Shown piece by piece: positions 1 to 64,000 of a stretch of DNA of 64,000 nucleotides. The stretch's first letter is position 1; each line of letters starts with the position of its first letter. A program made the translations under genes and the position numbers. Source of the DNA: Roseimicrobium sp. ORNL1 (GTDB lineage Bacteria; Verrucomicrobiota; Verrucomicrobiia; Verrucomicrobiales; Verrucomicrobiaceae); the NCBI RefSeq assembly GCF_011044495.1, contig NZ_CP049143.1, positions 2,728,001-2,792,000 on the forward strand, given 5' to 3'. The notes beneath the pieces are model-generated. The model had not been told where the DNA came from. It made no database searches and worked only from the letters and a program-made list of their open reading frames with translations.

Positions 1-5
1 CCAAC

Positions 6-1952
6 GTGGATGTAGCTCCTGGATGGCGCACGCGAGAGGACTACATTTGCGAAGTGCAGGTGAGGCCGGAATACGCAGGCGGTCCTCCGGATACTGGTAA
101 GCATAGTCAGCCCATGGTTTTTGGCGTTTTCCCAGTAGTAGAAGCACAGACGATGGATCTCGGATACAGTGCGAGGCGGCAGTTTGAGCTGCTCATGGAT
201 CTGGCCGCCAAGTATGGCGCCGCTGGTCAGACGGCGGCAGGGGACCTCCTTGTGCGATACATGAAGCGCATCGAGCAAGATATAGCCACTCGTTCCCCGC
301 TTCCCACCCTTATTCCCAGCTCGGACGGGACGCAGGTGACATTCCGATTTGATCCTACCATTCAGGCTCTGGCAAATCCAGCAAGCATGAGAACCAAGCC
401 CGGTCGGATCCTGCATGCGAGAAGCGTTCCGGCGCTGGTCCTTTTGGTCTGTGAACCAGAGGAACTTGAAAAGTTCAAGGGCATTAAATTGAAAACATCC
501 ACCCGCTGGATCCGTGTTGAATATCCACACTATCTCAAACGTATCTGGACTCCTATCTGGTACGGACACCTGAAAGGCGAACGCTCAAGCGCGGTGGATA
601 TCTTGGCGCAGGTTCGCAGACTGGACAACGTCTTTGGCACCGCCGTTTCCATAGCTGCCATTTTTGGCGGCAGAATGCCAGAAGACCTAAAGCTGAGTCT
701 GGATGTCGTGAAATCTAGATATGGCGCGATTGAGACTTTGCTGACGGGCAGCACAAAAACTCAAACCATTCCCAAGCCCGTTCACGTCATTTCGAACGCG
801 GTCCTTACTGCTGAGAGCGCGGGCGGCGGCACTGCGGCAGTGACTGCATATAAACTGAAAATATTTGGAAAAAACCTTAAATATGCGTGTGAAGACATCT
901 CTGTTGCGGTGGATGGGGTGCCTTATTCTGTGGAAAGTGCCGGCGATGGCGTGATCGAGGCCAGGGTCGGGAGCAAGGAGGCAGCCGCTGTGCTGGCCAC
1001 GATGACCAACGCCAATCTAAGCGTGCAGATCCATGGGCTCAAAATCGAGAAGATTGTGAATTTCTCCACCCATGCGAGGGACACTATCAAACCCGAGCAA
1101 CTTGCAGTGAGCAAGGTCAGTCCCAAGGAGGGCTTCCTTTATGCCAAGACGATTCTCACCATTGAAGGGGATGGCTTCACCGATGTCTCTGGAGCTGCCA
1201 CGGTGAAGCACGTGACGGTGGGGGGCCGCGCCTGCACCATTCTGCTCACCACCCCGAAGGCCCTCATCGTGGAAGTCCCGCCATGGGCTGGCTTTGCAGG
1301 TAAGAATACCGTCGCCGCTGCAGAGGGGCCGCCGGAGCTGTCACTGCTATCCATGGCGGCCACGCGTCTCAGTGCTGCCATCAAGGCTGGACTTGAAGGG
1401 GATGCGGTTTCTCCAGGCGCAAAAGCAAAGTTGGAAGCTTCCGAGAAGGAAATAACGCAACTGCTGCTCGTCTTTGGAGCGCCTAGTCTCGCCGAGTATC
1501 GGCCATATGCCATAAATCTCCAGGGCTTCGCCGTTAATTGCCTGCCAGCCACACGCGCAGTACTGAACGAGAATGAGCCTCTGGTGGCGCATTGGATTGC
1601 GGTTTTGGACCGCCTCTCGCAACGTGATATTTTAATCGAAGGCGACGTGGTGGTCGCAACGTCTCAAAGTGTTGTGGCGAATGAGGCCCACAAAGTCAAG
1701 TTTCGTCCCAGATCACCGCTAGACGCCGCAACCGTCGCCCAAGCCGCCAAGGAACCTGCTGAGGAAAAGAAACCGACCGGCGCGGAGCGTCTCGCCGCAG
1801 GGCTCACGGAGTCCCTGGGGAACATGTCCCTGACCAAGGCGCAGATTGAAATCGGCGTCCCGGCGCCAAAGGCCACAGGTACATCTTCTGCAGCCACCGT
1901 GAATGCCGCAGGTGGCCCAGGCAAAGCCGGAACAGATGCCCAACCCAAATAA
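6..1952 (+). CDS. Ig/TIG-fold protein of unknown function, possibly 5'-truncated
   Basis: The frame is open to the left edge, so the GTG at position 6 may not be the true start; an in-frame ATG lies at 114. The N-terminal ~250 residues match nothing I recognise. Residues ~255-355 form a beta-rich segment (KLKIFGKNLKYACEDISVAV). Residues ~360-440 resemble an IPT/TIG Ig-like module: VSPKEGFLYAKTILTIEGDG, then a glycine and a strand reading HVTVGGRACTILL. The C-terminus is Ala/Pro/Lys-rich and probably disordered. There is no signal peptide or membrane segment from the first visible start. The stop lies 13 nt before the protease gene, so the two are probably co-transcribed. TIG domains usually mediate binding; a structural or targeting partner for the protease is inference only. 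Confidence 0.75.
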   Translation: MDVAPGWRTREDYICEVQVRPEYAGGPPDTGKHSQPMVFGVFPVVEAQTMDLGYSARRQFELLMDLAAKYGAAGQTAAGDLLVRYMKRIEQDIATRSPLPTLIPSSDGTQVTFRFDPTIQALANPASMRTKPGRILHARSVPALVLLVCEPEELEKFKGIKLKTSTRWIRVEYPHYLKRIWTPIWYGHLKGERSSAVDILAQVRRLDNVFGTAVSIAAIFGGRMPEDLKLSLDVVKSRYGAIETLLTGSTKTQTIPKPVHVISNAVLTAESAGGGTAAVTAYKLKIFGKNLKYACEDISVAVDGVPYSVESAGDGVIEARVGSKEAAAVLATMTNANLSVQIHGLKIEKIVNFSTHARDTIKPEQLAVSKVSPKEGFLYAKTILTIEGDGFTDVSGAATVKHVTVGGRACTILLTTPKALIVEVPPWAGFAGKNTVAAAEGPPELSLLSMAATRLSAAIKAGLEGDAVSPGAKAKLEASEKEITQLLLVFGAPSLAEYRPYAINLQGFAVNCLPATRAVLNENEPLVAHWIAVLDRLSQRDILIEGDVVVATSQSVVANEAHKVKFRPRSPLDAATVAQAAKEPAEEKKPTGAERLAAGLTESLGNMSLTKAQIEIGVPAPKATGTSSAATVNAAGGPGKAGTDAQPK

Positions 1953-1965
1953 CCCTTCCTAAGTC

Positions 1966-3426
1966 ATGGCCAGATCAAACAAGTCAGACGGCAGTCCCAA
2001 CGCCAAGCGCCCCCTGAAACCGGGTTTCCTGGTCATCTTTGAGCAGGGGGCCAAGCCAGCTACCGTGCTGCGCGCTGCCACCAAGTCCTTCGCCAAGATG
2101 CCCGCCGCACAGGAGGACAAGGACACGGGAGTCCAATGCATCCGCAAGCGCACGGCGAGCTCAGCCGCCCAGTTGGTGTATCCTGAGTTCCAGATCGCAG
2201 CTGTGGATCTCAGCAAGGTGGACGCAGACAGTCTGGGGAAACATTCCGATGTGCTTGCGGTGGTGGAAAATGAGCCCCGGAGCATCCTCGGAAACTTCCA
2301 TCCGGAAGATTTCCCCATGCAACCATTGGGAGATCCGGATCGCAGGGATTGGCCGTGGGATGATCCCGGGCCCCGAGTCTGGCCATGGGGCGAGGTGGAT
2401 CGCAGAAAGTGGCCCTGGAGCACCATGCCGTCCGCCGATGGCGGCTACGTCCGGGGCTGGAGGGATGCGATGATTGCCTTCCATGAGTTTTACTCTCAGA
2501 ACGGTGCGGCCTTCGCCTTGGGTGGCAAAGGTTCCGGAGATATGGTGGGGGATTCCGCGGGGCTCTGCGCACCACTCCGGCTGCTGGGAATGCCGGAGCG
2601 GGGAAGCAAGTGGACCGGCAAGGGCGTCCGCGTAGCGGTGCTCGACTCGGGGGTGGACATGCGCCATCCAGATCTGCAACAGGCGCTGAGCCCTAAATTG
2701 GTGGAGAATTTCGTCCAGCCAGGAACGCCTGTGGTGGATCGCATCGGCCATGGGACCCATTGCTGCGGCATCATCGCAGGTGCCGCCGAGCCGAAGGTGG
2801 GGCCGCGCTACGGCGTCGCGCCAGATGTGCAATTGCTTGTTGGCAAGGTCATCGGTGATGACGGCATCGGCTACGACTCGGACATCCTTTCAGGCATCCT
2901 CTGGGCAGCGACCCAGGGTGCGCGCATCATTTCCCTGAGCCTCGGCAGCCCGCGCAAGACGGGTGAAAACTGGTCCATCGCCTACCAGCGAGTGGCCGAG
3001 TACCTCGCCTACAAGAAGCAGGATGTGCTCCTGGTGGCCGCGGCGGGAAACTCGAGCAACCGCAGTTCAGGAATGGTCCTGCCGCTTTCCAATCCTGCGG
3101 CTTGTCCATCCTTCATGGCTGTGGCCGCTTGCGACAACTCTGGCACCGTGGCTGACTTTAGTTCTGGGCAAACGGATGAAGTCGGCCTCGTCGACATGTC
3201 AGCTCCTGGCGTCGGGATCAAATCTTCCGTCCCGGGTAAGAAACTGTATGGTAGGATGACCGGTACCAGTTGTGCGGCGCCGCACGTGGCGGGCGTGGCG
3301 GCCCTCTATCTTCAGAAGTATCAGGACTACACCTCGTTGGACCTATGGGATCACATGGAGCGCAGCGCAAGACCGCGCGGCAGCACCGCGGACCTCGGGA
3401 GGGGAGTGGTGACGGTGCCGAGTTGA
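1966..3426 (+). CDS. Subtilisin-like serine protease (peptidase S8)
   Basis: This 486-residue protein has a complete S8 catalytic set: Asp227 in VAVLDSGVD, His262 in GHGTHCCG, oxyanion Asn362 in AAAGNSSN and Ser435 in GTSCAAPHVAG. Residues ~20-108 look like an I9-type propeptide, ending DVLAVVENEP. Between propeptide and catalytic domain, residues 122-151 form three 10-residue repeats, each ending WPW (RRDWPW, PRVWPW, RRKWPW), which I do not know from this family. There is no signal peptide or lipobox, so it may act in the cytoplasm or leave by a non-Sec route. Its stop codon overlaps the ATG of a small propeptide-like gene, suggesting translational coupling. S8 assignment is firm; substrate and location are unknown. 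Confidence 0.95.
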   Translation: MARSNKSDGSPNAKRPLKPGFLVIFEQGAKPATVLRAATKSFAKMPAAQEDKDTGVQCIRKRTASSAAQLVYPEFQIAAVDLSKVDADSLGKHSDVLAVVENEPRSILGNFHPEDFPMQPLGDPDRRDWPWDDPGPRVWPWGEVDRRKWPWSTMPSADGGYVRGWRDAMIAFHEFYSQNGAAFALGGKGSGDMVGDSAGLCAPLRLLGMPERGSKWTGKGVRVAVLDSGVDMRHPDLQQALSPKLVENFVQPGTPVVDRIGHGTHCCGIIAGAAEPKVGPRYGVAPDVQLLVGKVIGDDGIGYDSDILSGILWAATQGARIISLSLGSPRKTGENWSIAYQRVAEYLAYKKQDVLLVAAAGNSSNRSSGMVLPLSNPAACPSFMAVAACDNSGTVADFSSGQTDEVGLVDMSAPGVGIKSSVPGKKLYGRMTGTSCAAPHVAGVAALYLQKYQDYTSLDLWDHMERSARPRGSTADLGRGVVTVPS

Positions 3427-3644
3427 TGCGCGTCATCATTACTCTCGCTGCTGCTGCGGATGTTGCAGGCGTTCGCGAGGCGCTGATTGAGGCTGGATTC
3501 CGGCCCCACTCGGGCAAGATGTCCCTGGAAGCCGCTGGTCTCCTCGCAGGCGCCTGCGAGAGGAAGGACTTCGCAAGGCTAAGCCGGTTGAAAGGCGTGG
3601 CAGCAGTGGAGGAGGACGGGACAGTGGGGCCACTGGCAGAGTGA
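3426..3644 (+). CDS. Small protein resembling a free-standing subtilisin propeptide/inhibitor (I9-like)
   Basis: The ATG at 3426 overlaps the TGA of the protease gene (TGATG), which fits translational coupling. The 72-residue product begins MRVIITLAAA and ends LSRLKGVAAVEEDGTVGP. That ending resembles the last strand of I9 subtilisin propeptides, where a sequence like VAYVEED precedes the cleavage site. Propeptides of this family fold as small ferredoxin-like domains that act as chaperone and tight inhibitor. A separately encoded copy next to a protease that also has an N-terminal propeptide-like region suggests an inhibitor or self-protection protein. No signal peptide is present, matching the protease. 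The similarity is by eye and is the main uncertainty. Confidence 0.75.
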   Translation: MRVIITLAAAADVAGVREALIEAGFRPHSGKMSLEAAGLLAGACERKDFARLSRLKGVAAVEEDGTVGPLAE

Positions 3645-3719
3645 AGCTGGTGCTTTGCCCTCTGCTGGTCCGCACTTTTTCTGTTTTCTCCCGTCACATC
3701 ACCCGTTAGGCTGCGTGTT

Positions 3720-9428
<5,709 letters not shown>

Positions 9429-9472
9429 TCCTGCTCTTGCTCCTGCTCATTCTCTTCCACCAATTTTCAGCC

Positions 9473-11590
9473 ATGATCACCACCCGCATCCACCACCGCG
9501 GATCTCCACGCAGCCGCTTCTCATCACCACCACGGCTGCTGCTATCATTGTCGCTGACATTGTTATTCATGACCCTCGCGACCACGCTGCTCATTCCCTC
9601 ATTCACCTCCGCGCAGCAGGGGATTCAGGTGCTGCAGGGCGGCTTCATCCCCGCGTCTCCCCAGATGAAGCGGGACAAGGCGGGCAATGATTGGTACGTC
9701 GAGCAGAACGGCCAGATCTCCCGCAACAGCAGCGGCAACTCCATCCTCAGCGGAGCGATGATGCTCATGATCGGCAACGATCAATTCTACTGCAACCAGG
9801 CCATGGGCTCGCCGGATGGGAAGGACCTCATGCTCCAGGGCAGCCAGCCCATGATGGGCGCGATCCAGGTCACGCGGCACATCCGTTTCCTGGAGAAGGA
9901 AGGCGGCCTGCGCTACCTGGAGGTCTTCACCAATCCCACTGCGCGGGACATCTCGATGAATGTGGAACTGCGGCAGAACTTCAGCAGTCAGGTGAAATCC
10001 ATCCTCACGGATCGCGCGCGGGAGAGCACCGGCATCCTGGAGAAGACTGAAACCGGCGTGGCCGTGGTGCCCGGCTCCGCGGGGACGAATGCGTGGCTCT
10101 TCACCTACTGCTCACCGCAGAGCCTGGTGAAGCCGCGCATCTCCGCGCAGAACCAGCGCTACCAGATGTCCGCCTTTTTCAACATCACCGTGCCCGCGGG
10201 CAAGTCCACCGCCTTCATGCACACCGTCACGCAGAGCCGTCTCAGCGTGCGGCCGGATGCCAGTGATCTGGAGAAGGCCTTCAAGCCCTTCGCCCTCGTG
10301 CGCCATCTGCGTGATCTGCCGAAGGGCACCGCGCCCATCCTCGTGAATCTGCGCGGCGGTGGCGGAGGTGCGCTGGACTTGGCCTCGTGGTTCCCGGAGG
10401 AGTTGCTCGGCATCAAGCGCGAGGCCGTCGATGTGTTGGCCATGGGAGAGGGGACTCGCCTGCGCGGTCGCGCCACTTGCGCGCGGCTTTCGCTCACGCA
10501 TCGCAATGGCAAGGCGGAGATTCCCTGGGCCCAGGTGGCCGCCATCGCTGGCGCCCGGCATGAAGGCGGGCAGCGCGTTTACCTTGCGGATGGACAAATC
10601 TTGCGCGGCACCCTGGAGGCGGAGGAACTCAAGTTCATCCTCGGCAGTGGCCTGCAGATGGACATGAAGATCGCCGCGCTGGATCGCCTCGTGCTCGCGC
10701 AACAGGGCGCGCCCACCCAATGGCCCTCCGGCGTGGCGGCGCTCTTGGAAACGTGGAATGGCGAGCGCTGGGCCCTGCGTGATGCGGGCGCCACCACCTT
10801 CAAGCTCTCCACCGCCTGGGGCCAGCGCGAGGTGAAGCTCGCGGACCTCGTGGGCATTTCCTCACCCTCGGAGGAGGGCGCCACGCCCCTCGCTGCTTTC
10901 CGCGATGGCTCACGCCTCCGTGTGTGGACCGGCTCGCAGGACAGTGTGGAGTTCACCTCCACGCTACTGGGGAAACAAACCATCCTCGGCACGCAGCTGC
11001 GCGCCCTCGTCGTCGCCACCGCTCCCACGAGCACTTCCAGCAGCAGCGGTGAAGAGACCTTCGACGAAGATGCCGGGCCCATGGTTCCTTTCGCCGACCT
11101 CCCCGCGGATCAGCGTCTCGTCGCCCCGGTGGCGGATGCGGTGCTGCACGCCGTGACCACCGGCGGCGTGGTGCCCATCGATCCCGCCGGCATCAAGGAG
11201 ATGCGCAACGTCACCGAGGACATCGCGCAGACCGGTGCGGATGATTCGCCGTGGTTCCAGATCGAGCTCTGGGGCGGTGGCTCCGTGCTCGGCCAGCTGC
11301 GCGAGAGTTCCGTGCGCTTCCGCGCGCCTGATGGCGAATGGACCGTGCCCACGCAGGAAATCCTGCGCATCGCCAATCCCGTGCCGAAGATCGCCGAAGC
11401 CACCATCAGCCGTGTCGGCCAGCTCATCCGCGACCTCGGTCACCAGGACTGGAAAGTCCGCGAAAAAGCCACCGGCGAACTCCGCCTCCTCGGCGAACTC
11501 GCCAAGCCCTCCCTCCAGGAAGCTCTCAAGCAATCCGAAGACCCCGAAGTGAAGCGTCGTCTGGAGACCGTGCTGGGTGAGATGGAGTGA
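9473..11590 (+). CDS. Secreted protein paralogous to the N-terminal part of the discoidin protein
   Basis: I chose the ATG at 9473 because it opens a clear signal peptide: an Arg-rich start, hydrophobic LLLSLSLTLLFMTLATTLLI, cleavage near TSAQQG. This gives 705 residues. The early mature part shares a beta domain with the upstream giant protein (HIRFLEKEGGLRYLEVFTNP), and the middle repeats the same DGxxLRG barrel-like motifs (YLADGQILRGTLEAEELKF). The last ~60 residues (VGQLIRDLGHQDWKVREKAT onward) look like a HEAT-type helical repeat. There are no discoidin domains. Only 44 nt separate it from the upstream stop, so the two probably form one operon and may act together at the cell surface. 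The molecular function is unknown. Confidence 0.85.
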   Translation: MITTRIHHRGSPRSRFSSPPRLLLSLSLTLLFMTLATTLLIPSFTSAQQGIQVLQGGFIPASPQMKRDKAGNDWYVEQNGQISRNSSGNSILSGAMMLMIGNDQFYCNQAMGSPDGKDLMLQGSQPMMGAIQVTRHIRFLEKEGGLRYLEVFTNPTARDISMNVELRQNFSSQVKSILTDRARESTGILEKTETGVAVVPGSAGTNAWLFTYCSPQSLVKPRISAQNQRYQMSAFFNITVPAGKSTAFMHTVTQSRLSVRPDASDLEKAFKPFALVRHLRDLPKGTAPILVNLRGGGGGALDLASWFPEELLGIKREAVDVLAMGEGTRLRGRATCARLSLTHRNGKAEIPWAQVAAIAGARHEGGQRVYLADGQILRGTLEAEELKFILGSGLQMDMKIAALDRLVLAQQGAPTQWPSGVAALLETWNGERWALRDAGATTFKLSTAWGQREVKLADLVGISSPSEEGATPLAAFRDGSRLRVWTGSQDSVEFTSTLLGKQTILGTQLRALVVATAPTSTSSSSGEETFDEDAGPMVPFADLPADQRLVAPVADAVLHAVTTGGVVPIDPAGIKEMRNVTEDIAQTGADDSPWFQIELWGGGSVLGQLRESSVRFRAPDGEWTVPTQEILRIANPVPKIAEATISRVGQLIRDLGHQDWKVREKATGELRLLGELAKPSLQEALKQSEDPEVKRRLETVLGEME

Positions 11591-11910
11591 ACCGGTGCGA
11601 CGGTAAGCGGTAAGCGGTGCGACGGTGGGGCCCAGGGTGTGCTGGCTGGGTTCGCGAGGGTCACCTGCATTCGTTGAAATCGCAAAGCAGCAAAGGTTAT
11701 TAGTTAGATGTTATGGGTTAAAGGTTACGTAGTGAGCGCGGCATCCGAAGAAGCTTCCCCTAACCCTTAACTCCTAACCAATAACCCCTTTGCTGCTCTG
11801 CTGCTTTCGCTGCTTTGCGAAAAACTCCACTGCGCTCAATCACACCTCATCACACCAGACGTCCCTTTCCCCACCGTCCTACCGCTCACCGTCGCACCGC
11901 TCACCGGCTG
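11591..11910. repeat. Nested imperfect inverted repeat filling a convergent intergenic region (family F)
   Basis: The whole gap between two convergent stop codons is palindromic. Outer arms at about 11592-11631 and 11871-11910 are built from GGTGAGC/GGTGCGAC-like heptamers. Inner arms at about 11681-11726 and 11762-11819 carry AAAGCAGCAAAGG and TTTGCTGCT motifs. The right outer arm runs into the stop codon of the minus-strand gene. It could fold as a large bidirectional terminator-like hairpin. Similar heptamer stretches recur at 23327-23371 and 32293-32330. Confidence 0.75.
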
Positions 11911-13209
11911 CTACTCCGTCACATTATCCTTCACCACACTCGCCTTCGCGTCGTCCAGCGCGATCCACTTGCTGCCCTTCGGCAGCTTGCGTCCGCAGTC
12001 GGTGGCTACGTTGCTGCTCACCACCAGGCCGCGGCAGGGTGCGGTGCTCCACACGGCGGCGGAGGACAGTCCTGAAAAGGTATTCCCCGTGATGCTGCAA
12101 AACTCCGCACCCTCCAGCAGCACGCCGGTGCCTTCGTCGATGCTCATGGGAGTCTTGCCTTCCGCCGGGCGCTTGTCCTTGCCATCGCCGATGGAGGTGT
12201 TGCAGAAGTTGTTCGCGGAGATCGTGTTCTTTCCCGAGTCCTTGCTCACGCGCACAGAGAACTTGTGCGCAATCGTGAACGTATTCGCACTCACCGCACA
12301 GCCGTGTGCATCCTTCAAGTCAATGCCGCCCTCCAGGTGGTGCGCGATGACATTTGAGCTGAGCGTGATGCCATAGCAGTCACGGTCCAGAATCACCGCC
12401 GTGCCGTTGCATTCCTCGATCATGTTGCCGCTCACCACCGAGCCGTACGTGTTTTCAATGATGACGCCGTGCCGCAGGTGGTCATCGATGTTGTTGCCAT
12501 TCATGCAAAGGTTGAAGGAGTCCACGCAGCGCAGTGCATCCAGGTTCTCCTCGAAGTGATTCGCATTCACCACGATGTCATGGCAGTCGAAGATGTGGAT
12601 GCCCGTGGCCTTGTTGTACGTGAAGATGCTGTCCGCCACGCGTGCATCCTCGAAGCACTGCAGCAGGCTCAGGCCATTGCCGCCATGGTGGTCCACGGAC
12701 ACGCCCTCCAGATAGATTTCCTGCACCTTCTCCGCCACGATGCCGTCGCCGCTCTTCTCCTGGCCCATGATGCGGAAGTCCGCGAGTTGCACACGCCACA
12801 GCACTGCATTCTTGTCCGTGTCCAGTGTCGGTGGGCGGATGATAAGTGCAGGCTCGCCCTTCTCATTCTTGTTGATGATGCACGTCGCCGCACCTGCGCC
12901 CACGATGCGGGTCTCGGAAGTCTTCACGCGCAGCGGCTGCGTGATTTCGAAGTTCCCCGGCGGCAGCAGCACCACGCCACCACCTTCCGGCACCGCATCA
13001 AACGCCTCCTGCAGCGTGGCATACTTCGCCGCATGCACCACCACCGCTCCCGCCTTCGGCGGCAGCACCCCGGCGGATGGCGGCTTCACCACCGGTGCCG
13101 GCGTCTGCGCTTGAGCGAGACCGGCGTGAGGAAGCACGCTCATGGTCGCCGTGATGGCAATGGCAACGACGGCAGCACGAAGAAGAACGGGGGAAGCAGC
13201 AGCTTGCAT
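11911..13209 (-). CDS. Secreted right-handed beta-helix protein
   Basis: The frame is open further upstream, but the ATG at 13209 starts a clear signal peptide (LLRAAVVAIAITATMSVLPH, cleavage near GLAQAQ), giving 432 residues. After a Pro-rich linker comes ATLQEAFDAVPEGGGVVLLP, the usual entry segment of pectate-lyase-like helices, then LPPGNFEITQPLRV. Many PbH1-like coils follow, with recurring N-x-I/F and GN-x-I/F positions (VVNANHFEENL, VVSGNMIEECNG, ITGNTFSGLSS). This resembles the parallel beta-helix proteins common in polysaccharide-degrading bacteria. Lyase activity cannot be claimed because no catalytic set is obvious; carbohydrate binding or turnover is inferred. It converges on the preceding plus-strand operon. 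Confidence 0.85.
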   Translation of the reverse strand: MQAAASPVLLRAAVVAIAITATMSVLPHAGLAQAQTPAPVVKPPSAGVLPPKAGAVVVHAAKYATLQEAFDAVPEGGGVVLLPPGNFEITQPLRVKTSETRIVGAGAATCIINKNEKGEPALIIRPPTLDTDKNAVLWRVQLADFRIMGQEKSGDGIVAEKVQEIYLEGVSVDHHGGNGLSLLQCFEDARVADSIFTYNKATGIHIFDCHDIVVNANHFEENLDALRCVDSFNLCMNGNNIDDHLRHGVIIENTYGSVVSGNMIEECNGTAVILDRDCYGITLSSNVIAHHLEGGIDLKDAHGCAVSANTFTIAHKFSVRVSKDSGKNTISANNFCNTSIGDGKDKRPAEGKTPMSIDEGTGVLLEGAEFCSITGNTFSGLSSAAVWSTAPCRGLVVSSNVATDCGRKLPKGSKWIALDDAKASVVKDNVTE

Positions 13210-13342
13210 CCAAACCGAACGTCCTTTTCGAGTGCCCTGTTGCAGCACACCGCTTACGAGAAGTGACGGGATTCTGTGGAATAGTGATGTGTGATGTGAA
13301 GTGCAAAACGAGAAGTGAGGGGAGCGAAATACACACGCACGA

Positions 13343-13562
13343 TACGGAAGCTGTGACGCGCAGCGTCCTTGGATTGCGGCAGCCTGCTGCCGCTTTCCAG
13401 AGTCCACAGCCTGCTGTGGCGATGGTAACACTCGCTTACAGGGATCGCATGACCTGAGAGTTTGGCGACTTCGTCGCGGTGGAGCGTGCAGCAGGCTGCA
13501 TCTTAGGAAAGCGGCAGCAGGCTGCACGCAGTCCAAGGACGCTGCGCGTCACAGCTTCCATA
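13343..13562. repeat. Inverted-repeat element, family C
   Basis: Arms at 13343-13398 and 13506-13562 are about 57 bp and nearly perfect reverse complements. Both carry GGACGCTGCGCGTCACAGC and GGAAAGCGGCAGCAGGCTGC. The ~107 bp centre repeats shorter CAGCCTGCTG motifs. It lies in the 653 bp divergent gap upstream of the beta-helix and DUF1080 genes, so it could affect expression of either. Nothing else was recognised in 13210-13862. Confidence 0.8.
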
Positions 13563-13862
13563 TCCTACGCTGACGTTTATGTGTGATGGCGCACTGCCCA
13601 TCAATTCAGTGTAGTCAGGCCCCAAAGGGCAGCCATGGTCTGGGCGGTGGACGAAGGGGCTTCGCCATTCCCAAACCGAAGCGGAAATCGGAGCCGAAAC
13701 CCAAACCGAAGCTGATGCAATTCCTTCACCATTCCCTGAAGGTTGCCCCCGCCACCGCGTATGAGCAGATGCCTCATCTGGGCTCATTCCCTGAACACCA
13801 TGTCGCACCGGACCTCGCCACACTTCACCACATCCCATTCCGCTTCACTTCACTCCACCCAT

Positions 13863-14552
13863 ATGAAAACAAGGTTCACCCTGCACACCTACGCCCGCAC
13901 CCGCTGCCATCTCGCCGCACGATTCTCGTGCCTTCTCACCAGTGCCGCCTTGCTCGCGAGTCTCTCCCCGGTGCGTGCCGATGATAAGCCAGTCGCGGTA
14001 CCTGTTCCCGCCTCCGCATCATGGAAGCCCGAGCCCGGATACCAGAGTCTCTTCAACGGAAAGGACCTCAGCGGATGGCACTATCAAGGTGAGCCCGACC
14101 TCGGTGCGGCCATCCATGCCACGGATGAACGCTACAGCGCGAAAGACGGCGTGCTCGCGGTGAATCCCGAGGACAAGGCCAAGGGGCCGCATCTCCGCCA
14201 GCTGTGGACGCTTGCGAACCTCCCCAAGAATTTTATCCTCAAGCTGCAGTTCCGCGCTGCGGTGAATGCAGACAGCGGCATCTTCATCCGCGACATCAAG
14301 AATCAACTGCAATGCCGTGACTACCTCGTGGCCGGACCCTTCAAGGACCTGAAGCAGTACAAGGCACAGGACTGGAATGACATCGAGATCACCGTCGCCG
14401 GCGGCACCATCCGCGCCACCTGCAATGGCGAAGTCCTGCCTGCGCCCCTGAAGGTGCCGGAGGCCGGTCCTCTCGGTCTCGAGGCCGACCGGAATCTCAT
14501 GGAGTACCGCCACATCCAGGTCAGGGAATTGCCCGAAGGCGCTTCCTCCTGA
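13863..14552 (+). CDS. Secreted DUF1080 (3-keto-disaccharide hydrolase-like) protein
   Basis: The ATG at 13863 begins a signal peptide (basic start, hydrophobic FSCLLTSAALLASLSPV, cleavage near VRADD), giving 229 residues. The mature protein shows the DUF1080 signature: YQSLFNGKDLSGWHYQG near the start, RAAVNADSGIFIRD in the middle, DWNDIEITVAGGTIRATCNG and a final beta strand. These proteins have a concanavalin-like jelly-roll fold; some relatives hydrolyse 3-keto-glycosides, others may only bind glycans. The family is much expanded in Planctomycetes and Verrucomicrobia, in line with the rest of the window. It is divergent from the beta-helix gene, with a family C inverted repeat between them. 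Confidence 0.93.
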   Translation: MKTRFTLHTYARTRCHLAARFSCLLTSAALLASLSPVRADDKPVAVPVPASASWKPEPGYQSLFNGKDLSGWHYQGEPDLGAAIHATDERYSAKDGVLAVNPEDKAKGPHLRQLWTLANLPKNFILKLQFRAAVNADSGIFIRDIKNQLQCRDYLVAGPFKDLKQYKAQDWNDIEITVAGGTIRATCNGEVLPAPLKVPEAGPLGLEADRNLMEYRHIQVRELPEGASS

Positions 14553-14702
14553 AACCGTGGGGTGTGATAGGGTGTAGGTGGGTGTGGTGACCTGGAAGAC
14601 GTCGGACTTACCTGGAACGGTTCATGCCGCAAGAGTATCCATGTTTGGGCACCCTGAGAACACCCACCATCTCACACGCCGCCCACCAGAGACAATCAAA
14701 CA

Positions 14703-14740
14703 CAAAAAAGTGGCCGGCGCCATCACAGCGCCGGCCACTT
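14703..14740 (-). terminator. Rho-independent terminator of the autotransporter gene
   Basis: An 11-bp perfect GC-rich stem (14710-14720 with 14728-14738) encloses a 7-nt loop. Read on the minus strand it is followed by a run of T residues (AAAAAA on the plus strand just left of the stem). It lies about 50 nt past the stop of the 2001-residue protein. Confidence 0.85.
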
Positions 14741-14790
14741 CTCAGTCTTCCAAATCAAAAATCACCAATCAAAAATCATCAATACCGTAC

Positions 14791-17700
14791 TCACGGCACA
14801 TCCACCGGCACCGTGATAAGAGCGCCGTTCAGCTGGAAGTTCACCGTGGGCGTGGTGCCGTTGAAGTTCAGCGTCTGACCAGCCGGGTTGGGGGAGGGCG
14901 TCGCGGTGTTGTCCACGTCACCCTGCACCTGCACCGCGCCGAGCCCGGCCTGCTCAATCACCACGTGGCTGCCTGCCACCGTGTCGGTGATGAGGTTGCC
15001 GTTGAAGTTATTCACGGTGAGGTCGCCCGCATTGCTGTTCAGGATCACGAGGCCGTTCGTCGTGGCCCGGTTGATGTAGTTGCCATCCAGCGTGGAGAGC
15101 GTGATGCCCGAGCCGGCAGCGCTGTTGTCCGACTGGATACGGATGCCCGAACCCTGGGAGTCGCCGATGGCGTTCCCCGAGATGGCCGCGGTGATGTTGG
15201 CAGCGCCACTGGATTGCAGGGTGATCCCGTCGAAATCGGTGTAGTCAATCACATTGCCGGTGACCGTCGCCGCTACAGCGGCGGAGCCAGAGGCAGAGAT
15301 ATTGATGGAGTCCGAGTCGCCGAGGAAATTATTCTGCACCACGATGGTGGAGTCCATGGTCGTGCTCACATTCACACCACCGGGCCAGACGTACCAGGAT
15401 TGGATCATCGTATTGCCCACCACGTTAAGGTTGTTCACATTCGTGGTCTGGATATAACCCCTTTCGAAGTAGTTCTCCTGCACCGTCAGGTTCAGCGTGC
15501 TCCACTCATTGTCCCGCAGGGCGGTAATGCCCGCGGTGAAAAAGCTGTTCTGCGCGAAGGTGGCGTTGATGGTGCCATCGCCCGACTCCACTTGCGCTCC
15601 CCCAATGATGTTGCCAGTGAAGGTCGCATTGATCGGGCCGCCGGTGGAGTGGAGGTAGGCGCCGCTGATGTCATTGCCGGTGACGGTGGCATTCACCTCG
15701 CCCGGTTGGGAGAAGAAGTTCACCGCGTAGTAGCCAACGCTCGAAATGGTGTTCCCCGTGATGTCCACCGTGATGCCTGTCCCCGAGGAGGTGTTGCCAG
15801 CCTGCACGTTCACGCCCATCTCGTTGATGTTGGCGATGTAGTTGTTGCTCACCGTGGCGGTGATGTTCGCCTCGGATTCCGTCACCAGCGAGATGCCGTT
15901 GAACATGGCGAGGCTGAAGGCGTTGCCATCGATGGTCAGTCCCACCGTCGCGGAGTCGGATGCCTCCACCAGGAGTGCGTCACCTCCCCAGGATTCAACC
16001 TGGTTGCGAGCGATATTTCCTGTGATGCTGCTCATGTCGGTCGCATTCAGGTAGATGCCGTTCCAGCCCGCTTCTTGGATGACGTTTTCCTCAATGATCA
16101 CTCCCACGGAGTTGTTCATCTTTGTTTGTACGAAGATGGCGTGCATGGAGGGGCTGATGATGGTGTTGCCCGAGATGGTGGCTGTGGCCGGCGTGCCATA
16201 CCCCTGGTCGTAGGTAAGGCTCACCGCGTTATCCCAGGATTGCTCAATCAGATTTCCCGTCACCTGCACGTTATGCATGTTCTCTCCGATGATTCCCACC
16301 TCGTAGAGGTAGTTGCCATCCAGGGTGAAGCTGCCTGGGTAGCTGGGCGGACCGTGGCTGGTGTCCACCCACACCCACGGATTGTTGCGCATCACAATAT
16401 TCTTGCCGTAGATGGCATTGCCGCTCACCAGCACATGGCTCACTCCATCGCTGAAGCCGGCGTCGAGATTCATCGCATGGTGGCCGATGTTGCTGAGATG
16501 GTTGCCGGTGATGTTCAGGTTGAAGACACCGCTGCCATAGTTCAGGAAGTTGATGCCGTGCGAGGTCGTGTTCTCAATCACGTTGTCCGCCACCGTCACC
16601 GTCGGGAGTTGGAATGGGTTGGAACCATTGTGCACGATGGTCACGCCGGTGACTGTGCCGCTCATGTAGTTCCCCGAGATGTTTGCCTGCAGGTCGGTGC
16701 CCGATACTTCCATGTACACGCCCTCACGTCCCGTATTCACGAAGCTGTTGCCCGTCGCGGTGACGTTCATGCCGCCCCCGTACGCCGCGATGTAGAGCCA
16801 GGAGAAGCCGGTGAAGGCATTGTCCTTCACGAGGTTGGTGGAATTGCTCATTTGATTGGCGGCCAGGACGCCGGAGTAGCCGCTGCTGCCGCTGGTTGCG
16901 AAGAGATTGCCCTCCACAGTCAGGTTCGTCGCGCTCCAGGCCGTGAGGTAGCTGTTCAGGAAGTGGTTCTGGCGGAAGGTGAGATCCAGGGTGGCATTGT
17001 CATCATACCGTTGGAACCAGACCTCCCCGTTGTTGAAATAGTTCCCCTCGAAGGTGGCGTCGATGTGTGCGCCTTCTGGATCTGCAAACGCATGGAAGCC
17101 GTAGGTGTGGTCCAGGTAGTTGTTCCCCGTGATGGTCGCGTGGACTGAGCCGCCATTGGCGCCATCCAGGAAGGTGCCGTAGTAGAAGGATCGCTGGATG
17201 AGGTTCCCCGTGAGCGTGGCGGTGAGGACTTCTCCCTCGCTGTAGAGGTGAACACCGTGATTCGCAGAGTCCAGGATGGCATTCCCCGAGAGAGTGAGCG
17301 TCATGCCCGTGCCTGGTGTGGTGTTTTCCACGCGCGCCTGGATGCCAGTGTTGCCCGCATGGGAAATGTAGTTGTTGCTCACTGTCGCCGTGAGATTTGC
17401 CATGTCCCGCGAGAGGAGGGAGATGCCATTCACCCCTGCGTCCACCATGGCGTTGCCATCCAGGGTGACCTGCATGGTTGAGTTATCCAGCGCTTCCACG
17501 CGAATGCCGTCCACGGCAGGTGCCTGGATGTTGTTCCCCACGACCGTCGCGGTGATGCCATTCACCCAGGTGTTGGAGTTCACCACGATGCCTGAACTGC
17601 CAACATCCTGAATCACATTGTCACTGATGGTGGCCTGCATCACGCCATCCGACTCTGCGCGGACGATGATGCCATGACCGGCTGCGCCGACAATGGCATT

Positions 17701-20700
17701 GCCACTGATGGTGGCCTCCAGCGGAATGAAGTCCGTGGTCTTGAAGACATCAATGCCCGCGCCCCCGGCATTGCTGATGTAGTTGCCGGAGATCGTGAGC
17801 GCGGATCCCGAGTCATGCATGAAGAGGATGCCCGTTTCCGGTGCGTTCTCGATCACATTGCCCGTGACCAGGTAGGTGGCCATGCCGTGACCTTCGATGC
17901 CGCCGTTGGAAATGTAGTTGTCCTTCACCGTGATGGTGGCCATGATGGGCAGCATGGAGCTCGGGAAGGCGGCAACCCGGATGATGCTGTCATAGATGCC
18001 ATTTCCACTCACCAGGACGTCTGATGGGCCGCCCAATGAGGTCACCTGCACGGCATCGCCGCCGGCCCCGCTCACATGATTGCCGGCGATGGTGGCATTC
18101 AGGTAGCCATCCCACCCATTCTGGGCGTAGATGCCGTGGGAGGTCGTATTCTGAATCACATTGTCCGTCACCATGGCGGTGATGCCTGCGGCTGGGTCGC
18201 CGCTCCAGACCCAGATGGACAGGCCCGTGGCGGTGTTCAGCGCGGCATTGCCGGAAACTGTCGCCGCGATGGAGCCGAGTCCATCCGAATACAGCGAGAT
18301 GGCATCACCGGTCACATCGGAAATGTAGTTGCCCGTCACCGTGGCCGTCAGGGTGCCATCGTGCGAGGTGAGATTGATGCCGGAGTCCGTGTCTGCTCCG
18401 GTAATGGCATTCCCCTGCACCACGACGGTGGCATCATTGGAGGTATGCACATTCAGCGCTGCCAGCCACAGGGGCGTGTTCTGCAGGGCATTGTTGGTCA
18501 CCGTCATAGACGTGATGTCCGTGGCCTCGATGAAGCCATTGTCGAAGGTGTTGCCCTCCACCGTCACGTCCAGCGAGCCATAGGGCGCGTTTCCGACGGC
18601 AGAGATGCCTTCATCCTCGAAGAGATTGCCGGTGAGGGTGATGTCCATCTCCGCATCGGACCCGTTTTCCATGCGCACATGGTAGGCGGCATTGTCGTGG
18701 AAGTAGTTGGCATGCAGCGTGACTTCCAGGAGCCCGAACGCGTCCGCATAAATGCCGGCGCCATATACGCCGGAGCCACTGACCGTGTTCCCCTCCACCG
18801 TGGCGCGGATGCCGGTGCCCGGCACATTCTGGGTCCGCAGCCACAGGCCACTCAGGCCGGAGTCCGTGATCGCATTCCCCGTGATCTGCGCGTCCAGCAT
18901 GGCGTCATCAATAGTCTGCACGTTGATGCCGTAGCCGCTTGCGGCGTGCACTGCATTCCCTGAAACCTGCGCCTGCATCTGCGTGAAGATTTCTCCGGTG
19001 ATCTTGATGCCGTCTCCCGCGGCGCTGTTGATCACGTTATTCTGAATCAGCACATTCGAAGTCGTGACCGTGCTGCCCTTCACCGTGATGCCGGTGCCGA
19101 CGGGGGAGTTCAGCGTGTTCCCCACGATTTCCACCTGGTCGTAATTCTCCGCCAGGATGGTGCCGCCATTAAACACATAACCGAACACACCGAAGTACGT
19201 GCCGCCATTCGGAGCCTGCAAGCCCAGCGGGCCGAGGATGGTGGGGATGTGGCCCGTCATATATGCCGAGGTCCCTCCGGGGATGGCCATGTGGCTGCCG
19301 ATGTATCTCACACCGCCGCCGCCGGGCACCGTAGCGCCGGTCGTATAATCTACACCGCCCTGCGTATACACATTCCAGATGCGGCTCGTCGCCACTGAAT
19401 TCGCCACGGCGATGTCCGTGCCCGCCTGGATGGTATCCACCGGCTGCTCCGCGGTGCCCGTGCCCGTGGTGCTGCCTTCGGCAATGCCCGTGGTCGTGGC
19501 AGTGCCGTTGTTTACAAAGATCACGTCATCCGCCAGCACGAGCTGCTGCGGTGATTGGGAGACCACCTTCGTCACGCGCTTCACGGAGGTGCTGACATCC
19601 GTCTTCTGCTCCGCTTCATTGCCCACCTTGATGGCTGTATTCTGCCTGCGCACCGGCTCCACCAGGCGCTCGGCGAGGTGACGACGACGCGGGGTGAAGG
19701 CCGCACCCACACGGTCCCAGAAGCCCTTGCCATCACCCAGGTCACCCATTTCAAAGGGGATTTCCAGGCGCATGCCATACAGCCAGTCGCTGCCCACGAA
19801 GCGCTCGTCTTCATACCACGTCGCATTCAGCACCACGGCGGGCACCGGCCGCACTTCCAGCCCGGCCTTCCAACCCTCCACATTCCCCGAGCCGCCGGTC
19901 TGCGGGCCAAAGGGCTGGTTATCGAAACTGAAATAACCCCCGATAAGGAACACATCCATCCAGCGGTCCAGTCCCGGCACCAGTACGGAGGCCTGCACAT
20001 CCCAGCCCTCCATGCCTTCTTCATACAGGCGGAAGAGCTGCTCAATCGTCGTCGTGCTCGTGGTGGTGGTCGTGAGCGTGGTGTACTGCAGGTCCTGCGC
20101 GAGTGTATTCCCCACTGCATAGGGCGCGCCCGCGGTCACCTGCTGGCTCGTGCTGCTGCTCGTGGTCTGGTAGCTGTACTTCTGGCGCTGCTCATACGCG
20201 AGCTGCTTGTCCGTCAGCGGGACATAGTAGTTCCCGCGAATCTCAAGGTACCGCGTGCCCACTTCCGCGCCCACACCGAGCTGCCAGAACTGGTTGTCGA
20301 ACTGCGTGTCCAGCATATCCACGAAGACATTCGCGCCGATGTACGCGCCCTCCTCGAAGAAACCCGCTTGGTGGCCGTCGTGCTTTGTCACCGCGCTCAC
20401 ACTCTGCGTGGTGAAGTAATGCCGCCATCCCAGGCCCAGGCTCGCTGCCACCTCGCCCTGCTCACCCCAGGAGCTGTAGGGCTCGATGAAAAGCACATCC
20501 CCACTGAGCAGGCCATCCCGCCCCACGGTGCTGATGACTGGTACCACGAGAAACACATTGCCCTCCGTGTAATCCTCCGTCGTCTTCACCCCACCGCCGA
20601 AGATGCCCGGCAGGCTCCACTGATCATGAATCGTCACCGCCTTCGCGGACTTCTCACCTGTGAGTGTCTCCGGTCCTGCCATGACACTGAGCATGCCGGA

Positions 20701-20796
20701 GCAGCACCACAAAAGGGCGACCAACAGCAGTGCGGCAGGGGAGGAAAGGAGATGTCGGATAGTGAACTTCCTGACAGGGGGTATTGTATTTTTCAT
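14791..20796 (-). CDS. Inverse-autotransporter-like surface protein with a giant beta-helix passenger
   Basis: This 2001-residue protein starts with a signal peptide ending near VMAGPE. Residues ~60-390 look like an inverse autotransporter (intimin/invasin-type) beta-barrel: GANVFVDMLDTQFDN, QLGVGAEVGTRYLEIRGNYY, a tyrosine- and tryptophan-rich strand pattern, then RRRHLAERLVEPVRRQNTAI at the barrel-passenger junction. From ~560 to ~1950 the protein is a long series of beta-helix coils with recurring GNxI, TATVSGN and SGI motifs. Intimin-like proteins normally export Ig-like domains, so a helix of roughly 1400 residues is unusual. No LysM or transmembrane anchor is seen besides the barrel. 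An adhesin or surface fibre is the likeliest role. A strong terminator follows. Confidence 0.87.
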   Translation of the reverse strand: MKNTIPPVRKFTIRHLLSSPAALLLVALLWCCSGMLSVMAGPETLTGEKSAKAVTIHDQWSLPGIFGGGVKTTEDYTEGNVFLVVPVISTVGRDGLLSGDVLFIEPYSSWGEQGEVAASLGLGWRHYFTTQSVSAVTKHDGHQAGFFEEGAYIGANVFVDMLDTQFDNQFWQLGVGAEVGTRYLEIRGNYYVPLTDKQLAYEQRQKYSYQTTSSSTSQQVTAGAPYAVGNTLAQDLQYTTLTTTTTSTTTIEQLFRLYEEGMEGWDVQASVLVPGLDRWMDVFLIGGYFSFDNQPFGPQTGGSGNVEGWKAGLEVRPVPAVVLNATWYEDERFVGSDWLYGMRLEIPFEMGDLGDGKGFWDRVGAAFTPRRRHLAERLVEPVRRQNTAIKVGNEAEQKTDVSTSVKRVTKVVSQSPQQLVLADDVIFVNNGTATTTGIAEGSTTGTGTAEQPVDTIQAGTDIAVANSVATSRIWNVYTQGGVDYTTGATVPGGGGVRYIGSHMAIPGGTSAYMTGHIPTILGPLGLQAPNGGTYFGVFGYVFNGGTILAENYDQVEIVGNTLNSPVGTGITVKGSTVTTSNVLIQNNVINSAAGDGIKITGEIFTQMQAQVSGNAVHAASGYGINVQTIDDAMLDAQITGNAITDSGLSGLWLRTQNVPGTGIRATVEGNTVSGSGVYGAGIYADAFGLLEVTLHANYFHDNAAYHVRMENGSDAEMDITLTGNLFEDEGISAVGNAPYGSLDVTVEGNTFDNGFIEATDITSMTVTNNALQNTPLWLAALNVHTSNDATVVVQGNAITGADTDSGINLTSHDGTLTATVTGNYISDVTGDAISLYSDGLGSIAATVSGNAALNTATGLSIWVWSGDPAAGITAMVTDNVIQNTTSHGIYAQNGWDGYLNATIAGNHVSGAGGDAVQVTSLGGPSDVLVSGNGIYDSIIRVAAFPSSMLPIMATITVKDNYISNGGIEGHGMATYLVTGNVIENAPETGILFMHDSGSALTISGNYISNAGGAGIDVFKTTDFIPLEATISGNAIVGAAGHGIIVRAESDGVMQATISDNVIQDVGSSGIVVNSNTWVNGITATVVGNNIQAPAVDGIRVEALDNSTMQVTLDGNAMVDAGVNGISLLSRDMANLTATVSNNYISHAGNTGIQARVENTTPGTGMTLTLSGNAILDSANHGVHLYSEGEVLTATLTGNLIQRSFYYGTFLDGANGGSVHATITGNNYLDHTYGFHAFADPEGAHIDATFEGNYFNNGEVWFQRYDDNATLDLTFRQNHFLNSYLTAWSATNLTVEGNLFATSGSSGYSGVLAANQMSNSTNLVKDNAFTGFSWLYIAAYGGGMNVTATGNSFVNTGREGVYMEVSGTDLQANISGNYMSGTVTGVTIVHNGSNPFQLPTVTVADNVIENTTSHGINFLNYGSGVFNLNITGNHLSNIGHHAMNLDAGFSDGVSHVLVSGNAIYGKNIVMRNNPWVWVDTSHGPPSYPGSFTLDGNYLYEVGIIGENMHNVQVTGNLIEQSWDNAVSLTYDQGYGTPATATISGNTIISPSMHAIFVQTKMNNSVGVIIEENVIQEAGWNGIYLNATDMSSITGNIARNQVESWGGDALLVEASDSATVGLTIDGNAFSLAMFNGISLVTESEANITATVSNNYIANINEMGVNVQAGNTSSGTGITVDITGNTISSVGYYAVNFFSQPGEVNATVTGNDISGAYLHSTGGPINATFTGNIIGGAQVESGDGTINATFAQNSFFTAGITALRDNEWSTLNLTVQENYFERGYIQTTNVNNLNVVGNTMIQSWYVWPGGVNVSTTMDSTIVVQNNFLGDSDSINISASGSAAVAATVTGNVIDYTDFDGITLQSSGAANITAAISGNAIGDSQGSGIRIQSDNSAAGSGITLSTLDGNYINRATTNGLVILNSNAGDLTVNNFNGNLITDTVAGSHVVIEQAGLGAVQVQGDVDNTATPSPNPAGQTLNFNGTTPTVNFQLNGALITVPVDVP

Positions 20797-21191
20797 GGGG
20801 GCTTTGGGAGGAAACCGCCGCCGTGATAACGCAAAGCCCGCTATGCGCGCAAATAAATCCGTCGCGCCACGCCAACTTGAATGAAGGTAAACACTTCTCT
20901 GAAAATCGGTTCACCAATGGATCCGGCGATTGCTGCAGAGGTGACAAAAGCGTCATCAGACGTTGCATCAATATCGCTGTGATATGTGGCGGGTATAAAT
21001 GTGGTGCTGAATATGGCTGCGAAACACCTGTGACGCCCTGGCAGGAAACGCGGTGGTTTCAGGCCAGCGGGTGAAGGAGTGGAAACCTGAGGTGCTGTCG
21101 CCGGTATTTCTTTGTTTAAGAAAGGACGACTGGAGCACTATGACCGCTCTCGGCTGCACCTACGTGGAAGGCATTCTATAAAAAAGAGGCG

Positions 21192-21319
21192 CGTCTCGTG
21201 ATGCGTCCGGCGCCAAACTGGCCAGGAGCTTTCATGAACACGCACTCCAAGGCGCTTCGCGCAAGGTGGTGCGACCCAGAGTCGTGTCCGACCGTGAGAG
21301 GTGCTCAAGTCACGAGACC
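21192..21319. repeat. Family A palindromic element, copy A1
   Basis: The left end is CGTCTCGTGA (21192-21201) and the right end is TCACGAGAC (21310-21318), an inverted terminal match. Inside lies the family core CACTCCAAGGCGCTTCGCGC followed by AAGGTGG. The whole element is about 128 bp. Confidence 0.75.
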
Positions 21320-21370
21320 TTTCTAATATGCTTTATCTCTATGCGGGCCTGACACACATGGGCTCGCGGT

Positions 21371-21436
21371 CTCCTGTTAGCCATTACCCTTCACGAACGA
21401 GTGGCCATGCTCTATTCGTGACAGGAGCTTTTTATT
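21371..21436 (+). terminator. Possible terminator-like hairpin
   Basis: CTCCTGT at 21371 pairs with ACAGGAG ending at 21427, with a second inner stem CACGAA/TTCGTG, followed by CTTTTTATT. It is oriented for plus-strand transcription although no plus-strand gene ends here, so its role is uncertain. Confidence 0.35.
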
Positions 21437-21453
21437 CGGAAGCCGCTTCAGGC

Positions 21454-22842
21454 TTATTTCTTCTTTGCGTCAGCAGGCTTTGCGTTGTTCTTTTGTGGCT
21501 GTTGCTGCGGCTGCGGCTGAGACTCGGTTTTTGCCCCTGCCGGTGCTTCTGCCGCCTTTGTTGCACCAGCCGCCTCCTTCTCCACCTTCGTCAGCGCTTC
21601 GTGCATGATGACCTCGCGCTCTGCGGGCGTTGCGGTGGTGAGCTTTTCACGATTCCTCCGCATCTCCTCCATGAATTGATGGCGCTGCTCCTCGCTGAGC
21701 GCCTCGAAGCGTTGGCGGGAGGCATCCGTCGAAGTCACTGTGCCGGATGCTGGTGCTGGTGCTGGTGCTGGTGCTGGTGCTGGTGCATCCGGCACCGCGT
21801 TGGCATCACGAGCCACCGTCGGCTGCGTAGGGGGCAGCGTGGGAAGTGAGGGGAGGGGAGTCCTGCCGGCATTCTCCAGCGCCGGGGCCGGGGCCGGGGC
21901 CGGGGCTGGCACGGGCATCGGCATGGGTAGGGTTGGCGAGGAGATGTTGTTGCTGTTGCTACTGGGGTTATTGGCAAGGTTGCGTGCCTCATCAGCCGCT
22001 GCGCGTTGCGCGTGCTCCATGACCTGCTTCACCATGGCCTGACGATCCTCGGGACTCGCGTTGGCAAATTCGTTCTGCCGTTCGCGGAGCTCCTGTACGA
22101 ATCGCGCTCGAGCCGCCGGAGGCAGGGAGGTGAACCCTGTGTGCTCGTCCTTTGGAGGGGCCGCTGCTGCCGGCGTTGGGACGGGAGCGGTGATATTCGC
22201 ATTCGCATTCGGCGCGGGACTACCGGCTGCCCGTTCTGCGTTTGCGGTCTCCATCTGTACCACACGCTCCAGTATTTCCCTGAAGATGACAGCCTGCTGT
22301 TCCGGCGTGGATTTGGAGAGTTCGTCAGAGCGACCCCGCAGCTCAGTCATGTAGCGCTGCCGGCCCGCCTGCGAGAGTGACGCGAGTTTCTGGCGCTCCT
22401 CTTCCGTAGGAGGCGTCACCTGGTGGTTTCTGGGTAAACTGGGAATACGCGGCGCCATGCCGCCACGTTTGGCGAGAGTGGCATCACCAACATCGCCACC
22501 GGCCGCAGCTCCGGACAATGCCGCGCCAGCGGACCTCATTGCCGCGCGCAGTTGTTGCAGCTCACGCTCCAGCGTCGCCACACGGGCCTCCAGCGAGGCG
22601 ATGCGCTCTGCGTCTGCATATTGTTGTTGTTGCTTTTGCACTGCATCCGCTTGCGTCGACTGGCCCTCATTCTGGCCTGCTTCGTTTGCCAATGTTGCTG
22701 TTGTCGGAGGAGCGAGGGCAGGAGCAGGAACAGACGCAGGAGTTGCAGGCACCGTCGCCTCCTGTGCACGAGACAAGGGCACAGCCAGTACGCCCATGAC
22801 AAGAAGGCAACTGGACAGACAACGTCGGATCTTCATGCCCAC
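21454..22842 (-). CDS. Secreted coiled-coil protein with three helical repeats
   Basis: A signal peptide opens the protein (MKIRRCLSSCLLVMGVLAVP, cleavage near SRAQEA); the ATG at 22836 is an equally good start. Residues ~65-100 form a coiled coil (RIASLEARVATLERELQQLR). Three ~45-residue helical repeats follow near residues 150, 237 and 377, each starting with a SL/ALS segment and containing a basic RxRF-ELRxR block (RARFVQELRERQNEF, RHQFMEEMRRNREKL). They are separated by Pro/Ala-rich linkers, one encoded by a GGTGCT microsatellite. The C-terminus is Lys/Ala/Gln-rich. No family was recognised. The repeats resemble the periplasmic, actin-like heptad helices of scaffold proteins, but that is only a structural impression. 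Confidence 0.75.
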   Translation of the reverse strand: MGMKIRRCLSSCLLVMGVLAVPLSRAQEATVPATPASVPAPALAPPTTATLANEAGQNEGQSTQADAVQKQQQQYADAERIASLEARVATLERELQQLRAAMRSAGAALSGAAAGGDVGDATLAKRGGMAPRIPSLPRNHQVTPPTEEERQKLASLSQAGRQRYMTELRGRSDELSKSTPEQQAVIFREILERVVQMETANAERAAGSPAPNANANITAPVPTPAAAAPPKDEHTGFTSLPPAARARFVQELRERQNEFANASPEDRQAMVKQVMEHAQRAAADEARNLANNPSSNSNNISSPTLPMPMPVPAPAPAPAPALENAGRTPLPSLPTLPPTQPTVARDANAVPDAPAPAPAPAPAPASGTVTSTDASRQRFEALSEEQRHQFMEEMRRNREKLTTATPAEREVIMHEALTKVEKEAAGATKAAEAPAGAKTESQPQPQQQPQKNNAKPADAKKK

Positions 22843-23053
22843 ATGCTACGCGCAGATCCACGGCTTTGTAAATCCAAACACCCACTCATCCCTCAGCCCC
22901 GTCCACCTCCGCAGCACACACTGCTGCCTCCGTCTCAAATCCCACCCGTCGATGCATCCTTCCATCCAACGCGCAACTGAATGAAAGTGTAGGCTCAAGC
23001 CCCTAACTTACTCTTAAGACCAGCGGCCACCTCACGCGCGAAGTTTCAATGTT

Positions 23054-23329
23054 GTGAAAGCCCTTTACGAAATGCCCGACGAATCACCGCAGGATCTCGC
23101 TCACGCGAGGTGGCGGGTGCGTTTTTTCAAGCACCTGGTCGAAGAGCATAGCTGCCACCCCTACCCGCAGCTCAGGGACAGTGTCTGGGCCACTGAAGAC
23201 GCCAGCTATCGCGATCACCTCGCCCGCGCCGAGGCCACCCTCGCCGAGATGGAGTCTCCCCCTCCCACCAACATCATGCTCTTCCCCGGCGCCCCCACTC
23301 AGCAGTACTCGGAAAGCAAGGACCCGTGA
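23054..23329 (+). CDS. Small conserved helical protein, paralogue of the 66-residue protein at 33.4 kb
   Basis: This 91-residue protein may start at the GTG at 23054 or the ATG at 23072. It contains LAHARWRVRFFKHLVEEH and an acidic helix ending RAEATLAEMES. The 66-residue protein at 33398-33598 has the same layout (LEHAQWRVRFARSLLDVH, then RLAAAEEELA), so the pair is a real family, which supports coding status despite the short length. No signal peptide or membrane segment is present. It is divergent from the coiled-coil protein. Function is unknown; a small helical-hairpin DNA- or protein-binding role is possible. Confidence 0.65.
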   Translation: MKALYEMPDESPQDLAHARWRVRFFKHLVEEHSCHPYPQLRDSVWATEDASYRDHLARAEATLAEMESPPPTNIMLFPGAPTQQYSESKDP

Positions 23330-23968
23330 GCGGTGTGACGGTGTGACGGTGAGCGGTGAGCGGTGCGATGGTGGAGTCAGTAGTCAGTAGTCAGGACTGG
23401 CGAACGTGCGTTGCAGAGAGGCGCCCGAAAGAAAGTAGCTACGGCTTCAGCCGTACGTGCCTGTGGGGTGCCAGGCTCCACCCACGTCGAACGTCCCCGG
23501 TCGAAACGTCTCGTGTCTCCACCCTGCCACGTCATGTGGCACGGCCCTTCATCGCACTACCTTGCGCACTCACCGCATAGCCTCAGGTCAAGGAGTGGGA
23601 GCATTCCTGCTCCCATGGAACTCCACCAGGGCCTCATCACTGTGGACGTTTCTCACGATGCCATGACTTCCTCAAGGCGCATGCGCGTCAGGTTAAAGAA
23701 ATCGTGATGAGAGGAACAGGGGTGGCATTGACCCGCACACCCCCAACTCACACGGCCCGCCAGCGCAGGAAGCAACAACTCCCTCCACCGCGGGCCGTGA
23801 TCCATATCAATCACATCAAAACCAACATCAGTACTGGCATAAACGTCATATCACGCCTGGAACGCTCACTGCATCCTCACAAGACATCACCGCAGGACTG
23901 TCCAACGTCTTACGGTTCGTGTCTTGCTCTGCACTTCACGTTACATCCAGGCATCACTACCGCTGCCA
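23330..23968. repeat. Repeat-rich intergenic region (families F, degenerate A, and G)
   Basis: This 639-bp gap starts with GGTGTGACGGTGAGCGGTG-like heptamers of family F (23327-23371). It continues with a degenerate family A half (about 23502-23575, including CGTCTCGTG and CTACCTTGCGCA) and a family G hairpin arm (about 23589-23618, CAAGGAGTGGGAGCATTCC). No coding frame looks convincing. Confidence 0.6.
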
Positions 23969-24775
23969 CTACTTCTTCTTCTGCTGAGTCGAGGTGGAGC
24001 CGCTGGTCGTGTTCGTGCTGGTGCCAGTGCCGGTACCGGTGGCCGGGCCGCTCGTCGCGGAGCCCCCTGTTCCCGTGGAGGTGCCGCCAGTGCCAGCACC
24101 GCCCGTGGCCGTGCCACCGGTAGCGCTGCCGCCGGTAGCCGTGCCGCCTGTCGTGGGTGCATTGATCGTGGCCTTGTTGAAGTTCCTGCCTTCGATCGTG
24201 CTGCCCGTCGTGGTCGAAGTGCCGGCGCCGCCCGTCGTCGTACTCGTTGCCGAGCCACCGGTGCCACTGCTGTTCGCCGTGCCCGCGCCGCCTGTGGCCG
24301 AGCTGGTGCCTGTACCGGTACCACTGGTGGTGCTGTTGGTACTCGTGTTCGTGTTTGTGTTCGTGCGGGTACCCGAGTTCGTGCTGGGCGCCTTCGTCGG
24401 ATTCGAGGAGGTTCCAGGGTCACGCTTGGTCGTGGTATTCGCGTCCGTCGAGGGCGTGCGCTTCTCCTGGCCGGGAATTACACCTCCCTGGCCGGGTGGG
24501 GGATTCGTGCTGCGACCCGGTGCCAGATCGCGCGCGCTGTTGTTATTCGTATCGCTGCTGTTCGGCGTATCGGGTTTCTGCGTGCGGCTCTCCTGCTCAC
24601 GACCCGGTGTCGTGGAGCGTGTGGAGCCGCTGCTGCGCGAGCCCGAGCCCGACGTCGTGCCCGAACCTGATGTGGAGCCACCGGAACTGCCGCCAGTGGA
24701 CCCACTCTGACCGCTCACAGGAAGAGACAAGCTCAAACCAGCAAGCACCAAAAGGAGTGTAGGATGGATTTTCAT
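23969..24775 (-). CDS. Secreted low-complexity Gly/Ser/Thr-rich protein
   Basis: A signal peptide (MKIHPTLLLVLAGLSLSLPV, cleavage near SGQSGS) precedes about 245 residues composed almost entirely of Gly, Ser, Thr, Ala and Asn. Patterns such as GTATGGSATGG recur, and there is one charged segment near residues 60-120. No cysteines or folded-domain motifs are visible. Several other frames stay open only because of the repetitive GC-rich DNA; the signal peptide selects this one. It may be a structural or matrix protein or a flexible spacer, but nothing in the sequence decides this. Confidence 0.65.
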   Translation of the reverse strand: MKIHPTLLLVLAGLSLSLPVSGQSGSTGGSSGGSTSGSGTTSGSGSRSSGSTRSTTPGREQESRTQKPDTPNSSDTNNNSARDLAPGRSTNPPPGQGGVIPGQEKRTPSTDANTTTKRDPGTSSNPTKAPSTNSGTRTNTNTNTSTNSTTSGTGTGTSSATGGAGTANSSGTGGSATSTTTGGAGTSTTTGSTIEGRNFNKATINAPTTGGTATGGSATGGTATGGAGTGGTSTGTGGSATSGPATGTGTGTSTNTTSGSTSTQQKKK

Positions 24776-25090
24776 ATCCCTCGATCATCGCGTGCGTCCA
24801 CCAGCCTGAGCGCAATTGCAGACAATCAAATGCAACTTCCCTCCCATCGTGCGCAGTGCTCGATATCTTCGCGGCATTTTGCAAGGTCATGCCCCCTCTC
24901 ACCTGCCGCGAACCTGTCTCCTGATATAACTGGATACACCAGCATTCTCACTCTCATCCCGGCACCATGGTACAGGATGGGATTGCCCGAAGGGCCTTCG
25001 TCCACCACTTCTGCGCCTCTCCACCTGCAGGGCCTGACGTTCCACCTACGAAGGCGTGAAAGTTCCTGGCAGGAGACATCAGGCCTGGTT
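24776..25090. other. Intergenic region with a family D element
   Basis: This 315-bp gap holds the upstream region of the low-complexity protein and a family D copy at 24981-25047 (CCGAAGGGCCTTCGTCCACC and GGCCTGACGTTCCACC). No gene was recognised. Confidence 0.6.
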
Positions 25091-25417
25091 TCATTTGCGG
25101 TCCTTGAAGTTCAAGGACGAAATCTTCGCGGTGTCCTTGGTCAGCCTGACTTTTGGGTCTGAAACTTGAATCTCTTTGATCGAATAGGGTTCACCTATTT
25201 TGGCAGCTTGGGAGGTGATGGCCAGCAACCGGTGATCTGTAAATTTGAAAACATCAACTCGCTTGAGTGGTGATGCCGTCGTGAGCTCGTGCGCAATCAT
25301 CACGGTTGAGCCTGAGAGATCGTAGAGTGCCTCGCTGAGAGGCTCACCCGTATAGACCTCTGCGGCCATGGCGGGGCAGAGACCACTGACGAAAAATGCG
25401 AAAATGAGGCGCTTCAT
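25091..25417 (-). CDS. Small exported protein of unknown function
   Basis: Starting at the ATG at 25417, the 108-residue product has a short signal peptide (MKRLIFAFFVSGLCPAMA, cleavage before AEVYTG); another ATG lies two codons upstream. The mature part is beta-rich with alternating charged residues (RVDVFKFTDHRLLAITS, SIKEIQVSDPKVRLTKDT). No family was recognised. It sits alone, between a family D element and the divergent gene at 25762. Confidence 0.65.
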   Translation of the reverse strand: MKRLIFAFFVSGLCPAMAAEVYTGEPLSEALYDLSGSTVMIAHELTTASPLKRVDVFKFTDHRLLAITSQAAKIGEPYSIKEIQVSDPKVRLTKDTAKISSLNFKDRK

Positions 25418-25761
25418 GATCATAGCCAGAGGTGCAGATAGTCTGTGAGATCACAACGAGATTCAACCCTCATCTCCTGAGCAGTTGAAGACTGCCCTCG
25501 GCAGCGGCGGCGGAAACTTAGCGGGCAAAGGACAAAGGCAAGCGTGAAGTTCCCGCGTCTGCCACGGACGCGTCTCGTGATCCAGCTTCCTCATATCACG
25601 GCCCAATGGATGACCCGGAGAAAGGGATTGTCCCGCCGGAGTTTCGCCGGTAAATAATAGATACTTGGCAGTACATTCATCCGTCGGTCAGTCAGTTGGT
25701 CACTCTGGTCTGACACACGCGCGAAACTCGATTACGCGATACCGCCCTACCACCTCGCCGC
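25418..25761. other. Divergent intergenic region
   Basis: This 344-bp region separates divergent genes and should hold both promoters. It contains one CGTCTCGTGA end of family A at 25571-25580 without an evident partner end. No gene was recognised. Confidence 0.5.
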
Positions 25762-26859
25762 ATGAAGAGCTCTCCATCATTCATGGTCCTGCTCTGCCTT
25801 TTCATGCTTGTCCTCGGCGTGGCATCGGGGCTTCGTGCCGAAGACCGCTTCTCGGCTGATGATCGACGCATCATGCAATACCTGGAGAGTCTCTCTGCCG
25901 ATGACCTCGGTAAGAAGGGCAGGGGAGTCCGGCTGTCTGATAACGCCGTGGCCCTGGAGGGGCACACCCTGTTGCATCGCCTGCCAGTCCCCTCGCACAG
26001 CGCCCATATCTACGTGCTGCGTGAGGGCACCGTGGCCATGGGCCTGCCGGTTGCCTACGCTTGGGTCGAGCCGGGTGGTATCTCGTTCCCCATCCCGGAC
26101 CTCCCTGCAGGCGAACGTGGCGAGGCCGCCTATATGCAGAAGGAGGCTTATACCTACGCAGACGTCGTTCCAGGCATAGGGCTCGTCCAGATTTCCTGCC
26201 CGACCGAGCGCTGGATCAAATCGCTGCAATCACCCGCCGACGCCGCGAAGTGGGGACTCGAATCGATGGCGACCATCGAAGCTCCAGAGGGCTCCAGCAA
26301 GGTGCGGGACGAGAAGGGCGAAGTGATCGCCACGATCAAGGCTGGAGAAAAATTCCTCGCCGTGAAACCCTTTCCTGAATCCACCCATTGGGAAGTCTGG
26401 CTGCCGGACGGGAACACAGGCATGGTCCACAGCAGCCACGTGCGTCTCCTTCCTGAGGAGTCCTTGATGAAAATGAACTTCACCCCGTGCATCGCCGTGT
26501 GGAAGAAGACAGCCGCGCAGAGGGAGGCGGAATACCGCGCCGCCGGCATGCAGCCCGGCCCCGGTGACTATTACCCGACCCTGCTGCTCGCGAGCACGGG
26601 CGATGCTGCTGCTCTCTCCAGAGTCTTTGCTGGCCAGTTCGAAGACGCGGCGGCAGCGGATTACCAGCGAAGCGCGTGGAGAGTCCTGCACCTGGCAGGC
26701 GATGCCCGCATGTCGGAAATGCTCAAGACACATCCCCCGGAGAATCCTGACCTCGGCGCCATGCTGTCCGAAGAGTGGACCACCACCCCGATATCCGACG
26801 GCAAGAAATACCTCGAGCGCCATTTCCCGCTCACCTACGCAGCGCTATTCGCCAGGTGA
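25762..26859 (+). CDS. Exported protein with an SH3-like domain
   Basis: The ATG at 25762 opens a signal peptide (MVLLCLFMLVLGVASG, cleavage near LRAEDR), giving 365 residues. Residues ~172-230 resemble a bacterial SH3 module: KVRDEKGEVIATIKAGEKFL, HWEVWLPDGNTGMVHSSHV. Such modules often bind peptidoglycan or peptides. The rest of the protein, including the C-terminal helices, is unassigned. It stands alone between a divergent small gene and a convergent minus-strand operon. A periplasmic role is inferred from the signal peptide. Confidence 0.8.
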   Translation: MKSSPSFMVLLCLFMLVLGVASGLRAEDRFSADDRRIMQYLESLSADDLGKKGRGVRLSDNAVALEGHTLLHRLPVPSHSAHIYVLREGTVAMGLPVAYAWVEPGGISFPIPDLPAGERGEAAYMQKEAYTYADVVPGIGLVQISCPTERWIKSLQSPADAAKWGLESMATIEAPEGSSKVRDEKGEVIATIKAGEKFLAVKPFPESTHWEVWLPDGNTGMVHSSHVRLLPEESLMKMNFTPCIAVWKKTAAQREAEYRAAGMQPGPGDYYPTLLLASTGDAAALSRVFAGQFEDAAAADYQRSAWRVLHLAGDARMSEMLKTHPPENPDLGAMLSEEWTTTPISDGKKYLERHFPLTYAALFAR

Positions 26860-27024
26860 GCATATGGCCTGCATCGCACGCCGCCGCACTCCGAAGAGTG
26901 ACACGGATGTCTTCAGGTCTCGATAAGCAGCGGTTGGAAGTACACCCCAGTACGGACGATCAATATTCCGTGGAAGTTTCAGTCGCGAAGCGACGCCCGA
27001 ACCGGTGAATCCCGGACGAGTACA

Positions 27025-27546
27025 TCAGAAGTATTCTATCGCCGAGATCAAATACTCAGCCGAGTAAAATCTGCTCAACCCAATCACCGAGCGAGGCCCG
27101 AGGAAGAAGCGGCCAAAAGCAGGGTCGGCGAATGGCGCCTCTTCCCAACCTTGCACATAGTCGCCATGAGCAGCGAGAAATGCCTCCATGCTGGGAAACT
27201 GACCAAACCCCCGGCGCGAAGTGCCGGTCGCCACGGAACCGACGAGGATGGCATCCGCCTCAATCAAGGAGATATAGCTCGAGGCGAGCTGAATGGGGGC
27301 GTCACCCTCGACATAGACTTTGAACTCTGAGTCCATGAAAATCCAACACTGGGCGGTCAGATGCTCAAGGCACGTGTCGTAGCCATCCTCGACCTTGTGG
27401 CCCCGCGGAAGGAAGGTCCAGCCTTCGCGAAAGCGTGTCTGGTAAGAGCGGCCCGCGAAATGGGTATCGTAAAGAACGGCAAGATCCGTTGGCAGGGGTT
27501 CGCCTTCAGGAATGCCCAGCAGGGAGCGAGCTATGGGAGAAAGCAT
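27025..27546 (-). CDS. Hypothetical 173-residue cytosolic protein
   Basis: The 173-residue product has no signal peptide or membrane segment. It is rich in aromatics and starts MLSPIARSLLGIPEGEPLP, with motifs GWTFLPRGHKVEDGY and QCWIFMDSEFKVYVEGD. The composition is that of a globular protein, and the start fits the spacing from the small gene upstream. I do not recognise the family. It probably lies at the end of a minus-strand unit that also includes the 53-codon gene and a lipoprotein. Confidence 0.65.
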   Translation of the reverse strand: MLSPIARSLLGIPEGEPLPTDLAVLYDTHFAGRSYQTRFREGWTFLPRGHKVEDGYDTCLEHLTAQCWIFMDSEFKVYVEGDAPIQLASSYISLIEADAILVGSVATGTSRRGFGQFPSMEAFLAAHGDYVQGWEEAPFADPAFGRFFLGPRSVIGLSRFYSAEYLISAIEYF

Positions 27547-27581
27547 GGCGTGATGTGGTCTGACATTCGTTGCGGTCGTGT

Positions 27582-27743
27582 TCAGATGGCGCTCCAGGTA
27601 AGTGTGGTTTGCAGTGGGGTGAGCGCCGAAACGGCAACGGTAGCTTCGTGAGCATGGATGAACTGCTCCAACTCGGGCACCTCTTCTGGAGACGCAAACC
27701 AGCGCTTGCCACGCTTGAGGACTTTCACATCATGACATGACAT
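27582..27743 (-). CDS. Possible 53-residue protein
   Basis: An ATG at 27743, 6 nt after the stop of the upstream lipoprotein gene, opens a 53-codon frame ending with TGA at 27582. The product starts MSCHDVKVLKRGKRW and continues with an acidic helix-like stretch (FASPEEVPELEQFIHAHE). The composition is protein-like rather than random, and the position between two genes on the same strand fits an operon. Its short length and lack of a clear ribosome binding site keep confidence modest. Confidence 0.4.
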   Translation of the reverse strand: MSCHDVKVLKRGKRWFASPEEVPELEQFIHAHEATVAVSALTPLQTTLTWSAI

Positions 27744-27749
27744 GACTTG

Positions 27750-28565
27750 CTACGGGACCAGCGCCCAGGAGAAGGAGCCCTTTTTCATCACTTCGCGAAT
27801 CGTGATGTCCACGATTTCGCTCCTGCCGTTCTGCCTGCGAACGCGCGTCTTCCAGTGCTCCAGGCTACCCTTTCGGGTGATGGCGTGGCAGGTGATGACA
27901 TACTCATCACCCTCCTGCACCACCTTGGGATCCACGCAGTACTTTTTCAGCACGCTCAGGTCCTTCACCTCGCCTCCGCGCAGCCAATGTTCAGCGTAGC
28001 GTTCGCTCGACTGCAGTACATATCTATCTGGCCGCGCGTGCAGGTACGCGATACTGCCGCAGAGCGGCTTCAAATCGGCTACGGGCAGGCTGGGCAATTT
28101 CTTAAGGCTCTCCTGCTCCATGAGAGAAATCTGGCGCAGGCCCTGCTCACCTTCCATCAGCGTCCACTTGCCCCGCGTGCGGGTGAAGAGGCAGGCGTTC
28201 CAGTGTTCATCGCGGAGGAGCACCACATCAATGGTGTTCCTCTCATCATGCCAGTGGTGGGACACATCCCAACTGGATGCGGGCGGCTTGAGCCGTGTCT
28301 GCGCCAGTTCCACCACGTTGACCGGGACATCCGCCCAGCCCCATGACGGCTGTTTGGAATTACCCAGGCGAATGGTCCCCGCCTTGCGCGGCACCGCATC
28401 TCCACTCCAAGTCGGCGGGGACGATGAGGCTGAGCTGGAAGAAGGAGTGGGAGTGGGAGTGGAAGTGGAAGTGGAAGTGGAAGACGAGGTGCAAGAGGTA
28501 ACAAGCAATGCTGCCAGGGAAAGTGTGCTCGTGAACTTGAAGATCATGGGGAGGATAAATTTCAT
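27750..28565 (-). CDS. Lipoprotein of unknown function
   Basis: The 271-residue product carries a lipobox (SLAALLVTSC, Cys25), so it is predicted to be a lipid-anchored envelope protein. A Ser/Thr/Pro linker follows, encoded partly by a hexanucleotide repeat (about 28447-28483). The folded part (~55-271) has conserved-looking segments WDVSHHWHDERNTIDVVLL and RDEHWNACLFTRTRGKWTL, but no known family. ATG codons at residues 1 and 7 are both possible starts. It probably leads a unit with the 53-residue and 173-residue proteins. Confidence 0.75.
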   Translation of the reverse strand: MKFILPMIFKFTSTLSLAALLVTSCTSSSTSTSTSTPTPTPSSSSASSSPPTWSGDAVPRKAGTIRLGNSKQPSWGWADVPVNVVELAQTRLKPPASSWDVSHHWHDERNTIDVVLLRDEHWNACLFTRTRGKWTLMEGEQGLRQISLMEQESLKKLPSLPVADLKPLCGSIAYLHARPDRYVLQSSERYAEHWLRGGEVKDLSVLKKYCVDPKVVQEGDEYVITCHAITRKGSLEHWKTRVRRQNGRSEIVDITIREVMKKGSFSWALVP

Positions 28566-28649
28566 CGTGTGTTCTCTTTCCGCGTACGCAGCATCCGGCT
28601 CCCCTGCATGCCGCCGCCGGTCGCCTCCATCCGCCTGTCAGGTTTGCGT

Positions 28650-28778
28650 CTAGGTATACCAGTAGGACTTGACCTCGGCCTCAGGTAAGACTCCACGCAG
28701 CTTCTGTTGGAATGCATTCCGATGCCAATGAGAATGTTCCAGAAGGTATCCATTGCCTGATGACGGAAATGCACTCAT
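28650..28778 (-). CDS. Possible 42-residue protein downstream of an exported protein
   Basis: A 43-codon frame starts with ATG at 28778, 10 nt after the stop of the 168-residue exported protein, and ends with TAG at 28650. The product (MSAFPSSGNGYLLEHSHWHR, then helix-like residues ending KSYWYT) has a plausible composition. No homologue is known to me; it may be chance. Confidence 0.28.
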   Translation of the reverse strand: MSAFPSSGNGYLLEHSHWHRNAFQQKLRGVLPEAEVKSYWYT

Positions 28779-28788
28779 GCATGGCAGG

Positions 28789-29295
28789 CTACTTTGCATA
28801 CGTGAAATCGGCGGTGCCACCTCCCACGTCGTAGAGGCGCTGAATGAGGAGGGGTGTTGCCTTCTTGCTGTAGGTGACCGTGTGCAGTTTCTTGTCCCGC
28901 CAGAACGAAATATGCAGTCCCTCGGCAAATGGAACATCTGGCGTGGTATCCGGAAGGCTGGGCAACAATTCCTCAGCAGTGACCGTCTGAGCATAGCTCA
29001 TTTCACGGGTCTGGGAGTTCTGACGCGCATGGTCGAAGACGTCCCGCACTGTGTAAACAGTGTCCTCGCGGAGATCCATGGTCATGACCATGCCAATCCG
29101 AATGCTATCACGCAAAAACCAGAGACAACGGATCTGGGTCTCAGGACAATCGGAAAGATACTTCTTGAAGTAGTCGAGATTGTTCTTGGCGAACTCAGCG
29201 TTGAGCTGGTCAGCCGTCACAGGAACTGGTTCATTGGCGACTGCACCATGGATGAACCATGCCAGCAGGACGAGAACCAGACGTAGTCGAGTCAT
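28789..29295 (-). CDS. Exported protein of unknown function
   Basis: The open frame extends upstream, but the ATG at 29295 begins a good signal peptide (MTRLRLVLVLLAWFIHGAVA, cleavage before NEPVPV), giving 168 residues. The mature protein has two cysteines close together (DCPETQIRCLWFL), which could form a disulfide. It ends in beta-like segments (LHISFWRDKKLHTVTYSKK). No family was recognised. The neighbours on this strand are other small exported or membrane proteins. Confidence 0.7.
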   Translation of the reverse strand: MTRLRLVLVLLAWFIHGAVANEPVPVTADQLNAEFAKNNLDYFKKYLSDCPETQIRCLWFLRDSIRIGMVMTMDLREDTVYTVRDVFDHARQNSQTREMSYAQTVTAEELLPSLPDTTPDVPFAEGLHISFWRDKKLHTVTYSKKATPLLIQRLYDVGGGTADFTYAK

Positions 29296-29395
29296 AGGCG
29301 TATAACCGGGTGGTTGAGACACGCCGATGTTTCCCGCTCTCACAGTAAAAAGCAAGACCTCTATTATCTGCCGCCAGTGGAGCGGCAGCGCATGG

Positions 29396-29839
29396 TTAGG
29401 TTTCACTGGGTGGCAGCGGACGATCCATGCGCCGCCAGTGGAACTCGAAAAACGCTTGAACCGCGTGATCGAACGCGGCCTTCAGTTCTGCGTCTTGCAG
29501 GATTTCAGCCGCCAGAGTGTATTCGTCTTCTTCGTCATCGTCGGACCTCTCCATGACACTCCAGCGAGTGAAGAATACTGCCTGCCGTGTCTTTGGGTCG
29601 TCGCGGAAGTCACAACTTACGGCGCTCCCGTCGGGAAGAACAAAGCGCGCATTCAAATCATCTCCATCGTCACAGCTCATCAGGAAGGTGGACATCGGGT
29701 CATGGCCACGGGAAGCCATCAACTCCCGCGCCCCGTGCCAGGTGATGCCATGGCGATATTTCGCCGTCAGGGAGACGAGGTCGAAATACTCTCTGATGCG
29801 GCGCGATTGCCTCAGGTCAGGATGCTCTTGCATGGTCAT
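29396..29839 (-). CDS. Hypothetical acidic cytosolic protein
   Basis: The ATG at 29839 was chosen because AAGGA lies at a normal distance upstream; the frame itself is open ten codons further. The 147-residue product has no export signal. It includes LMASRGHDPMSTFLMSCDDG and a strongly acidic loop (MERSDDDEEDEYTLAA), then a helical C-terminus. The family is not recognised. It may be co-transcribed with the membrane protein just upstream. Confidence 0.65.
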   Translation of the reverse strand: MTMQEHPDLRQSRRIREYFDLVSLTAKYRHGITWHGARELMASRGHDPMSTFLMSCDDGDDLNARFVLPDGSAVSCDFRDDPKTRQAVFFTRWSVMERSDDDEEDEYTLAAEILQDAELKAAFDHAVQAFFEFHWRRMDRPLPPSET

Positions 29840-29913
29840 GGTAGTTTCCTTGCGGGGCTGACGCACCAAAACTCAGCGACTTGGCCATCGGTGTTTTTGA
29901 TGAATTGCTCTCA

Positions 29914-30237
29914 TCACGGATACAGCGGTCTCTTGATCCAGGGAATCAAAAACGCAAAGAACAGTCCAAAGGTCACGCAGGAAAGGAAGCCATGCCAGAA
30001 GGGCCATGTTGGATGCTGGCCGAAATCAGTCAACGCCTGGAGCGTCATGGGTACGGGAGACCAGATCCACGTGAGTATGGTTGCCATGGTCGGCTGGGAG
30101 GACCTGGTAGGACCGAACTCTCCCATGCGATCAGCAAACCTCAAACCAGCAAGAAGAACGGATCCGATGATGTTGATGACCGAGGCCACCAAAAACGCGC
30201 TCAGGGAAAACAGGGTGGATGAAGTTTCGTCTTGCAT
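29914..30237 (-). CDS. Small membrane protein
   Basis: The likely start is the ATG at 30237 (MQDETSS), giving 107 residues. There are about three hydrophobic segments: FSLSAFLVASVINIIGSVLL, MATILTWIWSPVPM and FLSCVTFGLFFAFLIPW. This predicts a small integral inner-membrane protein. No family is evident. It precedes the acidic hypothetical gene on the same strand by about 75 nt. Confidence 0.65.
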   Translation of the reverse strand: MQDETSSTLFSLSAFLVASVINIIGSVLLAGLRFADRMGEFGPTRSSQPTMATILTWIWSPVPMTLQALTDFGQHPTWPFWHGFLSCVTFGLFFAFLIPWIKRPLYP

Positions 30238-30327
30238 GCTTACCGAATAGAGATTGACGGTTGCTGGCAATCATTTAGACAGGCGACCCGGACCGCTGCA
30301 GCTCATGGTCAGGTCGCTTCGTCGGGC

Positions 30328-30819
30328 TCATCGATGGGCCTTCGGGTGGTCAATGGACTTCAAGGGCAGGCGGTATCTGGTGTAGTGGATTCTCCTGGCG
30401 GAGTCGTCACCGATGTAGACTGCGGTCGTGCGCTCAAGGGACTCATGGATGGAAAAGTCGAACGAGCGGAACATCTCTGTGCTCGGTGGTATGTGACCGA
30501 TTCCAGATATCTCAATACGTGTGGAAACCAGTTGAGTGCCTTTCTCGTCATAGATCACGAGTGTAATATCCCGGAATCCAGAAGGAAACTTGGTGTCGAC
30601 GAGTTCTGGTGCGTAAACCCTCACATTGTAATCCACCAAGCCTCTACTCGAGTCCAGTGTGCGCCGGATATAGATCTCGTTCGGAAAGGCAGATTCAAGC
30701 GAGGGAGTATCATTCGTGACGCCACCTACCGGCTTCGTGAGCAATGAATCGAATGTCTCGGCCTGCGCTGCCAGAGTCGCCGTCAAGGACCATGCGAGAA
30801 TCAGAAGATGAAGTTTCAT
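30328..30819 (-). CDS. Exported protein of unknown function
   Basis: The 163-residue product begins with a typical signal peptide (MKLHLLILAWSLTATLAAQA, cleavage before ETFDSL). The mature part is beta-rich, with segments GLVDYNVRVYAPELVDTKF and DITLVIYDEKGTQLVSTRI that suggest a small beta-sandwich. No family or catalytic motif is recognised. It is one of several small exported proteins in this part of the window. Confidence 0.7.
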   Translation of the reverse strand: MKLHLLILAWSLTATLAAQAETFDSLLTKPVGGVTNDTPSLESAFPNEIYIRRTLDSSRGLVDYNVRVYAPELVDTKFPSGFRDITLVIYDEKGTQLVSTRIEISGIGHIPPSTEMFRSFDFSIHESLERTTAVYIGDDSARRIHYTRYRLPLKSIDHPKAHR

Positions 30820-31150
30820 GTGGGTGGGTGGGTGTGCTTGTGGTTTAGGGAGCGAGCGGTGCGATGGCGGAGGCTGTGACAGCCGGAGCTGTCTTTCGTG
30901 GCCGAAGGTGGGAAGTGCGCGCCCATACGCCTAATATACAGATTGCAGATGGTCTGCAAAGGTACAGAAAAAAACAACCCTGCTACACATTGATGATGCG
31001 GGGGGAATCAGCCGCCAGCCGGTAGGTCCGTGCAGAAGTGGACGCTCGGGTTCCGTGGCGCCGGAATCGGGCAACGGCATGCGACCAGCATATCAGACTC
31101 TTCTTTCGTCATGGGAACGCGCACACTTCACCGACATGCGCCAGTGCTCA
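30820..31150. other. Gene-free region
   Basis: This 331-bp gap between two minus-strand genes has short family F-like heptamers near 30848-30866 and otherwise no clear repeat, RNA or coding signal. It probably includes the promoter of the exported protein to its left. Confidence 0.45.
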
Positions 31151-31606
31151 CTACTCACTGGTTGCTCGTTTCTTGGCGGCGTCCCACCGGGCCGTCAACC
31201 GTTCGTAGTCGAGCGGATCGAAGTCCATTGACTTGGCTTGCGCGACCTCCCGGAGTTCCTTGAGCACTGCCGCGACCATGGGGGCAATCTCTGAATCAAT
31301 TTTTGCTGTTTGTGCCTTTGATATCTTTTGGAGGAGAGTCGGATGAGTCATGGAATAATGCAAAAGAAGCTCTGCAAAGATGCTCCAGATGACCTCTTCT
31401 CTGCTCTTTCCCCTGCTGTAGATATTCAACCTTTTGCTCTGAGAGACGTATTCGGCTGCAATGGCGGAATGGAGTGAATTGGATAGCCGAACGGCTTTGA
31501 CGCATTCCCTCCAGGGTTGAGGGATCAAGGGCCATAGGACTCTAATGTCCTCCTTTGAGAGGCCGTGCCTGTGACCTTCCTCTACTGAATCAACAATGAC
31601 CTTCAT
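31151..31606 (-). CDS. Hypothetical cytosolic helical protein
   Basis: The ATG at 31606 is placed 6 nt after GGGAGG, a better spacing than the ATG at 31612, which directly abuts it. The product has 151 residues and no export signal. It is helical, with VWPLIPQPWRECVKAVRLSN and REEVIWSIFAELLLHYSMTH, and a basic C-terminus (ERLTARWDAAKKRATSE). I do not recognise it. It is isolated between long gene-free regions. Confidence 0.7.
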   Translation of the reverse strand: MKVIVDSVEEGHRHGLSKEDIRVLWPLIPQPWRECVKAVRLSNSLHSAIAAEYVSQSKRLNIYSRGKSREEVIWSIFAELLLHYSMTHPTLLQKISKAQTAKIDSEIAPMVAAVLKELREVAQAKSMDFDPLDYERLTARWDAAKKRATSE

Positions 31607-32322
31607 CTTCATCCTCCCGCCGAACGGGCAGATAGTCTGCGAGCTAATGGCAAAAAGCAACCATCTGTGACCTGAAATGCGGTTTTATTGATGGTTGCGC
31701 AATAGCGCTGACAAATTTTTCTAACCTATTGTCTTGGTCAGTTCCCAAAGTTGCAGCCTGAAGGGCTGCAGGAGTCCAGCCCAGGGTTAGGGAGTCCTGC
31801 TTTGCGCATGTGCATCAGGATAAGGGATGGCGAACGACGGACGTATCCAACAACGACAGTGGTTCGCTTGCATCTGGCACGTGGAGGGAACGCATTGCGT
31901 CGTGGTGTGCGGGTGGCAAGCGTTGGCGCGACACCGCTTTGAACGGAAAAGGCAAGCATCAGGCGCGGTATCTCGGTCCAATTCCCAAGATGCGCTTCCA
32001 CTTGGGAAGCTTCGGATGCTGAATTTCACCAACGCCCTCCGGGATATCAGAATCAGATTCCTTGGTTCAAAGCGGTGTCGCGCCTGAAGCTTGCCACCGC
32101 ACTCCAAGACGCAAAGCGAACTGGTGGCGTGAGTTGATCTGCATGGTGCTACCTCCCTGATAGAGTCACCCGTGGTTTCTTATCCTGACGCATATGCGCA
32201 AAGAGGGACTCCCTAACCCTGGGCTGGAAATACACCTTCCGGTGGTGTCGCTACGCTCAACCACCGGCTACATGCTTTTATCCCTCCGGGATGTCACCGC
32301 TCACCGTCGCACCGCTCACCGG
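31607..32322. other. Long gene-free region with a compound palindromic element
   Basis: This 716-bp region has no convincing gene. Most of it is the compound element at 31776-32227. The right end (32293-32322) is a family F heptamer stretch running into the next gene's stop codon. Confidence 0.6.
31776..32227. repeat. 452-bp compound palindrome with 22-bp perfect terminal inverted repeats
   Basis: Bases 31776-31797 (starting CCAGCCCAGGG) are the exact reverse complement of 32206-32227. The match continues imperfectly inward for about 25 bp on each side (CTTTGCGCATGTGCATCAGG). Nested inside is a family B pair with arms at 31871-31946 and 32066-32119. The structure looks like a non-autonomous miniature element. 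No transposase frame is present, and no target duplication was evident by eye. Confidence 0.8.
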
Positions 32323-33096
32323 CTACTCCATCTCCTTCACCCTGCCATACTTCCGCACCATCCGCGTCACCACAAACCCCAGCAGCACCGCGCTGCCGAT
32401 GCTCAATCCCGCCGCCGTCCACTCCGCGGGGCCCATGTTCGTGAGTTCCGCCTTCTCCAGATAGCGACCACCCACCTTGCCGAGGTACACATAGATGAGG
32501 TGTCCCGGAATCATCGCCAGAGTCGTGGCCAGCAGGTAGTGCCAGAACTCCAGCGCCGTCATGCCGTAGAGCAGATTGCTCAGGCCAAAGGGAATCGCGT
32601 GCATGCGCAGCAGGGCCACAATCTTCCATCCCTCCTTCGCAATCGCCTTCTCCAGAAAGTGGAAGCGATTGCTGTGCTTCAGATACTCCGCCGCGTGTCT
32701 GCGCCCGGCCACTCTGCCCACGAGGAATCCGCATGCTGCCGCGAGCGTGGCGCCTGTGTGCACGGCGATGACTCCGCCCGCCATGCCAAAGATGTAGCCA
32801 CTCATGAGCGTGAGCGGCAGGCAGGGCAGGCACAGCATGCCCACCACAAAATAGATGCCTGCATAAGCCAGCACGCCCAGCCAGCCCATGTCCCGCAGCG
32901 GCTGCGCGATACCCTCCAGCCAGCCCGCCACCGGAATGTCACGTGCCAGCATCAGCCCCAGCACCACCATCGTGACAAGGCCCACGACCCATTTCCATTT
33001 TCGCTTCCACCGTGGCCTCTGCTTTGGCTTTGGCCTTTCCTGGGCATGCTGCGACCGCTTCCCCGGCTCCTGTGCCTGCGTGAGTGGCGCGCTCAT
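32323..33096 (-). CDS. VTT-domain (TVP38/TMEM64, DedA-like) membrane protein
   Basis: The ATG at 33096 (MSAPLTQAQ) gives 257 residues; upstream codons in frame do not look coding. A basic cytosolic N-terminus is followed by TM segments near WVVGLVTMVVLGLMLA, VLAYAGIYFVVGMLCLP, VIAVHTGATLAAACGFLVG and a C-terminal pair. The segment FGLSNLLYGMTALEFWHYLL, followed by ATTLAMIPGHLIYVYLG, is the conserved core of the VTT family. Family members are implicated in membrane lipid transport or scrambling and in envelope maintenance. The exact substrate is unknown. The stop codon abuts a family F repeat. Confidence 0.93.
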   Translation of the reverse strand: MSAPLTQAQEPGKRSQHAQERPKPKQRPRWKRKWKWVVGLVTMVVLGLMLARDIPVAGWLEGIAQPLRDMGWLGVLAYAGIYFVVGMLCLPCLPLTLMSGYIFGMAGGVIAVHTGATLAAACGFLVGRVAGRRHAAEYLKHSNRFHFLEKAIAKEGWKIVALLRMHAIPFGLSNLLYGMTALEFWHYLLATTLAMIPGHLIYVYLGKVGGRYLEKAELTNMGPAEWTAAGLSIGSAVLLGFVVTRMVRKYGRVKEME

Positions 33097-33397
33097 GGGC
33101 TCTCGATACTCCTGGTGAAAGTGGCGGTGAACTGAATGCCGGTCATCGGAGCGCCATCGCATCGTCATCGTGCATCTCACACGCATCACACTCGTGCACA
33201 CCGGCATCCAGAGTTCGCCCTTCACCCTCACCATGGTCGCCAGCAGTCATTTCACTGCCTCCGCTGACGCTTTAAGAGGAGGGAAACGCAAGGCAGCAAA
33301 ATCAGCAGAGGGCAAGAGAGGTGGATGTGGAATGAGAGGGTGTATCACCATTCCGAATTCTCAAAACTCCATCACTCCATCAAGATGCCCGCGCGCG
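33097..33397. other. Gene-free region upstream of the VTT gene
   Basis: Nothing distinctive was seen in this 301-bp region. It must hold the promoter of the VTT gene. Confidence 0.4.
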
Positions 33398-33598
33398 TCA
33401 GCCCGCCTTCTCCCTGCTCTGGAGAGCCAGTTCCTCCTCAGCAGCCGCCAGGCGCTGCAGCAGGTCTGCCTCTTCCAGCCACCAGGATTCATTCGTGGTA
33501 TCCACGCAATGCTGGTGCACATCCAACAGGCTTCGCGCAAACCTCACGCGCCATTGAGCGTGCTCAAGCTTGCCCTTGAGATGTGAAGCGGAATCCAT
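33398..33598 (-). CDS. Small helical protein, paralogue of the 91-residue protein at 23.1 kb
   Basis: The ATG at 33598 gives 66 residues that align along their length with the 91-residue protein (LEHAQWRVRFARSLLDVH versus LAHARWRVRFFKHLVEEH). They share the acidic C-terminal helix (LLQRLAAAEEELALQ). The upstream part of the open frame does not align and probably is not coding. No export signal is present. Function is unknown; the existence of two copies is the main evidence that it is a gene. Confidence 0.65.
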   Translation of the reverse strand: MDSASHLKGKLEHAQWRVRFARSLLDVHQHCVDTTNESWWLEEADLLQRLAAAEEELALQSREKAG

Positions 33599-34099
33599 TC
33601 GGCACTGACAGGGGGTTATAAGGGGTACGCGCGGTGCAATTTCACTGGCCCCAGAGAGGGTAAATATTTTTAAGAAATATTGATATTGCCCGACTCTGAC
33701 CGTTTCCAAGGGGCAAACACGCCCTCCGGCACCGCACAGGGTTCGCATGCCAGCGTCCGCGATCCGCCCCTAGGGTGGGGTAAGGGAGAGGGGAGTGCGC
33801 CTTCGAGCCGGGGGAAGGCAGAGCCCGGCTCTCTCCCTCACCACGAAACGTCTCGTGACTCCAGCGTGCCAATTCATGACGCGCGACCCTTTCATCGTGC
33901 CACCTTGCGCGCAGCGCCTTGGAGTGCGCGTAAGCTGGCCAGCCATGGACACGTCTCACGCCGTCGTGCTCGTCTTCTATCACGAGACGATCTAATGCAG
34001 ATATAGAATATCCGAAACTACCACACCACATCCCACCACGCACCGCATTCACCTCTGCTGCTTCGCTGCTTTGCGCTAAACCTTTCCGCTCCGCTCTGC
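33599..34099. other. Gene-free region with a family A element
   Basis: This 501-bp region holds the family A copy at 33849-33989 and, at 34054-34080, a stretch GCTGCTTCGCTGCTTTGCG that recurs near 11797, 54670 and 60340. No convincing gene. Confidence 0.55.
33849..33989. repeat. Family A palindromic element, copy A2
   Basis: Exact CGTCTCGTGA at 33849-33858 and exact reverse complement TCACGAGACG at 33980-33989 bound a 141-bp element. Inside is the family core CACCTTGCGCGCAGCGCCTT followed by GGAGTGCG. Confidence 0.85.
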
Positions 34100-34537
34100 T
34101 CACCTCACCGACCGGAATGTCGTTGGCGTCTGCCGGCGCTCGATCAGTGGGTCCATGCGCAGCTCCTGGAAAAAGAGCACCGCCCGCGGCATCAGGTACA
34201 CATTGGGATTCTCCGTCACCGCGTGCCATTTCACTCCATCGTCACCAGGCACCAGCGCCTCCACGCGCAGGTTCTCCAGCAGCACCGGCGTCTCACCCGC
34301 CACGCGCACGGCGAACTGGTCCGGCCCGAGATCGCTCGATCCCGTGAAGGTCGTTGTCGTGTTCACCCTCGAGATGGTCACCGTGTACCAGAACCGGTTG
34401 GCCGGGTCCGCCGCCACACAGGGAGACAGAAGACTCATGCCCAGCCACAAGCAGGCAATCATGGCCAGCACCACCGGCGCAACAGAAGCAGGAGCGGGCC
34501 GGAACGCGAGTACATGCACATGTGTTGTCGTTTTCAT
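34100..34537 (-). CDS. Exported protein of unknown function
   Basis: The 145-residue product begins with a long signal-like segment (VAPVVLAMIACLWLGMSLL, then SPCVAADP). The predicted mature part is about 105 residues of mostly beta character (FWYTVTISRVNTTTTFTGSS, PVLLENLRVEALVPGDDGVK). A cysteine lies just before the cleavage site, but no proper lipobox is seen. No family was recognised. It is separated by about 75 nt from the ankyrin gene upstream of it and may belong to the same transcript. Confidence 0.6.
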   Translation of the reverse strand: MKTTTHVHVLAFRPAPASVAPVVLAMIACLWLGMSLLSPCVAADPANRFWYTVTISRVNTTTTFTGSSDLGPDQFAVRVAGETPVLLENLRVEALVPGDDGVKWHAVTENPNVYLMPRAVLFFQELRMDPLIERRQTPTTFRSVR

Positions 34538-34613
34538 GGGAAGTACGAGACCGGGTTTCAGGCCTCACCTCCAGAATCGCAAATTGCCCGTTTCCCGCGC
34601 TCAGGAGCTTGCT

Positions 34614-36068
34614 TCAATTTCCACGCCACTCCGGTTGCAGCCGGTGGATCACACTTTGCAGGCGCGCGGTCGTCCTCACCGGGTCCAGGCCCATCTCGCG
34701 CAGCAGGTATGAAAAGCCCTCCCTTGGGTCCTGCCTCGCAGCCCAGACCACATCCGGCAGCGTCAGTTTCAGCGGCAACCCCCTCGGGACGTAGCGCTCC
34801 AGATACGAGGGGTCATTCCGTTTCAAGACGGTCCCCATGAAATTGCCAAATATCATGTAGTTGCACCAGCCACCCTCGTACCACGGTACCTCATGCCAGG
34901 GCGTCAGCGGTATCAGTTCATTCACAGCATGCCACAGTTCCAGCAGCTTCCTCGGGTCCTTGGCGGATAACCCAAAGGCGTTGGAGGCACCGTGTGGCAT
35001 TCCGCTTTGTGGCAGCACCTGAGCCTTCAGCTCTGGTGACAGGGGCTCCCGCGAAAAGTATCCTCCTTCAAACTTCGCGCCTCGATCCAGCAGGATGTCC
35101 ACCACCTCCTTCGAGTTCCTGCTCCAAGCCATGTAGAGTGGGCGGTTCAGTCCCTCAAGAACGTTCCCCTCAGGGTGGGGTTCGTGCTGGAGAATCAGCC
35201 CCACCAGGTCCTTCGTTCCCCCTCCCGTGTATCCACAGTAACGCGAGCCGCGCATGAGGAACTTATCCATCAGGTGGGACAGGGCAGTCACCCACCGTGT
35301 GGTGTATCTCGAGACCAGCAGCACCGGATTGGGCTCCGCGCCATGCTGCAGGCAGTACTTCATCACCGGTATATTCATGGAGCGCACCGCACATTCATAG
35401 AAGATATCCACCAGTCTCCAGTCCAGATTGGTGAAGTCCCGGGCCATCCACTTGCAATGACCATGGCGATCGCGCGAGAGGGTCATGGCTCGCAGGTCCT
35501 TCCCACTCACGGCCCTCAGGAAGCGGTCATTCTTGTTGAAGTAGATCGCATTGCAGACAAAGGCCGCCAGGCTCTCCTCATCCCACGATATCTCGGTATC
35601 TGAGTAGTCCGGCATCCAGGTGTGCGTCTTTTCCCAGACGGTGAGTCTCGAGGCCCCCGCCAGGTAGTGCGCCTTTGCCCGGGGGTTCAGCTGCGGCCAG
35701 AGGTGGTGACCCAGACGTGGCCCGATGAACGCACCCACGGACCACATCCGCTCCTTGCACAGGGCCTCCATCTCCGGAGCCAGTTTCTGGTACTTGTCCC
35801 AATAGTCCGCGAGGACAGTCAGGTGCTCGCGAACTCCACCCATATCGATGGGGACCAAGTCATCGTGTATCCGATGCCTGTCCTGCATGAAATCCATCCT
35901 CCCTATCCGCACCTCCGGCCCGGCATCGCGGATCGCAGCCACTGCGGCGCGCACCACCTCATCGTTCACACGCTCCTGCCGGGCCTTGCGTATTTCCTCC
36001 AATTCCGCATCCATCTTCTTCCATGCGTCAGGGAGTTCATCGTCTTCAGGAGTTTCGTCAGCATCCAT
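34614..36068 (-). CDS. Ankyrin-repeat protein, paralogue of the next gene
   Basis: The 484-residue protein starts MDADETPEDDELPDAWKK and lacks export signals. Its middle section contains ankyrin-like units (FYECAVRSMNIPVMKYCLQH, GAEPNPVLL, then LYMAWSRNSKEVVDILLDRG). It aligns along its whole length with the neighbour at 36179-37627, so the pair arose by tandem duplication. Ankyrin repeats mediate protein-protein contacts. Some Gram-negative ankyrin proteins are effectors or immunity-type proteins, but nothing in this sequence decides that. Nearby lies a SUKH-ankyrin protein. Confidence 0.85.
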   Translation of the reverse strand: MDADETPEDDELPDAWKKMDAELEEIRKARQERVNDEVVRAAVAAIRDAGPEVRIGRMDFMQDRHRIHDDLVPIDMGGVREHLTVLADYWDKYQKLAPEMEALCKERMWSVGAFIGPRLGHHLWPQLNPRAKAHYLAGASRLTVWEKTHTWMPDYSDTEISWDEESLAAFVCNAIYFNKNDRFLRAVSGKDLRAMTLSRDRHGHCKWMARDFTNLDWRLVDIFYECAVRSMNIPVMKYCLQHGAEPNPVLLVSRYTTRWVTALSHLMDKFLMRGSRYCGYTGGGTKDLVGLILQHEPHPEGNVLEGLNRPLYMAWSRNSKEVVDILLDRGAKFEGGYFSREPLSPELKAQVLPQSGMPHGASNAFGLSAKDPRKLLELWHAVNELIPLTPWHEVPWYEGGWCNYMIFGNFMGTVLKRNDPSYLERYVPRGLPLKLTLPDVVWAARQDPREGFSYLLREMGLDPVRTTARLQSVIHRLQPEWRGN

Positions 36069-36178
36069 GGTGGGTCTCCAGACTCGCGTCAGCCTGCATC
36101 AGGTTACGCGGGGGGAACACTATTACTTCATATCATGGCACATCATATCACCGTACAGTACAGCGCAGACGGGCACCT

Positions 36179-37627
36179 TCATTCCGGCACCAGCGCTCGC
36201 ACCAGGTTTCTCAGCCGTGCAGTCGTCGCATGTGGATCCACGCCCAGGCGCCCCAGCAGATAGGGGAGGGCGTGCTCCGCCTTGCCTTTGCACGCCATCA
36301 CCACATCGGGCAGCGTCAGTGTCATCGGCAGGCCCTTGGCGAAGTACTTCTGCAGCATTGCGCTGTCATCCCATACCAGTACCAGCCCGAGGAAATTGCT
36401 GAAGGAGCCGCCGTGCGCATGGGAGCTGAGGTACCACGGCACGTGGTGCCAGGGCGCCAGCGGTAGCAGGGAGCCCGCAGCCTCCCACAGTTCCTGCAGG
36501 TGCTCCTTCTTTCTGACGTTGATGTCGAATCCCCATGCCCATCGCTGCGGCAGCACTTCACGCTTCATCTCCTCGGTCAGGGGCTCGCGGGCAAAATAGC
36601 CTCCCTCAAACTTGGCCCCTCTTCTCAGCAACGCATCCACCCAGGAGCGGTCGCGCCACACCCACGCCGTATGCAGCGGTTTGTTCAGCCCTTCCAGCGG
36701 ATGTCCCTGCACATCGGGACCATGCTCGAGGATGATGGCCGCCATGTCCTCTCGTTCCTTCCGCTCCCCGTTCTCATCCTTCTCTGGCAAGCAGTGTGTG
36801 GAGGAGTCCGAGAAGGGCGACAGGCTGTAGGAAAGCGCGGAGAACCACTCGTGATAGTCACTGGCGAGATTGATCACCGGGATGTTCGGATCCGCCCCAT
36901 GCTCCAGGCAGTACCGCGCCACGGCTGGGTTTCGGGAGCGCACCGCACACTCAAAGAAGACATCCGCCAGCGGACGCTCATGGTTGGGAATGTACTTTTC
37001 CAACCACGCGCTGGTACCACCGCCACGATTGCGCGGAATGGTCATGGCCCGCAGGTCCTGGCCGCTCACCGTCCTGAGGAAGAGGTCATTCTTGTTGAAG
37101 TAGATCGCATTGCACACAAAGGCCGCCAGGCTCTCCTCATCCCATGCCACTTCCGGATCCGAGTATTCCGGCAGCCACTTGTCCGGTGTTCCCATGCGGA
37201 AAAGCCAGGAGGCTCCCGCGAGGTAGTGCGCCTTGCCCCGCGGATGCAAGCGCGGCCAGAGCAGCAGGCCCAGTCGTGGCGCCAGGTACTCGCCTAGGGA
37301 CCATGGTCGCTCCAGGCACAGGGTCTCCAGCTCCGGTGCCGGGGTCTGGTATTTGTCCCAGTAGTCCATGAGGACTGACCAGGGCTCGCGAGCTTTCTCC
37401 TCCTCGGAATCGCGCGTGTGAAAATACATTCGCCCCCGCTCGGCCATGAAATCCATCCTCCCTCTGCGCACCTCCGGCCCGGCCTCGCGGATGCCGGCCA
37501 CGGTGGCGCGCATCACTTCATCGTTGACGCGTTCCAGTCGGGCCCTTCGCTCCGCCTCCCATTCCGCCTGCCTTCTTTTCACGAATTCGGGGAGATGGTC
37601 GTCTTCAGGATTTTCTTTCGTATCCAT
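36179..37627 (-). CDS. Ankyrin-repeat protein, paralogue of the previous gene
   Basis: Start at the ATG at 37627 (MDTKENPEDDHLPEF) matches the paralogue's start and gives 482 residues. Shared landmarks include ERVNDEVMRATVAGIREAGP near the N-terminus, DEESLAAFVCNAIYFNKND and, in the ankyrin part, FFECAVRSRNPAVARYCLEH followed by GADPN. The two copies have diverged considerably but are co-linear, with 110 bp between them. No signal peptide or TM segment is present. It probably leads a two-gene transcript. Confidence 0.85.
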   Translation of the reverse strand: MDTKENPEDDHLPEFVKRRQAEWEAERRARLERVNDEVMRATVAGIREAGPEVRRGRMDFMAERGRMYFHTRDSEEEKAREPWSVLMDYWDKYQTPAPELETLCLERPWSLGEYLAPRLGLLLWPRLHPRGKAHYLAGASWLFRMGTPDKWLPEYSDPEVAWDEESLAAFVCNAIYFNKNDLFLRTVSGQDLRAMTIPRNRGGGTSAWLEKYIPNHERPLADVFFECAVRSRNPAVARYCLEHGADPNIPVINLASDYHEWFSALSYSLSPFSDSSTHCLPEKDENGERKEREDMAAIILEHGPDVQGHPLEGLNKPLHTAWVWRDRSWVDALLRRGAKFEGGYFAREPLTEEMKREVLPQRWAWGFDINVRKKEHLQELWEAAGSLLPLAPWHHVPWYLSSHAHGGSFSNFLGLVLVWDDSAMLQKYFAKGLPMTLTLPDVVMACKGKAEHALPYLLGRLGVDPHATTARLRNLVRALVPE

Positions 37628-38532
37628 GGTGGGTTGCCTCACGCATTTTTTCTGCCTGCATGCATGACATCACAGCTCGCCGTGGAGAGCAAGAGTCCTC
37701 CTTCTGCTTCCACCCCACGGCAGGTTCTCTCCCGAACGAACCACCGCTCAACCATGGCAAACAATCGCTCACCTGCCGCAACTCCCCGCGAAAAGGGGGG
37801 GGAAGCCCGGAGGGCCTTCGTCCACCTGCAGCGCGCATGGCCATCTTGCTGTGCCTGACGTTCCACCCGCCTTCTGAGGGGGCTTGCACCACGGACGAGG
37901 GGACTGCCACTCCCACGCTACTGTCCTCCTTCAAGGGAAGGGAGGAGATGCATGAAAACAAAAAAGCCCGCTGGCGCACTCCCATGCAGCCAGCGGGCAC
38001 ACATCAAACACACTTGAATGTAACCGGCCTGACTGAACTCCCATTCGTCAGGCCATACACGATTCGTCCCAAGAAGCTCAAATGCGTGTCTGCGATTTTG
38101 TGCGGAGGGGTTTCGTGCCCGGATGGCTACCGGCCTTGATGGAACCAGGAATGCCGATGCGATGGGCCATGCCTGGTTCGGCGTTTCGCGCATGTGCATC
38201 AGGTGAAGGACAAAGCGCACCTTCCACATGCCAGATGAAAGTGTCGTCCTTCGATACACCCCGGGGTACTCCATCCCAAATTTGACGCACATGCGCCCCT
38301 CGCGAGGCGCGATACCGCTTTGAGCGAAGCCGGGCTCGGGATGGATGTCGGCCTCCTGCGAGTCAGCATCACATCAGTTGGTCACGTCACATCACATCAC
38401 GCTACGGGCTGTTGTTGTATTCAAGCCCCCACCTTTGTATAAGCTATGCTCGCCGCCTGCGGTTGCTGTTCCTCCTCGTCTCACCTCCCGTTCACGCATT
38501 CATTCCATTCATTTCATTTCATCACCGCACGC
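37628..38532. other. 905-bp gene-free region
   Basis: This divergent gap holds a family D copy (37801-37868), a GC-rich hairpin (37969-37998) and a partial family B-like stretch (about 38187-38330). No convincing gene was seen. Confidence 0.5.
37962..37999 (-). terminator. Orphan terminator-like hairpin
   Basis: GCCCGCTGGC at 37969 pairs exactly with GCCAGCGGGC ending at 37998. Read on the minus strand the stem is followed by TTTTTTGTTTTC. No annotated minus-strand gene ends here, so it could end an unannotated small RNA or be a relic. Confidence 0.55.
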
Positions 38533-39381
38533 ATGTCCGACCTCACCTTCACCGGCAGCTACCGGCCACTCACCGAACAGGACCTGCGTACCTTTGAGCA
38601 GTGGCTGGAGCACCCACTGCCTCCGCGTTATCGCGCCTTCCTCCTGCGTACCAATGGTGGCCACCCGCACCGTCACCGTGCAAGCCATGGCCACCTGGAG
38701 GCCTTCTACGCCATCGCCCTGGTTTCAGCGCACGGGCAGAAGTATCCACCTTCGGAGAGACGACTGGGCATGAGCCTGGAAGAGCAGGTGAAATCCATGC
38801 TGGATGACCTGCCTCCCAGCGTGATTCCCATCGCCTTTGCCGGCAACGGCGACCGTGTGTGCCTTTCGCTCGAAGATGACCGCATCTTCCTCTGGCAGCA
38901 CGACGCCCCATATGAGGACTATCCACCCGCGCTGGCAGAACTCGTGCCGATGGCAGACCATGTCGATGCCCTGCTGGACCAGCTCGAGGGTGATACCCCG
39001 CCCGAGCCCGAGGAGGAAGTCACCCGGCTCGGTCGATGGGGTGACCTTGAGCTTCTCGATTCCCACCTTGCGAGTGGACATGACGTGAATGAAGTCACAG
39101 CGCTCGGGGATTCCCTGGTGAGGAGCGCCGCGTACTACGGAAATCTGGACTTCATCAAAGCCTGCGTACAACGCGGCGCCACCCTGCGCGATCGCAGTCT
39201 CCTCCACGTCGCCGCCTTCACCATCGACGCCGAGCTCATGTCCTACCTTCTGGAACAGAAGGTTGATCCCAATGAACTCGATGACAACGGCTATACCCCC
39301 ATCGATTGCGTGCTGCCCTTTGCCATGAACTCCCCCGCAGTGAAGCTGCTGCAAGAGAAGGGCGGCAAACCGGCCGCATGA
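38533..39381 (+). CDS. SUKH (SMI1/KNR4) plus ankyrin-repeat protein
   Basis: The ATG at 38533 (MSDLTFTGSYRPLTE) gives 282 residues. Residues ~10-135 look like a SUKH/SMI1-KNR4 domain: EQWLEHPLPPRYRAFLLRTN with NGG just after, and a later FLWQHDAPYEDYP segment. Residues ~185-275 form ankyrin repeats (RSAAYYGNLDFIKACVQRGA, LLHVAAFTIDAELMSYLLEQ). SUKH domains are frequent in immunity proteins of polymorphic toxin systems; no toxin gene is visible nearby. The protein has no export signal. A role in toxin immunity is inference from the family only. Confidence 0.88.
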   Translation: MSDLTFTGSYRPLTEQDLRTFEQWLEHPLPPRYRAFLLRTNGGHPHRHRASHGHLEAFYAIALVSAHGQKYPPSERRLGMSLEEQVKSMLDDLPPSVIPIAFAGNGDRVCLSLEDDRIFLWQHDAPYEDYPPALAELVPMADHVDALLDQLEGDTPPEPEEEVTRLGRWGDLELLDSHLASGHDVNEVTALGDSLVRSAAYYGNLDFIKACVQRGATLRDRSLLHVAAFTIDAELMSYLLEQKVDPNELDDNGYTPIDCVLPFAMNSPAVKLLQEKGGKPAA

Positions 39382-39985
39382 GTCATCTCACCCACGGAGG
39401 TACCACTAAGACCTGAGGGCCTTTGTCTGCAAAGCATCGAACTACCTGGAGTGATTCATGCGACGAGAGTATCTATGGAACACGGGCATGGCATAGGCCC
39501 AAGGAGCGGGAACGCCTCGTTCCCGTGGGTGAAAGGATCTATGGCGCGTATTCGCCAAAGCACTCTTTTGGAGCTCAACGGGTGCTCGACATGCGACATC
39601 ATCAGGCGTGGTGACCGCTGACGGGAACGGGGCGTTCCCGCTCCTTGGGCCTTCTGCAATACGCTGGGCAGTCTCGTCGCGTGAGAGACCTGTTTTCACT
39701 CGCCTTAGTATAAGGCTGCAGCCGGTAACGCGGAAAAAAAGAGCGCATTCGTCCCGGAGGGACACGTGAATATTGGGTCCATGATCCGGTGGTTGCGCTC
39801 GTCTAGATTGCCTTCGTTCCTCAGGCTTCACGGTTTGCGCTTCGCGTCCAGACATGCCGCTTACGCGGCAGAGTGTTCGCTACACCGACCGGCTAACATT
39901 CCGGCGTCCCCCCGGGACGAGTTGCCAAAGTGCAATCCAATCCGGCTATGGTTTAAATAAAAACACTCTAAACACTTGAGAAAGA
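39382..39985. repeat. Gene-free region with a family G inverted repeat
   Basis: Arms at 39496-39525 and 39622-39651 (GGCCCAAGGAGCGGGAACG...) are 30 bp and reverse complements with one mismatch. Outer sequences GCGACGAGA and TCTCGTCGC at about 39461 and 39672 also pair. No coding frame is convincing in the 604-bp gap. Related single arms occur at 23589, 54551, 54737 and 57299. Confidence 0.65.
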
Positions 39986-40225
39986 CTATAAGAAATCGAT
40001 CACATTCTGAAGCCACTCCGCAGAGGCCTTACAGTATTTCTGCCACATGCCCTCAAGCGGCGAGCTGTTAAGCCATCGAGAAGGTGCCAGGTAGGCATGC
40101 ATCCAAGTTCCTTCAGGAACGGCCACGCCATGTTTCTGAACCCATGCCCGTACGACAATGGGGAAGCTCAGCACATACAGAACTGGCACGGCCAGCACGG
40201 AGAACGTCCAACCCCAGGTTCTCAT
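39986..40225 (-). CDS. Small membrane protein of the LYxLTxPP family (member 1)
   Basis: The ATG at 40225 gives 79 residues. A single N-terminal hydrophobic segment, FSVLAVPVLYVLSFPIVV, matches the same region of the copies at 45694, 48057 and 48344 (for example LAVPVVYLLTVAP). The C-terminal part ends in a helix containing LEGMWQKYCKASAEWLQ, corresponding to the aromatic WW segment of relatives. It should be a single-pass inner-membrane protein. Function is unknown, and a frameshifted copy lies next to it. Confidence 0.6.
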   Translation of the reverse strand: MRTWGWTFSVLAVPVLYVLSFPIVVRAWVQKHGVAVPEGTWMHAYLAPSRWLNSSPLEGMWQKYCKASAEWLQNVIDFL

Positions 40226-40420
40226 GGCCTGCATCTTCCGAATCTCTGCCTTTCAGTCAACACGGATCGTGCCCAGCTTGACGTTGAACTGCATCCATCC
40301 TCCCCAAGCGAGCACCACCGTCAGCCCATCCGGACATCCACCCGCTCACCGGGTATTCGAAGGCCCTCCGGGCTTCCCAAACAATGGATGTATCCCACGC
40401 GTGACGCCTCCATGCACAGG

Positions 40421-40662
40421 TTACCAAGGTCCCGCCATCGGAATTGGTGGAGGGACACAGTTTCGCCACCAGCGCTTATAGTCGACCAAGGCATCCCCGA
40501 AGGACGATTCCTTCGACCATTTCCAGAGACGATCATATGGGCCGCCATACAAACGCGCCCAAACTGGAAACGTCCCTGTCAAAGAGGCGGTCCCGTAAAG
40601 ATGGGCGGGGCACTCAGCAAGTAGAGCAGTGGAACAGCCACAATGGAAAGCGTCCATTTCAT
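40421..40662 (-). pseudogene. Frameshifted copy of the LYxLTxPP small membrane protein
   Basis: From the ATG at 40662 the product reads MKWTLSIVAVPLLYLLSAPP and then meets an in-frame stop after about 28 codons. A reading frame shifted by one base continues with PVWARLYGGPYDRLWKWSKE and ends with a WW-type tail (DYKRWW), matching the family's C-terminus. The break lies near 40570-40590. It looks like a recently inactivated gene, although a sequencing error or programmed frameshift cannot be excluded. Confidence 0.6.
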
Positions 40663-40725
40663 GATTGAATGAGAAGAAACAAAATTGTTTTTAGTCTGCT
40701 TCCTTTCCGTTACTTCACACTCACA

Positions 40726-41631
40726 CTACACCACCTCCATCTTCCCATCCTGAATCACCTTCTTCAACATCTTCAGGAACACCGCAATCATCGGATTGGA
40801 GTCTCCCTTGTGCCACACCGCGCTCACGGTCCATATCGACTTCAGGTCATGAATGCGGTGAATTTGCACACCCGCTCCGCTGTGTGAGCCAATGCTCTCC
40901 GGCAGGATGCTGTAGCCCATGCCTGCCCGCACCATCGCCACCGCCGTGGCCGTCTCCAGCACCTCCTGCACAATGCGTGGGTGAAATCCCTGCGCCGCAC
41001 ACAGGCTCAGCATGTGATTGAAGAAACCCGGTGAGCGCGACTTCGCGATGACCACAAAGGGCGACTTGCTGCAGTCCGCCAGGCGCAGCTTCCGCCCGGG
41101 CTCATGCGGGAGTCGCGGCGTCACCAGCGCGAGTCGATCCTTCACCACCGGCATCGCCTGCGTTTGAAATCCGATGCCCGACGGCAGCGGCATGCGCATG
41201 AAGGCGATATCGATCTCTCCCTCACGCAGCGCCTCCGCCTGCTCCGCAGAAGACATGTCGCGCAGCAGGATTTCCACACTGGGCACCGCCTCACGCAGGC
41301 GCACCACCGCACGCGGCACCAGGTCCAGCGTGGTGAAGCCAAAGCCGATGCGCAATCGCCCCGCGCGCCCCACCGCCATCTTCCGCCCACTCTCCAGCAG
41401 CTGCTCAAAGCTCGCAATCACCCGCCGAGCCTGACCCAGCCACGTCTCGCCAAAGGCCGTGAGCCGCGTGCCATGCCGCCCGCGGTCAAAGAGTTCCGTG
41501 CCCAGCTCTTCCTCCATCTTGCGGATCTGCTTGGTCAGCGCCGGCTGGCTCAGATGCAGCACGCGCGCCGCACGCCCGAAGTGCAACTGCTCCGCCAGCA
41601 CTACGAATGAGCGCAGTTCATGGATGTCCAT
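40726..41631 (-). CDS. LysR-type transcriptional regulator
   Basis: The 301-residue product is a typical LysR regulator. Residues 1-60 form a winged helix-turn-helix (MDIHELRSFVVLAEQLHFGR, AARVLHLSQPALTKQIRKME). The effector domain covers ~90-295, with LRIGFGFTTLDLVPRAVVRL and ALREGEIDIAFMRMPLPSG. It is transcribed away from a HAD phosphatase gene across a 284-bp gap, the common arrangement for a LysR gene and its target. A dyad with the T-N11-A pattern lies at its start. The co-inducer is unknown. Confidence 0.97.
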   Translation of the reverse strand: MDIHELRSFVVLAEQLHFGRAARVLHLSQPALTKQIRKMEEELGTELFDRGRHGTRLTAFGETWLGQARRVIASFEQLLESGRKMAVGRAGRLRIGFGFTTLDLVPRAVVRLREAVPSVEILLRDMSSAEQAEALREGEIDIAFMRMPLPSGIGFQTQAMPVVKDRLALVTPRLPHEPGRKLRLADCSKSPFVVIAKSRSPGFFNHMLSLCAAQGFHPRIVQEVLETATAVAMVRAGMGYSILPESIGSHSGAGVQIHRIHDLKSIWTVSAVWHKGDSNPMIAVFLKMLKKVIQDGKMEVV

Positions 41632-41644
41632 AACGAAAAGTTAT
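41630..41644. promoter_or_regulatory. Candidate LysR binding dyad (T-N11-A)
   Basis: ATAAC and GTTAT flank GAAAA, giving a 15-bp palindrome that contains T-N11-A (T at 41631, A at 41643). It overlaps the start codon of the LysR gene, a position that would suit autorepression. A short dyad like this can occur by chance. Confidence 0.4.
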
Positions 41645-41915
41645 CACCGTGATGAGAAAGTGCCATTGGAATTATCAGCCTCCACCCGCTACCCTTGGGC
41701 ATCATGAAACCAAGTCAGCCAGCGTCTTAGCTGCCGCACCCCGGGTGCAGCGCAGCATCGCGCCGCGCATCACAGCCCGCCTCCTGCGCAGGGAAGCCGG
41801 GCGCCTGAGAAGGCAGAAAACAAATCAACTCATGAACCCGTCCTCACGGACGCGGACGCAGGGCACGCGCATGCCCATCAGCTTCAACTTTATCTACAGA
41901 AAGAGATACAATTCG

Positions 41916-42812
41916 ATGATTGCTACTTCACTCCTCACACCGACACCTCCCGCACGCACCACTGACCCCGCGGTCTCCGCCTTCTTCAAGGGAGCATCCG
42001 CCCCTGCGAAGCGCACCCTCGGCAAGCTCGCCGCCATTGACCTGGACGGCACCTTGCTCGGCCCCGACCACCGGCCCAGCCCGGAGAATATCGCTGCCGT
42101 GGCCCGCCTGCAGCAGCGCGGCATCACCGTCGTGATTGCCTCCGGCCGCCACTTCGATGCCATTGCGCCCATCGCCACCCAGCTCGACTCGGTGGACTGG
42201 TACGTCTGCTCCCAGGGCGCCGAGGTCACGCACGCGAACCGCCAGACCGTGCTCGAGCGCCAGTACATGACACGCGACGATGTGGAGCTCGCCCTCGCCA
42301 TGGGCGACCAGCTCGGCCTCATCTCCCTGGTGCAGGTCACCGAAGGCACCGTCACCGATGCCCCCAGCAACCCCATGCTCGCCTATCACGACCGCATCAA
42401 TGGCAAGTCCGCCTACCAGATCCCGCGTGCGCAGATCCTCGATCGTCAGGTGTACAAGGTCCTGTGGATCGGCGAGCCCGACCGCATCGCCGGACTGCGT
42501 CATCTCTCCGAGATCACCTCGCTCCCCATGCAGGCCCTGCACACCGAGCGCGGCATCTTCGAACTCATGCCCCACACCGTGACCAAGGCGAATGGCCTCT
42601 CCCGCCTCGCCACTCACCTCGGCCTCGGCGCCTCCGATGTCGTGGCCTTCGGCGACGGCGAGAATGACATCGCCATGTTCAAGTGGGCCGGCGCCTCCTA
42701 CGCCATGTTCCACGGCCACCCCAATGCCCTCGCCGCCGCCAAGCTCATCTCCCCCAGCGGCCATCCCGCGAGCGCCCTCGCACGAGCCATTGATTCCTAT
42801 CTCGCGCAGTAA
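41916..42812 (+). CDS. HAD-superfamily hydrolase, Cof type
   Basis: The ATG at 41916 was preferred because the upstream in-frame part looks like non-coding sequence; ATGs at 41832 and 41871 are alternatives. The 298-residue product carries all HAD motifs: AIDLDGTLLG (motif I), ASGR (motif II), the conserved Lys in HTVTKANGLSRLA (motif III) and FGDGENDIAMF (motif IV). The layout with a cap domain between motifs II and III fits the Cof/YbiV type of sugar or nucleotide phosphatases. It is divergent from the LysR gene, which may control it. Confidence 0.93.
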   Translation: MIATSLLTPTPPARTTDPAVSAFFKGASAPAKRTLGKLAAIDLDGTLLGPDHRPSPENIAAVARLQQRGITVVIASGRHFDAIAPIATQLDSVDWYVCSQGAEVTHANRQTVLERQYMTRDDVELALAMGDQLGLISLVQVTEGTVTDAPSNPMLAYHDRINGKSAYQIPRAQILDRQVYKVLWIGEPDRIAGLRHLSEITSLPMQALHTERGIFELMPHTVTKANGLSRLATHLGLGASDVVAFGDGENDIAMFKWAGASYAMFHGHPNALAAAKLISPSGHPASALARAIDSYLAQ

Positions 42813-43443
42813 CCTGCCACCATCATCCACATCGCATCGTATTGTATATTTCTTATGATACTAACACCCCTCCTCACTCTCTTCCTCGTGCTCCTTCTCG
42901 TCATCGAGCTGAACGCCACTCCACCCATCCGGGTAGCCCAGAGGGCCTTCGTCCACCCACATCCCGCCACTCCACCTGCACGGGGCTGACGTTATACCCC
43001 ATGTGAGTGATATAACGCAAAGCAGCCAAGCAACGAAATAGCAGGGCAACCACAGCATTTACGCACCTCGCGTGATTGGCACGTCTCGTGATATGTCCGA
43101 CGCGATCCAGTCAGAAGCCTCTCTGAGCGGCTCCACCTTGCGCGAAGCGCCTTGGAGTGCGTGTGCGTAGCACCGCTTTGGGAGGCAACACCGCGAGGTG
43201 GATGACGCAGGATCCATTCATAATCCCAAGCGGAGGCCGCAGACTGATCCGTCCTTGTGATGCAAAACTTCCCAGCGTGAGCGCGCCAAGTTGCTCGAAG
43301 CTCCGCGCCCAAGAGTCGTGTTCCACCGTCGGGCGTCGCTCAGCTCACGAGACGATTCCCATTGGCTTCACTTCGTGGTCAACCTCACGCCCATGTGCAA
43401 AGCGGGACGCCGGCGGTTGGCAAAGCCGGTGCGGAGCGAGCGG
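42813..43443. other. Repeat-filled gene-free region
   Basis: This 631-bp gap contains a family D copy (42930-42998), an AAAGCAGCC stretch near 43020 and the full family A element at 43082-43354. No gene recognised. Confidence 0.6.
43082..43354. repeat. Family A palindromic element, copy A3
   Basis: CGTCTCGTGA at 43082-43091 and TCACGAGACG at 43345-43354 are exact inverted ends of a 273-bp element. The left half carries CACCTTGCGCGAAGCGCCTT followed by GGAGTGCG; the right half carries a segment shared with copy A1 (GAGTCGTGTTCC). Confidence 0.85.
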
Positions 43444-43974
43444 TCATGGCTTCCTGGAGTCGCCTTTATCCTTTTCCCGGCGACTCTTCCTAAATGCTCG
43501 ATACGTATCGACCGTGTCGTCCCAAAGAATGCACAGGATCACAATGACAAGGCCATACATTAGACCAATGGCACCACCTTTCCCCATGGTGCGATAGGCC
43601 CACGCAATCGGAGAAACCACGTTGATGCTCTGAACTTTTCCGGACTCGAGGTCCGCAAACTGTTTGCGCGTGCCTTCGGTAAGCCAATATCCGACCAGGG
43701 CAACGCCGATGAGAGCTACGACATGAAAGAACAGCTTCGTGCCAGGCCCCATGTTTGATTCTCCGATCTCCGGACTGCTGAAAAATGTTCGTTCCGGCAC
43801 CTCCTCGCCCTGCTCTCTGCGTTCGGCATCTTTCCTCTTTTGTCGCCGGTCGCTTATCAAAAACCACGCGATAAGACCAAGTGTCGGGATGAGGAAAAAT
43901 GCCCAGACGCACACAAGGATCACGTCAGGGCGATCAAAGAAGGACTCAGATTGGTCATTCCACGCAGGTCTCAT
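43444..43974 (-). CDS. Membrane protein with three hydrophobic segments
   Basis: The ATG at 43974 (MRPAWNDQSESFF) gives 176 residues. Hydrophobic segments are VILVCVWAFFLIPTLGLIAW, LFFHVVALIGVALVGYWL and GGAIGLMYGLVIVILCILW. A strongly charged cytosolic loop (SDRRQKRKDAERREQGEE) follows the first, and the C-terminus is basic. Family not recognised. It stands alone between family A and D elements. Confidence 0.7.
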   Translation of the reverse strand: MRPAWNDQSESFFDRPDVILVCVWAFFLIPTLGLIAWFLISDRRQKRKDAERREQGEEVPERTFFSSPEIGESNMGPGTKLFFHVVALIGVALVGYWLTEGTRKQFADLESGKVQSINVVSPIAWAYRTMGKGGAIGLMYGLVIVILCILWDDTVDTYRAFRKSRREKDKGDSRKP

Positions 43975-44294
43975 TTTTTTGCAGATTCTGTCAGAAAACA
44001 TCGCCTGCAACCCCGCCTTGCAGAAAAGTTTCCGCCATTACCCTGCGTGCTCATTCTTCTCCTCCTCGGCTTCGTCCGGGCAGCCCGGAGGGCCTTCGTC
44101 CACCCGCATCCCACCACTCCATCTGCACGGGGCTGACGTTCTACCTGTCTCAGTCCCATCGGGTAAGCGGCGCTCATTCCCCTCGATTGGTTTTGACTGC
44201 AATTGCAGATTTTGGTAGCATCACCGGTAATGCGCGGGGCGTTGGGACCCTTTAGTCCTGTCCTCCGTGCACAACCCCAAAGGACCACGGTGCC
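43975..44294. other. Divergent intergenic region with a family D element
   Basis: This 320-bp gap contains a family D copy at 44077-44145 (CCCGGAGGGCCTTCGTCCAC and CGGGGCTGACGTTCTACC) and must carry the promoters of the membrane protein and the PEP-CTERM gene. Confidence 0.6.
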
Positions 44295-45554
44295 ATGCGC
44301 CACGTCGGTAGTTTCGGTCTCAGGCACGGCATGGCCATGCTTTCGGGGTACGTGATGGGGACCTTGCTCGCCGGGTGGTTTTGTTGTTTCCAGGGGACGC
44401 GGGCGCTCGCGGTGGATTACACGGCCACCTCTGTAAGTGGCGGCACCTGGCAGACCACGGCCCCCTGGTCCGTGGTTCCCACCGGGAGTGTGAATGGCTA
44501 CCCCAATAACGTCGGCACGGACGTGTTTGATGTCTTCATCCCCAACAACGTCACGTTCGACCTGAATGCGGACGTCACCATTCGCGATATCACCATCTCG
44601 AATGGCATGGTCTTCAACAACGCGGCCAACCGGACAATCCATGTCGAAGGCGATGCGGTGGTGGATGGTATCTTCACCACGCAATCTTCCCTGCACATCA
44701 TCCTGGACGGCACCACGCAGATCAATGGCACCGTCCAGTTGCTGAATGGTGCCAGCGCCTTGAACAACGGCACCCTCATCATCGGTCCCACCAGTACGGG
44801 AATCATCGCGGCAGGCGCCGCCGTCGGTCCGATAGGATACACCTTGCGCAATACCGGCACCTTTACGCTGAACCGCGCCTCGGGCGCGAACATGCAGAAC
44901 TTTGTCATTCAGAATGTAGGCGTCTTCAATGTCTTCCAGGGTGCCGAGACGCAGATCACCTCCTACACCCAGACCGCCGGCATCACGCAGATACTCGGCG
45001 CCGGTGGCATGCAGGGAAACAATTTCAGCTTTCAGGGTGGCACCCTCATGGTGGAGGGCTCCGGACTCACCGGCTCTTCCATCAACTTCGCCGGCGTCAC
45101 GGTGGAAATCGGTCCCGCCGTGGACCAGGCCGGGGCCGTCACCATCAATGGGAATCTCAACGTCAGTGCCCCGAGCACGTTCAACTATGACATCGGTGGC
45201 ACCACGCCCATCACCCAGTTCGATCAGCTCACCACCAATACCGGCATCCAGCTCAATCAAATCACGCTCTCCATCAGCTTCATCAATGGATTCATCCCCA
45301 CCGCCATTGATGCCTTTCCCATCCTCCTGGGGAACAATCTCAACGGCCCCTTCGCCAATGAAGTGGGGGGACTCGTGATTCTGCCAGGTGTGGGCCAGTT
45401 CGATGTCATCCACAATCAGAACTCCATCGTCCTGACAAACTTCGTCGTGCCCGAGCCCTCCGTCACGCTCTTGCTGGGCATGGCCTCCGCCTGCCTGCTC
45501 CTCCGGCGGAGTGCCCCTCGACGGCTTGTCGCACAGGGTGTGGTGGATGAGTGA
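44295..45554 (+). CDS. PEP-CTERM exported surface protein
   Basis: The 419-residue protein has an N-terminal signal segment (MLSGYVMGTLLAGWFCC, then RALAVDYT). The C-terminus has a PEP-CTERM tail: VPEP, hydrophobic SVTLLLGMASACLLL, then an Arg cluster (RRSAPRR), here followed by about 10 extra residues. The tail is a sorting signal processed by exosortases in bacteria that also make exopolysaccharide. The middle is beta-rich with repeats like NNGTLIIGPTSTGIIAAG and QTAGITQILGAGG, resembling autotransporter beta-helix or solenoid repeats. No exosortase gene is in the window. Biofilm or surface deposition is inferred. Confidence 0.9.
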   Translation: MRHVGSFGLRHGMAMLSGYVMGTLLAGWFCCFQGTRALAVDYTATSVSGGTWQTTAPWSVVPTGSVNGYPNNVGTDVFDVFIPNNVTFDLNADVTIRDITISNGMVFNNAANRTIHVEGDAVVDGIFTTQSSLHIILDGTTQINGTVQLLNGASALNNGTLIIGPTSTGIIAAGAAVGPIGYTLRNTGTFTLNRASGANMQNFVIQNVGVFNVFQGAETQITSYTQTAGITQILGAGGMQGNNFSFQGGTLMVEGSGLTGSSINFAGVTVEIGPAVDQAGAVTINGNLNVSAPSTFNYDIGGTTPITQFDQLTTNTGIQLNQITLSISFINGFIPTAIDAFPILLGNNLNGPFANEVGGLVILPGVGQFDVIHNQNSIVLTNFVVPEPSVTLLLGMASACLLLRRSAPRRLVAQGVVDE

Positions 45555-45693
45555 TGAACTGAAATGAAGTGGAAGGGGATGCCTGCGATTGTATCCCAGC
45601 ACATCCATTCCTGATACACCGTGATGAGCTCCTCCACCGGATGCGCCAGCGTTCATCCAGCGCAGGCGGGCGAGAGCGTTTCAGGCGTGATTA

Positions 45694-45966
45694 TTACGTC
45701 ACGATAGGTAGTCCGAAGACCGAGGCCCACCACTCGCCATATGGCCGCAGTAACAGGCCAAGGGGCGTGTTGTGAACCACCCACCAATAGGGAGTTTCGT
45801 ACGCCATGAGCCAATTGGGGACGCCTGGGCCCCACCGGTACACTGCCTGGTGCAGCGGGGCGACCGTGAGGAGGTACACCACAGGCACCGCCAGAATCCA
45901 TCCCAACGTATGAGCGAGCGTGCGCTTCTCCAGTGCATCGTCATCAGTCACATTCATGGCAAACAT
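45694..45966 (-). CDS. Small membrane protein of the LYxLTxPP family (member 3)
   Basis: From the ATG at 45966 (MFAMNVTDD; another at 45957) the product has 90 residues. It contains the family TM segment LGWILAVPVVYLLTVAPLHQ, then VPNWLMAYETPYWWVVHNTP and LGLLLRPYGEWWASVFGLP. The aligned positions with the copies at 48 kb are W-L-x-x-Y, PY-x-W, TPLG and WW. It lies 43 nt after the VOC gene's stop on the same strand, so both may be on one transcript. Confidence 0.65.
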   Translation of the reverse strand: MFAMNVTDDDALEKRTLAHTLGWILAVPVVYLLTVAPLHQAVYRWGPGVPNWLMAYETPYWWVVHNTPLGLLLRPYGEWWASVFGLPIVT

Positions 45967-46009
45967 ATCAGGCACCGTGTCTCCCTTCGAGGAAGGCGGT
46001 GCACGCTCA

Positions 46010-46450
46010 TCAGAAAAATTCCTCCGCGAGCGCGACGATGATACCCGCGGGACCTCGCAGGTAGCACAGCCGGTAGGCGTCCCCGTACTGCACCATCTCG
46101 CCGAGGAGTTCCGCGCCGTGCTCGCGCATGCGTGCCACAGTGTCGTCAATGTCCTCCACCGCAAACATGATCTGCCGGAGGCCCAGCGTATTTGGCGGAG
46201 CGATGGCCGGCTCAACCGTGACCAGCGCAGGATGGTGGTACTTCGTCAGCTCCACACGCCCGTCGCCATCTGGCGTCCGCATCATCGCGATGTCCGCCTG
46301 CGTGCCTTCCAGCCCGCAGAGCCGGTCCACCATGTCTCCCTCCACGGATGTCTGGCCCTCCAGCGCCATGCCAAGCGCGGTGAAGAACGCGATGGCCGCC
46401 GGGAGGTCCTCCACGACGATGGTGGTGTGATCCATTCTCTTGATTGCCAT
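46010..46450 (-). CDS. VOC/glyoxalase-fold protein
   Basis: The ATG at 46450 (MAIKRMDHTTIVV) gives 146 residues. Two beta-alpha-beta-beta-beta halves are visible: MDHTTIVVEDLPAAIAFFTA near the start with a potential metal-ligand His, and LRQIMFAVEDIDDTVARMRE in the second half. The C-terminal GEMVQYGDAYRLCYLRGPAG, followed by IIVALAE, gives the conserved acidic final ligand region. VOC proteins include glyoxalases, dioxygenases and fosfomycin-resistance enzymes; the substrate cannot be deduced. The next gene on the strand is a small membrane protein. Confidence 0.93.
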   Translation of the reverse strand: MAIKRMDHTTIVVEDLPAAIAFFTALGMALEGQTSVEGDMVDRLCGLEGTQADIAMMRTPDGDGRVELTKYHHPALVTVEPAIAPPNTLGLRQIMFAVEDIDDTVARMREHGAELLGEMVQYGDAYRLCYLRGPAGIIVALAEEFF

Positions 46451-47012
46451 GACCGCGATATAACACGGGCTGCAGTTCATGCGCAATCTTCCTCTGCCAA
46501 TGGCTGTGCCAATAGCAGTCGCACATGTTGTTCTCTTCGCGCCTGCACTTCAGGTTGGAGGAGGGCAACCTGTGGAAGTAGCGAACGACCTGATGAAGCC
46601 ACATGCATCTGGCACGTGGAAGGAGCGCTTTGCGTCTTGGAGTGCGGTGGCAAGCGCTAAGGCGCGACACCGCTTTGAACGGAGGAATCTAGTTCTGATG
46701 TTCCGCAGAGCGTTGGAGCAATACAGTGTCCAATGATCCAGCTTGAGTCCATCTTGGAATTGGCACGAGAGAGCGCTTTATGACGCTTCTCTCTCCGCTC
46801 AAAGCGGTGTCGCGCCTGAAGCTTGCCACCGCACTCCAAGACGCAAAGCGACCTGGCACGTTGCATGGGCGCGCCGCGCGTCATTTCCCTGTTCCTCTCA
46901 CCACGTTTTTAGCCGGGCGCCTATACACCTCGCGGGAGGCAACATAACGAGTTGCGTGACGCAGGATCCATCCATGACCCCGCGCGGACGTGCCCACTCA
47001 TGGCCCTTCACC
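46451..47012. other. Gene-free region with a family B element
   Basis: This 562-bp gap is largely occupied by the family B pair at 46603-46865. Nothing else was recognised. Confidence 0.55.
46603..46865. repeat. Family B nested inverted repeat, copy B2
   Basis: The left arm (46603-46680) starts GCATCTGGCACGTGGAAGG and contains CTTTGCGTCTTGGAGTGCGG and CGCGACACCGCTTTGAAC. The right arm (46798-46865) is its reverse complement. The ~117-bp centre is less conserved between copies. Confidence 0.85.
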
Positions 47013-47660
47013 TCAGCCCTCCTCCGGCACGGACTCATGAGACACCATGATAAGCTCCTCCACCGGGTAGCCCAGCGAGCGTGCGCGGGACTTCAGCTCC
47101 ACGAGAGTTCCCTCATCCATGTGCGGCGTGCGTGAGAGAATCCACAGGTGGTCCCTGTCCTCGCTGGATACGAGGGCATAGCTGTAGTTCCTCTGGTCCA
47201 GTGCAATCACGTGGTACGTCGCGTAGAAAGGGGAGTATACCTTCGACTTGAAGCTGCCCGTGCCCGCATCACCCACCCTCTTCGCATGGCCATCCGAGGT
47301 CTTCCATTTGCGGGACTTCGTATCGTAGCCGCGATTGAGTATCAGCATCCCGCCATCCGGGCTCTCGGAGTACGTCGCGGTCACATTCGTCTGGTTGCGC
47401 TCAAAGGGGTGGTCCAGCCTTGCGATTTCATACCACCGGCCCTCATAGCGCTTCAGGTCAAAGCCGCGCACCGCGGTCACGGTTGACTTTGCAGGCGCGG
47501 AGACACAACTGGGCAGCAGACCCAGCATCAACCCCGCCGCAGCCAGCGAAAGCACCGCGCGAGATGCAGATGCAGACGTAGATGCCCATGCAGTACGAGA
47601 GAAAGGGAAAGCGCCGCAGACACGCAGATGCAGGCGGGAAAAGAAAGTCGTTTTCATCAC
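47013..47660 (-). CDS. Outer-membrane lipocalin lipoprotein (Blc-like)
   Basis: The 215-residue product has a long N-terminal leader ending in a lipobox (AAGLMLGLLPSC, Cys52), so it is likely a lipoprotein; the start may lie at 47660 or 47657. The lipocalin signature GxW appears as RYEGRWYEIARLDHPFERNQ. The second motif region is YSYALVSSEDRDHLWILSRT. Blc lipocalins bind lysophospholipids or fatty acids at the outer membrane and help with envelope stress. The unusually long leader of ~50 residues leaves some doubt about the true start. Confidence 0.93.
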   Translation of the reverse strand: MMKTTFFSRLHLRVCGAFPFSRTAWASTSASASRAVLSLAAAGLMLGLLPSCVSAPAKSTVTAVRGFDLKRYEGRWYEIARLDHPFERNQTNVTATYSESPDGGMLILNRGYDTKSRKWKTSDGHAKRVGDAGTGSFKSKVYSPFYATYHVIALDQRNYSYALVSSEDRDHLWILSRTPHMDEGTLVELKSRARSLGYPVEELIMVSHESVPEEG

Positions 47661-48056
47661 GAGTGAGATGGAGTGAATGGAAAGTGAAAGTGAAAGCGAA
47701 TGATTCGAAGCGAATCAAGCGCGGTGCAGTGAAGTGAAATGAAGTGAAGGGGGCGAACTGGATTCACCGGGCAAGCAGAACAGGGTGGGGGAGCACCATA
47801 GACTCATTTTCCCCATGATCCACGATTCGTTGATCGTGGGGCCCGCTCCTCCACAAAAAGGGACGGTAGGGATGCGCTCCTGCGCGTCCGTAGATAGTGG
47901 GCGGAGGGGGAGGGGGATGCCATGTGGTGAGGCCGTTTCGTGCCGTAGTTCCACACCGCCTCCGCCCGCCTGAAGTCGGACGCGCAGGAGCGCATTCCTA
48001 CCGCCTCACCTTCACCTTCCAATAGCATCTCCTCCCTCTACACAGCATTTACCCAC
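47661..48056. repeat. Gene-free region with a family H inverted repeat
   Basis: Arms at 47864-47891 and 47977-48003 (GGACGCGCAGGAGCGCAT and partner) are near-perfect reverse complements. A second stem, GTGGGCGGAGG/CCTCCGCCC, lies inside. A single related arm occurs at 57173-57208. No gene was seen in the 396-bp gap. Confidence 0.65.
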
Positions 48057-48347
48057 TCACTCCAGCGCGGCACGCCACCACGCTCCATACTTGTTCAGCG
48101 GATATCCCAGCGGTGTCTCCTCCGCGACCCAGAGATAGGGTTTCGTATAAATCATCAGCCACGTGGGCGGGCGCTGCGGCACCCCGTACGAGAGTTTGCG
48201 AGGCATCGCCAGAAAGAAGATGGGCGGCAGCGTCAGCAGATACAGCAGCGGCACCGCCAGCAGCGCGAGCATCCAGGCCATCCACGCGGAGGATGCGGTT
48301 GCGGGTCGCTCATGTTCCCGCTCATCATGGGACGGGGCATCACTCAT
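48057..48347 (-). CDS. Small membrane protein of the LYxLTxPP family (member 4)
   Basis: The 96-residue product has the TM segment MLALLAVPLLYLLTLPPIFF, then PPTWLMIYTKPYLWVAEETP and LGYPLNKYGAWWRAALE. Its ATG overlaps the TGA of the upstream paralogue (48344), indicating translational coupling of the two. N-terminal residues are charged and variable (MSDAPSHDEREHERPA). Function is unknown; it may form oligomers with its coupled sister. Confidence 0.75.
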   Translation of the reverse strand: MSDAPSHDEREHERPATASSAWMAWMLALLAVPLLYLLTLPPIFFLAMPRKLSYGVPQRPPTWLMIYTKPYLWVAEETPLGYPLNKYGAWWRAALE

Positions 48348-48694
48348 GGGTTCATTGGTAGAGGGGGTGGCCTTGTGGAATGGTCATCATCAAACAAGGT
48401 CATCCACCATATGGTATACCTCACCAGCGGCATGCGCAGAGGTGTCTCCTCAATCAACCAGTCATACGGGGCCGAGTACGCCCGCAGCCACTTCGGTGGA
48501 TTGAGGATGGCGGGCTGGCCACCGACCTTGAATGTCGTCAGTCTGACCGGTGGCAGCGTCAGCACATACAGCACCGGCACCGTCAGCAGCGCGAGCGCCC
48601 AGCCCATATTGCGAAAAGCGGAACGCGATTCCGGGGTGCTCTCACTGTCGCTGCCGTCGGTATTTGTCTGCATGTTCGTCGTTGCAATCATCAT
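48344..48694 (-). CDS. Small membrane protein of the LYxLTxPP family (member 5)
   Basis: Starting at ATG 48694 (another at 48691) the product has about 116 residues. After a polar N-terminus comes LALLTVPVLYVLTLPPVRL, then PPKWLRAYSAPYDWLIEETP, LRMPLVRYTIWW and a Pro-rich tail. The shared positions align with members 1, 3 and 4. The stop overlaps the ATG of member 4 (ATGA). The gene is divergent from the DUF1549/1553 gene, with less than 80 bp between starts. Confidence 0.72.
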   Translation of the reverse strand: MMIATTNMQTNTDGSDSESTPESRSAFRNMGWALALLTVPVLYVLTLPPVRLTTFKVGGQPAILNPPKWLRAYSAPYDWLIEETPLRMPLVRYTIWWMTLFDDDHSTRPPPLPMNP

Positions 48695-48770
48695 GCTTTT
48701 GAACAGACAAGGCTGCAAGCCGCAAGAACCCTTCGGCCAAACCCGTATGCGTGCCACTCACACCTGCGAC

Positions 48771-51086
48771 ATGAAACTCACTCCTGCCGCCCGCACCCAC
48801 ACTCGCGCCTGCGGTTTCCATTTCCTCACGGTGGCCGCCGCCCTCATCGCGTCCCTCGGTCTCGCGAGTCTTGTCACTGCCGCGGATGCGAAGCCTGTCC
48901 CCGCACCCGCACCCACTCTACCATCGTCCCCCGATTCCGCCGCCGTCCAAATCAACAACCACCTCATCGCCCACTGGCAGAAGAACAACGTCACGCCGAA
49001 TCCACCCGCGAGCGAGGAGACCTTCATCCGCCGGGTGTATCTGGATATCATGGGCCGCATTCCCACCCTGCAGGAGGCCCGCGCTTATCTGGAAGATGAT
49101 GCCCCGCTCCTGAAGAAGCGTGGTGCCCTCATCGACGCCCTCCTCGCCAGCGAAGGCCACGCACTGCACATGTACGCCTTCTGGGCAGACATCCTCCGCG
49201 TGCAGTCGAATGCCAACGGCGGCCAGGGGAACATGACCTCCAAGCCGTATGTCGAGCACGTGAAGCAGCGCATCCGGGAGAACCAGCCGTATGACAAGTT
49301 CGTGCACGAGCTCCTCACCGCTCAGGGCAAGGTCTGGCAGAATCCTGCCATCGGCTACTACATGCGCGACCTCGGCATGCCCCTCGAGAATCTCGCCAGC
49401 ACCTCGCGCATCTTCCTCGGCACCCGCATCGAGTGCGCGCAGTGTCATAATGATCCCTTCGACAAGACGACGCAGATGCAGTTCTACCAGATGGCGGCCT
49501 TCACCTATCCCCTGGAGACGAACTACACCGGCATCACCGCGCAGGACACCGTGAACAAGATGCGGCGCACTGCGGAGAAAAATCCCCAGCAGGCCGCGCA
49601 GGCACGCTGGCTCGGCACCATTTCAGAAAACCTCGGCGACTTCGTCCGCTACAGCAAGGTGCAGGCCGAGCCGGAGAAGCGCCAGCTCAAGCTTCCGCAC
49701 GACTATCAATACAGCGACGCCAGGCCCAAGGACCGCATCACTCCCGCCACCATGCTCGGGGAGAAGGTCACCTGCGACCCGCTGAAGGAAGACAGCGTGA
49801 AGGCCTTCGCCGACTGGCTCACCTCACCGCAGAATCCACGCTTCACCACCGTCATCGCGAACCGCCTTTGGAAGAAAGTTTTCGGGCGCGGCCTTATCGA
49901 GCCGGTGGATGAAATCACCGACCACACCGTGGCGGGCGACCCCGAGCTCATGCGTTCCCTGGAGCAGCTCATGCGCGACGTGCGCTATGACACCCGCGCC
50001 TTCCTCGCCGTGCTCTATCGTACCGATGCCTACCAGCGCGAGGCCTCACGCGTGGAGTTGCAGCCGGGCGAGGCTTGTCATTTCACCGGCCCGCTCCTGC
50101 GCCGCATGACCGCGGAGCAGATATGGGATTCCTTCATCACCCTCATCAACCCGAATCCCGAGCTTCCCCGCCGCCACGGCATCGATGCGGACATGGCCTC
50201 GCGCATCTTATACAAGGGCAAGCTCAGCGATGCCCTTGACCTGCTCGATGCGCAGGAAGTCTTCGACGGCTCCATGAAGGCCGCCCTCGCCTATGAAGCC
50301 AGCGCCCAGGAGTCCAAGGTGCTGAAGGACAAGTTCACCGCCGCGCAGAAGGCCAAGGACAAGCCCCTCATGGAAAAGCTCAATGTCGAGATACGCATGT
50401 TGAGCTTCACCTCGCGCACCGGCATCCATGACAACGTCGTCGTCCCCGCCGTCGCCCGTCTCTATACGAAGAAGACCGGCCAGCCCGCGCCAGCACCCAT
50501 CCCGGTGCGCACGCCCACGATGAAGGAACTGCAACAGGCCGGCCAGCAGCGCGACTACATCCCCGTGCCCGGCTATGATCTCGACCCCGCCATCAAGCAT
50601 GATGAAGAAGCCGCCGCGCAGACTCGCGATGGCATCTTCCGTGCTGAAGCCCAGCGTTATGCGATTCCCTCGACCGATATCGATAAATACATCGCCGCCC
50701 GCCGTCATCACGCCGCCGAGTGGAAGCGCGCCGCCGAGCTCGACTCACCCGCGCCGCGCGGGCACTTCCTCCGCGAGTTCGGCCAGAGCGACCGCGACAT
50801 GATTGAGAACTCCAGCGCCGATGCCGCCATCGCCCAGGCGCTCGTGCTGATGAACAGCTCCATCTTTGAGGAAATCACCAAACGCTACACCCAGCTCGGC
50901 CTCAATCTCACCCGCGCGCAGTATCCCGAAGACCAGGTGGACATCATCTACCAAACTCTTCTCACAAGGAAGCCCACCGCCGCCGAGAAAGCCGCCTGGG
51001 AAAAAGCCAAAGCCCGCGGCCTGGACAAGCCCGAAGACCTCATCTACGCACTCATCAATACGCAGCAGTTCATCTTTGTGCAGTAG
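48771..51086 (+). CDS. DUF1549/DUF1553 protein with c-type haem motif
   Basis: The ATG at 48771 opens a signal peptide (FHFLTVAAALIASLGLASLV, cleavage near TAADAK), giving 771 residues. The DUF1549 part includes FIRRVYLDIMGRIPTLQEAR and the haem-type CAQCH motif at Cys222-Cys225-His226. The DUF1553 part (~330-760) includes NPRFTTVIANRLWKKVFGRG and a C-terminal LITLINPNP/LYQTLLTRKPT-like helical region. These proteins are abundant in Planctomycetes and Verrucomicrobia and are usually paired with a DUF1501 gene; no such partner is adjacent here. They are thought to take part in polysaccharide or sulfated-glycan breakdown, but the reaction is not established. Confidence 0.93.
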   Translation: MKLTPAARTHTRACGFHFLTVAAALIASLGLASLVTAADAKPVPAPAPTLPSSPDSAAVQINNHLIAHWQKNNVTPNPPASEETFIRRVYLDIMGRIPTLQEARAYLEDDAPLLKKRGALIDALLASEGHALHMYAFWADILRVQSNANGGQGNMTSKPYVEHVKQRIRENQPYDKFVHELLTAQGKVWQNPAIGYYMRDLGMPLENLASTSRIFLGTRIECAQCHNDPFDKTTQMQFYQMAAFTYPLETNYTGITAQDTVNKMRRTAEKNPQQAAQARWLGTISENLGDFVRYSKVQAEPEKRQLKLPHDYQYSDARPKDRITPATMLGEKVTCDPLKEDSVKAFADWLTSPQNPRFTTVIANRLWKKVFGRGLIEPVDEITDHTVAGDPELMRSLEQLMRDVRYDTRAFLAVLYRTDAYQREASRVELQPGEACHFTGPLLRRMTAEQIWDSFITLINPNPELPRRHGIDADMASRILYKGKLSDALDLLDAQEVFDGSMKAALAYEASAQESKVLKDKFTAAQKAKDKPLMEKLNVEIRMLSFTSRTGIHDNVVVPAVARLYTKKTGQPAPAPIPVRTPTMKELQQAGQQRDYIPVPGYDLDPAIKHDEEAAAQTRDGIFRAEAQRYAIPSTDIDKYIAARRHHAAEWKRAAELDSPAPRGHFLREFGQSDRDMIENSSADAAIAQALVLMNSSIFEEITKRYTQLGLNLTRAQYPEDQVDIIYQTLLTRKPTAAEKAAWEKAKARGLDKPEDLIYALINTQQFIFVQ

Positions 51087-51177
51087 GGAAGGGGAGGGGA
51101 GGCGAAGCTCTATAAAATAGGAAACTGTGCGTTGTTTAAACAGGGAGATAGCGCACTGCGTGCCAGCTCAATAAACC

Positions 51178-51416
51178 AGTTCGCTTTGCGTCTTGGAGTG
51201 CGGTGGCACAGGCCTCCCTTGAGGCCGCGACACCGCTTTGAACGAAGGAGTCTCGTCCTGATGGGCTGGGCAACTTGAGTGGAATCCAGCATCCGAAACT
51301 TCGACCGTGATTCCGCTCCATCATTCTCATTCTCTCCGTTCAAAGCGGTGTCGCGCCTTAGCGCTTGCCACCGCACTCCAAGACGCAAAGCGATCCTTCC
51401 ACGTGCCAGATGAAAG
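51178..51416. repeat. Family B nested inverted repeat, copy B3
   Basis: Arms at 51178-51243 (CGCTTTGCGTCTTGGAGTGC...) and 51339-51416 are reverse complements. The right end reads TTCCACGTGCCAGATG, as in copy B2. It fills most of the 386-bp gap (51087-51472) between two convergent genes, so it could also serve as a hairpin terminator. Confidence 0.85.
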
Positions 51417-51472
51417 GGAACCAGGTTCGTTATTCGATGTGTTGAGACGAATTTTTCGATCTCCCCACCCCC

Positions 51473-54283
51473 TCACGGATTCGGATTCCCCAGCCGCACA
51501 CTCTCCGCACGCAACGTCTCACCCGACGGAGACACAGCCTCAATTTCCAACGTCACCTCCTTGTCCCCCGCACGCAGCGGCACGCTGAACTCAAACGGAA
51601 ACTCCGCGTCATTCTGCGTCTCCTTCCGCCCATCCACCTCGAGGGAGAGGCGCGCAGACTTCACCTGCGTGGCATCCGCGGCGAGCCAGGCATACACCCA
51701 CGAGACCTCACGACCAAAGGACAGCACCATGGCCTCCACCTCGCCGAAGGGTGTCTTCACGCGCTGATGCGTCACCACCTTCGCATCCGCTCCTGCCGGT
51801 TTCGCGTCCAGCTTGTTCTGAAACTCCACCTTCGGCTTCACACCTTCCACCACCAGCGCGGTGATGCCCTTGGGCGAAAGCGCGACTTTCATCGTGCCAT
51901 TCTCCATCGTGAGAGCTTCTGCCTGCGCCGTGTTGTCCCGCCACACCTTCACGTGCTTCGCACCCGCCGCGCCATCGGCGAAGCGTGCGAGGTCCAGTTG
52001 CACCGTCACCTCCTTCAGTTCGCGAGCGCACGCATTCATCAGCGCGAGACACACGGTATCTTCGCCACGTGCGGCGATGTAGTTCACCTGCACGTTGTCC
52101 GTCTTCACCAGCCGCTCCGGCATCCAGGGACGCACGTTCGTCTGGTCATAGAACTTGCCCGGCGCGCCGTACACGCGGCTTTGCATGAAGGCATAACACT
52201 CCGCGTATTCACCGGGGAAGTCGATGGCGCCGCGCGAGCGGTCGTACGTTTCCGCCATGAGGTAATCCACCACCAGGTTTGCCATGGGCAGCACATGGTT
52301 GTAGTGGAAGGAGGTGGTGGGCTTCAGCTCCTCATGCGGATGCAGTGGGAAGTCCGCCTTCTCCTGCGCGGTGGAGTACTTGGTATTGAAGTGATAGCCA
52401 GGGAAGTTCGCAAAGCGCCCAATCATCGCGGAGCGTGCGATGTCCCGCAGGAAGGCATCGTCCGTGTCGTGTGCCAGTCGCATGAAGAGCGGCGCATGCG
52501 TGGCGAGGTAGAGCGCGAGCCGCTGCACGGTGCCATTGCCCTCACAGGTGAGCCCATGCTCGGACACGCGCCATGCAGGCACCGTCTCCTTCGCCGTAGG
52601 CAGCAGGCCGGGCTTGTCGAGATTGCCACGTCGCGGGGCGAATCCATTCTCATTCACCGTGACCTCGCCCTCCGGCACGGAGGGGTAGAACCAGATGAGC
52701 TGCGCATATCGCCGCGCGCCACGATGTGCCGCGGCGAGGTGACGCGGATCCTTCGTTTCCAGCCACAGCTCATACAGGTCCTTCCACGCAGGCAGCATGT
52801 ATTCGAAGAAGGTGCCATTCGCCGCCTCGGTGAAATCCGCGGGCTCCTTGTCGAGTCGCGTGCTGATGTACGCATCCGCCTTCTTCTTCGCGGAGTCCAG
52901 CCAGCGTGACTCGCCCGTGGTGCGGTAGAGCCACAGGTCATTCTGCCACGTGGCGCCCTTCGTCACCCAGTCCATGTTCAGTGTGCGGTCCACACCATGC
53001 AGCCGCTCCACCTGCGCGCGGAAGTACGGCGCCGCGCCATGCGTGAGACGCTGCAGCACGGCGAGTTCGGAGACTGGCATCGCAGGACCATTCATGCGGC
53101 GTGAGGGCACCTGGCTGGACTTCATGCCCTCGTCATTCAGTGCGAAGAGGAACTTCTCCCGCGAGATGAGGAACTCCAGAATCGGCACGCCCTGTTCGCG
53201 GAAGAGTCGCTCACTATCCGCCACCGTGGCGAGGCCGATGGGATGCAGGCTGCTCACATTCTTCACCGACCCGGGTGAGTCCGGATAGTGGAAGGCTTTG
53301 TTGTGCGGATCAAAGTTTCCCCAGGGGCCGAGCACATAATCGAGCATGTTATCGAGTGCCGTGTTCAGCGAGACGAGCGTGTTCTCACGGCGATCGCGAA
53401 AGCCGCACACGTCGCGCGCCACTTGCTCAAAGGTATTGCCGAGAGACCTCTCCGAATGCGCCACGGCGAGCTCAAACGTATGCGCTTGTCCCGCCTTGAG
53501 CACGGAGTCCTTTGTGCCAGGAAATGGGGCAAACACCAGGGGCTGCGCTTTCCCCTCCGCATTGCGCACTGCGACGCCGAAGCGGCGAATCAGTGAGCTG
53601 GGCATCACAAAGGGGAACTGACCCGGGTCCGCCATCACGCCCAGGGTGCCGTTCTTCGTCTGCACGAGGCAGCCGGGGAGGGTGCAGTGTTCGTCCGGAA
53701 TTAGGAAACTCTCCTCCGGCAGCCGCCGACCATCCCACACCATCGGCTGCCACAGCTCCTCCACGTCCGCGAGGTCTGCGGCCGGTGCACCGCTGTACGC
53801 CACGCTCCACATGCTGGCCTTCTTTGGCGTGAGGGTGTAGCGCAGCTTGAACTCAGCGCACCCCATGGGAAGGGTGAGTTCCGCTTCCAGGTCTGCGAAC
53901 TCATTCGTGAACTTCCATTTCCTTCCGTACGGTATTTCTTTCACTTGCGGTGCCGTGAAGCGGATGACCTCGCCCGTCTTGAAGACATCCTGCACCGTGC
54001 CGCCATCCGCGGTTTTCCAGCCGACCAGGTTGTAGATCGGGTTCTTCCACTTCACCGAGGTGATGGCCGGTGGCTTCGCGTTATATACGGCGATGAACTC
54101 CGGCTTGAGGACAACGCTTCTGCCGCTGCGAACGTAGTTGGAGCTCAGAGAACCATCGTTCTCGAAAGTGTACGCCGCCACAAGAGAGAGCGACTGCGCC
54201 TGCACAGCCGTGGCAAGCAACACGGTGGCCAGCAGCAGCAAGGGAAGCAGAAGGCGCGGGGGAGTGGGGGGCTTCGAAAACAT
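51473..54283 (-). CDS. Large secreted protein, possible glycan-active enzyme
   Basis: The ATG at 54283 starts a signal peptide ([20 protein letters not shown], cleavage near AQSLS), giving 936 residues. The N-terminal ~290 residues are beta-rich. The middle (~310-720) is helical with many aromatic positions ([40 protein letters not shown]) and could be an alpha/alpha-toroid like those in glycosidases and polysaccharide lyases. The C-terminus has beta-sandwich segments ([20 protein letters not shown]). I cannot name a family or catalytic residues. It converges on the DUF1549/1553 gene, separated by a family B element. Confidence 0.72.
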
Positions 54284-54833
54284 GCAGTGCAGAAAAGACG
54301 GCGCACCGCGCGAAATGTTTTCTCGAAATGAGGTCAACTGTTTTGTCTGTCACCGTCCATCGAAACAATCGTCTCGTGAGATGAAGCTGCCTGACAACAG
54401 CACACGGCCCCTCAGCCCACCACCTTGCGCGTAGCGCCTTGGAGTGCGGTGCGGAGCACCGCTTTGGGAGATTGCTCTGGGTGTGGAGCCTGGGGTGATT
54501 TGCCTGATGCCACCTCGGCGCAATGCATTCGCCAATCGCATTGCAGCAGGCCCAAGGAGTGGGGTCATTCCTGCCCCCATTTTGGGTTGGCAGTCTCCTG
54601 ATTCAATTCGCCGCGCCATGTTGCGCAAACACCAACACGCCACGTGTACTCGCTAATACGTTGATGCTTCGCGGCTCTGCTGCTTTGCGATTCACCTCAA
54701 TCAGCAAAGCTCTGCCCAATCGGCATGCAACACTTCTATGGGGACAGGAATGCCCCCACTCCTTGGACCGCTCCGCCCGCACTACAGCGGCGAAAACTGC
54801 GGTTTTGTCGTTTCTTTGATGTGCTAGAGCGCC
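54284..54833. repeat. Gene-free region with half family A and family G elements
   Basis: CGTCTCGTGA at 54370-54379 is followed by the family A core (CACCTTGCGCGTAGCGCCTT then GGAGTGCG) up to about 54472, with no evident right end. Family G arms lie at 54551-54580 and 54737-54767, and a GCTCTGCTGCTTTGCG stretch near 54675. No gene seen. Confidence 0.6.
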
Positions 54834-55661
54834 TTACCTGCTCCCCCTATCCGCCCGCCTGTTATCCCGATTGCCCGCATTCCCATTCGAATTGGATTTC
54901 GCATTCCCATTTCCATTCCCACCCGCCTTCGCATCGGATTCCTTGATGCTCTTGAAGACCTTCTGCGCATACGCGCTGCGTTGCTCGTCGGTCATGTCCG
55001 GCTTCTGCTCGAAGCGTGCGCGCACCACTTCTTTGAATTTGTCCCGCGCCTTGTCCGAGAGCGAGGCATACATCTCGCGGCCGTTGTCCCCGAGATAGGA
55101 GGAGGTGCGGATCTTTCCGCTCGGCGTCATGTGGCTGTTGTTGTTATTGCCGCCGTTGTTGTTCGCGACCATCGGCATCTGGCCAGAGGGCACGTCTGTG
55201 CGTCCTTGGTAGGACGTGGGCACACCCTTCTTCGCGGAGCCTGGGGTGATTTGCTCATTGCCATACGCCAGCCGGACTTCCTCAGGGCCAATCATCATGG
55301 TCACATGCGCGGTCTTCAGGTCCGTGCTCGGCGCCACATCCTTCAGCGACCAGCCACTCGCATTCGGCTGGTCGGAGACCACAAAACTCTGCCGCGTCTC
55401 CCGGTTGTACACGGTGGCCACCGGCTTCCCGTCCACATACGCCACACCCGTGAGCTGGAGCGAGTCCTCCAGGTTCAAGTTCCTCGTGAAAGGCGAGTGC
55501 ATCAGCAACTCCGCCGTCTCCTCCGGATTGAGGGGCTGCGGCAGATCATTGTCCACCGGCATGGGCGAGGTGGGCACGGTCTCTTCCGCCGCAGCGAAGG
55601 CGCCCAGGGAAAGGGTGACCGCAGCGATGGCCAGGAATCGGGAAAAGAAAGAGGTGTGCAT
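54834..55661 (-). CDS. Exported protein of unknown function
   Basis: The ATG at 55661 starts a signal peptide (FFSRFLAIAAVTLSLGAFAA, cleavage before EETVPT), giving 275 residues. The mid-part resembles small periplasmic beta domains (LQLTGVAYVDGKPVATVYNR, SFVVSDQPNASGWSLKDV), a pattern also seen in secretion-system GspC-like domains, though I would not call it that. A helical region follows (LSDKARDKFKEVVRARFEQK) and the C-terminus is Gly/Asn/Asp/Arg-rich. Function unknown. Confidence 0.65.
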   Translation of the reverse strand: MHTSFFSRFLAIAAVTLSLGAFAAAEETVPTSPMPVDNDLPQPLNPEETAELLMHSPFTRNLNLEDSLQLTGVAYVDGKPVATVYNRETRQSFVVSDQPNASGWSLKDVAPSTDLKTAHVTMMIGPEEVRLAYGNEQITPGSAKKGVPTSYQGRTDVPSGQMPMVANNNGGNNNNSHMTPSGKIRTSSYLGDNGREMYASLSDKARDKFKEVVRARFEQKPDMTDEQRSAYAQKVFKSIKESDAKAGGNGNGNAKSNSNGNAGNRDNRRADRGSR

Positions 55662-55766
55662 CTTCAGGAGAAGTCTGACTGCCCTCTCCAACGATCACGA
55701 TCCCGCCATCTATCAGAATTTCATCAAATCACATGAACCTCGATGGCGAGCAGAGTCTCAGGCACT

Positions 55767-56183
55767 TCACCCTCGTGCGGCACGGCGCATCCTGTTCTCC
55801 CAGAGCCAGAGCCCACCGGTGGGCACCAGGGTGATCGCGGCCAGGATACCTATCGGGCTGAGTCTCTCGTAAAGGTTGTAGCCGCACCTCACAAAGTAAT
55901 CAAAGTGACCAAAGGACTTCAAATACGGTACTCGATGCGACCATGACGACCATACAAAACTGACGCTCATCAAGGCTGAAAGAAGCAGGAGACAGCCAAG
56001 CGCTCCCAACCCCGCTCTGCTGCTGACACGCAGCATTCCCGGAAGTGCTTTGGGATCCATCCAGTAGAACCCGAGACGCGCCAGCCCGAGACGCGTCAGC
56101 ACTGCCACCGCCAGCCCGCCCCACGTCACCAGGGTCGCGATCGCCCAGAGGCTGCCTAGAATATTCAAAACTTGTGGAAACAT
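55767..56183 (-). CDS. Three-TM membrane protein of the tandem family (type D)
   Basis: The 138-residue product has three hydrophobic segments: SLWAIATLVTWGGLAVAVL, LGALGCLLLLSALMSVSFVW and PIGILAAITLVPTGGLWLW. Between TM1 and TM2 lies the family signature LPGMLRVSSRAGLGALG. The end PTGGLWLWENRMRR matches PTGVCWFWERGLRA in the copies at 58849 and 59750. It is the last of six related genes and is separated from the others by a repeat block. No known family. Confidence 0.75.
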   Translation of the reverse strand: MFPQVLNILGSLWAIATLVTWGGLAVAVLTRLGLARLGFYWMDPKALPGMLRVSSRAGLGALGCLLLLSALMSVSFVWSSWSHRVPYLKSFGHFDYFVRCGYNLYERLSPIGILAAITLVPTGGLWLWENRMRRAARG

Positions 56184-56472
56184 GTGCTTGGAGAAGGGAG
56201 TTTTATCGCACCCGTGTCAATGAGTCGGCTGACTCAGCATCGCCTCCGCTGTCCCGCATCCGTACTAGCAGATGCCGGGGCGGCCTCAGATAACAGATAC
56301 GCTGGGACCCTCGATTCTATATCTATAGCAAGCGCCTCGATGCTGTCTTTCATTCACCGATGGGATGGGACCGGATGCGACGGGGCAGGGGAGCGTGAAT
56401 GAAAGGGGAAGCCCGGAGGCCCTTCGAATCCCCGCGTCCCGCATCGCCACCTGCACGGGCCTGACGTTCCCC

Positions 56473-57118
56473 ACGGAGGTTAGGCGTCCCCGCCTGACAG
56501 TGGTCGTTAGGCCTCCGGCCTGACGGGTCCTGCAGCGCACCACTCGCTCTTCGCGCAGCAAGGACGACTTCGGTTAACCGCAAAGGGGCAGAGTGGCAAA
56601 GGACGCAGAGGAGTGAGTGAGTTGGCGACTGCTGTGGTCATGCACCGTGGAGAGAAGTGGTTCACCTCGACGCCAAGGAGGCAGAGACGCTCGGGACTCG
56701 TGGTGGATGGCTCTACCTGTATGGAGGTTAGGCGTCCCCGCCTGACATTGGGCGTTAGGCGTCCTCGCCTGACGGGTCCTGCAGCGCACTACTCGCTCTT
56801 CGCGTAGCAGGGCCGACTCCGGTTAACCGCAAAGGGGCAGAGTGGCAAAGGACGCAGAGGAGTGAGTGAGTTGGCGACTGCTGTGGTCGTGCACCGTGGA
56901 GAGAGGTGGTTCACTTCGACGCCAAGGAGGCAGAGACGCTCGGGACTCGTGGTGGATGGCTCTACCTGTATGGAGGTTAGGCGTCCCCGCCTGACAGTGG
57001 TCGTTAGGCGTCCTCGCCTGACGGGTCCTGCAGCGCACCACTCGCTCTTCGCGCAGCAAGGACGACTTCGGTTAACCGCAAAGGGGCAAAGAGGCAGAGT
57101 GGCAAAGGACGCAGGAAG
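56473..57118. repeat. Family E tandem repeat, period 248-249 bp, about 2.6 copies
   Basis: Copies start near 56473, 56721 and 56970; the last is partial. Each unit has two hairpins of the type AGGCGTCCCCGCCT followed by GGGTCCTGCAGCGCAC, CTCGCTCTTCGCGCAGCA and GGTTAACCGCAAAGGGGC. The copies differ by a few bases only. A reverse-orientation relative of the GCAAAGGGGC part occurs at about 60500-60540. Confidence 0.88.
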
Positions 57119-57379
57119 CCTCCACGCCGCAAGCCGCCATCACATCACACTGCCGCTCCGCACCCCTCCGCCCACCTGAAGCCGGACACGCAGGAGCACA
57201 TCCCTACCGTCCCATTGGAGGAGGGACGTTTTCCTCGCAGAGCGTGGTGAGCGAAATCGCTTCGAGACAGTGTGTCTTCCCTCTCAACACATCGCCACAG
57301 GCCCAAGGAACGGGAACGCCTCGTTTCCGAACCCCTGGCATTCTACCTCGCCCAAGGCATGGGGTGCAATTCATGGAAG

Positions 57380-57718
57380 CGTCTCGTGACTTCCAAAGCA
57401 CCAATAACTTTGTACCTTTCCCAGCAGCAGGCTACCTTGCGCGCAGCGCCTTGGAGTGCGTGTGCGAAGCACCGCTTTGCGAGATGATGTTGCGAGCGTG
57501 TTGATACCTGACTTGCAGCAAGACCCGGAACGAAGCCTGCGGGATGAAGGAATGCTGGAAAGTGCAACGCTGCCTGCTGCAGCAGGCAGCTGCCCGATGC
57601 TCCGCACCGAAGCTTCCCGCCAAAGCGGCGCTACGCGCACGCACTCCAAGGCGCTGCGCGCAAGGTGGTGCACCGCAGATGCTTCGTTGTCTCAAGTGAT
57701 GATCCGTCTCACGAGACG
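57380..57718. repeat. Family A palindromic element, copy A5
   Basis: CGTCTCGTGA at 57380-57389 and TCACGAGACG at 57709-57718 bound a 339-bp element. Core copies TACCTTGCGCGCAGCGCCTT (about 57431) and its inverse (about 57640-57665) make it a full nested palindrome. It lies just downstream of the last intact tandem gene at 57785. Confidence 0.88.
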
Positions 57719-57784
57719 TGCAGAAAACCCAGCTCGGCACCCAGACATCGAGCCATCATCCTCTCCGGATGATGGAGCCTCCTC

Positions 57785-58240
57785 CTAAGCCGCCACCCGC
57801 TGCAAACGGCGCATCCAAATCAAACTCGCACCCAGCGAGATGACAGCAGCGACGGCGAAGGGTCCGGCAATGGCGGCGGTTTCGGCAAGGCCCGTACCCA
57901 TGCGCGCCACAGTTTCCGCATCCCAGCTCCGAGTGGGATAGACGGAAAATCGATAGATGTAATAACCCAAATACAACACCACCCCCACGAGCGCGAGCAG
58001 GCCCTGCCGGTAGGAGACACGGAGTATCTTGGGCAGGCGCCGGTTACGTTTCGCTGGAGCGCGCCGGGAGAAGCGGGTCTTCAGTGCCATCAGCAGCGCG
58101 CCATACGAGATGAGCGTGGCCGTCAGCCAGATGGAGGCAAGGGCAATCGAAAGAAAGACTTCACCATCATATGGCCGGGGGAGTTCCAAGTACGCGTTCG
58201 CCGCGAGAAAAGGTTGCTGGCTGAAAGGTAGGGATATCAT
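57785..58240 (-). CDS. Three-TM membrane protein of the tandem family (type A, copy 1)
   Basis: The start at 58240 is supported by an ~84-bp leader shared with the gene starting at 58741, in which both ATGs fall at the same place and follow GGAGG. The 151-residue product has TM1 (FLSIALASIWLTATLISYGA), the basic signature KRNRRLPKILRVSYRQGLLA, TM2 (VGVVLYLGYYIYRF) and TM3 (FAVAAVISLGASLIW). The product at 59303 is its closest relative (KRNRRLPRMLRVSYRQG). Function unknown. Confidence 0.78.
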   Translation of the reverse strand: MISLPFSQQPFLAANAYLELPRPYDGEVFLSIALASIWLTATLISYGALLMALKTRFSRRAPAKRNRRLPKILRVSYRQGLLALVGVVLYLGYYIYRFSVYPTRSWDAETVARMGTGLAETAAIAGPFAVAAVISLGASLIWMRRLQRVAA

Positions 58241-58823
58241 GCCGCGGCACCCTCCTCAGAAGGTCGTCATAGTCCAAGGAATTGTGGAGACAGTTTTCGG
58301 AATGCCTGCGCGGAAACTTCCATGCTCCTTGAATGCGTGCATCTGCCGTTACCGCGTTCAGAGTCGCTTGCCACGAAGGATTGCGCCCCAGATCAAACAC
58401 CAAGTGGTGGGAACGCTCGTGATCGCCGCAAATCCTGCCAGCTGCGACGCGCCCACGGCAATGCCATCAATCCACTGCATGATGGACGTCAGGTTGATTC
58501 TGCCATCCCAGGACAGGCGAAACGAGATCTCAAGGCCGAACATCGCCACGATGCTCCCCATCGACACCAGTCCGAAATTCGAAGTTCCACGGAGCAGGCC
58601 CGGCAGTTCGCTGCGGTCAATGTCTGTCCAGTAGCGGGCGAACAGACCAATGATCAGCCCGCCGTACGCTCCAAGTGTCACGACCGCCCAGAAAGGGATG
58701 AAAACAATATACGCCAAGAGGAGCGTGTCAGATGACATCATGCCGTGCGCATCCTCCACAAAAGGTCGTCACAGTCCACGGAATTGTGGAATCAGTTTTC
58801 GCGATGCCTGCGGGAAGTCTTCG
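58238..58823 (-). repeat. Duplicated leader sequences (58238-58320 and 58739-58823)
   Basis: Two ~84-bp segments begin exactly at the start codons of the genes at 58240 and 58741 and extend upstream on the minus strand. They share AGTCCA.GGAATTGTGGA and CAGTTTTCG..ATGCCTGCG, roughly 80% identical by eye. They may carry the promoter and ribosome binding site of each copy. Confidence 0.75.
58358..58741 (-). CDS. Three-TM membrane protein of the tandem family (type C)
   Basis: An in-frame GTG lies at 58759, but the conserved leader puts the start at ATG 58741, giving 127 residues. TM1 is LLLAYIVFIPFWAVVTLGAY, the signature is RSELPGLLRGTSNFGLVS, TM2 is MGSIVAMFGLEISFRL and TM3 contains FAAITSVPTTWCLIWG. 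It is the most diverged of the main cluster. Upstream DNA is a duplicate of the leader of the gene starting at 58240. Confidence 0.75.
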   Translation of the reverse strand: MMSSDTLLLAYIVFIPFWAVVTLGAYGGLIIGLFARYWTDIDRSELPGLLRGTSNFGLVSMGSIVAMFGLEISFRLSWDGRINLTSIMQWIDGIAVGASQLAGFAAITSVPTTWCLIWGAILRGKRL

Positions 58824-58848
58824 ATTCATCTCATCTCATCAGATCAAA

Positions 58849-59244
58849 TCAAATGAGGGCATCCCCTCGTATTCCCCGCGCCCGCAGGCCCCGCTCCCAG
58901 AACCAGCAGACTCCGGTGGGCAAAATAGCAATCACCGCGGGTAGGCTCGTGAGAATGAAGGCAGTCTTGAAATGCTTGCTCCACTCCATCACGGCGGTGA
59001 CGCTGAATTCAGTCAGCGGATGATTGGAGCAAGTAAGGATCAGAATGATGATCAACACGGTGACGACACAACCCAGCGACAGGAGGCCACACTTCCAGCC
59101 GGTCTGCAGGTCCTGCGACAGTCCGGCAGGGTCCGGCCACTTTCGGTCGAGCCATGAGACAGTGGCCATCAGCACGTGTCCGTACGCCATGAAACCTGAC
59201 ACGAGCCAGGTGATGGCGAGGAGAATGAGAAGCGGGTCCAGCAT
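58849..59244 (-). CDS. Three-TM membrane protein of the tandem family (type B, copy 1)
   Basis: The 131-residue product has TM1 (LLILLAITWLVSGFMAYGHV), TM2 (GLLSLGCVVTVLIIILIL) and TM3 (LPAVIAILPTGVCWFWERGL). Its loop carries PAGLSQDLQTGWKCG, equivalent to the LP..LR signature. It pairs with the gene at 59750 (shared VMEWSK and PTG.CWFWER). Its leader (59245-59292) matches that of the 59750 gene, including GAGGCCCGGTGC. Confidence 0.78.
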   Translation of the reverse strand: MLDPLLILLAITWLVSGFMAYGHVLMATVSWLDRKWPDPAGLSQDLQTGWKCGLLSLGCVVTVLIIILILTCSNHPLTEFSVTAVMEWSKHFKTAFILTSLPAVIAILPTGVCWFWERGLRARGIRGDALI

Positions 59245-59302
59245 GTTTATGTTTTATCTTATCTCAAATCTGAGGCCCGGTGCACGCACGGAAATGCTCT
59301 TT

Positions 59303-59734
59303 TCACACCCGCTGCCACCGGTTCTTCATCCGGCCGAGGCGGCGCATCCAGACCCAGCTCACGCCAAAGGGCACGATCACCACGGCAGCCAGCGGAAAGG
59401 TTCTGAAGACGTGCTCCGCGAGATCCCGGTAGATCTCCACGACGTCCGCGGCATTCCAGTGTGAACGTTCCACGACAAATCGACCAACGATAAAGAGAAC
59501 ATAGACTCCCACGCACACGAGCGCACACCGCCCCTGGCGGTAGGAGACTCTCAGCATCCGTGGCAGACGTCGATTCCGCTTCCTTGGGGAGCTTCGTCTA
59601 AATTGGCTCCGAAGCGCGACAGCCAGCGCACCATAGGAGAGCAGGGTGGAGGTCACTCCAACCGTGATGACAGCAAACCAAAACAGCAGCTCGAGATTGG
59701 ACACTGCTCTTGGAAGAAATGGCGAGGAGTGCAT
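59303..59734 (-). CDS. Three-TM membrane protein of the tandem family (type A, copy 2)
   Basis: The 143-residue product parallels the type A copy at 57785: TM1 LLFWFAVITVGVTSTLLSYG, loop RKRNRRLPRMLRVSYRQG, TM2 CALVCVGVYVLFIVGRFVV, TM3 FPLAAVVIVPFGVSWVWMRR. Only 15 nt separate it from the stop of the next type B gene upstream, so these two form a tight A-B cassette that appears to have been duplicated. Confidence 0.78.
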   Translation of the reverse strand: MHSSPFLPRAVSNLELLFWFAVITVGVTSTLLSYGALAVALRSQFRRSSPRKRNRRLPRMLRVSYRQGRCALVCVGVYVLFIVGRFVVERSHWNAADVVEIYRDLAEHVFRTFPLAAVVIVPFGVSWVWMRRLGRMKNRWQRV

Positions 59735-59749
59735 GCAGGCTGGGTCGAC

Positions 59750-60190
59750 CTATCCATCCCGGGTGTTGTTCATTTCATTCCAATTCATTTCACTCCATTT
59801 CATTACACGCACAGCCGCCCTCTTCCCTCGCAAGCTCCGCTCCCAGAACCAGCAGGCTCCGGTGGGCAAAATAGAAATCACCGCGATCCCGGCCACGGCG
59901 GTGAGGCCTCTTGTCATATTTTTGCTCCATTCCATCACGTCGGCGATGCTGAGTTCGCTCAGAGGATATTGCGAGAAATTGATGATCAGAAGGATGAGCG
60001 CAGCAGTGAGAACACAAACCAGCGACAGCATGCCAGACTTCCAGCCGGCCTGCAGCACCTGCGGCAGTCGGGTGGGATCCAGCGTCCTTCGGTTGAGCCA
60101 TGCGAAGATGGCAAGCAGCACACATCCGTAAGCCGCGAAGCCTGTGATGATCCAGGCGGTGGCGATGAGAAGCAGCAGCAACGTTGGCAT
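59750..60190 (-). CDS. Three-TM membrane protein of the tandem family (type B, copy 2)
   Basis: The 146-residue product has TM1 (LLLLLIATAWIITGFAAYGC), the signature TRLPQVLQAGWKSG, TM2 (LVCVLTAALILLIINF) and TM3 (VISILPTGACWFWERSLRGK). A polar tail (MKWSEMNWNEMNNTRDG) is encoded partly by a repetitive ATTTCATT-like stretch and may be an extension acquired by read-through. It is the first gene of the row on the minus strand. Its leader resembles that of the gene at 58849. Confidence 0.78.
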   Translation of the reverse strand: MPTLLLLLIATAWIITGFAAYGCVLLAIFAWLNRRTLDPTRLPQVLQAGWKSGMLSLVCVLTAALILLIINFSQYPLSELSIADVMEWSKNMTRGLTAVAGIAVISILPTGACWFWERSLRGKRAAVRVMKWSEMNWNEMNNTRDG

Positions 60191-60702
60191 GTTTGTCTTT
60201 TTCTAGAACCAGAGGCCCGGTGCGTATACGGAAATGTTGTGCAGCCGCCGCGTGATATCGCCGAATGAGAGAGGCGGGTAGGAAAACCCGCCAACCACTG
60301 TCCGGTCAGGAGACCCGACTTCCTGTCCATCTTTGCTGCGTTGCTGCTTCGCTGCTTTGCGACAAAAACCCACCAACTCCGCTATCACGGCCGGTTCCAA
60401 GTCTTCCTCCACGGTCCCTACCTGCGCGTCTCTGCCTCCTCCGCTACGAGGCATACCACCCCAAGCCCGCGCACACATTCCCATCACCGCACCCTCCCAT
60501 CCTCTGCGTCCTTCGCCCCTCTGCCCCTTTGCGGTTAACCTGAGTACGCCCCACCACGTACCACCCGCCTGCGAGCCACCCTTCCACTCACGCACCCCCT
60601 CCCCGCAACGCCGGATCACTCCCCGCGAAGCTCCTGCAAACTCCTTCATCCTCCCGAAACAATTCCTCTCGATTGACCGTAGTTGCTTAGGTGCCCTCCC
60701 GC
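60191..60702. other. Divergent gene-free region
   Basis: This 512-bp gap holds the leader of the type B gene on its left, then a GCTGCTTCGCTGCTTTGCG stretch near 60340 and an inverse copy of the GCAAAGGGGC part of family E (about 60500-60540). The promoter of the cytochrome-WD40 gene must lie at its right end. Confidence 0.55.
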
Positions 60703-63700
60703 ATGATGAAAATCAATCTCCCTGCTTCCCTCATTGCCATCTCCTTCACGTCCAGTGGCTTGCTCATCGCCCAGGACGGGGGGAAGATCACTTATGTGGA
60801 CCACATCAAGCCGATGCTGGAAAACAAGTGCTTCTCCTGCCACAACCCGGACAAGAAGAAGGGCGACCTGGACCTCACCTCCTTCGGCGGACTGATGTCA
60901 GGTGGCGGCGGTGGCGCCGTGGTGGAAGCGGGCAATTCGGGTGGCAGCCGCATGATCACCACCACCAAGAAGCTCGAGGAGCCCTTCATGCCGCCGGAGG
61001 GTTCGCCCCTGTCCGCCGCGGACATCGCGCTGATGGCCAAGTGGATCGATGGCGGCCTGCTGGAAACGAAGTCCAGCCTCGCGAAGAAATCCAGCAAGCC
61101 GAAGATCGATCTCAACGTCGCCGCCGGCGCGGGCAAGCCGGAGGGCCCCATCGCGCGTCCTGAGCACGTGCTGCTGGAGCCCGTCATCGTGACGCAGCAC
61201 ACTACCGCGGTCACCGCCATGGCGGCCAGCCCGTGGACGAATCTTGTGGCCGTCGCCTCGCCGAAGCAGGTGCTCCTTTATGATACCGAAAGCCAGCAGC
61301 TCGTCGGCATCTTCCCCTATACGGAAGGGTATGCCCGCACGCTGAAGTTCAGCAGCAGCGGTTCCCTCCTCGTCATGGGCGGGGGACGTGGCGGCAAGTT
61401 CGGCCACGCTGTTGTCTGGGATGTGAAGACCGGCAAGCGCATCACCGAAGTGGGCAAGGAGATGGATTGCGTCATGTCCGCAGACATCAGCGCAGACCAC
61501 AGCAAGATCGTGATCGGCACGCCTTCGAAGAAGGTGAAGGTCTACGACGTTGCCAGCGGTGAAGAACTGTACGTCATCGGCAAGCACACCGAGTGGGTGC
61601 TCGCCACCGAGTTCAGCCCGGACGGCGTGCTGCTCGCCAGCGCGGATCGCAATGGCAACGTGAATGTGTGGGAAGCCGCGAACGGCGGTGAATTCTTCGC
61701 CCTCGGCCAGCACAAGGCCTCTTGCGTGGACCTCGCCTGGCGTGCGGATGGCAATCTCCTCGCCTCCGCGAGTGAGGACGGCACCATCATTCTCTGGGAG
61801 ATGACTGAAGGGAAGCAGGTGAAGACTTGGGCTGCCCATGGTGGTGGCGTGCAGAGCGTGGCCTTCACTCCGGATGGCAAGATTCTCACCTCCGGTCGCG
61901 ATGGACAGGTGAAGCTCTGGGATGCCAATGGCAACAAGCTCGCCGAATCCCCCAGCCAGGGTGATGTGGTGACGAAGGTCGTGGCCCTCAGCGACTCCAA
62001 GGGCGCCGTGTCCGCCAACTGGCGCGGTGAGCTCAAGATTCTGAGCCTGGAAAACAAGTTCGCCGAAAAGGGCGCCCTCTCCAGCAATCCGTCTCCCATC
62101 GCCCAGCGTGTGATCGAAACGGAGAAGCGCATCGCCGACCTCACCGCGCAGGTTCCCGCCGTGGAAGCCGAGGCAAAGAAGGCCGTGGATGCTGTCACTG
62201 CGAAGGAAGCCCAGCTCGCGGACCAGAAGAAGCAGTTTGCCGACACCGAGGCGAATCGCAAGGCTATCGAGGAAACCATCAAGGCCTATCCCACGAAGCT
62301 CGCCGAGCTCGACAAGCAGCTCAACGACGCGAAGGCCAAGCGCCAGGCGCATCTGGATGCCATCAAGAAATATGAGCAGACCACTGCTCAGGTGAAGGAG
62401 AAGGATGCCGCCCTCGCCAAGGTGGAGGCCGAGCTGAAGGCACTCGAAGCGGAAGTAGCCAAGTTCACCAAGCCCGAGGAAGCCCCGCAGAAAGCCGAGG
62501 CTGAGAAGAAGGTCGGTGACAAGAAGACCGTCGTCGAAGCCCAGCGCGCGCAGATTGCCCCGCTGAAGCAGGCCATCGCCACCGCACCCGGCCCTGTCGC
62601 CGAGTTCGACAAGGCCATCAAGGACACACAGGATCTCATCGCCAAGACCAACACCGAAAAGGCTGCCAAGCCGAAGGAGCTGGAGAATGCGAAGAAGGCC
62701 GTCGAAGCCTGGCCGAAGAACATCACCGAGACCGAGAAGCAACTTGGCGAAGTGCGCAATGGCGTGGCCCCTGCGCAGAAGAAGGTGGAGGAGCACAAGG
62801 CCCTCATCGCCGCCCTGCAAAAGCAGCCCACGCTTCTGCGCGCTGCGCAGTTCAATCTTGGCCTGCTCGCGGAGAAGGACAAGCTGTCCCAGCTCGAAAC
62901 CGAAGTCACCGGCTACACGGATGCCGTGAAGGATTCGGAAGAAACGAAGACCAGCTCTGCCGCGACGATTGAAGCGAGCAAGAAGGCCATCGCCGAAGCC
63001 ACCGCTGCCATCCCCGGGCTGGAAGCCGCTCTTGCCAAGGTGCAGGGCGAACTCCCCGGTGTGGAAAAGATCATCGACCCCTCCAAGGCGCAGGAAGGCA
63101 CGCTCGCTGCTGAGGAAGCGAAGCACAAGACTGCGCTCACCGCGAAGGAAGCCGAGCTGAAGGGCTTCGAGCAGGAGAAGGCCGCCCGTGTTGCTGCCGC
63201 ACAGAAAGCGGTGGAGGACATCTCCAAGCAGATCGATGCGCTGAACAAGCAGCTCAACGATGTGAATGGGAAAGTCGCAGGACCGCAGAAGCAGTCGGAT
63301 GAAAAGAAGACTGTCTTCACCGCTGCCGAAGGAGAGCTGAAGGCCGCCCAGGAACAGCACGCCGCCGCCACCAAGGCCCAGCAGGCGAAGGCCGCCGAGC
63401 AGAAAACCAAGGACGCCGCCCTCGCCGCTGCGCACCAGGCCACCGAGACCGCGCAGAAGTCCGTGCCGCCCGCCTCCAAGGCGCGCCAGGACGCCGATGC
63501 CGCCCTCGTGGCGAAGAAGGGTGAACTCGCGCAGAAGGAAAAGGACCTCGCTGCCGTGACCGCCTCCAACAACGCGGACCAAATCGCTTCCACCCAGAAG
63601 CAGGTGAACGATCTCAAGGGAGCTGTCACTGCCGCAGAGAAGAAGGCCGGCGAAACTGCCGCTGCCGTCGCCGCGCTGGAGCAGGCCGTGAAGGTGAAGC

Positions 63701-64000
63701 AGAACGACGAAGCCGCCGCCAAGGCCGCGCTGGAAACCGCGCGCAAGGCTTCCTCAGATGCTGACAAGGCCATCGCCGCCGCGGCCAATGCCGTGAAGGA
63801 CAAGGAAGGCCGCATGCGCTCGACGCGTGGTGACTTCGAGAACGCGGAGAAGATTGCCGCTCCTCTGCGCAATCAGCGCGACAACCTTGCCGCGCAGATT
63901 GAAAAGCAGAAGGCAGCTCGTGGTGAAAAGCAGGCCGACCCCGCCAATGCGGAGAAGGACTTCGCCGCCAAGGCCCAGCCCGTGCAGGCAGCCATCGCGC
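60703..64000 (+). CDS. Planctomycete-cytochrome/WD40/coiled-coil protein, 3'-truncated
   Basis: The frame runs from ATG 60703 (a second ATG at 60706) to the right edge without a stop, so at least 1099 residues. A signal peptide (LPASLIAISFTSSGLLIAQD) is followed by a haem c motif CFSCH (Cys43, Cys46, His47) and a likely distal Met96 in EPFMPPEG. About six WD40-like blades cover ~165-450 (EFSPDGVLLASADRNGNVNV, VAFTPDGKILTSGRDGQVKL). The remainder is an Ala/Lys/Glu-rich coiled coil. This cytochrome-WD40 pattern is typical of Planctomycetes and Verrucomicrobia, probably in periplasmic redox or signalling roles; the very long coiled coil is striking. Confidence 0.92.
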   Translation, partial: MMKINLPASLIAISFTSSGLLIAQDGGKITYVDHIKPMLENKCFSCHNPDKKKGDLDLTSFGGLMSGGGGGAVVEAGNSGGSRMITTTKKLEEPFMPPEGSPLSAADIALMAKWIDGGLLETKSSLAKKSSKPKIDLNVAAGAGKPEGPIARPEHVLLEPVIVTQHTTAVTAMAASPWTNLVAVASPKQVLLYDTESQQLVGIFPYTEGYARTLKFSSSGSLLVMGGGRGGKFGHAVVWDVKTGKRITEVGKEMDCVMSADISADHSKIVIGTPSKKVKVYDVASGEELYVIGKHTEWVLATEFSPDGVLLASADRNGNVNVWEAANGGEFFALGQHKASCVDLAWRADGNLLASASEDGTIILWEMTEGKQVKTWAAHGGGVQSVAFTPDGKILTSGRDGQVKLWDANGNKLAESPSQGDVVTKVVALSDSKGAVSANWRGELKILSLENKFAEKGALSSNPSPIAQRVIETEKRIADLTAQVPAVEAEAKKAVDAVTAKEAQLADQKKQFADTEANRKAIEETIKAYPTKLAELDKQLNDAKAKRQAHLDAIKKYEQTTAQVKEKDAALAKVEAELKALEAEVAKFTKPEEAPQKAEAEKKVGDKKTVVEAQRAQIAPLKQAIATAPGPVAEFDKAIKDTQDLIAKTNTEKAAKPKELENAKKAVEAWPKNITETEKQLGEVRNGVAPAQKKVEEHKALIAALQKQPTLLRAAQFNLGLLAEKDKLSQLETEVTGYTDAVKDSEETKTSSAATIEASKKAIAEATAAIPGLEAALAKVQGELPGVEKIIDPSKAQEGTLAAEEAKHKTALTAKEAELKGFEQEKAARVAAAQKAVEDISKQIDALNKQLNDVNGKVAGPQKQSDEKKTVFTAAEGELKAAQEQHAAATKAQQAKAAEQKTKDAALAAAHQATETAQKSVPPASKARQDADAALVAKKGELAQKEKDLAAVTASNNADQIASTQKQVNDLKGAVTAAEKKAGETAAAVAALEQAVKVKQNDEAAAKAALETARKASSDADKAIAAAANAVKDKEGRMRSTRGDFENAEKIAAPLRNQRDNLAAQIEKQKAARGEKQADPANAEKDFAAKAQPVQAAIA

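Follow-up and report, generated by a model that had tools for sequence, protein, structure and literature searches.

Six homologous three-TM membrane protein genes arrayed in Roseimicrobium sp. ORNL1, members of a family private to one genus within the collections searched

In Roseimicrobium sp. ORNL1, six genes for homologous three-TM proteins form an array at positions 55767-60190 of the 64,000-nucleotide stretch of DNA analyzed here (the window), all on the minus strand. As judged from sequence comparison, this three-TM family is private to one genus, within what was searched. The gene family is young, lineage-specific, and fast-changing, new in itself and familiar in kind. Lineage-specific tandem-expanded orphan membrane families have a restricted range, a tandem array, fast divergence, and no domain match. 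The present family is like them in range, tandem layout, divergence, and missing domain match, and differs in that a described member is missing from the libraries searched. The array offers a clear view of a young family under amplification, with one pair in the other Roseimicrobium genome compared (G001) and six divergent copies in ORNL1.

The first-pass annotation had placed six open reading frames on the minus strand, and all were found. Its order of types in that strand (B, A, B, C, A, D) is true by rising plus-strand coordinates, but the order of transcription is D, A2, C, B2, A1, B1. Gene D (type X, 59750..60190, minus; ORF and homology) encodes 146 aa with three TM segments and overlaps, at its tail, a 15-bp tandem repeat. 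It is followed by A2 (type A, 59303..59734, minus; 143 aa, three TM), C (type X, 58849..59244, minus; 131 aa, three TM), and B2 (type B, 58358..58741, minus; 127 aa, three TM), for which a start at the ATG 58741 is more likely than at the GTG 58759. The last two genes are A1 (type A, 57785..58240, minus; 151 aa, three TM; ORF) and B1 (55767..56183, minus; 138 aa, three TM; ORF, homology, and a long branch). B1 is the most divergent copy, with its top score against the B protein of G001 and an unsure placement in the tree. The intergenic gaps from D through A2, C, and B2 to A1 measure 15, 58, 107, and 117 nt, in that order, a spacing that appears consistent with a single transcript. In transcription order, A is upstream of B twice, as A2-C-B2 and as A1-B1 (separated by 1.6 kb). 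No Rfam match was found in the whole window at gathering thresholds, and a tRNA search returned none.

For the comparison of types, the six copies were aligned with the A and B proteins of G001 (G1A and G1B), giving a set of eight proteins of 127-168 aa. All 28 pairs outscore the best of 200 shuffles (Z 6.0 to 54), with the narrowest margins for B2-G1A (73 vs. 64), C-B2 (65 vs. 55), and B2-A2 (55 vs. 42); types A and B are homologous to one another. Three hydropathy peaks are present in 8/8 proteins and, with the homology against shuffles, they bear out the earlier description of six related proteins with a common three-TM layout. C and D, previously held to be separate types, fall into a single type (X), with 62/119 residues identical (52%) and clade support of 100/99. 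Five residues (G, L, G, A, and W) are strictly invariant across the eight aligned proteins. The proposed signature LP..LR..S..G is complete in the A and B copies, but the X copies deviate from it, with L[PS]..LQ..W..G in its place.

In G001, exactly one A-B pair occurs, its genes 12 nt apart, and it is syntenic, with the same flanking genes as the ORNL1 array; type X is absent. A1 and the A protein of G001 are 51% identical across 144 aa, A2 is 53% identical to that protein and 44% to A1, and B2 and the B protein of G001 are 52% identical across 118 aa. The suggested duplication of an A-B cassette agrees with this single pair between the same flanking genes. The copy number among relatives (six in ORNL1, two in G001) and the lack of a convincing copy elsewhere in the genomes searched likewise uphold the view of an unrecognized, expanding family.

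Outside the genus, the searches of genomes, plasmids, phages, and viral contigs yielded no convincing relative; the contig, plasmid, and phage collections may omit genomes very near ORNL1. Type A and type B queries gave 33 and 31 pattern matches in genome contigs, and a type A query gave 25 in viral contigs, none of them confirmed. In phages, searched with A1 alone, and in plasmids, searched with A1 and D, there were no relatives. A match to what reads as an ABC-2-type permease (E 5e-4) was counted as background. With the six proteins, only sub-threshold matches were obtained in Pfam (DPM3, 0.017; DUF7322, 0.092) and in NCBIfam (the top one MprF, with D, E 0.0049 and 15.2 bits vs. a cut-off of 600), so that no known family passes the cut-off of either library. 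With all eight proteins, PHROGs gave two families (best E 0.028) and the PADLOC defence models none at E<=0.5. The best match among sequences of solved structures had E 0.49. The family was not found in a narrow keyword search of the literature, by which its absence is not proven.

The two pairs of duplicated leaders reported before are both real against shuffles. The A1 leader (58241..58325, minus) is 82% identical over 77 nt to the B2 leader (58742..58826, minus), with a score of 89, the highest of 500 shuffles being 27, and a second leader is common to C (59245..59300, minus) and D (60191..60246, minus), with 33 vs. 24 in shuffles. The leader of G001 A is not among the pairs exceeding shuffles. 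The leaders were rejected as a dispersed element for want of another good copy: there is none of the A1/B2 leader in the ORNL1 genome or G001, and the core pattern of the C/D leader occurs, at <=2 mismatches, only in these two places in the genome. They were also rejected as structured RNA, the four leaders folding no better than shuffles (z +0.48 to +0.61).

One A-B pair in G001, six genes here, leaders in common, and fast divergence show tandem duplication. The reading that we prefer, tentatively, is that an ancestral, closely spaced A-B pair, probably coding for a hetero-oligomeric inner-membrane complex, may have been amplified and diversified in one strain. The family proteins probably reside in the inner membrane with the N-terminus outside and the C-terminus inside. 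In type A, the cytoplasmic loop carries 11-12 K/R and zero D/E (3/3 proteins), whereas that of the remaining five proteins (B and X) carries 3-5 K/R and 1-3 D/E. The N-terminus has 0-1 K/R and the second loop 1-4, and the in/out contrast in K/R is clear in type A and slight in B1 and B2. From the pairing and the differing loop charges, it is plausible that A, B, and X are interacting components. A and B would be two subunits of one complex, encoded by closely spaced genes; the subunits would pack via conserved glycines, the cytoplasmic loop of A, which is strongly basic, would face its near-neutral to mildly basic counterpart in B or X, and the additional copies would be alternative subunits for the same complex. 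The charge complementarity would be weak, because neither B nor X has an acidic loop, the charge there being close to neutral or mildly basic. Strict A-B pairing is not kept in ORNL1, since 1.6 kb separate A1 from B1 and the leader of B2 resembles that of A1.

Within the TM segments, the family as a whole has no charged residue in common; this speaks less for a transporter or enzyme than for a membrane role of a structural, regulatory, or protective kind. A glutamate occurs near the end of TM2 in 2/3 type-B proteins and at the start of TM1 in 2/3 type-A proteins. In paired small multidrug resistance (SMR) transporters, two adjacent homologous genes also code for small membrane proteins, but these span the membrane with four helices and have a conserved glutamate in TM1. 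The array proteins have three (hydropathy in 8/8; A2 and D models), without a membrane acidic residue common to the whole family, and none of the six matches SMR in Pfam at E<=1. The structures were predicted as monomers for two of the six copies, and instead of unrelated folds, the models agree in a layout of three long helices (A2, pLDDT 76; D, pLDDT 86). Foldseek gave 0 matches in the PDB at E<=0.001 for either; with VIA-align, the A2 model reached a top Z of 9.8, inside the helical-bundle background, and for the D model there was nothing informative among the BFVD matches listed (best E 0.067).

The array genes diverge fast, orthologues having ~50% amino acid identity vs. 81% and 92% for the flanking genes, with dN/dS of 0.31-0.78 vs. 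0.12 and 0.08 for the neighbours. For C-D, dN/dS is 0.78 by NG86 (bootstrap 0.48-1.27) and 0.71 by YN00, indistinguishable from 1, which leaves room for loosely constrained copies. It is conceivable, if rather doubtful, that a recombination-prone, repeat-rich stretch yields tandem copies that are mostly neutral and decaying. Such copies could retain open frames, as 274/5000 and 320/5000 did in a neutral simulation, so that an intact frame by itself says little about constraint. The six genes have an atypical codon usage (scores -27 to +6; a simple gene caller with a cut-off of 15 called 0/6), and the repeats in and beside the array cluster on the chromosome, with 64/89 reported matches within 8.1% of it. 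A 249-bp interspersed repeat is present in 2.5 tandem copies (56475..57096, unstranded) within the A1-B1 gap, and a partial, inverted copy (I1; 60500..60558, unstranded; 86% complementary) is on the other side of the array. In the same gap, no remnant of the 513-aa CarboxypepD_reg gene of G001 was found at E<=1. A further tandem pair lies at 34614-37627 of the window. Mostly neutral decay is at odds with the 6/6 intact frames, the retention of three TM segments and of the invariant residues, and the dN/dS of 0.31 for A1-G1A (at a dS of 1.48, near saturation) and 0.44 for B2-G1B. If weakly constrained, the array would still be a useful case of tandem amplification in a repeat-rich chromosome region.

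The rapid divergence (dN/dS up to 0.78) and the gain of copies in one strain would also suit an immunity-type array, a growing stock in which each copy guards membrane or cell-wall machinery against a different kin or competitor toxin or bacteriocin; we consider this unlikely. Small integral membrane immunity proteins with three TM segments exist, like BmiA of Burkholderia (PMC5277000). Set against the description of BmiA, the array proteins are alike as small three-TM integral membrane proteins and differ in forming a six-copy array of three types without a recognized toxin gene alongside. An ankyrin-repeat protein with a sub-threshold SMI1_KNR4 match is encoded 16 kb off, but Pfam names no bacteriocin or toxin domain in the 23 window proteins scanned together with one G001 neighbour (10/23 are without any match, and 4 called ORFs were outside the scan). 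Less probable still is a genus-private two-subunit system in which A, B, and X would form alternative hetero-oligomers for envelope self/non-self protection or recognition. Were the copies interacting subunits or immunities, the array would be an example of how such systems diversify within a genus.

A very improbable origin of the family is as a derived fragment, TM3-TM5, of membrane-bound pyrophosphatase, to which there is a weak profile similarity over ~90 columns. Five inspected weak matches outside the genus (G050, G042, G048, G657, and G477; E 5.8e-5 to 0.035) read as membrane pyrophosphatases, NCBIfam gives the same family for two copies (E 0.07-0.2), and the order of helices in and out is that of the enzyme. 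With hhalign, E is 0.0037, and the lowest E of eight block shuffles 0.29, but the probability is 9%. In 387 genomes of the phylum, the forward profile has six non-genus matches at E<=0.01 and the reversed profile three, but their best E values are 5.8e-5 and 9.0e-5, respectively; on this reversed-profile control, the enzyme was set aside as ancestor despite the more numerous forward matches. The pyrophosphatase of ORNL1 itself is not matched at E<=10, and the enzyme is not among the 50 Foldseek matches listed for either model. It is also longer (~690-760 aa vs. 127-168 aa), and its catalytic-loop motif (DVGADLVGKVE, as read in the matched enzymes) is missing from the family proteins.

As to the coding strand, in both orthologue pairs, A1-G1A and B2-G1B, the third codon position is the most variable one when the minus-strand frame is read. 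Four plus-strand ORFs overlap the array, and in codon usage they score -53 to -23, every one lower than the minus-strand genes that it overlaps (-15 to +6). The host of the array is a cultured soil bacterium with a complete genome.

Six minus-strand genes encode small proteins of 127–151 aa, transcribed in the order D (59750–60190), A2 (59303–59734), C (58849–59244), B2 (58358–58741), A1 (57785–58240) and, after a gap of 1.6 kb, B1 (55767–56183). The first-pass annotation had proposed an array of six homologous genes, and the open reading frames and pairwise local alignments confirm it: with the type A and type B proteins of the other Roseimicrobium genome compared (G001) included, all 28 pairs outscore the best of 200 shuffles, and thus the eight proteins are all homologous. 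The margins are narrowest for B2 with the A protein of G001 (73 vs. 64), C with B2 (65 vs. 55), and B2 with A2 (55 vs. 42). A1, A2, and the A protein of G001 form the type A clade (support 99/99), and B2 groups with the B protein of G001 (93/95); B1 is a long branch of unsure placement. C and D, at first taken as separate types, belong to one type (X), with 62 of 119 residues identical and clade support 100/99. Likewise, the LP..LR..S..G signature, ascribed to all copies, is complete in the A and B copies but incomplete in the X copies. In the orthologue pairs (A1 and B2 with their G001 counterparts), codon position 3 is the most variable, and the four plus-strand ORFs across the array have codon-usage scores below those of the minus-strand genes they overlap. 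With a table trained on three neighboring genes, the six genes score from −27 to +6 and a simple gene caller (cut-off 15) calls none of them (0/6); their codon usage is therefore atypical.

Three hydrophobic segments are present in each of the eight proteins. The K/R residues number 0–1 at the N-terminus, 3–12 in the loop after TM1, 1–4 in the second loop, and 1–7 at the C-terminus, a distribution that makes an N-out/C-in topology likely (clear for type A, only slight for B1 and B2). The first loop of type A contains 11–12 K/R and no D/E (in all three proteins); that of the five others contains 3–5 K/R and 1–3 D/E. No charged residue in a TM segment is common to the eight. B2 and the B protein of G001 both have a glutamate where TM2 is about to end. 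Structure models, covering two of the six copies, display three long helices in A2 (pLDDT 76, pTM 0.50) and in D (pLDDT 86, pTM 0.62), and fold searches with these two models gave no informative match.

Strong matches to the family occur in two of the 57 relatives searched, ORNL1 itself (circular chromosome of 7,957,748 bp; PMC7330248) and G001, probably R. gellanilyticum (84% ANI between ORNL1 and that species; PMC7330248). In G001, A (L032:15921–16427) and B (L032:15510–15908) are the only two members, 12 nt apart, and the pair is syntenic with the array, between orthologues of the gene for a 275-aa protein (54834–55661) and of a PSCyt1/WD40 gene (from 60703). In G001 only, a 513-aa CarboxypepD_reg gene adjoins B. 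Weak matches occur in 14 further genomes of the 57 (E 7.4e-5 to 0.8). With at most 10 candidates scored per genome, and in genome sets that overlap with each other and with the 57, the order-level search (386 genomes, E ≤ 0.001) returned ORNL1, G001, and one pyrophosphatase match, and the phylum-level search (387 genomes, E ≤ 0.01) ORNL1 and six genomes with weak matches. No relative was found in plasmids (A1 and D as queries), phages (A1), viral contigs (type A), or genome contigs (types A and B). Within the collections searched, the family is restricted to the genus, and it has no described relative in the libraries searched.

Five of the weak matches outside the genus (L036, L019, L020, L064, and L065) are membrane pyrophosphatases by reading of the sequence; another weak match, L066, shares its genus with L065. 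Profile–profile comparison of the family with membrane pyrophosphatase gives a probability of 9% and E 0.0037, and the best of eight block-shuffled controls is clearly worse (E 0.29). The reversed family profile, searched against 387 genomes drawn in like manner to the 387 of the forward search, reaches a best E of 9.0e-5 vs. 5.8e-5 for the forward profile, with three non-genus matches at E ≤ 0.01 vs. six. ORNL1's own membrane pyrophosphatase went unmatched in the family search of its genome. The similarity is most likely due to chance.

The family diverges fast. A1 and B2 are each 50% identical to their G001 orthologues over aligned codons; for the flanking genes the values are 81% (275-aa protein, 256 codons) and 92% (PSCyt1/WD40 protein, 1010 codons). 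NG86 dN/dS is 0.31 for the A1 pair (dS 1.48, near saturation), 0.44 for the B2 pair, and 0.78 for C–D (bootstrap 0.48–1.27), with 0.12 and 0.08 for the 275-aa and PSCyt1/WD40 genes; YN00, available for the B2 and C–D pairs and not for the A1 pair or the 275-aa gene, gives 0.52 and 0.71. The differences between C and D are nearly equal across codon positions (0.33, 0.26, 0.28). In neutral simulation 5.5% and 6.4% of frames remain open, so that the open frames of C and D are by themselves no proof of constraint.

With A–B as the ancestral unit (the state in G001), two A...B series persist, A2–C–B2 and A1–B1. The leaders of A1 and B2, just upstream of the gene starts, are 82% identical over 77 nt despite the different types of the proteins (31 of 102 residues identical). 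The probable cause is a fairly recent event, either the copying of a leader or a deletion that left one in place. C and D also have a leader in common. No further good copy of either leader was found in ORNL1 or G001, and both fold as RNA no better than shuffles. The A1–B1 gap contains 2.5 tandem copies (56475–57096) of a 249-bp interspersed repeat, an inverted piece of which lies on the opposite side of the array. The repeat has at least 89 matches in the ORNL1 genome (40 of 133 first-look candidates scored), 64 of them (21 of 35 merged loci) within 2.29–2.935 Mb. This segment, delimited once the positions were known, makes up 8.1% of the chromosome. The gap also holds an inverted repeat (57434–57479/57621–57666; 46-nt arms, 93% complementary, 141 nt apart). 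A 15-bp tandem repeat (59769–59808) underlies the C-terminal tail of D, and, by reading, comparable simple sequence comes after the C gene (about 58826–58856).

The array is a young tandem expansion of small membrane proteins, specific to its lineage, and as such of a kind already familiar; the reading with the best support is a membrane complex of two subunits. It draws on the state in G001, a homologous, closely spaced gene pair differing in loop chemistry, and on an amplification that retained both kinds. A and B may physically form the complex, with the extra copies acting as alternative subunits. For the cellular role, protection of the membrane against toxins is the most concrete candidate, because immunity proteins with three TM helices, such as BmiA, are known (PMC5277000). 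A Pfam scan covering 23 other proteins of the window named no toxin, however, and for 10 of the 23 it returned no match whatever.

Elsewhere in the window, the 275-aa protein is without Pfam match and has, by reading, a signal-peptide-like start; of 40 genomes searched in the bacterial family, 38 contain matches to its protein family, often several each. A 203-aa protein (38770–39381), possibly of the immunity type, has ankyrin repeats along with a match below threshold to SMI1_KNR4 (SUKH-1). The products of another tandem gene pair (34614–36068 and 36179–37627), 484 and 482 aa long, share 51% identity across 488 aligned columns, and both match ankyrin below threshold. A 1963-aa protein (14791–20682) combines a right-handed beta helix with an inverse autotransporter beta domain.
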